The translations under genes and the position numbers were made by a program. Of a stretch of DNA of 39,964 nucleotides, positions 1 through 39,964 are shown piece by piece (position 1 is the first letter of the stretch; each line of letters opens with the position of its first letter). Origin of the DNA: Oscillospiraceae bacterium (GTDB lineage Bacteria > Bacillota > Clostridia > Oscillospirales > Oscillospiraceae); the NCBI GenBank assembly GCA_902795045.1, contig CADBJU010000011.1, forward strand, positions 1 to 39,964, written 5' to 3'. The notes beneath the pieces are model-generated. The model did no database searches, was not told where the DNA came from, and saw only the letters and a list, made by a program, of their open reading frames with translations.

Positions 1-789
<789 letters not shown>

Positions 790-802
790 TCATAGCTTAC
801 TC

Positions 803-832
803 ATAATAACATATACTATTCTCAAAAATCAA
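803..832 (-). promoter_or_regulatory. Predicted sigma-A promoter of gap
   Basis: On the reverse strand TTGATT (827-832) and TATTAT (803-808) are separated by 18 bases in an AT-rich stretch. Other hexamer pairs overlap it (for example TATATG at 810-815), so the exact start is uncertain. The leader to the gap ATG would be about 85 bases. Confidence 0.45.
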
Positions 833-906
833 GTTTAACTGCAAGGGAATTTGGTTCGGAACGTGACAAAGTTTTGCCGCATTCGCCCGATTATTTCGTG
901 TTAGTA

Positions 907-935
907 TTGTTCATTTTGTATATATCTGCTATAAT
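907..935 (+). promoter_or_regulatory. Predicted sigma-A promoter of the kinase-like gene
   Basis: TTGTTC (907-912), a 17-base spacer and a consensus TATAAT (930-935) give a strong match. Transcription would begin near 942, about 50 bases before the ATG at 994. A short GC-rich repeat around 943-962 (ATCCCGGGT and CCGGGT) lies in the leader. Confidence 0.7.
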
Positions 936-993
936 TACCCAAATCCCGGGTATTTTTCCGGGTTTGTATTCTGCTGTTTTGGGAGGACGCCGT

Positions 994-2052
994 ATGATCC
1001 AGATCTCTGCCGAGCTTCTTGCCCTCACCTCCGAGCCTGCCCTGCTTGTGCGGGGCGGCAGGCTTCTCTATGCCAATGACGCGGCCCGGGCGCTGCTGGG
1101 GCCGGACTGCCCGGATAAAAGCTTCGCCGCTCTCTTCGGGCGGGACATTGCCGGGATGCAGGCGCCGGCCTTTGTGGGCGAGGCGGAGGTTGCGGGCAGG
1201 CGCTTTCTCCTGCGCATCCGCTCGATGGACGGCATGCGCGCGGTGTTCCTCTCCCCCTGTGAGGCGGCGGGGGAGCTTTTGGGCGACAGCTTTCTCTACG
1301 CGCTCAGGTCGGAGCTGATGCAGCTGAACGTGAGCGTGCAGCTCATCCGCGCAAGGCTCAGTCCGGAGGACGCCCAGAGCCTGCGGGCCCTGCGCGGCGT
1401 GATGCAGAGTCTCTACCGCGTCAACCGCACGCTGCAAAACCTGTCGGTCATCCGGGGCACGGAGCAGGGCACGCTCTTCTTCCGGCTCCAGCCGCTGGAG
1501 CTGTGCCGGCTCCTGCGCGATCTGCTGGACGCGGTGCGCCTGAACGTGCAGACGCCGGAGATCGTTTTCACCGCGCCTGAAAGTCTGCCCATCCACGGCG
1601 ACCCGGAGCTTCTGGAGGCGCTGGTGCTGAACCTGGTGTCAAACTGCCTGCGCCATGCGGAGGGCTGCACAAGGGTGCGCGTCTCCCTGCGCGGGGCGGG
1701 GGACCAGGTGATATTGTCCGTGGACGACGACGGCTGCGGCATCCCCGGCGACAGGCTCCACACGGTGCTCGAGCGCTACCGTTACGGCGGCGCGCTTGCG
1801 GAGGCTGACCACGGGCCGGGGCTCGGACTCACGGCGGCGCGGGAGATCGCGCGCCTGCACGGCGGGACGCTGCTGCTGGAAAGCCGCGAGGGCGTCGGGA
1901 CGGCGGTGCGCGTGTCCCTGAGCCGGGCCGCGGTCCCGCAGGGGGGCCTGCGCAGCCCCGCGGCGGATTACGACAAAAGCTACGACCGCGTCCTCACGGG
2001 TCTTGCCCCGTGCCTGCCGCCGGAAGCCTTCGACGTGCCGGAACGCAAATGA
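994..2052 (+). CDS. Histidine-kinase-like ATPase with N-terminal PAS-like domain, no phospho-acceptor His
   Basis: A soluble protein of 352 residues without membrane segments. Residues 1-90 resemble a PAS sensor domain. Residues 95-160 sit where a DHp dimerisation helix pair should be. Residues 200-312 form a GHKL ATPase with N-box NLVSN (213-217), G1 box DDDGCGIP (244-251) and G2 box GPGLGL (274-279). There is no histidine between residues 91 and 200: the usual SHELRTP is replaced by ALRSELMQL, so orthodox autophosphorylation looks impossible. No response regulator is adjacent. The start is the ATG at 994 because GGGAGGA lies 6 bases upstream; an in-frame ATG at 874 lies upstream of the predicted promoter. 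The role is unknown; a degenerate kinase, an anti-sigma-like kinase or a scaffold are possible. Confidence 0.8.
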   Translation: MIQISAELLALTSEPALLVRGGRLLYANDAARALLGPDCPDKSFAALFGRDIAGMQAPAFVGEAEVAGRRFLLRIRSMDGMRAVFLSPCEAAGELLGDSFLYALRSELMQLNVSVQLIRARLSPEDAQSLRALRGVMQSLYRVNRTLQNLSVIRGTEQGTLFFRLQPLELCRLLRDLLDAVRLNVQTPEIVFTAPESLPIHGDPELLEALVLNLVSNCLRHAEGCTRVRVSLRGAGDQVILSVDDDGCGIPGDRLHTVLERYRYGGALAEADHGPGLGLTAAREIARLHGGTLLLESREGVGTAVRVSLSRAAVPQGGLRSPAADYDKSYDRVLTGLAPCLPPEAFDVPERK

Positions 2053-2077
2053 CGCCGCATAAAGCGGCGTCATTTTT
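2049..2077 (+). terminator. Intrinsic terminator overlapping the stop codon of the kinase-like gene
   Basis: A 10-bp stem (ATGACGCCGC and GCGGCGTCAT) with a 5-base loop is followed by TTTTT at 2073-2077. The TGA stop of the upstream gene (2050-2052) lies inside the left arm, so the last translating ribosome would cover the stem. Confidence 0.85.
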
Positions 2078-2097
2078 ATGTGGGTGTTTGTTTGGTT

Positions 2098-5000
2098 TTA
2101 TTGGTTTCCACGCCAGGCCAACGGCGCGAAGGGGAAGTGATGATCGGAGGCAAACTGTGCCGCTTCCGTGCCGTATTCGCCGTAAACCTTCAGACCGGTC
2201 ATGTCGCCGAAGGCGTCGAACGCGATGGAGGTGACGCTGTTCGGGATATAGACGCTGTTGAAGCTGCCGCCCGCGAATGCCTCGGACTCGATCGCGTTCA
2301 GGGATTCAGGGAGATGGAGCTCAGGAGCGACCGCGTAAATTTTGAACGGCCTGTATGGATCGGGGACGACCTTCAACTGCCCGGGATTGATGCCGCTTAC
2401 GTAGCGTGTGGGATCGGTGGTGCCCTGCGGCAATTCAATGGAGCAGTCGGTGCCGCCGACAATGCCGGTGTCCGTGACGGTGAGCATGGCGTCAAGGCCG
2501 TCATTCTGCGTCAAAATCAGCGCGCCGTTATGATTGTTATAAGGCTCGTCCCTGGAGATGCTTATGAATGTGCCGTTGACCGTCATCTGCGCCCCCTGGA
2601 GCATGACTGTCGGTGCCGTCAGGACCGCACCCTCAGCAATTGTAAGTGAGGCGCCATCATAGCCGGCTACGCGAATCTCTATACCGGGGAAGACCACATT
2701 GCCCCGGACCACCGCCGCATAGTCCAGCTTCTGGATACCGTAGAAGCGTGCGGGAAGTGCTTTCATGTCTTCCATCGTGGCGGAGAATTCCGCGTCGCTT
2801 TCGGCATGATAGTAAAGTACAAAGTATCCTTCGTTATCGTTAAATTTGACCCATTCGGAGAGCTTTGTTTCGTCAAGACCGTCGATCCTGACAGAGGGCC
2901 TGGACCCCGCGGTGACGGTAATGCGGCCGTTCGGACGACCGTTATTAAGCGCCATCAGCTTTGGCTCCGACATGCCGCCGCCCGTTGCCGCAATCTCGCC
3001 ATCCAGCCGCAGCTTGTCGGGTTCCAGTCTGCACGTCCCTGTCAGATTGACCGTGGCGCCCTCGTCCAGTTCGAGTGTACCCTTGCGCATACTGCCTGCC
3101 AGCTCAAGCGCAGCGCCGTCGCGCAGGACAAGCCGTCCCTTCAGGTTCACGTCCACGCCCGCCGGAATGACCAGGCTGGAGCCGCTGCCGACTTTTACGG
3201 TAAAGTCTGAGGGGACAGTCAAAGCTTCGGTAAGTGTAACGGGGCTTCCTCTGAGTTCAAATTCCGAAATTGCCGGATTTGCGATGGCTTCACGCAGAGC
3301 TTCGATGCCCGAGTCTGCCGCATACGTGATGCTTCCGTTGGGCCCTTTGATGACGGTGCCGCCGTCATCGACAATAAGGTCTTTGACGATCAGTTCATTG
3401 TTTACTGTGAGCGTGCCGTCTTTCCGCACCTTAAGGGTAATAAGGTGGCAATCGGTTGCGTCAGTCACCGTCCAACCGGTACGAAGCTCCACCATGCAGT
3501 TTACATTCTCATCCACGGCATTGGAAGCGGTCCTGATCGCGTTCGGCACATCATCGGAGGGCCAGACGACGAGATGCAGGAGAAGATTTGCGTCGCCGAT
3601 ATAGACGATATTCTTAAGGGCTTCAATATTTGTTGTGGGCACATATCCCGCGTCAATATGCGTGTTGTTGACCGTGAGGGCGCCGTCGTTATTGAGCGTG
3701 ATGCCGTTCACCGCGTCAAGATATCCGCTGACCGTGACGCTGCCGCCGTTTTCGATCACAAGCTCCTTGACAACAAGCTCACCGTTGACGGTCAGGGATT
3801 TGCCATTGGGAACAGTCAGGACGATACTGTTCATGACGACTTCCGTGCCTGCGGGGACAGTCATGTCTTTTGTGAGCGTGAACGCCTCAGTCCCGCGAAC
3901 TTCAATATAAGAATAGCTGCCGGATGAGCTTTTATCTTCAAGCTGGATGCCAAAGAGCGGGATAAACGCGGATACATCCGGCTCATCTTTCTTGATGCTC
4001 CTGCACCAGTTGTCCACGGGGAAACCGAGAACATTCTCCGTGAGGCTGACACCATCGTAGACGCAAAAGGGGCCCCAGATTTGCAAATTCTCCTTTTTAT
4101 CAACGACAAGATGCTTAACGTCTGAGGTCACATTCTCATAACAAATCTGAGAGCGGTTTTCCAGCGTGCCGCCAACATGGATCACACCACTGCCAAACAT
4201 TCTGACCTGTCCGTAGTTTACGACCTTGCCAAGAATGTTGATGTATCCGTTATCAATGGCGTCCAGCTTGCCGTTTACCGTTACGGTGGCTTCTGCGGCA
4301 ATCGTAAGATTGTTGCCGCATCTCAGCTGAAAACCATCCGGGATCGTGATGTTTCCGGTGATGGTGAAATCGCCCGAGGTATATACGTCGATTCTGGCTG
4401 AGGGGTCTTGCTCACGCAGCTGGTTAAACGCGCTGATACTCGCCTGCAGCTGGCTGAGGCTTCCGACCTTCGGCTCTGTATCCTCTGCCGCATACTTGAT
4501 GCTTCCGCCGTCGCCGGTGAAAACATTGCCGCCGTCCTCGACAACAAGGTCTTTGACGGTAAGCTCGCCGTTGACCGTGAGGGTATTGCCATCGGGAACG
4601 GTCAGGACGATATTGTTCATGACGACTTCCGTGCCTGCGGGGACAGTCATGTCTTTCGTGAGCGTGTACGCCTCAGTCCCGCGAACTTCAATATATGAAT
4701 ATCTGCCGGATGAGCTCTTATCTTCAAGCTGGATGCCAAAGAGCGGAATATAAATGGATACATCTGGATTGTCTTTCGGGATACTTCTGCACCAATTGTC
4801 CACATTAACGCCGAGAACACTCTCCGTGGGACTGACGCCCGCATAGACATTTATGGGGCCGTAGATTTGCAAATTTTCCTTTTGATCGATGACAAGATGC
4901 TTGATGTCCGGGCTCACATCCTCGTATTCAATCTGAGAACGGTTTTCCAGAGTGCCGGCAACATGGATCACGCCCGTGTCAAACATTCTGACCTGGCCGT

Positions 5001-5355
5001 AGTTTATGACCTTGCCAAGAATATCAATATATCCGCCGCCTTTAGCATCCAGCTTGCCATTTACTGTGACAACGGCATTGGCGGCGATGGTAAGCTTGTA
5101 GTCGGTCCTCAGCCGGAAACCCTTGGGAAGTGTCAACTCCCCGGTAATCGTAAAGTCGCCGGAAGCGCTCGCTGAGGTCCTTGCCGAGGAATCCTGCGCA
5201 AGAAGCTGATTATGCGCACTGATTGCATTTTGCAGTTCTTCCGGCGTGCTGAAATTGACGTTCACCTCGTCCGCTGCATACGCCGCCGGGAGCAGGCAGG
5301 CCATCAGGAGCAGGCACAACAGCAGGGGCAGGATTTTGCGAATGTGTTTGGACAT
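2098..5355 (-). CDS. Large secreted repeat protein with a BspA-type leucine-rich C-terminus
   Basis: 1085 residues with a classical signal peptide (KHIRKILP then a leucine-rich core, likely cut after AYA near residue 27). Residues 37-290 and 299-545 are a tandem duplication with a constant offset of 262 residues. Both copies hold NGKLDA, GTLENRSQ, PLFGIQLEDKSSSG, YIEVRGTEA and LTKDMTVPAGTEVVMN. A third partial unit (649-682) repeats the DGG...GSI.YAA end of the first unit. The middle reads like a beta-helix of short LTVNGEL-type turns. The C-terminus has a Listeria-Bacteroides leucine-rich repeat (LPESLNAIESEAFAG, IPNSVTSIAFDAFGD) with the usual BspA ending. No LPXTG, SLH or transmembrane anchor is seen, so it may be released. 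GGAGGTG precedes the ATG. Base composition appears less GC-rich than its neighbours. Its ligand and function are unknown. Confidence 0.85.
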   Translation of the reverse strand: MSKHIRKILPLLLCLLLMACLLPAAYAADEVNVNFSTPEELQNAISAHNQLLAQDSSARTSASASGDFTITGELTLPKGFRLRTDYKLTIAANAVVTVNGKLDAKGGGYIDILGKVINYGQVRMFDTGVIHVAGTLENRSQIEYEDVSPDIKHLVIDQKENLQIYGPINVYAGVSPTESVLGVNVDNWCRSIPKDNPDVSIYIPLFGIQLEDKSSSGRYSYIEVRGTEAYTLTKDMTVPAGTEVVMNNIVLTVPDGNTLTVNGELTVKDLVVEDGGNVFTGDGGSIKYAAEDTEPKVGSLSQLQASISAFNQLREQDPSARIDVYTSGDFTITGNITIPDGFQLRCGNNLTIAAEATVTVNGKLDAIDNGYINILGKVVNYGQVRMFGSGVIHVGGTLENRSQICYENVTSDVKHLVVDKKENLQIWGPFCVYDGVSLTENVLGFPVDNWCRSIKKDEPDVSAFIPLFGIQLEDKSSSGSYSYIEVRGTEAFTLTKDMTVPAGTEVVMNSIVLTVPNGKSLTVNGELVVKELVIENGGSVTVSGYLDAVNGITLNNDGALTVNNTHIDAGYVPTTNIEALKNIVYIGDANLLLHLVVWPSDDVPNAIRTASNAVDENVNCMVELRTGWTVTDATDCHLITLKVRKDGTLTVNNELIVKDLIVDDGGTVIKGPNGSITYAADSGIEALREAIANPAISEFELRGSPVTLTEALTVPSDFTVKVGSGSSLVIPAGVDVNLKGRLVLRDGAALELAGSMRKGTLELDEGATVNLTGTCRLEPDKLRLDGEIAATGGGMSEPKLMALNNGRPNGRITVTAGSRPSVRIDGLDETKLSEWVKFNDNEGYFVLYYHAESDAEFSATMEDMKALPARFYGIQKLDYAAVVRGNVVFPGIEIRVAGYDGASLTIAEGAVLTAPTVMLQGAQMTVNGTFISISRDEPYNNHNGALILTQNDGLDAMLTVTDTGIVGGTDCSIELPQGTTDPTRYVSGINPGQLKVVPDPYRPFKIYAVAPELHLPESLNAIESEAFAGGSFNSVYIPNSVTSIAFDAFGDMTGLKVYGEYGTEAAQFASDHHFPFAPLAWRGNQ

Positions 5356-5417
5356 GATATCGCACCTCCGTGTAGATTTTCCGTTTTATGGCATTTCAGC
5401 CGGATTTTACCTCCTAT

Positions 5418-5447
5418 AGTTTACCTCCCCCCGGTAGGCTTCTGCAA
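5418..5447 (-). promoter_or_regulatory. Possible weak promoter of the secreted repeat protein
   Basis: On the reverse strand TTGCAG (5442-5447) and TAAACT (5418-5423) are separated by 18 bases. The match is modest, and the region follows directly after the terminator of the kinase gene, so a promoter here is expected on position grounds. Confidence 0.35.
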
Positions 5448-5473
5448 GTGTTTTTTTAACTTTTTTAAAGCGC

Positions 5474-5508
5474 CCCGGCCCGGGACACACAGGGCGTCCC
5501 GGGCCGGG
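5474..5508 (-). terminator. Strong GC hairpin, terminator of the hemZ-kinase operon
   Basis: A perfect 13-bp stem (CCCGGCCCGGGAC and GTCCCGGGCCGGG) with a 9-base loop lies 15 bases after the stop codon of the kinase gene. On the reverse strand only short T runs follow (CTTT, then TT), so the uridine tract is weak. Confidence 0.7.
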
Positions 5509-5523
5509 TCGTGTGATCGTTTG

Positions 5524-6453
5524 TTATCCGTAAATGCCGCCGCCGATGAACTCGCGGATCAGGGCGTCGGGCGCTACCTCCTCCTCCGGGATGTGGCCGA
5601 ACATCTGCAGGGCGGGCAGCACCCTTCTGAGCTCCTCGAAGCGCTCGATCCCCTCCGGCACGGATCTGAACAGCTCGGTGGCCGTGCTGTTGAAGACCGG
5701 CAGCTCGTAGGCAAAGGAGGTGTCGAAGCGGAAGTTTGCCTTGTCCTTGAAGGGCGATATGTAGCTCAGCTCGCCCCGGCGGACGTTGGCCCACATGCTC
5801 ATGGTATCCTGCGGGTCGGAGCCGCGGAACTTGTAGTCGCGCACCATGCGCCGCACAAGGCGGAACCAGGTGCGCTTAAAGACCAGGCGGCCCTGGTACT
5901 CCACGTCGCTGCGGGCGGAGATGTAGAGCTTGAAGGCCTCGGGGTGCACGTCGGTGATCATGGAGTTGAGCGCGTGGATGCCCTCGAACACCACCATCTC
6001 GTCCCCGCCGAGCTTGATGGCTTTGGACGGCTCCTGGATGCGCATGCGGCGGGAGAACTCGTACTTGGGCACATAGATGCGCTCCCCTTTTGCAAGCTGC
6101 TCAAAGTGGCGGTTAAGAAGCTCCATGTCCAGGCACAGGGGCGATTCCAGATCCAGGTCGCCCTCCGGCGTGCGCGGGGTGGTGTGGTCCACCGTCTTGA
6201 AGTAATCGTCCATGCCAACGTAGTAGGTATGCACGCCGCGCATTTCCAGCGCCTCGGCGATCTTCATGGAGGTCGTGGTCTTGCCCGAGCCGGACGGGCC
6301 GGACAGCAGGATGATGGGACTTTGCCTCTTGTTCTCCAGGATGAGGTCCACCGCCTCCTCCACCCGGTCGCGGTAGAGCTGGTCGCACTCTTCCATGAAG
6401 CCTATGGGGTCACTCACGGTTTTCAGGTTGATCTCGTCAAGTTTATAGGCCAT
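5524..6453 (-). CDS. P-loop nucleoside kinase, uridine kinase / phosphoribulokinase family
   Basis: 309 residues with Walker A GPSGSGKT at 52-59 and the family motif MDDYF (substrate-binding Asp) near residue 81. LGGDEMVVFEGIHALN near residue 150 is the Walker-B-like strand of this family. Members phosphorylate uridine or cytidine in pyrimidine salvage. Classical Udk proteins are about 210 residues; this belongs to a longer clostridial class (those with an N-terminal TGS part are longer still), so the substrate is inferred. GGGAGG lies about 7 bases before the ATG. It starts 14 bases after hemZ and shares its transcript and terminator. The reverse strand carries no other gene here. Confidence 0.85.
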   Translation of the reverse strand: MAYKLDEINLKTVSDPIGFMEECDQLYRDRVEEAVDLILENKRQSPIILLSGPSGSGKTTTSMKIAEALEMRGVHTYYVGMDDYFKTVDHTTPRTPEGDLDLESPLCLDMELLNRHFEQLAKGERIYVPKYEFSRRMRIQEPSKAIKLGGDEMVVFEGIHALNSMITDVHPEAFKLYISARSDVEYQGRLVFKRTWFRLVRRMVRDYKFRGSDPQDTMSMWANVRRGELSYISPFKDKANFRFDTSFAYELPVFNSTATELFRSVPEGIERFEELRRVLPALQMFGHIPEEEVAPDALIREFIGGGIYG

Positions 6454-6467
6454 GATAATCCTCCCAT

Positions 6468-7979
6468 TTATACATATTCCGTTTTTCCGCCCGAAGCGGC
6501 AGAGATTGAAAGCTGCCTGTAGAAGTCGCTGATTTTTTCTTTTTCCGCGCAGGTCTCGTCGATCTTTTCGATATACTCCAGCGGGTACTTGGGCGCCATC
6601 AGGCGGATATTGCGTCCGCCGTCCGGGCGCACCAGCTTGGTCGAGCCGCCCCCGCCCATGGCCAGGATGCTCCTGAGCTCCTCCATGATAACGATGTTGT
6701 AGAGGTTAATGCGCCCGTCCTTCGCCCAGCCGACGTTTTCAAAGCCGCCGGACATGAACTTCTGCCGGTAGAGGTAATAGGGCGCGTAGCCCGCCGCCGT
6801 CAGGCGCTCGCCCGCGTAATCCAGCATGGCGGCTACCTCCTCCGCTCCGGGGATGGGCGTTTGGTCCAGCGTGATGCGCGAGCCCTTCTTGAGCGACAGG
6901 GTGTGCACCGTCACATTCTCCGCCCCCAGGGTGAGCACCTTCTCCAGCGTCTCCCGAAAGCCCTCGGCGCTGTCGCCGGGAAGCCCCGCGATGAGGTCCA
7001 TGTTCACGTCAAAGCCGCCGACCCTGCGCACCTTCTCCAGCGCTGAAACGATGTCCGCCGCCGTGTGCCTGCGGCCGATGAGCTCCAGCACCCGGTCGGA
7101 CATGGTCTGGGGGTTGACGCTGACCCGGTCCACGCCGTGTGCGCGCAGGACGCGGAGCTTTTCCTCCGTGATGGTGTCGGGCCTGCCCGCCTCCACGGTG
7201 TACTCCCGCAGAGCGGAGAGGTCGAAATTCTCCGCCAGTACCGCGCACAGCCGGTCGAGCTGCGGAGCCTCGAGCGTCGTGGGCGTACCGCCGCCCATGT
7301 ACAGCGATACCGGCCTGAGCCCCAGCTTCTTCACCCGGGCCGCCGTGGCGGCGATCTCCTTTTCCAGCGCATCCAGGAAGGGCGGCACCAGCTTCATGCT
7401 CTTTTCCACCGACTGGCTGACAAAGCTGCAATACGCGCAGCGTGTGGGGCAGAAGGGGATGCCCACATACAGGCACACGTCCCGCGCCTCCAGCGAGGCC
7501 TCCGCCCTGAGCGTTTCGCGCGTGGTGGCAAGGCAGAGCTTTACCCGCGCGGGGCTCACGTCGTATTCCTTCGCAAAACGCTTTGCCGCCTGCTTTTCGT
7601 CGAGGCCCGCGTTCATCAGCCCCGCCAGGAGCTTGCCGGGCCGCACGCCGGTAAGCGCGCCCCAGGCGGGCTTTTTGACGCCCGAGCGCAGCGCCGCGCG
7701 GTAGATCGCGTTTTTGACCAGGCGCTGGCAGATCCGGTCCCGCTGCAGGGGATCACGCATGGCGGCGTTCTCCGCGCGTGCCGCGCCCCGCCAGACCTGC
7801 CCGCCCCGATAGAGGGCGCAGCTGCCGGTGGTGAGGCTTTCGCCGTGCGTGAGGCTTACTTCCATGCGCTCCCCCTCGGGCGGCGTGTCCGGGTACTCGG
7901 GCCGCTCGTCGGGAAAGATGGTGAGCAGCATCTGCTCCACCGCGTATTTATATTCGTGTCCGTACAGGTACAGCTTCAT
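6468..7979 (-). CDS. hemZ: Oxygen-independent coproporphyrinogen III oxidase-type radical SAM protein HemZ
   Basis: 503 residues, the same size as Bacillus subtilis HemZ (about 500). The radical SAM motif CxxxCxxC is Cys177, Cys181 and Cys184 within PFCPTRCAYCSF, and MGGGTPTTL follows as in HemN/HemZ enzymes. The family converts coproporphyrinogen III to protoporphyrinogen IX without oxygen. Relatives include HemW-like heme chaperones, so direct heme synthesis is not proven. The start is the ATG at 7979 (MKLYLYGHEYKY), preceded by GGAGA. An in-frame codon 45 positions upstream would put a dispersed repeat inside the protein. It leads a two-gene operon with the P-loop kinase, driven from a strong promoter at 8155-8183 with a leader of about 170 bases. 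Confidence 0.9.
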   Translation of the reverse strand: MKLYLYGHEYKYAVEQMLLTIFPDERPEYPDTPPEGERMEVSLTHGESLTTGSCALYRGGQVWRGAARAENAAMRDPLQRDRICQRLVKNAIYRAALRSGVKKPAWGALTGVRPGKLLAGLMNAGLDEKQAAKRFAKEYDVSPARVKLCLATTRETLRAEASLEARDVCLYVGIPFCPTRCAYCSFVSQSVEKSMKLVPPFLDALEKEIAATAARVKKLGLRPVSLYMGGGTPTTLEAPQLDRLCAVLAENFDLSALREYTVEAGRPDTITEEKLRVLRAHGVDRVSVNPQTMSDRVLELIGRRHTAADIVSALEKVRRVGGFDVNMDLIAGLPGDSAEGFRETLEKVLTLGAENVTVHTLSLKKGSRITLDQTPIPGAEEVAAMLDYAGERLTAAGYAPYYLYRQKFMSGGFENVGWAKDGRINLYNIVIMEELRSILAMGGGGSTKLVRPDGGRNIRLMAPKYPLEYIEKIDETCAEKEKISDFYRQLSISAASGGKTEYV

Positions 7980-8019
7980 GCTTTTCTCCGAACCCGCCGG
8001 AGAGGCGGGGGGTATTCTT

Positions 8020-8134
8020 AAAGTGAAAAGTGAAGAGTGGAAAGTGAAAATATAGAGCGCCTTCGGCGCAATTTTAAAATGATCGCGAAGCGATACCTTC
8101 ACTTCACTTTTCACTTTTCACTTTTCAATTTTTT
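8020..8134. repeat. Family A palindromic repeat, copy A1, in the hemZ leader
   Basis: The left arm (8020-8050) iterates AAAGTG/AAAAGTG units and the right arm (8098-8127) is its inverse, CACTTTT units. Between them lie two mini-hairpins, GCGCCTTCGGCGC (8057-8069) and ATCGCGAAGCGAT (8081-8093 region). The whole element would sit in the 5' untranslated region of the hemZ mRNA. Confidence 0.8.
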
Positions 8135-8154
8135 ACGTACAGTCTTTTTTTAAG

Positions 8155-8183
8155 ATTATAACAGATACATCACTTCCTGACAA
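8155..8183 (-). promoter_or_regulatory. Predicted sigma-A promoter of hemZ operon
   Basis: On the reverse strand TTGTCA (8178-8183), 17 bases, TATAAT (8155-8160). This near-consensus promoter would start transcription near 8148, leaving a leader of about 170 bases that contains repeat A1. Confidence 0.75.
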
Positions 8184-8187
8184 TCAC

Positions 8188-8202
8188 TGTTTTGGCAAAA
8201 CA
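8188..8202. promoter_or_regulatory. Palindrome next to the hemZ -35 box, possible operator
   Basis: TGTTTTGGCAAAACA is a perfect odd-centred palindrome of 15 bases, 4 bases upstream of the -35 hexamer, with imperfect CACT/AGTG flanks. Position fits an activator or repressor site. No regulator can be named from the sequence. Confidence 0.35.
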
Positions 8203-8281
8203 AGTGTGTACCAGAATCTGGGAGTATTCCCGCAAAGGCGCATGACAGGCCATTATTTGAAAAAATTTTAGTAAAATAGGG

Positions 8282-8311
8282 CTGGCATTTTTCTCCGTTT
8301 TGGTGTATTAT
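8282..8311 (+). promoter_or_regulatory. Possible promoter of the CarD-like gene
   Basis: CTGGCA (8282-8287), 18 bases, TATTAT (8306-8311). The rest of the 378-base gap between hemZ and this gene holds repeat A1, the hemZ promoter and the palindrome at 8188; no gene is seen in it. Confidence 0.5.
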
Positions 8312-8357
8312 AGGGTTGAGGGTATGTTGAATTGTTTTGCCGTGTGAGGGTGAATGT

Positions 8358-8855
8358 ATGTATACGATCGGTGAAAAAATCATTTACGGCGAAAACGGTG
8401 TCTGCACCGTCGCCAAGGTCGCACCGCTGGAGTCCTCCGGCGCGTCGGACAAGCTGTTTTATCATCTGGAGCCCCTGATCGGCAGCGGGGTGTATTTCGC
8501 GCCGGTGGACTCCGGGGCCTTCATGCGCCCCGTCATCAGCCGCGAGGAGGCGGAGGCGCTCATCGACGCCATTCCCAGCATCGAGCCCGCCATCTGCCGC
8601 GACAACCGCTTCAACCATGTGGACGCCTTTTATAAGGAGCTGTTCCGCCAGCACAGCTGCGAGGCGCTGGTGTCCATCGTCAAGGGCCTGCACCTGCGCA
8701 TGAGCGAGAAAAAGACCCGCTCCAGCCGGGCCGAGACCACCATGAAGCGCGCCAAGGACATCCTGCACGGTGAGCTGTCCATCGCGCTGGACATGGACGT
8801 GGCGCAGGTGGAGGAATATATCCGTGACCGCCTCGAGCCGACAGCCGCCGAATAA
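8358..8855 (+). CDS. CarD-like / TRCF-domain transcriptional regulator
   Basis: 165 residues. The N-terminal 60 residues (MYTIGEKIIYGENGVCTVAKV...FYHLEP) match the RNA-polymerase-interacting fold shared by CarD and the repair coupling factor Mfd. The rest is helical, ending in an acidic-basic helix (MKRAKDILHGELSIALDM) as in CarD C-terminal DNA-contacting domains. CarD proteins bind the RNA polymerase beta subunit and modulate promoter opening, often at rRNA promoters. The chosen ATG follows GAGGGTG by 5 bases; a TTG 21 bases upstream is in frame but has no ribosome site. It is monocistronic, followed by a terminator shared with the convergent deacetylase gene. Family assignment is good; target promoters are unknown. 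Confidence 0.85.
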   Translation: MYTIGEKIIYGENGVCTVAKVAPLESSGASDKLFYHLEPLIGSGVYFAPVDSGAFMRPVISREEAEALIDAIPSIEPAICRDNRFNHVDAFYKELFRQHSCEALVSIVKGLHLRMSEKKTRSSRAETTMKRAKDILHGELSIALDMDVAQVEEYIRDRLEPTAAE

Positions 8856-8871
8856 ACACCCAATTACCAGG

Positions 8872-8897
8872 ACACCCCGGACTTTCGTCCGGGGTGT
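8872..8897. terminator. Hairpin between convergent genes (CarD-like and deacetylase)
   Basis: An 11-bp perfect stem (ACACCCCGGAC and GTCCGGGGTGT) with a TTTC loop. The T tract is poor on both sides (TTGTCGTT forward), but the position between two converging stop codons supports a bidirectional terminator. Confidence 0.7.
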
Positions 8898-8903
8898 TTG
8901 TCG

Positions 8904-9884
8904 TTATTCAAAATGTACCTCCGGGTACGTCTCGTCCAGGGCGGCGAAGGTGTAGCCCTCCCCCAGCGCCCACTCGATCATGCTCTCCAGGGCCTTGACG
9001 CTGAAAAGCCGCGCGTCGTGCTGGAGCACCACCGCGTATTCATAGGGCTCCTTCGGATTTGAAAAGTCGATGAAGGTGCCCTCGGTGGTCTTGGTGCTCG
9101 ACTCGGGCTGCACGTTCCAGTCGTAGACCCGCACGCCCGCGTCGCGCATGACCCGGTACATCTCCTCATAGCCGCCGGGGAAGGTGGCCGCGAGGAAGCT
9201 TGCCGTGCGGCTGCCGCCGGGAAAGCGCACCACATGGGCATACTGCCCCGTGTACTGATAGACGATCTCCTGGGCGGTCATGAGGTCGGTGAAGTAGTTC
9301 CTCTCGTTCTTATACAGCCACTCGTAGGAGCGGTGGTCATAGCAGTGGATGCCCAGGGTGTGGCCCTGCTCCAGGATCTTCGGCAGCAGATGGAGATACT
9401 TCGTCTGATTGGCGACGATGAAGAAGGTGGCCTTCACGCCGTAGCGCCCCAGGACCTCCAGCGCCTCCTCGGTATACGCGCAGGGGCCGTCGTCAAAGGT
9501 CAGGCAGATGGTGCCCTTCGGCGGCTGCACGGTCTCCGGCAGGATCTGGGCCTCGACGTGCACCAGGCGCGCAGCCTCGGCAAGTACCTCGTCCCCCTCG
9601 GCGAGTACATAGCGCAGCTCGTAGTCGCCGGGCCGCCAGGGGATGACCTCGCCCTCGACCGTGACGTCTGCGGTCCTGCTCTTTCCTTCCGCGTCCGCGG
9701 CGGTGAAGCCCGGCTCATGCCAGGGCTCGCCGCAGACCCAGTTCAGTTCCGCCTCACCCTTGAGCTCGATCTGCGCTTTCGGCGCCGCCTCCTCGCCAAA
9801 GGCCGCGGCGCTCACCGACAGCAGCAGCGTCAGGGCAAGCAGCAGGGATATCAGGCTTGAATGTCTCCTCCTGCGCATACTCAA
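8904..9884 (-). CDS. Secreted polysaccharide deacetylase (NodB domain) with Ig-like N-domain
   Basis: 326 residues with signal peptide (RRRRH then LISLLLALTLLLS, cut near SAAAFG). Residues 36-112 look like a bacterial Ig-like (DUF5011-type) domain. Residues 122-320 are a NodB carbohydrate esterase: motif 1 TFDDGP (129-134, base and metal Asp), motif 2 HCYDH (metal His180 and His184), motif 3 RFPGGS (220-225). Such enzymes remove N-acetyl groups from peptidoglycan or other glycans outside the cell. The start is probably TTG at 9884, which overlaps the TGA of the gene before it in a TTGA junction and has GAGGAA 8 bases upstream; the ATG at 9878 is 14 bases from that site. Translation is likely coupled to the upstream gene. 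Confidence 0.87.
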   Translation of the reverse strand: MSMRRRRHSSLISLLLALTLLLSVSAAAFGEEAAPKAQIELKGEAELNWVCGEPWHEPGFTAADAEGKSRTADVTVEGEVIPWRPGDYELRYVLAEGDEVLAEAARLVHVEAQILPETVQPPKGTICLTFDDGPCAYTEEALEVLGRYGVKATFFIVANQTKYLHLLPKILEQGHTLGIHCYDHRSYEWLYKNERNYFTDLMTAQEIVYQYTGQYAHVVRFPGGSRTASFLAATFPGGYEEMYRVMRDAGVRVYDWNVQPESSTKTTEGTFIDFSNPKEPYEYAVVLQHDARLFSVKALESMIEWALGEGYTFAALDETYPEVHFE

Positions 9885-10393
9885 AACGGCAGTTCCTCGT
9901 TGTTGTCCTTGGCCTTTTCCGCGCCGTCTTCCTCGCCGCCGAGGTCAAACTCCAGCTTTTCCCCGCACTTGGGGCAGAGGATGGAGCCCTTCTCCAGCGT
10001 CTCCTCGTCGAAGCTGATCTCCTCGCCGCAGACCGGGCAGGTGGCGTCGTAGATCACGCCGTCATACTGAAGCTCCTCGTCCTCGTCGTCATCCTCCGCA
10101 GGCTCGCCGCCGCGCTGGCAGCAGCCGCCGCAATAGGGTGCGCGGCTCTCGTCCTCGTTGTCCTCGGACTCAAAGCCGCCGCAAAGCTCCTCCAGGTAGC
10201 TCAGCTCATCGGCCACGCCGTCGATGGCCTGGGCCTGCCCGCGGTCGGTCTCGCGCAGGTTTTCCAGCTCATGGGCGATGTCTCCCAGCAGGTCGTTGAG
10301 CGCGCCCCAGAGCTTGCCCTCCTTCGAGGCGGGGTCCAGGCCCAGACCGTCGGCCAGGCCCTTGAGATACGCGGTCTTTTCGGAAATCGTCAT
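9881..10393 (-). CDS. CD1247-like zinc-ribbon protein of unknown function
   Basis: 170 residues. The N-terminus (KTAYLKGLADGLGLD...KEGKLWGALNDLL) and the following helix matching DIAHELENLRE are typical of the clostridial CD1247 N-domain, probably a coiled coil. Then comes an acidic linker and a zinc ribbon with CPVC (119-122) and CPKC (140-143); an extra Cys cluster YCGGCC lies near 88-92. Proteins of this family are widely conserved in Clostridia but have no known function; some are misnamed AraC regulators. AAGGAGG lies 7 bases before the ATG. It overlaps the deacetylase gene by 4 bases, so the pair is co-translated. Confidence 0.75.
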   Translation of the reverse strand: MTISEKTAYLKGLADGLGLDPASKEGKLWGALNDLLGDIAHELENLRETDRGQAQAIDGVADELSYLEELCGGFESEDNEDESRAPYCGGCCQRGGEPAEDDDEDEELQYDGVIYDATCPVCGEEISFDEETLEKGSILCPKCGEKLEFDLGGEEDGAEKAKDNNEELPF

Positions 10394-10424
10394 AATAATA
10401 CCTCCTTATTCGCTGCGTCAAAAC

Positions 10425-10450
10425 AAGGGAAGACCGCCTGGCCTTCCCTT
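10425..10450 (-). terminator. Terminator after efp
   Basis: On the reverse strand an 8-bp stem (AAGGGAAG and CTTCCCTT) with a 10-base loop is followed by GTTTTG. It lies 24 bases after the efp stop, separating efp from the CD1247-like gene. Confidence 0.6.
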
Positions 10451-10473
10451 CAGTTGATCGTTTTTGTGTGTTC

Positions 10474-11031
10474 TTACGCTCTGGACAGATACTCGCCGGT
10501 GCGGGTGTCGATCTTGATGCGCTCGCCGCGCTCGATGAAGAGCGGCACCTTGATCTCGGCGCCGGTCTCGACGGTGGCGGGCTTGGTGGCGTTGGTGGCG
10601 GTGTTGCCGGCAAAGCCCGGATCGGTCTCGGTGACCTCAAGCTCCACGAAGAAGGGGGGCTCGACATTGAAGACCTTGCCCTTGTAGGAGTAGATGGTGC
10701 ACTCCATGTTCTCCTTGACGAACTTGAAGTTGTCGTTCAGGACGGAGGCGTTGACCGGTTCCTGGTCATAGGTCTCGGGGTTCATGAAGTAGTAGAGATC
10801 GCCGTCGTTGTACAGGTACTCCATGGTGACGCGGTCGACGGTGGCGTTCTCGAACTTGGCGGTGGGGTTGAAGGAAGTTTCGGTGACGGCGCCGGTGATG
10901 ACGTTCTTCATCTTGGTGCGGACAAAGGCCGCGCCCTTGCCGGGCTTGACGTGCTGGAACTCGACGACCTGCATGACCTGGCCGTCCATCTCAAAGGTAA
11001 CGCCGTTTCTGAAATCGCCTGCAGTAATCAT
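10474..11031 (-). CDS. efp: Translation elongation factor P
   Basis: 185 residues, full family length. EF-P enters the ribosomal E site and relieves stalling at proline runs. The three-barrel layout is complete: KOW-like N-domain, an OB middle domain and a C-terminal OB domain ending in [14 protein letters not shown]. The loop [10 protein letters not shown] places Lys32 at the tip, the position modified in Bacillus. GGGAGG precedes the ATG by about 9 bases. The M24B peptidase gene lies just upstream on the same strand, as in Bacillus (yqhT-efp), but here a family A repeat and a strong efp promoter separate them, so efp can be transcribed alone. Confidence 0.97.
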
Positions 11032-11086
11032 ATAAAGGGACCTCCCGAATAAAAGTTAAAAATAGATAAATCCAATCATCTACGTT

Positions 11087-11115
11087 ATTTTACAGGATAT
11101 GCACGCATAATGCAA
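11087..11115 (-). promoter_or_regulatory. Predicted sigma-A promoter of efp
   Basis: On the reverse strand TTGCAT (11110-11115), 17 bases, TAAAAT (11087-11092), with an AT-rich leader of about 50 bases to the efp ATG. It sits immediately downstream of repeat A2. Confidence 0.7.
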
Positions 11116-11127
11116 GCTTTTTTTGAG

Positions 11128-11239
11128 AAAGTGAAAAGCGGAAAGTGAAAAGTGAAGATAAAGTTTGTTTTACTCTTTATCATCTGTCCGCGAAGCGGAC
11201 ACCATAACTCCACTTTTCACTCTTCACTTTACACTTTTT
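11128..11239. repeat. Family A palindromic repeat, copy A2, between the peptidase gene and efp
   Basis: Left arm 11128-11157 (AAAGTGAAAAGCGGAAAGTG...), right arm 11209-11239 (CACTTTTCACTCTTCACTTT...). The centre holds the mini-hairpin TCCGCGAAGCGGA. The right arm overlaps the TAA stop of the peptidase gene (11238-11240). Confidence 0.8.
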
Positions 11240-12308
11240 ACAGAACGATCAGTTCGTTCTTGGGGGCTTTTGTGATAACCTCGGCGCAGGTCTCGCGGAT
11301 GATCATGACGTCCTCGATGCGCACACCGAAGCGGCCGGGGAGATAGATACCGGGCTCGGCGGAGGAGAGGGAGCCCGCCGGCAGCGGTACGTTTCCGCTG
11401 GGGCCGGCGAAGGGCGGCTCGTGGATATCGAGACCCAGGCAGTGTCCGAAGCCGTGGCCGAAGTATTCGCCGTAGCCCGCGTCCGCGATGACCTTGCGTG
11501 CGGCGGCGTCGATGTCCTTGCCCAGGACCCCCGCATGCGCCGCGGCGATGCCCGCAAGCTGGGCCTTGAGGACGGTGTAGTAGACGTTCTTCATCTCGTC
11601 GGTGGCCTCTCCGACGGCGACGGTGCGCGTCATGTCGGAGCAGTAGCCGTCCTTGAGGCTGCCGAAGTCCATGGTCACAAAGTCGCCCGCCTGGACGACC
11701 TTGTCGCCGGGCACGCCGTGAGGCATGCTGGTCTTGGAGCCGGTGACCACGATGGGGTCGAAGGAATTGCCCTCACTGCCGTGGCGCAGCATGCGGTAGA
11801 CAAGCTCGGCGGCGACCTCGCGCTCGGTCATGCCGGGCTTGATGATGTGCAGGACCTCCTCCAGCGCCGCCTCGCTGATGCGCTGGGCGTGGATCATGGA
11901 GGCGATCTCCTCCTCGGTCTTGACCATACGGAGGTTCCGGAACAGCTCACCGGCACTTTCGAGTCTGACGCCGAGCTTCTGTTCCCAGCCGAGGAAGGCC
12001 GCGTGGCTGAGGCTCTGGTCCTCCGCCGCGATCTTTTCGGCGCCGATCTCGCCCAGGGCCTCCTTGAGCTTCATGGTCAGCGGGTGGGCCTTGTCGAACA
12101 TGCGCACCTCGGCGCCCTCGGCCTGCTGTTCGGCCGCCTCGATGTAGCGGGAGTCGGTGATGAGGAAGGCTTTCTCCCGGCCGACGAGCACCGCACCGTC
12201 GGTAAAGGGGAAGCCCGCGGCATAGCGCTGGTTCTTCTCGTCGGTAATGAGCAGCGCGTCCAGACCGCGCTTGATGAGTTCTTCCCGGATCCTTGCAATT
12301 TGATTCAT
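11238..12308 (-). CDS. M24B-family Xaa-Pro aminopeptidase (YqhT/PepQ-like)
   Basis: 356 residues, typical length. An N-terminal creatinase-like domain (1-125) is followed by the pita-bread catalytic domain with all five metal ligands visible: Asp214 (TMDFG), Asp225 (CSDMTRT), His289 (HGFGHCLGL), Glu318 (SSAEPG) and Glu332 (RIEDV). The enzyme removes the first residue from peptides with proline in second position, in the cytosol. The start is the ATG at 12308 (MNQIARIREELI), with GAAGGA 8 bases upstream; an in-frame extension would translate family B repeat sequence. Its TAA stop is embedded in repeat A2. Confidence 0.93.
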   Translation of the reverse strand: MNQIARIREELIKRGLDALLITDEKNQRYAAGFPFTDGAVLVGREKAFLITDSRYIEAAEQQAEGAEVRMFDKAHPLTMKLKEALGEIGAEKIAAEDQSLSHAAFLGWEQKLGVRLESAGELFRNLRMVKTEEEIASMIHAQRISEAALEEVLHIIKPGMTEREVAAELVYRMLRHGSEGNSFDPIVVTGSKTSMPHGVPGDKVVQAGDFVTMDFGSLKDGYCSDMTRTVAVGEATDEMKNVYYTVLKAQLAGIAAAHAGVLGKDIDAAARKVIADAGYGEYFGHGFGHCLGLDIHEPPFAGPSGNVPLPAGSLSSAEPGIYLPGRFGVRIEDVMIIRETCAEVITKAPKNELIVL

Positions 12309-12335
12309 GTGTCTTGTCCTTCTTCTAAAAGTACT

Positions 12336-12482
12336 TGCCTCTCCCTCCGGGAGAGGTGCCCCAGTGTCGCAGCGCTGGGGCGGAGAGGGGCGTGTGTCGT
12401 CCGACACCCCTCTCAGTCACCAGTGTGCGCACTGGTGACAGCTCCCCCAGAGGGGGAGCCAAGGCCCCTTTCAGGGGAGCCG
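12336..12482. repeat. Family B palindromic repeat, copy B1
   Basis: This gap between the sensor kinase and the peptidase gene is a run of nested hairpins: CTCTCCCTCCGGGAGAG, CCCCAGTG/CGCTGGGG, GTGTCGTCCGACAC, CACCAGTGTGCGCACTGGTG and CTCCCCCAGAGGGGGAG. Blocks GACAGCTCCCC, CTCAGTC and CCAGTGTGCGCACTGG recur in copy B2. No coding content is supported. Confidence 0.75.
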
Positions 12483-12484
12483 GA

Positions 12485-13918
12485 TTATCCCTTATATTGG
12501 GGAAACGTGACGATAAACCTTGACCCCTGAGGCTCGTTTGCGCCGACGGCGATGCTGCCGCCGTGGGCCTTGACCGCGTCGTGCACGATGCTCAAGCCTA
12601 AGCCGCTGCCGCCCGCCTCGCGGGAGCGCGCTTTGTCGATGCGGTAAAAGCGGCCGAAGATGTTGTAGCGCTCGTCCTCGGGGATGCCGACGCCGGTGTC
12701 CTCCACGGTAAGCTGCACATTGCCGTTTTCGGCGCGGAGCTTTGCCGTGACGCTGCCCCCGGGGAAGTTGTACTTGACGGCGTTTTCCAGGAGGTTGAAG
12801 ACGATATGGTGCATGTTGCTCTTTGTGGCGAGCACCATGCAGCCGTCCTCAAGCTCGGCGTTGAGTGTGACCTGCCGTTCCGCCGCCACCGGGCGCAGGA
12901 GGGTCATGGCGTCCTCCACCGACTTCTTCACGTCCACGGGCTCGGGCACGATCTGGATGTCGTCGTCCATGCGGGAAAGGCTCAGCAGGTCCTCTGTCAT
13001 GTGCTGCAGGCGCTCGGCCTCGTTGCCGATGTCGGAGACAAACTCGCGCATGGTGTCGGTGTCCATGTTCTCGGTCTGCACGATGCTGTCGGCCAGCAGC
13101 CGGATAGAGGCAAGCGGGGTCTTGAGCTCATGGGAGGCGTCGGACACGAAGCGGCGGCGCTGCCGCTCGGTATCCTCAAGGTAGGCGGTGAGGGCGTTGA
13201 ACTCCCGGCTGAGCTCGGCCAGCTCGTCCTTGCCGGAAACCTCCATGCGGTATTTGTAATCCCCGCCCGAAACCACCCGGATGGCGTTGGAAAGCTGGCG
13301 GAGCTTGCCGAGTACGGTGGTGGCGTAGATCGCGGTAAGCCCCAGGGCAGCCAGGGCGATCACGACCGAAATGACCCGGATCTGCAGCTTCAGCTCCCGC
13401 AGGATCTGGCCGCGCTCGGCATCGTTTTCCCGCAGGAACACCGCCCCGGTGATCTTGAGGCGGTTCGAGACGGGGATGGCATAGCTCGAGAGGAAGCTTG
13501 CGTCCCGGAATACGGAGCGAAACACCGTCTTTCCGCTTAGGGCCAGGAGCATATCCGGCTCTGTGTCCGAGCCGCTCAGGCCCTCGTCGGAATCATAGAC
13601 GGCCACGCCGTTTCTGTCCGCCACGGTGACGCGTTCGAAGCCCTGCATGTCCAGCAGGCGCAGCACCTCCGCCACGTTCTCCTCGTCCGGCTTCTCAAGC
13701 CCCGCGAGTGCCGAAGCAAGCGTCGACGCCTGGCTCTCCATGGCCTTCTCCTTCTCCTGATACACCGCGTCCCTCGTGGAGACATAGGGGAAGATATTCA
13801 GCATCAGCAGCAGGATCAGCAGCAGCATCCCGATAAACGCGAAAAACTGAAAGCTGATGCTGCCGGTGTTGATGCCCCGTTTGGCGCCGTTCTTCGGCGC
13901 GGATGCTTCATTCGGCAA
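12485..13918 (-). CDS. Membrane sensor histidine kinase, PhoR/WalK-like
   Basis: 477 residues. Membrane segments at about 23-45 and 180-202 flank an extracellular sensor domain (50-178). A HAMP domain (203-250) follows. The DHp helix has SHELKTPLASI with phospho-acceptor His263, and the ATPase has N-box LLENAVKYN, G1 DTGVGIP and G2 GSGLGLSI. It should phosphorylate the regulator encoded just upstream; the genes overlap by 11 bases. The start appears to be TTG at 13918 with GTGGGG 7 bases upstream, a weak site that suggests coupling to the regulator. The nearby ATG at 13911 is out of frame. Its position next to a carboxypeptidase gene suggests envelope control, which is an inference. Confidence 0.93.
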   Translation of the reverse strand: MPNEASAPKNGAKRGINTGSISFQFFAFIGMLLLILLLMLNIFPYVSTRDAVYQEKEKAMESQASTLASALAGLEKPDEENVAEVLRLLDMQGFERVTVADRNGVAVYDSDEGLSGSDTEPDMLLALSGKTVFRSVFRDASFLSSYAIPVSNRLKITGAVFLRENDAERGQILRELKLQIRVISVVIALAALGLTAIYATTVLGKLRQLSNAIRVVSGGDYKYRMEVSGKDELAELSREFNALTAYLEDTERQRRRFVSDASHELKTPLASIRLLADSIVQTENMDTDTMREFVSDIGNEAERLQHMTEDLLSLSRMDDDIQIVPEPVDVKKSVEDAMTLLRPVAAERQVTLNAELEDGCMVLATKSNMHHIVFNLLENAVKYNFPGGSVTAKLRAENGNVQLTVEDTGVGIPEDERYNIFGRFYRIDKARSREAGGSGLGLSIVHDAVKAHGGSIAVGANEPQGSRFIVTFPQYKG

Positions 13919-14603
13919 GGTAATACCCCACTCCCCACTTGGTGATGATATGCTGCGGCTGGGCCGGGTTCATTTCCAGCTTTTCGCGCAGGCGTCGGAT
14001 GTGCACGTCCACCGTGCGCGTATCGCCCAGATAGTCATAGCCCCACACCAGATCCAGCAGCTTCTCGCGTGAAAAGACCTTGCCCGGGTTTTTCATCAGG
14101 AAGAGCATGAGGTCGAATTCCTTCATGGTAAGCTCTACCTCCTGCCCGTCCTTGAAGGCGCTGCGGCGCTTTTCGTCGAGCGTGATGTGCCCGCAGCGGA
14201 GCACATCCGTCTCCTCGACCTTAGCCGGTGCGGCGGGGGCCGTGATGGACGAGCGGCGGATGAGCGCCCGCACGCGCGCCTTGAGCTCGAGGATGTTGAA
14301 GGGCTTGGTGATATAGTCGTCCGCGCCGGACTCAAAGCCCATGAGCTTGTCGGCATCCTCGCTGCGAGCCGTGAGCATGATGATGGGCACGGTGGAGAAG
14401 CCGCGGATCTCCTGGCAGGCCTCCAGCCCGTCCTTTTTCGGCATCATGAGGTCCAGGATGATGAGGGCGTAGTCCCCTTCCCGGGCCATCTCCACGGCGG
14501 TCTCGCCGTCATGTGCCGTATCAACGGTGTAGCCCTCGTTCTCAAGATTGAATTTGATGCCCTTAACCAGCAATTTTTCGTCATCAACGACCAAAATATT
14601 CAT
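13908..14603 (-). CDS. OmpR/PhoB-family response regulator
   Basis: 231 residues. Receiver domain 1-118 with the acidic pair Asp7/Asp8, phospho-acceptor Asp51 (ILDLMMP) and the conserved Lys in ITKPF. Winged-helix DNA-binding domain about 135-231 with ELTMKEFDLMLFLMKNPGKVFSR (family signature) and RTVDVHIRRLREKLE recognition region. The start is the ATG at 14603, with AAGGAAG 5 bases upstream; longer in-frame versions run into the promoter region. It is the first gene of a regulator-kinase operon and is transcribed from the reverse promoter at 14716-14744. Direct DNA targets are unknown. Confidence 0.95.
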   Translation of the reverse strand: MNILVVDDEKLLVKGIKFNLENEGYTVDTAHDGETAVEMAREGDYALIILDLMMPKKDGLEACQEIRGFSTVPIIMLTARSEDADKLMGFESGADDYITKPFNILELKARVRALIRRSSITAPAAPAKVEETDVLRCGHITLDEKRRSAFKDGQEVELTMKEFDLMLFLMKNPGKVFSREKLLDLVWGYDYLGDTRTVDVHIRRLREKLEMNPAQPQHIITKWGVGYYLAE

Positions 14604-14625
14604 AAATGCTTCCTTTCCAGAGGCC

Positions 14626-14654
14626 TTGCATTTTTCTCTGTGACCCGGTATAAT
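14626..14654 (+). promoter_or_regulatory. Predicted sigma-A promoter of the carboxypeptidase gene
   Basis: TTGCAT (14626-14631), 17 bases, TATAAT (14649-14654). Start predicted near 14661, about 96 bases before the ATG. It faces the reverse promoter at 14716-14744, so both leaders overlap. Confidence 0.7.
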
Positions 14655-14715
14655 AACCAGTACGGTTTTTCGCCGTGCCCTGTGCTTATACATAACAATT
14701 GATTCACAGACAAGT

Positions 14716-14744
14716 ATTATACCATACTCCATTTCGGAAAACAA
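14716..14744 (-). promoter_or_regulatory. Predicted sigma-A promoter of the response regulator-kinase operon
   Basis: On the reverse strand TTGTTT (14739-14744), 17 bases, TATAAT (14716-14721) with a TGG extended -10. Start predicted near 14709. Transcription runs over the forward promoter of the carboxypeptidase gene. Confidence 0.7.
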
Positions 14745-14756
14745 CGGGAGAACCAA

Positions 14757-16223
14757 ATGAAAAAACGCAGAATTTTCCCCCTTATCCTGCTTTTAAGTCT
14801 GGTGATGAGTATGTCTGCCCCGGCGGCGCTGGCGCTGGAGGTGCCCCAGCTCAACGGTCAGGCCGCCGTGCTGGTGGACCTCGACGCGGGACGGGTCCTC
14901 TACGGCTACAACATGGACGCCGAGCGCGCCCCCGCAAGTCTCACCAAGGTCATGACCGTGCTGCTGGCCCTGGAGGCAGTGGACTCCGGGCGCGTGAGTC
15001 TCGACGAGATGATCGTGGCGCAGGACGACTGCCTGGAGGGGCTGGAGGAGGATTCCAGTACGTCGGGCATCGGGCCGGGGGTCTCGATCTCCATGAAGGA
15101 CCTTTTATACTGCGCGCTTTTGCAGTCGGCAAACGAGGCCTGCAACATCATCGGCCGCTACATATCCGGCAGCATCTCCGGCTTCGTGGACCAGATGAAC
15201 CGCAAGGCCGAGCAGCTCGGCTGCCAGCACACCCACTTCGTCAACACCAACGGCCTGCCCGCCGAGAACCACTACTCCTCGGCCTACGACCAGTACCTGA
15301 TCTTTGCCGAGGCCATGAAGCATCCCCTGTTCATGGAGATCTCCAACACCGCCTCCTACTCGGCCGACTGCACCGCCGTCAATAACGGCGAGCCCATCGG
15401 CAACTCCAATGCTCTCATCAACATCACCTCCATCTACTCGAATGGCGGCCGCTACCTCTACGAAGGCGCCAGCGGCGGCAAGACCGGCTACACCCGCGCC
15501 GCCGGCTACTGCCTCGTCTCCACCGCCCAGCGAAACGGCGTGCGGCTGCTGGCCGTGGCCATGGGCTGCGACGGTGCGCTCAACGCCCAGATCGAGGACT
15601 ACTACAACTTCATCGACAGCCGCACCCTCTACGACTGGGGATTCAATAATTTCTCCTACCGTACCCTTGTAAGTGCCAATGAAGTCGTGGAGCGCCAGGA
15701 CGTGGAGCTTGCCGAGGGCAACGCCGTGGCCATGCTCCGCCCGCAGGAGGAGCTGCGCGCCCTGATGCCCAACGAGGTCAAGGACGAGGATATCCGCCGC
15801 GAGGTCATCCTCTACAACGAGACCCTGCGGGCCCCCATCGGCGCGGGCACGGTGCTCGGCGAGGTGCGCGTGTATGTAAACAGCACCCTCTTCGGCACCT
15901 CCCGCCTCGTCAACAGCTCCGCCATTGAGCTGTCGCGCAACGCCTACCTCACGAGGCGCGTCGGCGAGATCCTCAGCAAGGGCTGGGTCATCGCGCTCAT
16001 CAGCGTCCTGCTCTTCTTCACCATTGTCTATCTCATCCTCATCACCCGCTACCGCCGCCTGCGCAAGAAACACCTGCGCGAGCGCCGCCGCGCCGAAAAG
16101 CGCAGGCGCGAGGAGGAGCTGCAAAAGCGCCGCCAGGGCACGTCCTTCCAGAGCGCCGACCCCGTTGACCGCTTCGATTTCAGCGCCGACATGAGCGAGT
16201 TTTTCGACGACGAGGGAAAATAA
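14757..16223 (+). CDS. Serine-type D-alanyl-D-alanine carboxypeptidase (low-molecular-mass PBP)
   Basis: 488 residues with signal peptide (MKKRRIFPLILLLSLVMS, cut near ALA). Peptidase S11 motifs are all present: SLTK (active Ser61, Lys64), SAN (124-126) and KTG (242-244). The enzyme removes the terminal D-Ala of peptidoglycan stem peptides outside the membrane. A PBP5-like C-terminal beta domain follows, then a membrane segment near 408-430 (VIALISVLLFFTIVYLILI) and a basic-then-acidic cytoplasmic tail of about 55 residues. Most relatives use an amphipathic anchor, so the full transmembrane helix and tail are notable, as in DacF-like clostridial proteins. GGGAGAA lies 4 bases before the ATG. 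It diverges from a two-component system that may control it. Confidence 0.93.
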   Translation: MKKRRIFPLILLLSLVMSMSAPAALALEVPQLNGQAAVLVDLDAGRVLYGYNMDAERAPASLTKVMTVLLALEAVDSGRVSLDEMIVAQDDCLEGLEEDSSTSGIGPGVSISMKDLLYCALLQSANEACNIIGRYISGSISGFVDQMNRKAEQLGCQHTHFVNTNGLPAENHYSSAYDQYLIFAEAMKHPLFMEISNTASYSADCTAVNNGEPIGNSNALINITSIYSNGGRYLYEGASGGKTGYTRAAGYCLVSTAQRNGVRLLAVAMGCDGALNAQIEDYYNFIDSRTLYDWGFNNFSYRTLVSANEVVERQDVELAEGNAVAMLRPQEELRALMPNEVKDEDIRREVILYNETLRAPIGAGTVLGEVRVYVNSTLFGTSRLVNSSAIELSRNAYLTRRVGEILSKGWVIALISVLLFFTIVYLILITRYRRLRKKHLRERRRAEKRRREEELQKRRQGTSFQSADPVDRFDFSADMSEFFDDEGK

Positions 16224-16233
16224 AACCATTTTT

Positions 16234-16378
16234 GGGCGCGTTGCAAAATGCATGTCATCCTGAGCGTAAGCGAAGGATTTTTCTCTAAAAGTATGCAAAA
16301 CCTTCAAAAGAAAGATCCTTCGTCACTTCATTCCTCAGGATGACAAAACGGTAAGCATTTTGCAGCGCGCCCTTTTTT
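16234..16378 (+). terminator. Terminator of the carboxypeptidase gene with a repeat in its loop
   Basis: Outer arms GGGCGCGTTGCAAAATGC (16234-16251) and GCATTTTGCAGCGCGCCC (16355-16372) pair over 18 positions with one G-T mismatch, and TTTTTT follows at 16373-16378. The roughly 100 bases between the arms are occupied by repeat C1. Confidence 0.65.
16253..16343. repeat. Family C palindromic repeat, copy C1
   Basis: The ends GTCATCCTGAGCG (left) and CCTCAGGATGAC (right) are inverted, with inner AGCGAAGGAT and AGATCCTTCG also inverted. It shares these blocks with copy C2 at 31520-31593. The GTCATTCTGAGCG-type palindrome is common in many bacterial genomes. Confidence 0.8.
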
Positions 16379-16403
16379 ACCGTGAATCTTAACACCCGGA
16401 TTA

Positions 16404-16432
16404 TTGACAGTCGGGGCGGAATCATGTATTAT
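16404..16432 (+). promoter_or_regulatory. Predicted strong sigma-A promoter of the tat operon
   Basis: Perfect -35 TTGACA (16404-16409), 17 bases, TATTAT (16427-16432). Start predicted near 16439, 55 bases before the tatB ATG. The leader contains an imperfect hairpin (CCGACAGGGCA with TGCCCT..GTCGG, 16449-16477) ending 5 bases before the ribosome site. Confidence 0.8.
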
Positions 16433-16493
16433 TTCTTTTAGCAGAGTACCGACAGGGCACAGCTGCCCTGCCGTCGGAAAGGAGGGTTCCGGC

Positions 16494-16955
16494 ATGAAGA
16501 TCGGCGCAATGGAGCTGGTCGTCATCTTTATCGTGGCACTGCTGGTGATCGGCCCCGACAAGCTGCCGCAGTACGCGCGCAAGTTCGGCGCGGCGATGCG
16601 GGAGTTCCGCAAGGCCTCCCAGGGCGTGACGCAGGAGCTGCGTGAGAGCGTCATCGACCCGCTGGAGGAGGCGCAGAAGCCGCTGCGTGAGGCGATGGAG
16701 CCGCTGGAGGACATCTCCAAGGGCCTCAAGTCGGATCTCAGCGCCGTGGAAAAGGACCTCAAAAACATCGGCAAAGCCAAACCCCAGGAGACAAAGCCCG
16801 CCGCTCCGGCGGACGAGAAAACCGCGCCGGCGGAGGAAGCACCCGCGCCCGCAGAGGCTGCCGCGCCTGCCGCAGACAGCGCACCCGACGATGAGGCACA
16901 GGCGAACGAGCCTGCCGCGGACAGCGCGGAAAAGAAGGAAGGAGAAACCGCATGA
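16494..16955 (+). CDS. tatB: Tat translocase subunit, TatB-like
   Basis: 153 residues with one N-terminal membrane helix (MELVVIFIVALLVIGPDKLP), the Glu near residue 7 and the Gly-Pro hinge at the helix end, followed by a long amphipathic helix (RKFGAAMREFRKASQ...). The sequence IGAMELVVIFIV...IGPDKLPQYARK resembles Escherichia coli TatB more than TatA, and the length exceeds TatA. The tail (from about 98) is an Ala/Pro/Glu low-complexity stretch. TatB with TatC recognises twin-arginine signals; most Firmicutes lack it. GGAGGG lies 7 bases before the ATG at 16494; an in-frame TTG at 16404 lies on the -35 box and is excluded. It ends in an ATGA overlap with tatA. Confidence 0.8.
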   Translation: MKIGAMELVVIFIVALLVIGPDKLPQYARKFGAAMREFRKASQGVTQELRESVIDPLEEAQKPLREAMEPLEDISKGLKSDLSAVEKDLKNIGKAKPQETKPAAPADEKTAPAEEAPAPAEAAAPAADSAPDDEAQANEPAADSAEKKEGETA

Positions 16956-17179
16956 GAATCGGTACGCAGGAACTGATCATCATTCTGATCGTTGTCATCA
17001 TCATTTTTGGACCCACGCAGATCCCGAAGCTGACCAAGATGTTCGGCAAGAGCGTGAAGAGCTTCAAGGACGGCATGGACGAGGCGTCTGAGGACATCGC
17101 CGACGAGAAGAAGGCAGCGAAGGCGCAGAAGGCCAAGCCCGCCGACAGCGCAGCCGCCGCCGATGAAAAAGAAAGCTAA
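16952..17179 (+). CDS. tatA: Tat translocase pore subunit TatA
   Basis: 75 residues: N-terminal membrane helix (ELIIILIVVIIIFG), then the FGPTQIPKL hinge and an amphipathic helix (TKMFGKSVKSFKDGM), the standard TatA layout. The tail is short, charged and Ala-rich. TatA oligomers form the passage for folded proteins. The start codon overlaps the tatB stop by 4 bases (ATGA), with AAGGAAGGAG just upstream. It overlaps tatC by 17 bases. The three genes form one tightly coupled operon. Confidence 0.92.
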   Translation: MRIGTQELIIILIVVIIIFGPTQIPKLTKMFGKSVKSFKDGMDEASEDIADEKKAAKAQKAKPADSAAAADEKES

Positions 17180-17924
17180 AGAGCCCGCCTCCCCCGACGG
17201 GAGCATGAGTCTGTCGGGCCATCTGCGGGAGCTGAGAAACCGCATCCTGATCTGCGTGATACTGCTGGTGGTGGTCTTCGGCATCTGCCTGAGCTTTGCC
17301 CCCCGCCTTGTGACGCTGCTGACGGACATGGGCCGGCGCTATGACTATGTCTATGTCTACATCGCGCCGCAGGAGCTTTTCCTCGTGTACATGAACGTAG
17401 CCCTGGTGGGCGCGGTGGTGGTGTGCTTCCCGGTGCTGGCCTACCAGGTCTACGCCTTCTGCAGCCCGGGACTCAGCGGCAAGGAGCGCGGGTACATCTC
17501 CGGCGCGCTGATTGCGGGCGGGCTGTGCTTTCTCGTGGGTGTGGCCTTTGCCTATTTCATCAGCCTGCCCTTCATGCTGCGCTTTCTGATCCAGTTTACC
17601 GGGGAGGTGGATGTCTCCGCCTCCATCAGCATCCAGCAGTATGTGAGCTTTCTGCTGACGGTGTTCGTGATCTTCGGCCTGGTGTTCGAGCTGCCGGTGG
17701 TTTCCGTGCTGCTGACGGGGCTCGGCCTTGTGAAGGCGGAGTGGCTGGTCAAGGGCCGCAAGGTGATGATCGTCATCATTTTCGTCCTCGCCGCCATCAT
17801 CACCCCGCCGGACATTGTCTCCCAGATCATGGTGGCCATCCCCATGCTGGCACTCTATGAGATCAGCATCGCCCTCAGCCGCGTGGTCGGCAGGGCAAGA
17901 AAAAGCGCCGCGGAGGCCGCATGA
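17163..17924 (+). CDS. tatC: Tat translocase core subunit TatC
   Basis: 253 residues, six predicted membrane helices. The N-terminal cytoplasmic motif SLSGHLRELRNRI (conserved Glu in HLRELR) binds the twin-arginine signal in TatC proteins. FCSPGLSGKERGYI after helix 2 and the ITPPDIVSQ loop near residue 225 are family signatures. TatC is the receptor for Tat substrates. No clear ribosome site precedes the ATG at 17163, which lies within the end of tatA, so translation is probably coupled; an internal ATG at residue 15 is less likely because it would remove little of the domain and has only GGGAG directly before it. A strong terminator follows. Confidence 0.95.
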   Translation: MKKKAKEPASPDGSMSLSGHLRELRNRILICVILLVVVFGICLSFAPRLVTLLTDMGRRYDYVYVYIAPQELFLVYMNVALVGAVVVCFPVLAYQVYAFCSPGLSGKERGYISGALIAGGLCFLVGVAFAYFISLPFMLRFLIQFTGEVDVSASISIQQYVSFLLTVFVIFGLVFELPVVSVLLTGLGLVKAEWLVKGRKVMIVIIFVLAAIITPPDIVSQIMVAIPMLALYEISIALSRVVGRARKSAAEAA

Positions 17925-17939
17925 TACAATGACCCCAAA

Positions 17940-17971
17940 TGAGAGACCGAAGCCTCGGTCTCTCATTTTTT
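17940..17971 (+). terminator. Intrinsic terminator of the tat operon
   Basis: An 11-bp perfect stem (TGAGAGACCGA and TCGGTCTCTCA) with a 4-base loop followed by TTTTTT at 17966-17971. Confidence 0.9.
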
Positions 17972-17990
17972 CTGCGGGGCTGAAAAATAA

Positions 17991-18019
17991 TTGACGTACT
18001 GCGCCGCTTGCGGTAAAAT
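17991..18019 (+). promoter_or_regulatory. Predicted sigma-A promoter of the flavin reductase gene
   Basis: TTGACG (17991-17996), 17 bases, TAAAAT (18014-18019), start near 18026. The reductase therefore has its own promoter directly after the tat terminator and can be expressed at a different level from the translocase. Confidence 0.8.
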
Positions 18020-18074
18020 AAAGTATCATTTGGGAATCGTTTCACAATTGAAAAAATGAAAAGGAGACATGACT

Positions 18075-20066
18075 ATGGCAAAAGAACTTTCCCGCAGAGA
18101 TTTTTTGAAGGGCATGGCCGCAGGCGCGATGGGCATCGCCGCTGCCGGTGTGCTCGGCAGCGTTGAGGTCCCCAAGGCCCACGCCGACGCCATCTACACC
18201 CCCGGCACCTACTCTGCCACCGCCAAGGGCATCGCAAGCGATGTCAAGGTCACCATGACCTTCAGTGAGACCGAGATCACCGACGTCATCATCGACGCCG
18301 CCGGTGAGACCCCCGAACTCGGCGGCGCCGCCGCTCCCAAGCTCCAGGAGGCCATCCTGAAGGCCCAGGGCGTGGACGTGGACGCCGTCTCCGGCGCGAC
18401 CGTCACCTCCGATGCGGTCAAGAAAGCTGTCGCCGATTGTATCTCCCAGGCAAGCGGCAAGGCCGTCGTGGTGCAGGAGGCCGCTCCCGTCGTCTCCGAC
18501 TGGCTGGGCGAGGCTCCCGAAATTGCAGAGGCCGACATCACCGAGACTCTGGACACCGAGGTCCTGGTCGTCGGCTGCGGCACCGGTGGCTGGATCGCTG
18601 CCATGACCGCCGCCGAGGAGGGCACGAAGGTCCTGGTCGTGGAGAAGGCCGAGACCCCCACCAAGATCAAGGAGGACATCGGCGCTATCAACTCGAAGCT
18701 CCAGCTTGAGAGCTTCGACCAGTACCCCGAGTTCAAAATCGACAAGATCGAGGCCCTGCAGGACATCGTCCGCTACGCCAGCGGCTATGTCGATTCCGAC
18801 CTCGTCAAGGTCTGGATCGACAACTCCGGCGAGACTGTCGACTGGCTCACCGATCTGCTTGAGGGCACCGGCCACTGGTACATGAGCCTCGAGGGCGGCG
18901 TGGGCGACCTCAACCACCCTGAGCGCGACAAGGCCTACGCCACCGGCCACAGCCCCCATCCCGTGGACGGCAAGCCCGACGACGTTGACCTCAACTCCGA
19001 CATGACCGAGTTTGTCACCAGCCGCGGCGGTGAGATCCGCTGCAACACCTGCCTCGTCAAGCTCGACCAGGATGCGGACGGCAAGGTCACCGGCATCATC
19101 GCCCAGGATATGAAGGACGAGCATTACATCCGCATCAACGCCTCCAAGGGCGTCATCATGGCCACCGGCGGCTATGCCTCCAACGGCGACATGATGCTGG
19201 CGCTCCAGCCCCAGACCATGAAGATGAAGATCAACGTCCCCATGGGCTCCAAGTCCGACGGCGCCGGCATCAAGGCGATGCTCTGGGCCGGCGGTCAGAT
19301 GGATCCCTGCCACGCCTCCATGATGTTCAACCGCTGCTCGTGCCTGCCCACCGAGACCGCCGGCTACAAGACCAACGGCAAGTGGTACTGGTTCGGCGAG
19401 CAGCCCTTCCTCAAGGTCAACCTCAAGGGCCAGCGCTTCTGCAACGAGTCCGGCCCCTACGAGTTCATGCTGCACTCCATGTACATGCAGCCCAACCACA
19501 CCTATGTCGACATCTTTGACGCAAACTGCAAGCAGTATGCCGAGCAGTTTGACGAGGTCGGCTGCTGCCGCCTCTTCCCGTTCCCGAACGGCGCCCTCTC
19601 CAACCGCGGCTTTGACGCCTGCTGGAAGGAAATGACCGAGGGTGAGAACTCCCACCTGGCGCTGGGCTACCTGCAGAAGGCCGACACCATCGCAGAGTTG
19701 GCCGAGAAGCTGAACATCCCCGCTGACGAGCTGGAGAAGACCGTCGCCCGCTACAACGTTCTCTGCGCCAAGGGTGAGGACGAGGACTACGGCAAGTCCG
19801 CCCACCGCATGACCCCGGTCGACACTGCCCCCTTCTACGGCATCCGCACCGGTGCCTGGCACCTGACCACGCTCGACGGCTGCCGCATCAACACCGACAT
19901 GCAGGTCATCCGCGAGGACGGCACTCCCATCGAGGGCCTGTACGCCACCGGCGACTGCACCGGTGGCTTCTTTGCCAACAACTACCCCAACCTCTTTACC
20001 GGCCTTGCCTGCGGCCGCACCATGACCTTCGGCCGCCGCGCCGCCAAGATCGTGGCCAAGAAGTAA
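18075..20066 (+). CDS. Tat-exported flavin-dependent reductase (FMN-binding plus FAD_binding_2 domains)
   Basis: 663 residues. The N-terminus has a twin-arginine signal, SRRDFLKG at 6-13, with hydrophobic core and a likely cut after AHA near 37. Residues 43-125 are an FMN-binding domain with the flavinylation motif SGATVT (106-111, Thr111 the likely FMN carrier attached by ApbE). Residues 160-660 are an FAD_binding_2 domain of the flavocytochrome c / fumarate reductase class, with VVGCGTGG (166-173), E190 for ribose, and the C-terminal GLYATGDCTGG. The usual catalytic-region block GANRLGGNAL is instead FANNYPNLFTG, so fumarate is unlikely; related gut enzymes reduce varied enoate or keto acceptors. 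ATG at 18075 is 8 bases after AAGGAG; the ATG at 18069 is too close. Codon bias is extreme, suggesting high expression. Confidence 0.92.
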   Translation: MAKELSRRDFLKGMAAGAMGIAAAGVLGSVEVPKAHADAIYTPGTYSATAKGIASDVKVTMTFSETEITDVIIDAAGETPELGGAAAPKLQEAILKAQGVDVDAVSGATVTSDAVKKAVADCISQASGKAVVVQEAAPVVSDWLGEAPEIAEADITETLDTEVLVVGCGTGGWIAAMTAAEEGTKVLVVEKAETPTKIKEDIGAINSKLQLESFDQYPEFKIDKIEALQDIVRYASGYVDSDLVKVWIDNSGETVDWLTDLLEGTGHWYMSLEGGVGDLNHPERDKAYATGHSPHPVDGKPDDVDLNSDMTEFVTSRGGEIRCNTCLVKLDQDADGKVTGIIAQDMKDEHYIRINASKGVIMATGGYASNGDMMLALQPQTMKMKINVPMGSKSDGAGIKAMLWAGGQMDPCHASMMFNRCSCLPTETAGYKTNGKWYWFGEQPFLKVNLKGQRFCNESGPYEFMLHSMYMQPNHTYVDIFDANCKQYAEQFDEVGCCRLFPFPNGALSNRGFDACWKEMTEGENSHLALGYLQKADTIAELAEKLNIPADELEKTVARYNVLCAKGEDEDYGKSAHRMTPVDTAPFYGIRTGAWHLTTLDGCRINTDMQVIREDGTPIEGLYATGDCTGGFFANNYPNLFTGLACGRTMTFGRRAAKIVAKK

Positions 20067-20090
20067 GAAGACAACGCAATATCGATTTCG

Positions 20091-20122
20091 AGCCCGGCGG
20101 AAATCCGCCGGGCTTGTTTACA
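20091..20122 (+). terminator. Intrinsic terminator of the flavin reductase gene
   Basis: A 10-bp GC stem (AGCCCGGCGG and CCGCCGGGCT) around a 4-base loop, followed by TGTTTACATTTTT. Confidence 0.8.
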
Positions 20123-20131
20123 TTTTTCACC

Positions 20132-20160
20132 TTGAAGCGCCGCAGGCCATGTAGTAGGAT
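20132..20160 (+). promoter_or_regulatory. Possible promoter of the metallophosphoesterase gene
   Basis: TTGAAG (20132-20137), 17 bases, TAGGAT (20155-20160), 32 bases before the ATG. Moderate match. Confidence 0.5.
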
Positions 20161-20191
20161 AATCCAAGAATCTGTCAGGGGAGGCGCTGCC

Positions 20192-20986
20192 ATGCAGGAG
20201 ACATTTTATACGATCCCGGGCTGCCCGGTGCGCATTGCGCTGGTGTCCGACCTGCATGAGCGTCCCTACGGCGCGGTGCTCGCCTCGCTGGAAAAGCAGC
20301 GGCCCGACCTCATCTGCGTGACGGGAGATTTCTTTTACGGCTGCCTGCCGAAAAGCGGCGTGAAAGCCAAGGAGGCAGGCGTGCTGCCCTTCTTCGCCGC
20401 CTGCGCGGCCCTTGCCCCCTGCTTTGTCTCCCTCGGCAACCACGAGTGGATGATCCAGCCGGAGGACTTTGCCCTCATTAACGGGACCGGCGCCAAAATT
20501 CTGGACAACAGCTTTACCTCGTGTGACATTGCGGGGGCCAGGCTTGTGATCGGCGGCCTGACCTCCGGCCGCGTCACCGCCTGCACCCGTCTCCAGCGGG
20601 CAAGCTTCCGCCTTCTCGACGCAAACCGCTATACCCGCAAGGCCAAATCCGTGCCGCTGCTCTCGTGGCTGAATGATTACTGCTTAGCGCCCGGCTATCA
20701 CATCCTGCTGTGCCACCACCCGGAGTATTATCCCCGCTATCTCAAAGGGCACGACATCCCCCTCATTCTCAGCGGCCATGCCCACGGCGGACAGATCCGT
20801 GTTTTCGGTCAGGGACTCTTCGCACCGGACCAGGGCATCTTCCCGCGGCTCACAAGCGGCGTGAGGGACGACCGCCTCGTCATCAGCCGGGGCCTTGCCA
20901 ACCGCCAGCGTGTACCGCGTTTGTTCAACCCGACCGAGATCGTGTATGTTTCCGGCGGTCGCCCTGAGCCGCAGGCGAAAAAATGA
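20192..20986 (+). CDS. Calcineurin-like metallophosphoesterase
   Basis: 264 residues with the complete dimetal site: Asp20 and His22 (SDLH), Asp46 (TGDFF), Asn83-His84 (GNHE), His175 (CHHPE), His196 and His198 (GHAH). The family includes YkuE/YaeI-like phosphodiesterases. Unlike those it has no twin-arginine or other signal and no membrane segment, so it should be cytoplasmic. The substrate cannot be read from the sequence. The start is the ATG at 20192, preceded by GGGGAGG at 7 bases. It is a single-gene unit between two terminator/promoter regions. Confidence 0.9.
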   Translation: MQETFYTIPGCPVRIALVSDLHERPYGAVLASLEKQRPDLICVTGDFFYGCLPKSGVKAKEAGVLPFFAACAALAPCFVSLGNHEWMIQPEDFALINGTGAKILDNSFTSCDIAGARLVIGGLTSGRVTACTRLQRASFRLLDANRYTRKAKSVPLLSWLNDYCLAPGYHILLCHHPEYYPRYLKGHDIPLILSGHAHGGQIRVFGQGLFAPDQGIFPRLTSGVRDDRLVISRGLANRQRVPRLFNPTEIVYVSGGRPEPQAKK

Positions 20987-21023
20987 AAGGCAATATTTTT
21001 TCGCGCATATCCTTCAAAAAATC

Positions 21024-21052
21024 TTTACTTCTACCTGTCAGCGCTGTATAAT
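21024..21052 (+). promoter_or_regulatory. Predicted promoter of the CofE-like gene
   Basis: TTTACT (21024-21029), 17 bases, consensus TATAAT (21047-21052). Start near 21059, leader about 46 bases. Confidence 0.65.
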
Positions 21053-21104
21053 CTTGCAGTAATAAACCAAATCTATGCCTTTCGGCAAAAGGGGAAATCC
21101 ACAC

Positions 21105-22298
21105 ATGAGAACAATCGGAACTGTTGTACGCGGCGTACGCGCGCCCATCATCCGCCAGGGTGACGACATCGCCCGCATCGCGGCGGATTCTGTCATGGCC
21201 GCCTGGAAAGAGGCCGGCATCACTCCCTGCGACAGGGACGTGGTGGCGGTGACCGAATCGGTGGTCGCCCGCGCCCAGGGGAACTACGCCTCCGTCGATC
21301 AGATCGCGGCGGACCTGCGCCGGAAGACCGGCGGCGGCACCGTCGGCGTCGCCTTCCCCATCCTCAGCCGCAACCGCTTCTCCCTGCTGCTCAAGGGCTT
21401 TGCCCGCGGCTGTGAGAAGATCGTGCTGCTGCTCAGCTACCCCTCCGACGAGGTGGGCAACCACCTGGTGGACTGGGACCGGCTGGACGAGACGGGCGTC
21501 AACCCCTACAGCGACACCCTGACGCTGTCGGAGTTTCGCGAAAAGTTTGGCCACATCGTGCACCCCTTCACGGGCGTTGACTATATCGACTTCTACTCCG
21601 ACCTCATCCGCGCCGAAAACTGCGAGGTCGAGGTGCTCTTCGGCAACAAGGTCACGACGCTTCTGGACTACACCGACACGGTGCTCACCTGCGATATCCA
21701 CACCCGTGAGCGCTCCAAGCGCCTGCTGAAAAACGCCGGGGCCAAGTGCGTTCTCGGTCTGGACGACATCCTCTGCGCGTCGGTCGACGGCAGCGGCTAT
21801 AACGAAACCTACGGCCTGCTGGGCTCCAACAAGGCCACCGAAGAGACCGTCAAGCTCTTCCCCCGCGACTGCACCGCCGTTGCCGAGCGCCTGTCCAAGC
21901 TTCTGAGCGAGGCCTCCGGCAAGCACATCGAGGCCATGGTCTACGGCGACGGCGCGTTCAAGGACCCCGTCGGCAAGATCTGGGAGCTGGCTGACCCCGT
22001 GGTCTCCCCCGGCTACACCGCGGGCCTTGTCGGCACGCCGAACGAGCTCAAGCTCAAGTACCTGGCCGACAACGACTTCGGCGACCTCTCGGGCGACGCG
22101 CTCAAGGCCGCCATCGAAGCGCGCATCCGCGCCAAGACCGGCGACAGCCTCGTGGGACACATGGTCTCCGAGGGCACCACGCCCCGCCGCCTGACGGATC
22201 TCATCGGCTCGCTGTGCGACCTGACCTCCGGCTCCGGCGACAAGGGCACCCCCATCGTCTACATCCAGGGCTACTTCGACAACTACACCAACGAATAA
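21105..22298 (+). CDS. CofE-like (coenzyme F420-0:L-glutamate ligase family) amide ligase
   Basis: 397 residues. The N-terminal part follows the CofE pattern: RAPIIRQGDDIARIAADSV, then DRDVVAVTESVVARAQGNY, the region that binds GTP and metal in CofE. Archaeal CofE is about 250 residues and adds gamma-glutamates to F420; this protein belongs to a longer Firmicute class. Such bacteria are not known to make F420, and no F420 gene is near, so a different carboxylate-amine ligase reaction is likely. The middle holds a Rossmann-like strand set (VLGLDDILCASVDGSG) and GNKVTTLLDYTDTVLTCDIH. ATG at 21105 has GGGGA 9 bases upstream; an in-frame ATG 30 bases earlier has none. Single-gene transcript ending in a shared terminator. 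Confidence 0.75.
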   Translation: MRTIGTVVRGVRAPIIRQGDDIARIAADSVMAAWKEAGITPCDRDVVAVTESVVARAQGNYASVDQIAADLRRKTGGGTVGVAFPILSRNRFSLLLKGFARGCEKIVLLLSYPSDEVGNHLVDWDRLDETGVNPYSDTLTLSEFREKFGHIVHPFTGVDYIDFYSDLIRAENCEVEVLFGNKVTTLLDYTDTVLTCDIHTRERSKRLLKNAGAKCVLGLDDILCASVDGSGYNETYGLLGSNKATEETVKLFPRDCTAVAERLSKLLSEASGKHIEAMVYGDGAFKDPVGKIWELADPVVSPGYTAGLVGTPNELKLKYLADNDFGDLSGDALKAAIEARIRAKTGDSLVGHMVSEGTTPRRLTDLIGSLCDLTSGSGDKGTPIVYIQGYFDNYTNE

Positions 22299-22361
22299 TG
22301 CCGGCTCTGCGCCGAAAACGCCGCGGGCGTTTCGCTTGACAAAGCCAGTCTTTTGTGAAAA

Positions 22362-22396
22362 ACCACCGGAATCGTGATCTGCACGGTTCCGGTGGT
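22362..22396. terminator. Bidirectional terminator between the CofE-like gene and polC
   Basis: A 15-bp stem with one G-T pair (ACCACCGGAATCGTG and CACGGTTCCGGTGGT) and a 5-base loop. On the reverse strand TTTTTCACAAAA follows; forward, CTTCTTTACATTT follows. The two genes converge on it. Confidence 0.85.
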
Positions 22397-22401
22397 CTTC
22401 T

Positions 22402-25400
22402 TTACATTTCAAAGAGATTGATCTGGTTGCTGTCGGGCAGCTCGCCGAGAGCGCCGAGGGCCTTGAGCTGCTCGATATGCGTCTGGGAGACCTTGGGGCA
22501 GGCACCGGACAGCTCCTGCACGGAGATGAATTTCTGCCCGCTCTCGCCCGCGCGCATGAGGTCCCAGGCCGCCGTCTCGCCGAGGCCGGAGATGGCCACG
22601 AAGGGCGGGCGGAGCTTCCCGTCCTCGGTGATGAGAAACTTCGTGGCGTGGGACTTATACAGGTCGATGGGCGCAAAGAGAAAGCCGCGCATGTTCATCT
22701 CGTACACCGCCTCCATCGTGACCAGCAGATCCTCTTCGTTTGCGGTGAGGTTTTGGCGGCGGTGCATCTCGTTGATCCTTCTGCGCACATCGTCGGCCCC
22801 GCCGCACATGCTGCCCGCGTCGAAGCCGCCCTTCTGGCTGCGGCGGTAGAAGTAGGCGGAGTAGAAGGCCAGGGGCTCGTGCACCTTGAACCACGCGATG
22901 CGGAAAGCCATCATGACATAGGCCACCGCATGGGCCTTGGGGAAGAGGTAGGCGATCTTGCGGGCGGATTCGATATACCAGTCGGGAACGCCCTTGTCGC
23001 GCATCTGCTGCTCGGCGTCACCGGGAAACTCGCCGGACTTTTTGACCTTGCCCTTACGCACGGCCTCCATGGTTTTGAAGGCGAGCGACGGCTCGATGCC
23101 GACCTGAATAAGATAGAGCATGATATCGTCGCGGCAGCCGATGGTCTCGTTGACCGAAGCCACGCCGTTGACGATGAGGTCGTGGATGTTGCCCGCCCAC
23201 ACGTCGGTGCCGTGGGAGAAGCCGGAAAGCCTGATCAGGGTGTCAAAGCCCTTGGGCTGGGTGTCCACCAGCATCTGGCGGGTGAAGGGAGTGCCGAATT
23301 CCGGCACGCCGATGGTGCCGGTCTTGCCGATGATGGGGTCGTCGTCCGGAAGCCCCAGAGCCGCGGGCGAGGTGTAGATGGACATGGTCTCGGGGTCGGA
23401 GAGGGAGATCTCCTTGGCGTCCACGCCGGTCATGTCCTCCATCATGCGGATCATGGTGGGATCATCGTGGCCCAGCTCGTCGAGTTTCAATAAGTTCGAC
23501 TCCATGCAGTGGTATTCAAAATGGGTCGTAATGATATCGGAGTTGGGATCGTCCGCCGGGTGCTGGACGGGGCAGAAATCCGTCACGTCCTTGTCCTGGG
23601 GGATGACGACAAGGCCGCCGGGGTGCTGGCCCGTCGTGCGCTTGATGCCGACCAAGCCCAAAGCCAGGCGGTTTTCTTCCGCCTTGGTGGCGGTGATGCC
23701 GCGCTCCTCGAGATATTTCTTCACGTAGCCGTATGCGGTCTTCTCGGCGAGAGTGCCGATGGTCCCGGCGCGGAACACATGGTCGGAGCCGAACAAGGTT
23801 TCGGTGTACTTGTGGGCCTTGGCCTGGTACTCGCCGGAGAAGTTCAGGTCGATATCGGGGGTCTTCTCGTTGCCGGGGTAGCCCAGGAAGGTCTCGAAGG
23901 GGATGTCGAAGCCGTCACGCCGCATGCGGGCGCCGCAGTCCGGGCAGTCCTTTTCGGGCATGTCCGCGCCGCAGCCGTAGCTGCCGTCGGTGATGAACTC
24001 CGAGTGCTTGCACTTGGGGCAGACGTAGTGCGGCGGCAGGGAGTTGACCTCCGTGATGCCGGACATATAGGCGACAATGGAGGAACCGACGCTGCCTCGC
24101 GAGCCGACCAGATAGCCGTTTTCCAGCGAGTTCTGCACCAGCTTCTGGGCCGACATGTAAATCACGTCATACTGGTGGTCGAGGATGGTGTTGAGCTCGA
24201 TATCCACGCGCTTCTGGACGATCTCCGGCGCGGGGTCGCCGTAGATGCGGTGCATCTTCTCATACACGAGGCGCTTTAAGTCCTCGGCGGAATTTTCGAT
24301 CTTCGGGGCAAAGAGGTCCTTTGGCAGAAGCTCGATCTCCTCCACCTGGTCGGCGATGGCGCGGGTGTTGGTGACAACGACCTCATAGGCCGTCTCCTTG
24401 CCGAGGTACATGAATTCTGCCAGCATCTCTTCCGTGTTGCGGAAGAAAATGGGGCAGTCGCGGTCGGCGTCGGAAAATTTCTTCGCCGCCTGTAAAATTT
24501 TGCGGTACTGCTCGTCCTCGGCGTCGAGGAAGTGGGTGTCGGAGGCGGCGATGACGGGCTTGCCCATCTCGCGGCCGAGATTCAGGATCGTGCGGTTATA
24601 GTCCTGCAAAACCTCCACGCCGCTGACTCTGCCGTTATCCACCAGAAAGCCGTTGTTGCAGATGGGCTGGATCTCCAGATAGTCGTACAGGGACGCGATC
24701 TTTTTGAGCTCCTCATGGCTCGCGCCGGTCATGACCGCGCCGTAGAGCTCACCCATGCCGCAGGCGGAGCCGACCAGGATGCCCTCCCGGTGCTGCAATA
24801 AAAGGCTCTTCGGGATCGTGGGCACGCGGTGGAAGTATTTTAAGTACGACTGGGAGATCATCTCATAGAGGTTTTTAAGGCCCACCTTGTTCTTGACGAG
24901 CAAAATCATGTGGTGGGTCTTCGCAACGTCCGTGCGCCTGAGCGTGTGGTAGACGCTCTCGATGTCGTCCACGGTCTTGGCGCCCTGCTGCTTGAGCATC
25001 GGGAGGAATTTCCCCATCATGCGCGCCACGACCATGGCGTCGTCGCTTGCGCGGTGGTGGTTGAACTTCGGCAGCCCCAGATGGTTGGAGACGATATCCA
25101 GCTTGAATTTTTTAAGCTCCGGGCACAGGGCCTGACTCAGTGCGAGGGTATCGAGAAAGACCGGCTGAAAGCGCAGGCCCTGACGGATCGACGCCGCGGT
25201 CATGAAGCCCACGTCAAAGTGGGCGTTGTGGGCAATGATGGGCCGGTTTCCCACAAACTCCATGAACATCTGCATGGCTTCCTTTTCCAGCGGCGCGCCC
25301 TGCACATCGCTGTCGCGGATGCCGGTGAGGTTCGTGATGTCCGGGGGAATGTGGCGCTGGGGGTCGACGAAGGTGTTGAAGGTGTCGATGATCTCGGTGC

Positions 25401-26406
25401 CGGAAAAGAGGATGGCGCCGATCTCGGTCATGCGGTCGGTCTGGGCGTTGAGGCCGGTGGTCTCGATGTCGAAGGCCACGAACTCGGTATCCAGCGGGAG
25501 GCTCGATTTGCCGATGACGGCGCTGTTGCCGTCCATGTCGTTTAAGTAGTAGGCCTCCATGCCGTAGATGATCTTGACGCCCTCCTTCTTGCCCGCCTTC
25601 CACATGTCGGGGAAGGCCTGGGCCACGCCGTGGTCGGTGACCGCGATGGCGGGCATGCCCCAGTAGGCCGCGCGCTTGACCACGGCGGCGGGGTCGGTCA
25701 GGGCGTCGAGGGCGGAAAAGCGGGTGTGCAGATGCAGCTCCACGCGCTTTTCGGGCGCGTTGTCCGGGCGGATGACGCGCTTGGATTTCATGATGTTTCT
25801 GGGGTCGAGCACCATGTCGTCATCGTACTTGGAGTAGATGATCTCCCCCTGGACGACGAGATGATCGCCGGGCTTGATTTCGTCGATGATGCTTTTGTCG
25901 TCGTCCGAGCGCAGGAAGCGGGAAATGCGAATGGAATTGGTGCGGTCGGTCAGGTCAAAGCACAGGACAGCCCCGCCGCTTTTCTGGATGGTGCGGCTCG
26001 TGACCGCCACCACGTCGCCCTCCACCGCCACGCGTCCGCTCTCAAGGTTCAGCGTATTCATGGGCACGGGCTTCATCTTGATCTGCCGCCCCATCAGAAC
26101 GTTTCCCGTGGGCTTGGAGAAGTTGGAGCTCATGCGCGTGTCCACCGCCGCAGCGCTGGCTTTTACACGCGGATACTCCGGGAGGATTCCGACAGTGTCC
26201 AGAGCGTAGTCCAGGCGGATGTTCTCGCTGATGCGCTGGATATCCACCGGCGACGGCATGGACGCAAACCACGCCGCGATGGAGAGGCTTCGCTGCCTGA
26301 CATCCACCTGCACGTCGGTGACGTATGCCTTGTCCAGTCCTCCCGCCGCCGCGGATAAATTCTCACAGCCGGGGAAGATGGTCAGAAACGGGGTATGGTC
26401 GCTCAT
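22402..26406 (-). CDS. polC: DNA polymerase III alpha subunit, Gram-positive PolC
   Basis: 1334 residues. Domains in order: a short N-domain, OB fold (about 123-215), PHP (LHLHTRFSALDA, 224-235) split by an inserted DEDDh proofreading exonuclease (DIETTG 313-318, NAHFD 394-398, HHRASDD 450-456). Then come a zinc ribbon (CPKC...CPDC), the polymerase palm with PDIDLNFSGEYQ, and the fingers. The C-terminal QINLF is the beta-clamp-binding motif. It is the replicative polymerase of low-GC Gram-positive bacteria. It is about 100 residues shorter than the 1437-residue Bacillus protein, and the loss is all N-terminal. The ATG overlaps the ispG stop in an ATGA junction without a clear ribosome site, so translation is coupled to ispG. 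Confidence 0.98.
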   Translation of the reverse strand: MSDHTPFLTIFPGCENLSAAAGGLDKAYVTDVQVDVRQRSLSIAAWFASMPSPVDIQRISENIRLDYALDTVGILPEYPRVKASAAAVDTRMSSNFSKPTGNVLMGRQIKMKPVPMNTLNLESGRVAVEGDVVAVTSRTIQKSGGAVLCFDLTDRTNSIRISRFLRSDDDKSIIDEIKPGDHLVVQGEIIYSKYDDDMVLDPRNIMKSKRVIRPDNAPEKRVELHLHTRFSALDALTDPAAVVKRAAYWGMPAIAVTDHGVAQAFPDMWKAGKKEGVKIIYGMEAYYLNDMDGNSAVIGKSSLPLDTEFVAFDIETTGLNAQTDRMTEIGAILFSGTEIIDTFNTFVDPQRHIPPDITNLTGIRDSDVQGAPLEKEAMQMFMEFVGNRPIIAHNAHFDVGFMTAASIRQGLRFQPVFLDTLALSQALCPELKKFKLDIVSNHLGLPKFNHHRASDDAMVVARMMGKFLPMLKQQGAKTVDDIESVYHTLRRTDVAKTHHMILLVKNKVGLKNLYEMISQSYLKYFHRVPTIPKSLLLQHREGILVGSACGMGELYGAVMTGASHEELKKIASLYDYLEIQPICNNGFLVDNGRVSGVEVLQDYNRTILNLGREMGKPVIAASDTHFLDAEDEQYRKILQAAKKFSDADRDCPIFFRNTEEMLAEFMYLGKETAYEVVVTNTRAIADQVEEIELLPKDLFAPKIENSAEDLKRLVYEKMHRIYGDPAPEIVQKRVDIELNTILDHQYDVIYMSAQKLVQNSLENGYLVGSRGSVGSSIVAYMSGITEVNSLPPHYVCPKCKHSEFITDGSYGCGADMPEKDCPDCGARMRRDGFDIPFETFLGYPGNEKTPDIDLNFSGEYQAKAHKYTETLFGSDHVFRAGTIGTLAEKTAYGYVKKYLEERGITATKAEENRLALGLVGIKRTTGQHPGGLVVIPQDKDVTDFCPVQHPADDPNSDIITTHFEYHCMESNLLKLDELGHDDPTMIRMMEDMTGVDAKEISLSDPETMSIYTSPAALGLPDDDPIIGKTGTIGVPEFGTPFTRQMLVDTQPKGFDTLIRLSGFSHGTDVWAGNIHDLIVNGVASVNETIGCRDDIMLYLIQVGIEPSLAFKTMEAVRKGKVKKSGEFPGDAEQQMRDKGVPDWYIESARKIAYLFPKAHAVAYVMMAFRIAWFKVHEPLAFYSAYFYRRSQKGGFDAGSMCGGADDVRRRINEMHRRQNLTANEEDLLVTMEAVYEMNMRGFLFAPIDLYKSHATKFLITEDGKLRPPFVAISGLGETAAWDLMRAGESGQKFISVQELSGACPKVSQTHIEQLKALGALGELPDSNQINLFEM

Positions 26407-27467
26407 GCGTCAGCCCCGTCGCTTTCAATGAGGTCAATCAGCCGGTCACTGAGCTCCTCGTAGGGATATGTACCGAGCACCACACCCTTTTTGAAGAGCA
26501 GGCCCCGGCCCTTGCCGCCCGCGATGCCGTAGTCGGCCTCGCGCGCCTCGCCGGGTCCGTTGACCACGCAGCCCATGACGGCCACGGTGATGTCGCGCTT
26601 CATGTCCTTTACGCGCTGCTCCACCTCGGAGGCAAGGGAGATGAGGTCGATCTCCGTCCTGCCGCAGGTGGGGCAGGACACGAACTTCACCCCGCCGGGT
26701 CTGAGGCCCGCGGCCTTCAAAATGGCGATGCCGACCGAGACCTCGCGCACGGGATCGGCGGTGAGGGAGACGCGGATGGTGTCGCCGATGCCCTCGGAGA
26801 GGAGGGTGCCGATGCCGACGGCGGACTGGATGGTGCCGTTCCACTCGGTGCCCGTCTCGGTGACGCCGAGATGCAGGGGGTAGGGGAAGGTCTCGGCGGC
26901 GAGGCGGTAGCTGGCAATGGTCAGCGGCACGGAGGAGGTTTTGAGGGACAGGCAGATATCGTCAAAGCCGAACTTGTTCAGAAGCTCCACATGGCCCTGC
27001 GCGCTCTCGACCATGGCCTCCGGGCAGGGGTGGCCGTATTTTTCCACGAGCCGCTTTTCGAGCGAGCCCGCATTTACACCGATGCGGATGGGGATGTGCC
27101 GCGCCCTGCAGGCCTCGGCCACGGCCTTGACGTTTTCCTCGCCGCCGATGTTGCCGGGGTTGATGCGGATCTTGTCGATGCCGCGCGCGGCCGCCTCGAG
27201 CGCGAGGCGGTAGTCAAAATGGATATCCGCCACCAGCGGCACGCTTACCTGCTCCTTGATGGCGGAGACAGCCTTCGCCGCCTCCATATCGGGGATGGCA
27301 ATACGCACGATGTCCGCCCCCGCCGCCTGCATGGCGCGGATCTGCTTTACGGTGGCCTCCACGTCCCAGGTCTTGGTGGAGCACATGGTCTGTACCGTAA
27401 CGGGCGCGCCGCCGCCGACAGGCAGCGTGCCGAGGGTGATCTGTTTGGTTTTTGTTCTGTCTTTCAT
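26403..27467 (-). CDS. ispG: 4-hydroxy-3-methylbut-2-en-1-yl diphosphate synthase (IspG/GcpE)
   Basis: 354 residues, the usual bacterial length. It carries out the reductive ring opening of methylerythritol cyclodiphosphate in the non-mevalonate isoprenoid pathway. The N-terminal TIM barrel is followed by the iron-sulfur domain with Cys265, Cys268 (SCPTC), Cys300 (GCVVNGPGE) and Glu307, the four ligands of the [4Fe-4S] cluster. GAGGTG lies 5 bases before the ATG. dxr, the second enzyme of the same pathway, is two genes upstream, and the product feeds UppS, encoded just before dxr. Separated from rseP by repeat A3. Confidence 0.98.
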   Translation of the reverse strand: MKDRTKTKQITLGTLPVGGGAPVTVQTMCSTKTWDVEATVKQIRAMQAAGADIVRIAIPDMEAAKAVSAIKEQVSVPLVADIHFDYRLALEAAARGIDKIRINPGNIGGEENVKAVAEACRARHIPIRIGVNAGSLEKRLVEKYGHPCPEAMVESAQGHVELLNKFGFDDICLSLKTSSVPLTIASYRLAAETFPYPLHLGVTETGTEWNGTIQSAVGIGTLLSEGIGDTIRVSLTADPVREVSVGIAILKAAGLRPGGVKFVSCPTCGRTEIDLISLASEVEQRVKDMKRDITVAVMGCVVNGPGEAREADYGIAGGKGRGLLFKKGVVLGTYPYEELSDRLIDLIESDGADA

Positions 27468-27483
27468 GGCAGCACCTCATATC

Positions 27484-27572
27484 AAAGTGGAAAGAGAAAA
27501 GTGGAGAGTGAAGTTATGGCGTGCCGTTAGCACGGTATTTTCACTTTTCACTTTCCACTTTTCACTTTTTTA
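27484..27572. repeat. Family A palindromic repeat, copy A3, between rseP and ispG
   Basis: Left arm AAAGTGGAAAGAGAAAAGTG... from 27484, centre hairpin CGTGCCGTTAGCACG, right arm CACTTTTCACTTTCCACTTT... to 27572. The right arm ends in the TAA stop of rseP (27570-27572). Confidence 0.85.
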
Positions 27573-28631
27573 TTTCGTAAAGATCCTCCAGATGTCATGG
27601 AGCATCACAAAGGCCATCAGGGCAAGCAGGAGTACCATGCCGGCGGCGTGAATGTAGCCCTCGTACTTGGGGTTGAGCTTTTTGCCCGTCACGGTTTCGA
27701 TGATCCAGGTCACCAGCACCAGGAAGATCCTGCCGCCGTCCAGCGCCGGAAGGGGCAGCAGATTCATGATGGCGAGGTTGACCGCGATGAAGGCCGTGAG
27801 GTAGAAGATGTTGTAAAACGCGTCCCCGGTGGTCGGGGCAGATTCGCCGGTCTCAGCCATGAGGTCCACGATTCCCACCGGCCCGCTCATCTCCTCCACA
27901 CTGACCTTGCCGTGGATGAGCTCGTCAAGGCCCAGCTTCACCCAGCGTGAAAACTCCATGCAGGTGTTCCAGGCGTTTTTCAGCACCGTCAGGGGTGTCG
28001 CCTTCTCCTGGCCGAAGTAGAAGCCGTACATCTTCTGGCTCTGGCCCTCGTAGAGGATGCGCTCCATGGGGAAGTCTTTTAGTTGGATCTTTTCCCCGTC
28101 CCGCTTGAGCACAAGATCATAGACCCCGCTGCCCTGGTCGAGGAAATCACCCACGTCCATCTGCATGAAGATGCGCTTGCCGTCGATCTTATAAAACTCG
28201 TCGCCCTTGTGCAGGCCCTCCTCGCTCTGGTAGGGGCAGCCGGGCATAAAGTCCTCGATCACGCTTGTGCGGAAGCCGTAAGCGCCGGAGTAGAGGATGA
28301 TGACGATGACAAGGCCAAGCAGGAAGTTCATTGCAGCCCCGGCCGCGAGGATCAGGATCCGCTTCCAGGGGGCCTGGTTGGTGAAGGCCCGGGGATCGTT
28401 TGACTCCTCATCCTCGCCCATCATGGCGCAGTAGCCCCCGAAGGGCACGATGCGCAGGGAGTAGAGGGTCTCCTTCCCCTGCTTCTGCCAGATGGCGGGG
28501 CCCATGCCGAGGGCAAATTCCAGTACCTTTACGCCGCAGAGCTTTGCCACGGCGAAGTGGCCGAACTCATGGATGCCCACGAGCAGGCCGAACAGCAGGA
28601 TCGCAAGAATAGCATAAAGTGCGGTGGTCAT
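27570..28631 (-). CDS. rseP: Site-2 intramembrane zinc metalloprotease RseP
   Basis: 353 residues. HEFGH at 21-25 in the first membrane helix is the zinc site (His21, Glu22, His25), and LPALDGGR in the C-terminal helix pair supplies the third ligand Asp. A PDZ domain (about 130-200) lies between. Four membrane segments are predicted. RseP/RasP cleaves anti-sigma factors and remnant signal peptides inside the membrane. GGAGA lies 7 bases before the ATG. Its place between dxr and ispG matches other Firmicutes. The stop codon forms part of repeat A3. Confidence 0.97.
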   Translation of the reverse strand: MTTALYAILAILLFGLLVGIHEFGHFAVAKLCGVKVLEFALGMGPAIWQKQGKETLYSLRIVPFGGYCAMMGEDEESNDPRAFTNQAPWKRILILAAGAAMNFLLGLVIVIILYSGAYGFRTSVIEDFMPGCPYQSEEGLHKGDEFYKIDGKRIFMQMDVGDFLDQGSGVYDLVLKRDGEKIQLKDFPMERILYEGQSQKMYGFYFGQEKATPLTVLKNAWNTCMEFSRWVKLGLDELIHGKVSVEEMSGPVGIVDLMAETGESAPTTGDAFYNIFYLTAFIAVNLAIMNLLPLPALDGGRIFLVLVTWIIETVTGKKLNPKYEGYIHAAGMVLLLALMAFVMLHDIWRIFTK

Positions 28632-28671
28632 GCGGATGTCTCCTTCAAGAGAAAGTGGAGTGTTGTTCTCC

Positions 28672-28773
28672 GTAGGGGCGCTTCACGAAGCGCCCGCAAT
28701 ATATGGTAAGGTATACGTTATATGGTGGACAAATGCATATGATGGTACCGGGCGATTCGTGAATCGCCCCTAC
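28672..28773. repeat. Family D palindromic repeat between dxr and rseP
   Basis: Perfect 9-base inverted ends GTAGGGGCG (28672-28680) and CGCCCCTAC (28765-28773). Each end continues into its own small hairpin, GCGCTTCACGAAGCGC on the left and GCGATTCGTGAATCGC on the right. The 50 bases between are AT-rich without reading frame. Confidence 0.85.
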
Positions 28774-28779
28774 ATGTTT

Positions 28780-29922
28780 TCAATATTTTTCTCTCACGTA
28801 CGCCCTCGCGGCCTCGTCGGCGGCGAGGATGGTGTCGAGGTCCGGGTGCGCGGTGAAGGGGACGGCCTCGACGGCTCCGGCGGCGGCGTCATAGATGCGG
28901 TTGTAGCCCAGCTCTTTTCTGAGGAACTTGTGTACCGCCACCTCGTTTGCCGCCGACATGACGCAGGCCGCGGTGCCGCCTTTTCGCGCGCAGTCCATGG
29001 CGAGCCTGAGGCAGGGGGTCTTCTCGTAGTCGGGCGCTTCAAACGTGAGGTCGCGCAGCTTATAAAAGTCCAGATGCTCGAACATTGACGGGCAGCGCTC
29101 GGGATAGGTCAGGGCCAGCTGGATGGGAAGGCCCATGTCGGGAACGCCGAGCTGGGCGATCACCGTCCCGTCGCACAGCTCCACCATTGAGTGGATCACG
29201 CTCTGGGGGTGGACCACGACCGTGATATCATCGGGCGTGACCGAAAACAGGTGCATGGCCTCGATAAACTCCAGGCCCTTGTTCATCATGGTCGCGCTGT
29301 CCACCGAGATCTTCGCGCCCATGCTCCAGTTCGGGTGCGCCACCGCCTGCTCGGGCGTGACGTTTTCAAGCTCTGCGCGCGCTTTGCCGCGGAAGGGTCC
29401 GCCCGAGCCGGTGAGCAGGATCTTATGAAGCTCCCCGGGCTTTCTGCCCATGAGGCACTGGAAGATCGCCGAGTGCTCGGAGTCCACGGGTACGATCTCC
29501 GCGCCCTTGTCCCTGGCACGCTTCATCACGATCTCGCCCGCGCAGACCAGGGTCTCCTTGTTGGCAAGGGCAATGCGCTTGCGCTCGTCGATGGCGGCAA
29601 GCGTGGGCTTCAAGCCGATCGCGCCGGACACCGCCGTGACCACGCAGTCGGACTCCGAAAAGGTCGCGGCCTCCATCAGGCCTTCGATGCCCGAGCCGAC
29701 GCGGATGTCGGTATCGGCGACGGCGATCTTGAACGCCTTCGCCGCCTGCTCGTCGTAGACCGCGACAAAAGCGGGCCTGAATTTGCGGGCCTGCTCTTCC
29801 AGCAGGTCGATCTTGCGCTGGGCGGTCAGGGCCGCGACGCGAAGCCCCAGGTGCTCGGCGGCCCCCAGTGTCTGCCGCCCGATGGACCCGGTGCTGCCCA
29901 GAACGGAAATGGCGTTGACCAT
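28780..29922 (-). CDS. dxr: 1-deoxy-D-xylulose-5-phosphate reductoisomerase
   Basis: 380 residues, full length. N-terminal NADPH site GSTGSIGRQTL (9-19), metal-binding VPVDSEHSAIFQ, flexible loop with GSGGPFRG, and PNWSMGAKISVDSATMMNKGLE, all family signatures. It makes 2-C-methyl-D-erythritol 4-phosphate, the first committed step of the non-mevalonate pathway. CGAGGT precedes the ATG by about 7 bases. In most Firmicutes cdsA lies between uppS and dxr; here the 130-base gap holds only repeat A4 and unassigned sequence. Confidence 0.98.
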   Translation of the reverse strand: MVNAISVLGSTGSIGRQTLGAAEHLGLRVAALTAQRKIDLLEEQARKFRPAFVAVYDEQAAKAFKIAVADTDIRVGSGIEGLMEAATFSESDCVVTAVSGAIGLKPTLAAIDERKRIALANKETLVCAGEIVMKRARDKGAEIVPVDSEHSAIFQCLMGRKPGELHKILLTGSGGPFRGKARAELENVTPEQAVAHPNWSMGAKISVDSATMMNKGLEFIEAMHLFSVTPDDITVVVHPQSVIHSMVELCDGTVIAQLGVPDMGLPIQLALTYPERCPSMFEHLDFYKLRDLTFEAPDYEKTPCLRLAMDCARKGGTAACVMSAANEVAVHKFLRKELGYNRIYDAAAGAVEAVPFTAHPDLDTILAADEAARAYVREKY

Positions 29923-30023
29923 CGTATATTACCTCGGTATTTCTATAGTCTGTAGCTTACGCGGTTTTGATTGGAAATATGATGACAGTGTCGTTTCATC
30001 CGTCCGCAAAACGACGGCGCAGC

Positions 30024-30055
30024 TCCACTTTTCACTTTCCACTTTTCACTTTTTA
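30024..30055. repeat. Family A half-repeat, copy A4, between uppS and dxr
   Basis: A single arm of CACTTTTCACTTTCCACTTT type running into the TAA stop of uppS (30053-30055). No matching left arm is seen within 80 bases. The remaining 29923-30023 holds an imperfect hairpin (GTCGTTT...AAAACGAC) and no gene. Confidence 0.75.
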
Positions 30056-30787
30056 TTTGACGCCGCCGTAGCGCCGATCGCGGGCGTTGAAGACCGCGAT
30101 GGCCTTGTCCAGCTCCTCGGGGCTGAAGTCGGGCCAGAGCACATCCGTGAAGTAAAACTCGGCATAGGCGCACTGCCAGAGGAGAAAGTTGGAGATGCGC
30201 TGCTCCCCGCCCGGACGGATGAGCAGGTCGGGGTCGGGGATGCCCGCGGAATACAGGTAGCCCGCGAAATCCTCTTCGCTCACATTTTCGTCCGCCCTGC
30301 CCTCGGCGTAGTCCCGGGCATAGCGGCGCGCGGCGTGCAGGATCTCGTCCCGCCCGCCGTAGTTGAGGCAGATGTTGGCCTGGAAGCCCTCGTAGCGCCT
30401 GGAGATCTCGTCCGTCTTTTCCACCAGCGCCTGCAGCTCGGGGCTCAGGCCCTCCAGGTCGCCGAAGACCTTCATGCGGATGTGGTCCCGCTCCATGGTG
30501 TCGATGGCCTCATGGAGGTATTTGCCCAGCAGCTTCATGATGGCGGAAACCTCGCCCTCCGGGCGCTTCCAGTTTTCGGTGGAGAAGGCGTAGACCGTCA
30601 GGTACTCCACGCCGATATTTTTGCAGTAGGTGGCGATTTTGCGGAAGGTCTCCGCGCCGACGGCGTGGCCCGCGGTCCGGGGCAGGCCGCGCTTTTTTGC
30701 CCAGCGGCCGTTGCCGTCAAGTATAATGGCAATATGGCGGGGAACGCGGGTCTGCGCCCGCTCCCCCGCCGGATTGTTGTTAGGCAT
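30053..30787 (-). CDS. uppS: Undecaprenyl diphosphate synthase (cis-prenyltransferase)
   Basis: 244 residues. Catalytic Asp24 in IAIILDGNGRWAKKRG, the AFSTENWKRP motif near residue 70, and the C-terminal IRPGGEQRISNFLLWQCAYAE block are the conserved regions of the family. It makes the C55 lipid carrier for peptidoglycan and wall polymers by adding isopentenyl units supplied by the dxr-ispG route. AGGAG lies 6 bases before the ATG. The stop codon forms the edge of repeat A4; repeat B2 separates it from frr. Confidence 0.98.
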   Translation of the reverse strand: MPNNNPAGERAQTRVPRHIAIILDGNGRWAKKRGLPRTAGHAVGAETFRKIATYCKNIGVEYLTVYAFSTENWKRPEGEVSAIMKLLGKYLHEAIDTMERDHIRMKVFGDLEGLSPELQALVEKTDEISRRYEGFQANICLNYGGRDEILHAARRYARDYAEGRADENVSEEDFAGYLYSAGIPDPDLLIRPGGEQRISNFLLWQCAYAEFYFTDVLWPDFSPEELDKAIAVFNARDRRYGGVK

Positions 30788-30805
30788 ATGCTGCTCCTGT
30801 CGTTG

Positions 30806-30930
30806 GACCCTCTCCGCCCCAGTGTGCGCACTGGAGCACCTCCCCCAAAGGGGGAGGCAAGGAATTGGGTGCGGTTATTTATCTTGGCTCCCCCTCTGGG
30901 GGGAGCTGTCGCGAAGCGACTGAGAGGGTC
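30806..30930. repeat. Family B palindromic repeat, copy B2, between frr and uppS
   Basis: Perfect 9-base inverted ends GACCCTCTC (30806-30814) and GAGAGGGTC (30922-30930). Inside are CCAGTGTGCGCACTGG, CTCCCCCAAAGGGGGAG, GCTCCCCCTCTGGGGGGAGC and GTCGCGAAGCGAC hairpins. The right end touches the frr stop codon (TGA at 30929-30931). Confidence 0.85.
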
Positions 30931-31480
30931 AAATCTCCGTCAGTTCCTTTTCCTTCTTCTCGCAGATCTTGTCGATCTCCTTGATGAAGTCATCGGTCAG
31001 CTTCTGGATATCCTTCTCGGCGATCTTGTAGTCGTCCTCGGTGATCTCGGAGGCCTTCTGCTGCTTCTTCATTTTCTCCACGGCGTCGCGGCGGATGTTG
31101 CGGATGGCGACCTTGGAGGTCTCGCCGTACTTCTTGGTCTGCTTGACCAGGTCCTTGCGGCGCTCCTCGGTCAGCGGCGGGAAGACCAGGCGGATGGCTC
31201 GGCCGTCGTTCTGAGGGTTGATGCCCAGGTCGGAGGCCAGGATCGCCTTTTCGATCGCCTTGAGCAGGCTTGCGTCCCAGGGCTGGATCATCAGGGAACG
31301 GGGGTCGGGGGTAGAGACGGACGCCACCTGGAGCAGGGGCGTGTCCACGCCGTAGTAATTGACGGTGATGGGATTGAGCACAGCGGTGTTGGCTCTGCCC
31401 GCGCGGATGGCGTCGAGGTCAGAGGTGAGCGCGTCGCAGGTCTTTTGCATCTTGCGTTCGATTTCAGGATAGTCAGACAT
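30929..31480 (-). CDS. frr: Ribosome recycling factor
   Basis: 183 residues, standard length. Two-domain pattern: long three-helix bundle with the signature RAGRANTAVLNPITVNYYG near the start, then a beta domain with TPDPRSLMIQPWD and DGRAIRLVFPPLTEERRKDL, and the closing helix. It splits post-termination ribosomes with EF-G. GGAGGTACGAAC precedes the ATG. The order pyrH-frr-uppS is conserved in Firmicutes. Repeats C2 and B2 flank the gene. Confidence 0.98.
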   Translation of the reverse strand: MSDYPEIERKMQKTCDALTSDLDAIRAGRANTAVLNPITVNYYGVDTPLLQVASVSTPDPRSLMIQPWDASLLKAIEKAILASDLGINPQNDGRAIRLVFPPLTEERRKDLVKQTKKYGETSKVAIRNIRRDAVEKMKKQQKASEITEDDYKIAEKDIQKLTDDFIKEIDKICEKKEKELTEI

Positions 31481-31519
31481 GTTCGTACCTCCGTTTTTTA
31501 TATTTTACGTTTTTGATAC

Positions 31520-31593
31520 GTCATTCTGAGCGTCAGCGAAGAATCTTTTTCAGCTTGTACCGGGAAAAGATCCTTCGCTTCGCTCAGGATGAC
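31520..31593. repeat. Family C palindromic repeat, copy C2, between pyrH and frr
   Basis: Left end GTCATTCTGAGCGTCAGCGA and right end TCGCTTCGCTCAGGATGAC are inverted; inner AGCGAAGAATC and GATCCTTCGCT also pair. Shares its ends with C1. Confidence 0.85.
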
Positions 31594-31601
31594 ATGGTTT
31601 T

Positions 31602-32309
31602 TTACTCCACGATGGTTCCCACGTTTTCGCCCGCCAGAACACGCAGGATGTTCTCGGGCCGGGCCAGGGCGAAGACTGCGGCGGGGATGTTGTTCTCCAT
31701 GGCAAGGGCCGTGGCGGTGGTGTCCATGACGGCGAGGTGTCTCGCCAGGACTTCGTCATAACTGATCGCGTCGAATTTGACCGCCGTCGGGTCCTTTCTC
31801 GGATCGGCGGAGTAGACGCCGTCGATGTTCTTGGCAAGGAGGATGCCGTCGGCGTGGATCTCGGCCGCGCGCAGAGCGGCCGCGGTATCGGTGGAGAAGA
31901 AGGGCGCGCCGCTGCCGCCGGCGAAGAGAACGATCTCGCCCGCCTCGAGGTACTCGATGGCGCGGCGGGTATCGTAGCGCTCGCCCACGCCCATGATGTC
32001 CACGGCGGTCATGACACGCGCCTTCGCGCCGAGCTGACGCAGCACATCGCACACGGCAATGCAGTTCATGCAGGTGGCGAGCATGCCCATGCGGTCGGCG
32101 TTGACGCGCTCGACCTTCCCGGCTCCGTCCTTGACGCCGCGCCAGAAGTTGCCGCCGCCGATGACGATGCCGATCTGTGTGCCCTGCTCGGAGGCCTTTT
32201 TCAGCACCTCGCACACGGTGGAGATGAGGTCAAAGTCAAAGCCGGTCTTCTTCTCCCCGGCCAGTGCCTCACCGCTGATCTTGATAACGACACGGTTGAA
32301 CTTTTTCAT
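31602..32309 (-). CDS. pyrH: UMP kinase
   Basis: 235 residues of the amino-acid kinase fold. Motifs: KISGEALAG at the N-terminus (ATP phosphate binding), IGIVIGGGNFWRG, DRMGMLATCMNCIAV (the UMP/GTP site) and GSGAPFFSTDTAAALRAAEI. It phosphorylates UMP to UDP and is essential for pyrimidine nucleotide supply. The start is the ATG at 32309 (MKKFNRVVIKISGEAL), with AAGGAAAGGAA 8-14 bases upstream. The usual upstream partners rpsB and tsf are absent; an EamA transporter gene is there instead, separated by repeat B3. Confidence 0.97.
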   Translation of the reverse strand: MKKFNRVVIKISGEALAGEKKTGFDFDLISTVCEVLKKASEQGTQIGIVIGGGNFWRGVKDGAGKVERVNADRMGMLATCMNCIAVCDVLRQLGAKARVMTAVDIMGVGERYDTRRAIEYLEAGEIVLFAGGSGAPFFSTDTAAALRAAEIHADGILLAKNIDGVYSADPRKDPTAVKFDAISYDEVLARHLAVMDTTATALAMENNIPAAVFALARPENILRVLAGENVGTIVE

Positions 32310-32330
32310 GATGATAGTTCCTTTCCTTAT

Positions 32331-32428
32331 TGCCTCCCCTGAAAGGGGAGGTGGTCCGCAGGACCGGAGGGGTAACTCCTCAGTCCCGGCGGCAAACCGC
32401 CGCGACAGCTCCCCTTGCAGGGGAGCCA
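32331..32428. repeat. Family B palindromic repeat, copy B3, between the EamA gene and pyrH
   Basis: Hairpins CTCCCCTGAAAGGGGAG, GTCCGCAGGAC, GGCGGCAAACCGCC and CTCCCCTTGCAGGGGAG in a row, sharing CTCAGTC and GACAGCTCCCC with copies B1 and B2. Confidence 0.8.
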
Positions 32429-32430
32429 TA

Positions 32431-33342
32431 TTAAATGTCCAAAATTCCCAGAATAATGATGCCCGCCACGACGGCCGCGATGCTGAGATAGTGCTTGGCG
32501 GAGAGCCTTTCCTTGAGGAAGATGTGGCTCCACAGCACGCTTGCCACGCAATAGCTGGAGATGATGGGCGCGGCGAAGGCCACATGGGCGCTGTCGGCGA
32601 TCGCATAGATATAGAAGAACTGGCCGATGGTCTCAAAGACCGCGCCGGTGTACTTGGGCAGTTCCTGACGGGCGATGAGCTTCTGCTTTTTGATGCCCAG
32701 CACATAGATCGCGCAGCAGATGCCCACGGCGAGGAAGGTCAGCTCATAGGCACAGTTGGCGCTGTCCTCGTTGAGCGTTTCGAGCACGATGCTGTCGGCA
32801 AAGGTGCCCAGCGCGTCCAGCAGGCAGTAGATGACGGGGATGGCGATGGCGATCCAGCTCTTGGCGTAGTGGTGGTTGGAGGCGTCCTGGCGCGCTTTTC
32901 TGAGTTCCTCGTCCTCGTTGGCCTCGACAAAGCCGAGGGCGATGACGCCGCCCGCCACCAGCGCCACGGCCAGCAGTGCCACGGGGGGCAGGTCCTCACT
33001 GATGCCTTTGGTGGCAAAGGTCAAAAGCGCCACGATCGCGCCGGAGCTGTTGCAAATGGGCGAGGAGATCGAAAGCTCAATATACCGCAGCCCCAGATAG
33101 CCGATGGCCATGGAGAGGATATAGAGCATGGAGACGGGCAGGTAGGTGATGATGACGTGCCAGTTCATTTCCACGCCGTCTGCGAAGATTTCGTAAGCTG
33201 CGTGCAGGCCCATTACCAGGCCCACCGCCATGACCATTTTCAGGTGACTGTACTTGTCCTTCTGATCCTGGCAGCCGATTTTGGAAAACAGATCTGAGCC
33301 GCTCCAGCACAGGAGCGCGATGATTGCGAAGGTAAACCACAT
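32431..33342 (-). CDS. EamA/DMT-superfamily transporter
   Basis: 303 residues with about ten predicted membrane helices in two related halves, starting MWFTFAIIALLCWSGSDLFSKIG. The C-terminal half ends with EETIGQFFYIYAIADSAHVAFAAPI-like helices and VLWSHIFLKERLSAKHYLSIAAVVAGIIILG, where FLKERLS is typical of EamA proteins. These proteins move small metabolites or drugs; the substrate is unknown. The start is the ATG at 33342, AGAGGA 10 bases upstream; longer in-frame versions run across the predicted promoter. It is the first gene of the reverse series that continues with pyrH, and a promoter at 33393-33421 precedes it. Confidence 0.85.
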   Translation of the reverse strand: MWFTFAIIALLCWSGSDLFSKIGCQDQKDKYSHLKMVMAVGLVMGLHAAYEIFADGVEMNWHVIITYLPVSMLYILSMAIGYLGLRYIELSISSPICNSSGAIVALLTFATKGISEDLPPVALLAVALVAGGVIALGFVEANEDEELRKARQDASNHHYAKSWIAIAIPVIYCLLDALGTFADSIVLETLNEDSANCAYELTFLAVGICCAIYVLGIKKQKLIARQELPKYTGAVFETIGQFFYIYAIADSAHVAFAAPIISSYCVASVLWSHIFLKERLSAKHYLSIAAVVAGIIILGILDI

Positions 33343-33392
33343 GGAATGCTTGTCCTCTTTCTCTACAGTATGCGCAAAGCGTACCACGATTG

Positions 33393-33421
33393 ATAATACC
33401 ACAGGATCAAGCATTTGACAA
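33393..33421 (-). promoter_or_regulatory. Predicted sigma-A promoter of the EamA-pyrH-frr series
   Basis: On the reverse strand TTGTCA (33416-33421), 17 bases, TATTAT (33393-33398). No other clear promoter was seen before pyrH, so it may serve the whole series. Confidence 0.7.
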
Positions 33422-33479
33422 TTATAAGTTTTGCGCTGCCTTTCATGCGACATATCTCGCATGCCGTCTGTGCTACAAT
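33414..33479 (+). promoter_or_regulatory. Putative spoIIGA promoter region with two 0A-box-like sites
   Basis: TACAAT (33474-33479) is a -10-like hexamer only 6 bases before the spoIIGA ATG. Upstream are TGCGACA (33446-33452) and TTTGACA (33414-33420). Each differs by one base from TTCGACA, the inverted 0A box, and they are 32 bases apart. If transcription starts near 33486 they lie around -40 and -72. No good -35 hexamer is seen, as is usual for Spo0A-dependent spoIIG promoters. Confidence 0.4.
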
Positions 33480-33485
33480 GCGTGC

Positions 33486-34262
33486 ATGAACATCATCTAC
33501 GCGGATACGCTCTTTGCCCTCAGCGTGTTTACGGATTACCTGCTGCTCGTGGTGACGGCGCGCTTTTGTTCGCTCAGGCTCCGGCGCCGGCGTTATCTGG
33601 CCGCGGCGGTGCTCGGCGGGGTATACGCGGTGGCGGTGTTTCTGCCGGGCTGCGCCTGGATGGCCCACCCGCTGGTCGAGCTCTGTGCCGCGGGTTTCAT
33701 GGGCCTTCTGGCCTTCGGCGGCGAGGAAAAGCTTTTTCGCTGCTGCGCGGCCTTCCTGGCGGTGTCGGCGAGCTTCGGCGGCGCCGCCTGGGCGGTGTGC
33801 ATGCGAAGCGGCGGGACGGACATCCGGCTGCTCGCCGCCGTGTTTCTCGGCAGCTATGCCTTGCTGACGCTCTTGTCGTACACCCGCAGGCGCCGGGCGC
33901 GGGAGCACCGTGTCGGGGTGACGCTGACCCTCGGGCCGCGCAGCGCGGCCTTCACCGCCCTGGAGGACAGCGGCAACTGTCTCACCGATCCTGTCACCTG
34001 CGACCGGGTGCTGCTGGCAAGCCCCGCGGCGCTTCGTCCGCTCTTCCCCGGGCAGGAGGCGTTTTTGGAGCTCGGCGCGGTGGAGCTGGTGCAAAACGCC
34101 GCGCCCTGCCGCTTTCGCCTGCTGCGGTGCGGGAGCATCGGCGGTCCCGCGCTCCTCGCCGCCTTCCGTCCGGACACGGTCACGGTGGACGGAGAAAAGC
34201 GCTCCCTGCTCGTCGCGGTAAGCGAAAACGCGCAGGGCGACGGATTTGAGGGAATCTTTTGA
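33486..34262 (+). CDS. spoIIGA: Sporulation sigma-E factor-processing peptidase SpoIIGA
   Basis: 258 residues. Five N-terminal membrane helices (MNIIYADTLFALSVFTDYLL onwards to about 132) precede a cytoplasmic aspartic protease domain with Asp161-Ser-Gly (ALEDSGNCLTDP), matching the DSGN of the Bacillus protein. It removes the pro-sequence of sigma-E in the mother cell in response to SpoIIR. It is about 50 residues shorter than the Bacillus enzyme. The ATG at 33486 aligns with the family start, but no ribosome site precedes it; a longer frame starting at 33390 would add residues unlike the family. pro-sigE follows 37 bases later. Confidence 0.93.
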   Translation: MNIIYADTLFALSVFTDYLLLVVTARFCSLRLRRRRYLAAAVLGGVYAVAVFLPGCAWMAHPLVELCAAGFMGLLAFGGEEKLFRCCAAFLAVSASFGGAAWAVCMRSGGTDIRLLAAVFLGSYALLTLLSYTRRRRAREHRVGVTLTLGPRSAAFTALEDSGNCLTDPVTCDRVLLASPAALRPLFPGQEAFLELGAVELVQNAAPCRFRLLRCGSIGGPALLAAFRPDTVTVDGEKRSLLVAVSENAQGDGFEGIF

Positions 34263-34299
34263 AAATATCGCCGCCCTTATGTGAAAGGAGGAAGTAATC

Positions 34300-35022
34300 A
34301 TGCTTTGCAGGCCGCAGATCTTTTTTCTTCGCCGTCAGCTGCTTCAGATCCTGGGGATCGAGCCGCCGCCGGTTTTTTACATTGGGGGCAGCGACACCCT
34401 GCCCCCGCCGCTCGAGCGCGAGGAGGAAGCCGCCGCCATCACGGCTCTGGAGGCCGGGGACGAGGCGGCGCGCAAGACGCTCATCGAACATAACCTGCGC
34501 CTTGTGGTCTATATCGCCAAGCGCTTTGAAAATACCGGCGTCAACATTGAGGATCTCATTTCCATCGGCACCATTGGGCTCATCAAGGGCATCAACACCT
34601 TCAACGCCGGCAAAAAGATCAAGCTTGCCACCTACTCCAGCCGCTGCATTGAAAACGAGATCCTGATGTATCTGAGAAAGCTCAGCGGGCAGAAGACCGA
34701 GGTCAGCTTCGACGAGCCGCTGAACACCGACTGGGACGGCAACGAGCTGCTTTTAAGCGACATTCTCGGCACCGAGGAGGACGAGGTCTGCCGCGCCCTG
34801 GAGGATGACGCGGAAAAGCGCGTGCTCCTCGAGGCGGTGGACGGTCTGGAGGGCCGGGAGAAGGAGATCATCCTGCTGCGCTTCGGCCTTGCGGGCGGGC
34901 GCGAGTACACCCAGAAGGAGGTGGCCGACATGCTGGGTATCTCCCAGAGCTACATATCGCGTCTCGAAAAGCGTATCCTCGAGCGCCTGCGCCGGGATGT
35001 GACGCGGCTTTTGCAGGTATAA
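34300..35022 (+). CDS. sigE: RNA polymerase sporulation sigma factor sigma-E (pro-form)
   Basis: 240 residues, the family length. The pro-sequence covers about residues 1-28 ([20 protein letters not shown]...), with the processing region [13 protein letters not shown] as in Bacillus. Region 2 ([24 protein letters not shown], -10 binding) and region 4 ([23 protein letters not shown], helix-turn-helix) are nearly identical to the Bacillus protein, as is [20 protein letters not shown]. It directs mother-cell genes early in sporulation after cleavage by SpoIIGA. AGGAGG lies about 7 bases before the ATG. sigG, which often follows, is absent; a CPBP gene with its own promoter comes next. Confidence 0.98.
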
Positions 35023-35031
35023 GGGTCGTAC

Positions 35032-35060
35032 TTGAAAAGACTTCCTGACAGGTATATAAT
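35032..35060 (+). promoter_or_regulatory. Predicted sigma-A promoter of the CPBP protease gene
   Basis: TTGAAA (35032-35037), 17 bases, consensus TATAAT (35055-35060), 30 bases before the ATG. A strong match. No terminator is evident between sigE and this promoter. Confidence 0.8.
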
Positions 35061-35090
35061 ATATACACATTATTCGTGGAGGCCTAAATT

Positions 35091-35987
35091 ATGGAAGAGA
35101 AAGATTTATCCGTGCCCGCAAAGTCTGTAAAGCAAAAGCGGCATTTTATTCTGGCCGTGATCGCGATCGCGCTGCTTTTCATGTTCGTCGGCTCGACTAT
35201 CGGTGAATTGACTGTATTGCTGCTCCGTAAGCTTTTCCCCAACATGAGCGGCGGCAGCGCGTTCCTGCTTGAATATCTGGCCTTTATCTGGATCGACGTT
35301 CTCGTGCTCACATACTGTGCCCTGTTTGAAAAGGACATTTTCCGCAGCTTCCTGCACCCGAGGCAGGGCGGCTCGCCCGGAAACACCGGCAAAAACTTTG
35401 CTTTCGGCCTGCTCATCGGCTTCGGCATGAACGCGCTGTGTATCCTGCTTGCCTGGCTGCATGGGGACATTCATTTTTATGCGGGGCGCTTTCAGCTGCT
35501 GTACATGCTTTGCGCGCTCGTATGTGTGTGTATTCAGTCCGGCGCGGAAGAGCTGGTCACCCGCGGCTACATGATGGGCGCGCTGCAAAAGCGCTATCCC
35601 GTATGGGTCGCCATCGCGACAAATGCGCTGCTTTTCGGCGCGATGCATCTGTCGAATCCCGGCATCACAGTGCTGTCGTTTCTGAATATTGTGGCCATCG
35701 CCGTGGCGCTGAGTCTGGTCATGTACTACTTTGGCAGCATCTGGATGTGCATCGCCGTCCACACCGCGTGGAACTATACACAGAATCTCCTGTTCGGCCT
35801 GCCCAACTCCGGTAAGGTGTCCGAGAGCTCCTTCCTCCATCTGGAGGCTGCCAAAGACAGTCTGTTTTATGATGTCGCCTTCGGCATTGAAGGGACGCTG
35901 ACTGCCGTGATCGTCATCACCATATTTGGCGCCGCCGTAGTATATCTCGGACGGAAGAAGGGCCTTCCCGCCGAAAATCGCAACTGA
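35091..35987 (+). CDS. CPBP-family (type II CAAX prenyl endopeptidase-like) intramembrane protease
   Basis: 298 residues with about eight membrane segments. The three conserved motifs are EEL-x-x-R (Glu153, Glu154, Arg158), FGAMH (His186) and HTAWN (His224, Asn228), the predicted metal and catalytic site of the ABI/CPBP group. In bacteria these proteins act in bacteriocin self-protection or other membrane proteolysis; the role of this one is unknown. GGAGG lies 8-9 bases before the ATG. It is transcribed alone. Base composition looks somewhat less GC-rich than in the flanking genes. It is not followed by a clear terminator other than the hairpin at 36051. Confidence 0.85.
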   Translation: MEEKDLSVPAKSVKQKRHFILAVIAIALLFMFVGSTIGELTVLLLRKLFPNMSGGSAFLLEYLAFIWIDVLVLTYCALFEKDIFRSFLHPRQGGSPGNTGKNFAFGLLIGFGMNALCILLAWLHGDIHFYAGRFQLLYMLCALVCVCIQSGAEELVTRGYMMGALQKRYPVWVAIATNALLFGAMHLSNPGITVLSFLNIVAIAVALSLVMYYFGSIWMCIAVHTAWNYTQNLLFGLPNSGKVSESSFLHLEAAKDSLFYDVAFGIEGTLTAVIVITIFGAAVVYLGRKKGLPAENRN

Positions 35988-36016
35988 CCGGATTATGACA
36001 TGGCAAAAGATTTTTG

Positions 36017-36046
36017 TTGACAAATCGCAATCAATTCCATTATAAT
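36017..36046 (+). promoter_or_regulatory. Predicted strong sigma-A promoter of rpmH
   Basis: Consensus TTGACA (36017-36022), 18 bases, consensus TATAAT (36041-36046). Transcription would begin near 36053, giving an rpmH leader of about 120 bases. Confidence 0.85.
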
Positions 36047-36050
36047 AACA

Positions 36051-36082
36051 ACTCGGCGGCAGCTGCCGCCGGGTGATTTTTT
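36051..36082 (+). terminator. GC hairpin and T tract directly after the rpmH promoter
   Basis: A 10-bp stem with one G-T pair (ACTCGGCGGC and GCCGCCGGGT, loop AGCT) is followed by GA and TTTTTT. Its core CGGCGGCAGCTGCCGCCG (36054-36071) is a perfect palindrome. It may end the CPBP transcript or act as an attenuator of rpmH; a second hairpin (GGGTGA with TCACCC, 36071-36087) overlaps and could compete with it. Confidence 0.6.
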
Positions 36083-36174
36083 CACCCTTACCGTGTCAAC
36101 TACTTTCCCGGGTCCCCCGGGGATGTTGAGTATCAACCGAACCCTTTGACGGTTCAGAGAAAGGAGTGCACCCC

Positions 36175-36309
36175 ATGCTTCGTACTTATCAGCCCAAGAA
36201 GCTCCAGCGCAAGAAAGAGCACGGCTTCCGCAAGAGAATGAAGACCGCCAACGGCCGCAAGGTCCTTGCCCGCCGCAGAGCAAAAGGCAGAGCGCAGCTC
36301 AGCGCCTGA
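36175..36309 (+). CDS. rpmH: Large ribosomal subunit protein bL34
   Basis: 44 residues, the usual length: starts [20 protein letters not shown] and continues with [19 protein letters not shown], the bL34 signature, ending QLSA. Highly basic. It is a component of the 50S subunit. AAAGGAG lies about 7 bases before the ATG. It leads the conserved rpmH-rnpA-yidD-yidC-jag series. dnaA, the common divergent neighbour, is not upstream. The leader (36053-36174) is rich in inverted segments, including GTTGAGTATCAAC and GAACCCTTTGACGGTTC. Confidence 0.97.
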
Positions 36310-36344
36310 GGCGCACCGTGAACAGGAATCGGGAATAACTTTTC

Positions 36345-36364
36345 AGGGCGGAGCGATCCGCCCT
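36345..36364 (+). other. Hairpin between rpmH and rnpA
   Basis: A perfect 8-bp stem (AGGGCGGA and TCCGCCCT) with a GCGA tetraloop lies 35 bases after the rpmH stop. Only TT follows, so it may be a partial terminator or an mRNA-processing/stability element that lowers rnpA relative to rpmH. Confidence 0.5.
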
Positions 36365-36410
36365 TTAGGTGCTTGCGGACCTTTTTGCGGGCACCGGGAG
36401 GCAGAGCGAC

Positions 36411-36758
36411 GTGAATGTCCGGGATACCCTAAAAAAGAACAGTGACTTCCGCCGCCTCTATGCCAAGGGCAAAAGCGCGGCCACGCCCTACCTCGTGGTC
36501 TACTGCCGGAAAAACCGGCTCGAGCGCAACCGGGCGGGCTACACCGTGTCCACCAAGCTCGGCCACGCGGTGGTGAGAAACCGTGTGCGCCGCCGCCTGC
36601 GGGAGATCGTGCGCCTCAACGCCGGGGCCGTCAAGCCCGGCTATGATCTGGTGCTGGTCGCACGCTCGCGCGCCGTGGACGCAAAGTACCGGCAGCTCGA
36701 GCAGGCTTATTTAAAAGCCTGCGGAAAGCTCGGCATCCGGCAGGAGGAGACGAAATGA
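36411..36758 (+). CDS. rnpA: Ribonuclease P protein component
   Basis: 115 residues. Protein subunit of RNase P, which trims the 5' leader of tRNA precursors together with the RNA subunit. The family pattern is clear: [20 protein letters not shown] at the start and the RNR motif region [18 protein letters not shown]. The start is probably the GTG at 36411 because GGGAGG is 9 bases upstream and the product then has normal length; an in-frame start further upstream has no ribosome site. It overlaps yidD by 4 bases (ATGA). Confidence 0.96.
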
Positions 36759-36973
36759 AGCATCTTCTGCTGGCCCTGATCCGCTTTTACCGCCGCAGCA
36801 TCTCCCCCCTGCGTCAGCCCTGCTGCCGCTTCACCCCGACCTGTTCCCAGTACGCCATGGAGGCCATCGAAAAATACGGCGCCCTCAAGGGCGGCTGGAT
36901 GGCTCTCCGCCGTATCTGCTGCTGCCACCCCTTCTATCACGGGCGGCGCGGCTTTTACGACCCCGTACCCTGA
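36755..36973 (+). CDS. yidD: Membrane protein insertion efficiency factor YidD
   Basis: 72 residues. The family hallmark is seen in full: [38 protein letters not shown] in consecutive blocks and the closing [20 protein letters not shown]. YidD is a small membrane-associated protein that helps YidC insert membrane proteins. It is translated from an ATG that overlaps the rnpA stop, with GGAGG ahead of it in the end of rnpA. yidC follows 40 bases later. Confidence 0.95.
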
Positions 36974-37013
36974 CGGGTACATCCCCTATCTTTTATGAAC
37001 TGAGGAATGAACT

Positions 37014-38426
37014 ATGTCATTTGGGGAAATCATTACCTGGCCCTTCGCCAAGCTGATGGTCTGGCTGTACAACCTGACCGGCAACTACGGCCTGGCCCTG
37101 ACCCTGTTCGCCCTGGCCGTCAACCTCATCATGACCCCCTTCATGGCCAAGAGCAAGAAGAGCATGATGCGCTCCTCCCGCCTCCAGCCCAAGATCCAGG
37201 AGCTGCAGCGGCGGCATGAGGGCAACCCCCAGAAGCTCAACGCCGAGATGCAGAAGCTGTATCAGGAGGAAGGCATCAGCCCCATGTCCGGCTGCCTCTG
37301 GTCCCTGATCCCCTTCCCCATCCTGATCGCCCTGTACTCCGTCGTCCGCCAGCCCCTGACGCGCATGATGTTCGTAGCCAAGGACTTCGTGACCGTGCTG
37401 CAGGACTACTTTGTGGGCAAGGGCCTCTATGAGGCCGCCGCAGGCCGCGCCAGCGCCTACCAGGAGATCGAGCTTGCAAAGCTGAATCACGCCAACTGGA
37501 CCTCCATGACCGCGGATCTCGCCGACAAGCTGGACCCCAATCTTTTTGATCTGGACTTCAGCTTTCTCGGTCTGAACCTGGGCGACCAGCCCAAGATCAG
37601 CACCCTCTGGGAAGGCCCCTACACCTGGGCGGCCATCGGTCTGTTCCTGATCCCCTTCATTTCGGCCGGTCTTTCCTACCTGTCGATAAAGGTCAGCTCC
37701 GCCTCCAACCCCACCCCGGGCGGAGACGCGCAGCAGCAGGCCACCATGAACACCATGAACCTGATGATGCCCCTCATGAGCGTGTGGATCTGCTTTGTCA
37801 TGCCCGCCGCCATGGGTATCTACTGGATCGCAAACTCCATCTTCGGCATGGCCCGCGACTATTTGCTGACCAAAAAGTACAAGGCAGAGCTCGACAAGGA
37901 GGACGCGGTGAAGGCCGCCCAGCGCGCCGAGCGCGACGCCGAGATGGAGGCCAAGAAGGCCGAGTACGAGCGCCTGAAGGCCGAGGGCAAGACCGCCCAG
38001 AACACCAACACCAGCAAGAAGAAGCTCCAGGCCAGCGAGAAGCAGAAGCTTGATGAGCGCAAGGCCGCCCTTGACCGGGCCGACCGCGCCGCGAGGCGCG
38101 AGCGCCTGGGCATCAAGGAGGCGGAAAAGCCCGCTTCCCAGGTGGGCAACCGCCGCTATGCCAGAGGCCGCGCCTACGTGCCCGACCGCTTCTCCAATCC
38201 CGAGAACGCCGAGGCCGCAACCATCGCGGCAGCGGAGGCCTCCGAGGACGCCCCGTCCATCGACGAGACCATGGACGCCGCTGTCGAGACCGCGGACAGT
38301 GCCGTTGAGACCGCTGCCGAGACCGTCGAAGACGCTGTCGAAAACGTCGAAGACGCCGAAGCCGCTGTCGAGACCGCCGCGGAGGAGCTTTCCGCCGCAG
38401 AGACCCCCGAGACCGAACAAGAGTAA
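37014..38426 (+). CDS. yidC: Membrane protein insertase YidC/Oxa1 with long acidic C-terminal tail
   Basis: 470 residues. The Oxa1 core is residues 1-300: first helix LYNLTGNYGLALTLFALAVNLIMTPFMAKSKKS, cytoplasmic coiled hairpin (LQPKIQELQRRHEGNPQKLNAEMQKLYQEEG), and helices ending in PAAMGIYWIANSIFGMARDYLL. It inserts and folds membrane proteins, with or without Sec. There is no lipobox signal, unlike Bacillus SpoIIIJ. After the core come a charged helix (300-395) and an acidic Ala-Glu-Val tail (from about 410) built of short repeats such as AAVETADSAVETAAETVEDAVEN. GAGGA lies about 8 bases before the ATG. jag follows. Confidence 0.95.
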   Translation: MSFGEIITWPFAKLMVWLYNLTGNYGLALTLFALAVNLIMTPFMAKSKKSMMRSSRLQPKIQELQRRHEGNPQKLNAEMQKLYQEEGISPMSGCLWSLIPFPILIALYSVVRQPLTRMMFVAKDFVTVLQDYFVGKGLYEAAAGRASAYQEIELAKLNHANWTSMTADLADKLDPNLFDLDFSFLGLNLGDQPKISTLWEGPYTWAAIGLFLIPFISAGLSYLSIKVSSASNPTPGGDAQQQATMNTMNLMMPLMSVWICFVMPAAMGIYWIANSIFGMARDYLLTKKYKAELDKEDAVKAAQRAERDAEMEAKKAEYERLKAEGKTAQNTNTSKKKLQASEKQKLDERKAALDRADRAARRERLGIKEAEKPASQVGNRRYARGRAYVPDRFSNPENAEAATIAAAEASEDAPSIDETMDAAVETADSAVETAAETVEDAVENVEDAEAAVETAAEELSAAETPETEQE

Positions 38427-38446
38427 ACAGGAGAGTCTGATAAACT

Positions 38447-39310
38447 ATGATCAATACACTGGAAAAGTCCGCCCGCACGGTGGACGCCGCCATTGAAGAG
38501 GCCCTCAAGGAGCTGGGGATGAGCCGCGACGACGTGTCGGTGGAGATCCTGGACATGGGCAAGACCGGCTTTCTCGGCTTCGGCGCCCAGCCCGCGCGCG
38601 TGCGCGTGAGCTACGAGACCCCCGATCCCGAGCCTGTCAAGCCCGCAAAGCCCGCGCCCGCCCCCAAAGCGGAGAAGAAGCCCGCCCCCGCGAAGGCCGA
38701 GAAGGCAGAAAAGCCCGCCAAGGCGGACAAGCCCAAGGCTGAGAAGGCGGAGGCTCCCAAGGCTGAGCCCAAGCCCGCCGCTCCCGCCATCACCGACGAG
38801 AACGCCGACTATGCCGCCATCCGCAGCTTCCTCACAGGTCTGCTTGAGCGCATGGGCGTCAACGCCGACATGGACATCAGCCCCCGCGACAACGGCGGCA
38901 TCAATGTCAATCTGACCGGTCCCGCCATGGGCGCCATCATCGGCCGTCGCGGCGAGACTCTGGACGCCATCCAGCACCTGACAAACTATGTCGTCAACAA
39001 GGACAGCGAGAAGCACCTGCACATCTCTGTCGATGCCGAGGCCTACCGCTCCAAGCGGGAGGAGTCCCTGACGCACCTGGCAGAGAAGATGGCGGAGAAG
39101 GCCATCAAGTATAAGCGCAGCATGGCTCTCGAGCCCATGAACTCCTACGAGCGCCACGTCATCCACACGGCGCTGCAGAACTACGAGGGCGTCACCACCA
39201 GCTCCACCGGCGTTGAACCGAACCGCCGCGTGGTCGTCTCCTACGTCCGCCCGGAGAAGCCAGAGCAGTCCAAGCCCGACAACAAGCCCAAGAGCCGCGA
39301 GTGGGCCTAA
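38447..39310 (+). CDS. jag: RNA-binding protein KhpB (Jag/SpoIIIJ-associated)
   Basis: 287 residues. Jag N-domain 1-55 (ARTVDAAIEEALKELGMSRDDV...ILDMGKTGFLGFG), a Lys/Ala/Pro linker 58-115, a KH domain (about 120-195) with the GRRG loop in IIGRRGETLDAIQHLTN, and an R3H domain (about 198-265) with RRVVVSY at its end. KhpB binds RNA with KhpA and affects cell division and elongation in Gram-positive bacteria. GGAGAG lies 11 bases before the ATG, and a TGATAA stop pair in between belongs to no gene. mnmE, which usually follows, is absent. Confidence 0.96.
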   Translation: MINTLEKSARTVDAAIEEALKELGMSRDDVSVEILDMGKTGFLGFGAQPARVRVSYETPDPEPVKPAKPAPAPKAEKKPAPAKAEKAEKPAKADKPKAEKAEAPKAEPKPAAPAITDENADYAAIRSFLTGLLERMGVNADMDISPRDNGGINVNLTGPAMGAIIGRRGETLDAIQHLTNYVVNKDSEKHLHISVDAEAYRSKREESLTHLAEKMAEKAIKYKRSMALEPMNSYERHVIHTALQNYEGVTTSSTGVEPNRRVVVSYVRPEKPEQSKPDNKPKSREWA

Positions 39311-39389
39311 CGGCGTCAGAAGAAGCTCACGCCGCTCCGTTTCCGCCAAGCGTGGCGAAAACTTCGCTCTGTTCCCTCCTTCTTCCTTT

Positions 39390-39437
39390 TCAAAAGCAAA
39401 GCTAAGGCTTTGCTTTTGAGGGACGGAGGAGTTTTTT
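39390..39437 (+). terminator. Terminator of the rpmH-jag series
   Basis: A perfect 13-bp stem (TCAAAAGCAAAGC and GCTTTGCTTTTGA, loop TAAG), further enclosed by CTCC/GGAG, is followed by TTTTTT at 39432-39437. Confidence 0.85.
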
Positions 39438-39446
39438 ATATCCGCA

Positions 39447-39480
39447 TCTTCACTTTTCACTTTCCTCTTTCCGCTTTCAA
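39447..39480. repeat. Family A half-repeat, copy A5
   Basis: One arm only: CTTCACTTTTCACTTTCCTC continuing with TTTCCGCTTTC. It lies between the jag terminator and the acpP promoter. Confidence 0.65.
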
Positions 39481-39497
39481 AAATCTTAATTCCCCTC

Positions 39498-39526
39498 TTG
39501 CATGTTGACAGTATTTGTAGTACGAT
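39498..39526 (+). promoter_or_regulatory. Predicted promoter of acpP
   Basis: TTGCAT (39498-39503), 17 bases, TACGAT (39521-39526), start near 39533. A TTGACA at 39505 is at the wrong distance from any -10. No FapR-type operator was recognised. Confidence 0.55.
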
Positions 39527-39560
39527 GCAAGAGCAACAGGATATAGCGGAGGATAAGCCA

Positions 39561-39788
39561 ATGATTTTTGAAAACGTAAGAGACGCTCTCGCGCAGCAGT
39601 TTGAGGTCGATCCTGAGACCATCACCATGGACACCAGCCTCATCGACGACCTGGGCGCCGATTCTCTCGACGTGGTGGAGCTGATCATGTCCCTGGAGGA
39701 TATGTACGGCATCTCCATCTCCGACGAGGAGGCGGCCCAGCTCTACACTGTCAGACGGATCGTCGACTATCTGGAAAAGCTCCAGTAA
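39561..39788 (+). CDS. acpP: Acyl carrier protein
   Basis: 75 residues, acidic, standard length. The phosphopantetheine site is Ser35 in LGADSLDVVELIM, and the surrounding helices (MIFENVRDALAQQFEVDPETI, DMYGISISDEEAAQLYTV) fit AcpP. It carries growing acyl chains in fatty acid synthesis. The ATG at 39561 is 8 bases after GGAGG; a longer in-frame version would start upstream of the promoter. It stands alone with its own promoter and terminator, not beside fab genes within the window, so a specialised carrier role cannot be excluded. Confidence 0.93.
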   Translation: MIFENVRDALAQQFEVDPETITMDTSLIDDLGADSLDVVELIMSLEDMYGISISDEEAAQLYTVRRIVDYLEKLQ

Positions 39789-39801
39789 AAAAAGCTTTCA
39801 T

Positions 39802-39838
39802 AAAAAATGACGCTGCAAATTCGCAGCGTCATTTTTTT
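39802..39838 (+). terminator. Intrinsic terminator of acpP
   Basis: Stem ATGACGCTGC (39807-39816) and GCAGCGTCAT (39823-39832), extended by A/T pairs on both sides, followed by a 7-base T run. Nearly the same arm sequence occurs in the terminator at 2049. Confidence 0.9.
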
Positions 39839-39907
39839 GCGCATTGTCACAATCGAAAAAAGGAATTATGGGTATCGGCTTAACTCAGCAAGAACCAGCT
39901 CCCGGTC

Positions 39908-39958
39908 TGTCATTGCGAACCAGTGACCGATGTCACTGGTGTGGCAATCCGTACTCCC
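39908..39958. repeat. Family E palindromic repeat at the window edge
   Basis: ATTGC (39912-39916) pairs with GCAAT (39944-39948) and CCAGTGAC (39920-39927) with GTCACTGG (39932-39939). The block TGTCATTGCGAACC...GTGGCAATCCG is a widespread bacterial intergenic palindrome. The element may continue beyond the window. Confidence 0.75.
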
Positions 39959-39964
39959 AGCGGC

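Follow-up and report, generated by a model that had tools for sequence, protein, structure and literature searches.

The window, that is the whole stretch of 39,964 nucleotides analysed here, carries on its minus strand the genes eamA, pyrH, frr, uppS, dxr, rseP and ispG in one operon, with polC next. The order and names of polC, ispG, rseP, dxr, uppS, frr and pyrH were confirmed with NCBIfam models, and eamA is named only via transporter models that scored under their cut-offs. The junction gaps from eamA to polC measure 121, 121, 141, 130, 148, 102 and -4 nt, and a repeat element is present at all six junctions from eamA through ispG. At ispG-polC there is none, as the initial annotation had it. 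The features are the following:

26403..33342, minus strand: host operon eamA-pyrH-frr-uppS-dxr-rseP-ispG, polC following with a 4 nt overlap
32330..32427, minus strand: family B palindromic element, eamA-pyrH, starting 3 nt past the eamA stop (z -5.37)
31520..31593, minus strand: family C1 element, pyrH-frr, 7-8 nt past the pyrH stop (z -7.69)
30806..30930, minus strand: family B element, frr-uppS (z -5.65); site empty (1 nt gap) in relative L062
30023..30052, minus strand: one-sided family A heptad array, uppS-dxr, abutting the uppS stop; half element
28672..28773, minus strand: family D element, dxr-rseP, 6 nt past the dxr stop (z -5.78)
27484..27569, minus strand: family A element, rseP-ispG, abutting the rseP stop (z -5.77)
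12331..12484, minus strand: family B insertion of 154 nt outside the operon, 0 nt past a stop codon

The z values compare the folding of each junction with 200 shuffles. Five of the six junctions fold strongly (z -5.4 to -7.7), and none of the shuffles equalled them. The uppS-dxr gap has a z of -0.53, with 61 of 200 shuffles folding equally well or better, and contains no palindrome. Since its array is moreover one-sided, the operon holds five palindromic elements and one half element, from four unrelated families (A and B twice each). The initial annotation had placed a palindromic element at every one of the six junctions; the six elements and the four families stand, but uppS-dxr has to be excepted as a half array. 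In eamA-pyrH the family B element is built of two double-hairpin half-units inverted to each other, the C1 element of pyrH-frr is an inverted pair TGTCATCCTGAGC.../...GCTCAGAATGAC, the family D element consists of two GTAG-tagged hairpins with their tags facing outward, and in rseP-ispG inverted heptad arrays flank a small hairpin. The GA of the frr stop TGA is at the same time the opening of the frr-uppS family B element.

Strong hairpins directly behind stop codons could be intrinsic terminators or attenuators between genes, and partial terminators had indeed been proposed in the initial annotation. However, no stem followed by a T-run was found on the transcribed minus strand between positions 26400 and 33500; all five terminator-like matches were on the opposite strand, against 6.1 expected over both, so that the proposal gains no support and this explanation is regarded as highly improbable. 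In Rfam no match reached the gathering score in the window.

The operon elements belong to multi-copy families spread genome-wide; they are small non-coding palindromic repeats, found through the genome of the window (G000, 92% complete) and its close relatives. The gaps of G000 were surveyed in a 1.26 Mb sample (46% of the genome), with elements detected by self-BLAST and genes predicted with a small in-house Markov program whose start positions may be off. A repeated element was found in 199 of the 829 same-direction gaps, about a quarter; self-BLAST on 46% of the genome overlooks low-copy families, and the D element fell below the stricter threshold. Family B has 59 distinct second-hairpin sequences among 84 units, yet a stem of at least 5 can be formed in 65 of the 84, compared with 8 after shuffling; pairing is thus retained while the sequence changes. 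The end types of this family are strictly linked. Among 19 matches to the family A heptad, two were runs of N, which was left out afterwards. AAGGA-like motifs after family-B-type ends (8/24 near a start, 4/103 elsewhere) had suggested an element-borne ribosome-binding site, an idea rejected because they were read as belonging to the gene itself. The tail of the frr-uppS element has no second copy in the whole genome at up to 3 mismatches, and hence no donor copy was found for it. The search for a mobilising enzyme covered PF01797 and PF00078 and linked none to any family: the RAYT (Y1) transposase PF01797 gave no match in the 92% complete G000, with control matches in 5 of 14 genomes, and the reverse transcriptase PF00078 was likewise not found there, so that both were rejected as mobilisers.

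The claim that repeats collect in this essential operon was strengthened by the genome-wide count that the initial annotation had proposed. In G000, 6 of 7 operon junctions were occupied compared with 111 of 826 elsewhere (p 4e-5), and the same excess was seen in six further element-rich species (G027, p 0.018; G060, G063 and G064, p 0.013-0.044; G062, p 2e-5; G033, p 0.012). These p values are uncorrected, the species are related, and the background is the contig of the operon itself except in G000. The operon was over-occupied in all six sampled clade I species (p 2e-5 to 0.044); L063 and L065, which belong to this clade too, were outside the sample. G032 gave no count, as the stretch available from it has no dxr. 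This cross-species excess strengthens the over-occupation, although G060, G062, G063 and G064 were picked because their operon gaps looked filled. Among the 281 runs of six consecutive same-direction junctions in the 1.26 Mb of G000, only this operon is full under the loose criterion; the strict one leaves no run full, with a score of 5 for the operon. When the occupancy flags were shuffled 1000 times over all same-direction gaps, 5.4% of the trials gave a full run under the loose criterion and 1.9% under the strict one; over gaps of at least 25 nt the figures were 4.7% and 2.6%. With frequencies of 1.9-5.4%, the run in G000 is only borderline surprising.

Comparison with close relatives, which had also been suggested, revealed filled, empty and swapped junctions, with occupants that change from one sister species to another. 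Between G000 and L062 the occupant differs in five of the six gaps of the operon, compared with 4 of 19 gaps elsewhere, and at corresponding operon junctions sister species carry no element or one from an unrelated family; at eamA-pyrH, for example, they have another occupant. Likewise, the site of the 12331..12484 insertion is a gap of just 24 nt in both sister species. Among 80 loci, counting a junction only if both genes were resolved, occupied operon junctions amounted to 26 of 41 in clade I and 13 of 26 in clade II, compared with 5 of 180 in 37 other congeners (dxr identity at least 74%, outside both element-rich groups) and 4 of 138 in distant relatives. The two element-rich groups were named after the gaps had been seen and were later checked on the tree.

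The elements adjoin stop codons far more often than free space predicts. In same-direction gaps 95 of 199 lie within 5 nt of a stop, against 40.5 expected (loose criterion), namely 7/7 in family A, 36/45 in family B and 16/42 in family C. Where at least 80 nt of free space was available, the count was 19 of 92 against 3.3-3.9 expected, or 14 of 87 against 3.1-3.6 by the strict criterion. With the same cut convergent gaps were enriched too (4/13, 1.0 expected), and divergent gaps showed no clear enrichment (3/24, 1.9 expected). Part of this anchoring arises because some elements provide the stop codon themselves, and 35 of 85 stop-reaching elements run at least 6 nt into coding sequence. In the filled and empty pairs that can be read cleanly, frr-uppS as well as C11:12309, C11:34263, C2:63380, C14:163338 and C16:9816, the break is 0-2 nt from the stop; the last five were chosen by eye among 12 shown of 16. 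In at least one length-variable pair (C14:175654, convergent) the break is about 35 nt off the left stop, and some other length-variable pairs were too complex for the break to be placed. Visual inspection of the cleanly readable pairs, whose breakpoints are ambiguous by 1-2 nt, brought up no evident target-site duplication.

Stop anchoring alone does not separate targeting from selection. The repeats might insert without any site preference and be retained only where nothing is broken, thus ending up in operon junctions, with neither targeting nor effect. Such neutral accumulation would agree with the quarter of same-direction gaps that hold an element, with the element-poor congeners which run the same operon nearly element-free, and with the divergence of contig C11, where conserved element gaps outside the operon differ like other gaps (70/1061 and 88/1429 sites). 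On the other hand, the anchoring persists where room is ample and extends to convergent gaps, which have no ribosome-binding site to spare, and in several species the operon has more elements than the background would give, even if four of them were picked as filled. We consider this explanation possible but rather unlikely.

Alternatively, each hairpin might set the level of its neighbouring genes, a dose control suggested in the initial annotation, and be kept for that purpose. Of 639 sites in the five operon element gaps that can be aligned between G000 and its sister G027, only 6 differ; the figures are 158 of 2490 for the remaining gaps of contig C11 and 275 of 6177 for the coding sequence of the operon. 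These striking figures had suggested purifying selection on the operon elements, an interpretation that was demoted when 3 of 13 element gaps outside the operon proved to be conserved as strongly. Dose control also accords with two published reports, according to which REPs lying up to 15 nt from a stop codon stall ribosomes in E. coli (PMC12306157) and intergenic structures stabilise operon segments (PMC5927463). Nevertheless, in the pair L065/L068 the element gaps differ at 10 of 298 sites, near the coding average of that pair, spacers are by eye about as conserved as stems, and the replacements in L062 occurred at similar divergence. Individually tuned control is further weakened because sisters carry unrelated families or none and the 37 congeners are almost empty, and we judge it unlikely.

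The differing occupants could also have been exchanged by homologous recombination of short junction tracts instead of by fresh insertion. At rseP-ispG, G000 and L062 have different heptad elements behind the same stop and before the same ribosome-binding flank, the right flank of eamA-pyrH in G000 is unlike both sisters, and the flanks of frr-uppS show no SNP between G000 and G027 over more than 50 nt in either direction. Against this, at pyrH-frr, dxr-rseP and rseP-ispG at least one flank has SNPs some 11-25 nt away from the junction, and at 4-fold sites the ends of genes have no clearly lower divergence than their middles (12.5% and 11.0% versus 13.6%). Any swapped tracts must therefore be short; recombination tracts around the junctions were rejected, as divergence shows no clear drop toward gene ends, and slot exchange seems very doubtful.

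Taken together, the junction elements are probably, in our opinion, REP-, BIME- or MITE-like palindromes that insert, or are maintained, immediately after stop codons and for which the operon is a recurrent target. Since the repeats at corresponding positions in close relatives are different and unrelated, the junctions resemble places where mobile hairpins land again and again rather than individually tuned switches. The site next to the stop may be a favoured landing site, or the place where insertions are best tolerated, because an insertion there would disrupt neither of the adjoining reading frames nor the ribosome-binding site that follows. More tentatively, by analogy with E. coli REPs, the transcribed hairpin might act on the upstream gene by stalling ribosomes, or else by protecting its 3' end; were such an effect not family-specific, the occupants could be interchangeable. 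A further reading is that the unrelated families obey a common insertion rule, entering at the stop codon or a few bases from it without the known RAYT transposase or a reverse transcriptase, and that a heavily targeted essential operon swaps interchangeable hairpins between sister species; we find it unlikely as well.

It has long been asked whether REP-like palindromes near stops have a function or are simply tolerated. In one essential operon, the sister species offer natural filled, empty and swapped junctions between genes for nearly identical proteins, so that what a hairpin does when it follows a stop codon could be measured directly. The data also suggest that operon spacing and translational coupling can shift quickly through mobile palindromes.

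For families A and B no match to a known repeat family was found. Of 68 papers containing at least one of five sequence strings 25 were listed, none with a title on bacterial repeats, and none of the titles listed by word searches of the literature described these families. Heptameric short tandem repeats exist in cyanobacteria, and the 7-nt periodic arrays of family A presumably recall them, although those of family A lie in opposite orientation to either side of a hairpin, at stop codons. We take the two inverted unit types of family B (B1 and B2) to resemble the layout of E. coli REP/BIME elements, whose sequences are, as far as seen, unrelated to those of the present families. Both sets of palindromes occur within 15 nt of stop codons, in 117 of 199 elements of the same-direction gaps of G000 and, as reported in PMC12306157, in 446 of 4,072 E. 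coli REPs.

Family C resembles the CGTC-tagged REPs and family D the GTAG-tagged REPs of Di Nocera et al. 2013 (PMC3733652), a paper whose main text contains neither the word Firmicutes nor Clostridi-. GTAG REPs are defined there (Table 1) by a stem of 5-13 bp, a loop of 2-20 and an end GTAG tag, and family D agrees by eye in tag, stem and loop (GTAG GGGCGATTC AC GAATCGCCC). Both have GTAG beside a GC-rich hairpin, inverted paired units and an intergenic position near gene 3' ends, and in both the GTAG end can supply a TAG stop, here in one case shown (C1:92850). In contrast to the RAYT association of that super-family, PF01797 gave no match in the 92% complete genome, and the 22-base D1 pattern matched only 5 times in the whole genome (0-1 mismatch); a related GTAGGGGCC family is commoner. 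C1 and C2 share with CGTC REPs a CGTC or TGTC tag followed by a stem starting with AT (CGTCATTGCGAG and TGTCATYCTGAGC among the copies listed), inverted dimers and the lack of a dedicated transposase. CGTC REPs have a stem of 8-9 bp, a loop of 4-5 and a CCA tail; by eye, the stem arms of C1 fail to pair at two positions, and a long variable tip is present in C2. Finally, the pneumococcal BOX, RUP and SPRITE repeats, as far as the accessible part of PMC3049150 describes them, likewise comprise several unrelated families per genome, with nested insertions and enrichment between convergent genes; what that part does not describe is the over-occupation of a single essential operon by differing families in sister species.

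In the source genome of the window (2.75 Mb, 92% complete) the genes eamA, pyrH, frr, uppS, dxr, rseP, ispG and polC follow one another in this order on the minus strand. Six of their seven junctions are occupied by elements from unrelated repeat families, namely inverted heptad arrays (A), double-hairpin half-units (B), CGTC/TGTC-tagged elements (C1/C2) and GTAG-tagged hairpins (D).

Junctions of the operon (26403..33342, minus strand), with approximate distance from the stop codon to the element
eamA-pyrH, gap 121 nt (-): family B, about 3 nt from the stop
pyrH-frr, gap 121 nt (-): family C1, about 7 nt from the stop
frr-uppS, gap 141 nt (-): family B, about -2 nt from the stop
uppS-dxr, gap 130 nt (-): family A, one-sided, about 0 nt from the stop
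dxr-rseP, gap 148 nt (-): family D, about 6 nt from the stop
rseP-ispG, gap 102 nt (-): family A, about 0 nt from the stop
ispG-polC, gap -4 nt (-): the genes overlap

The GA of the frr stop codon comes from the family B element. The initial annotation had placed a palindrome at all six junctions, and this holds for five of them, which fold far beyond shuffled sequences; the exception is uppS-dxr, where the one-sided array folds no better than shuffles.

The uppS-dxr gap (29923-30052) lies where cdsA usually stands, between uppS and dxr. This gene is absent from the operon and a CTP_transf_1 match sits on another contig (C6:20610-21374). In many congeners the uppS-dxr spacing is about 670-790 nt; in locus L064 the spacer (3183-3989) is a DNA_alkylation (PF08713) ORF, which the source genome lacks at this junction, such a match being present on its contig C36. 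At eamA-pyrH the sister species G027 (L001/L061) has a gap of 1103 nt, with about 1 kb in place of the element; by eye this stretch looks like an ORF whose start is zinc-ribbon-like.

Across 80 named loci of relatives, counted where loci or junctions were resolved, the operon is usually compact, with gaps below 30 nt in 48/78 loci at dxr-rseP, 54/67 at rseP-ispG and 63/72 at frr-uppS. A maximum-likelihood tree of five concatenated proteins, read without its support values, contains two element-rich groups, clades I and II, which were defined once the gaps were already known. Family elements occupy 26/41 resolved junctions in clade I relatives and 13/26 in clade II, against 5/180 in other congeners and 4/138 in distant relatives. 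One junction can hold unlike families in different species. At dxr-rseP these are D in the source genome, A in L062 (a sister species) and L068, A with B in L111, B in L076 and L085, and E in L063; at rseP-ispG they are A in the source genome and L062, B in L111 and L068, D in L069 and E in L063. In the six clade I relatives with ispG-polC resolved, that gap is -4 or -8. Heptad arrays occur at dxr-rseP and rseP-ispG in the distant relative L113, too (dxr identity 70%).

The proposal that repeats gather in this operon was borne out in the source genome, and an excess was also found in G027, G060, G062, G063, G064 and G033. One detection method served all genomes compared; the per-species tests are not independent, as the species share history, though their occupants mostly differ.

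Junctions with an element, in the operon and elsewhere (G060, G062, G063 and G064 were picked for having a filled operon, and their background is the same contig only)
Source genome: 6/7 inside, 111/826 outside
G027: 5/7 inside, 9/40 outside
G060: 4/7 inside, 5/32 outside
G062: 5/6 inside, 6/106 outside
G063: 4/7 inside, 6/51 outside
G064: 3/6 inside, 8/65 outside
G033 (clade II): 2/6 inside, 1/78 outside
G012 (compact): 0/6 inside, 2/40 outside
G013 (compact): 0/7 inside, 0/71 outside

In a 1.26 Mb sample of the source genome (46%), DNA that recurs in one or more other gaps (loose criterion) was found in 199/829 same-direction, 45/115 convergent and 29/117 divergent gaps, and DNA that recurs in two or more others (strict) in 174, 40 and 28. 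By the loose criterion a single one of 281 runs of six same-direction junctions was full, and this was the eamA-ispG operon; by the strict criterion none was, the operon scoring 5. When the flags were reassigned at random 1000 times, at least one full run arose in 5.4% (loose) and 1.9% (strict) of trials; restricting the shuffle to gaps of at least 25 nt gave 4.7% and 2.6%. Within this genome alone the full run is therefore only borderline. The next-best run (C15:65646-75653, L171; 5/6 occupied) also consists of housekeeping genes, encoding NAD synthase, two tRNA synthetases, a pseudouridine synthase and signal peptidase II, and adjoins DivIVA and SepF.

At 4-fold sites the source genome diverges by 12.2% from G027 and 13.4% from L062. 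Relative to L062, 5/6 operon gaps have been replaced against 4/19 other gaps (p 0.012), counting 25 of 30 orthologous junctions, the remainder being below 20 nt in both; the frr-uppS gap is 1 nt in L062 and about 140 nt in the source genome and G027. Between the latter two, 16/142 orthologous junctions differ by at least 60 nt. Twelve of the 16 were inspected by eye and five were clean filled/empty pairs with the break 0-2 nt after a stop codon; the other seven were mostly multi-part, and one of them, C14:175654, has its break some 35 nt away from the left stop. In the five alignable operon element gaps only 6/639 sites differ from G027, below both the other gaps of contig C11 (158/2490) and the operon coding sequence (275/6177). 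Selection on the operon elements is not claimed, because 3/13 conserved element gaps elsewhere are also at or below 1% divergence and the pair L065/L068 differs at 10/298 sites.

The elements are anchored at stop codons. In 95/199 occupied same-direction gaps the upstream stop lies at most 5 nt from the element, where 40.5 would be expected from uniform placement and 70.2 if the last 20 nt were barred. In gaps whose free space is 80 nt or more the count is 19/92 (3.3 and 3.9 expected), compared with 5 for the equivalent count at the downstream start. Convergent gaps show the anchoring too (4/13, 1.0 expected) and divergent gaps no clear enrichment (3/24, 1.9 expected). By family, 7/7 A, 36/45 B and 16/42 C elements lie within 5 nt. 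These counts need caution, since by a stricter measure 35 of the 85 elements reaching the stop run at least 6 nt into coding sequence (the other 50 at most 5 nt). Extensions of at least 9 nt were listed for 28 gaps. In the 25 inspected, most of the overlap looks like the alignment running on by chance, but in several the stop is clearly inside the element, as at C1:92850, where the TAG comes from a GTAG end. The upstream stop is TAA in 54/95 same-direction gaps with an element within 5 nt and in 310/734 of the rest.

Family B units (n=84, found by pattern) have two linked starts, GGCT continuing as CTGA (60/60) and GCCT as CGGA (24/24). The stem CTCCCCC goes with the tail GAGGG (49/49) and CTCCCTC with GGGAG or AGGAG (33/33), two units having other stems. 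Their second hairpins comprise 59 sequences, and a stem of 5 or more is present in 65/84 units against 8/84 after one shuffle each; the sequence drifts and the pairing is kept. The tip CCAGTGCGCACACTGG is common to B and C2, which suggests that families may exchange tips.

Multi-copy palindromes are found anchored at stops, in an over-occupied operon whose occupants change, with gain or loss at stops in the clean pairs. The elements would be mobile and may prefer, or survive best at, stop-adjacent sites. Neither a Y1 transposase nor a reverse transcriptase was found in the source genome. The initial annotation had also suggested partial terminators, a role that is not supported, as no terminator was found on the transcribed strand across the operon junctions.

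No description of families A and B, or of an operon swapping its occupants between sister species, was found among the results listed by the literature searches. Published work describes three pneumococcal repeat families inserted into each other (PMC3049150), protective structures within operons (PMC5927463), ribosome stalling cited for E. coli REPs (PMC12306157) and CGTC REPs, for which no transposase is known (PMC3733652). Elements of this kind, and their 3' bias, are already known from REPs: GTAG- and CGTC-tagged REPs sit near gene 3' ends, with stop codons often supplied by GTAG REP ends (PMC3733652), and 446/4,072 E. coli REPs lie within 15 nt of a stop (PMC12306157).
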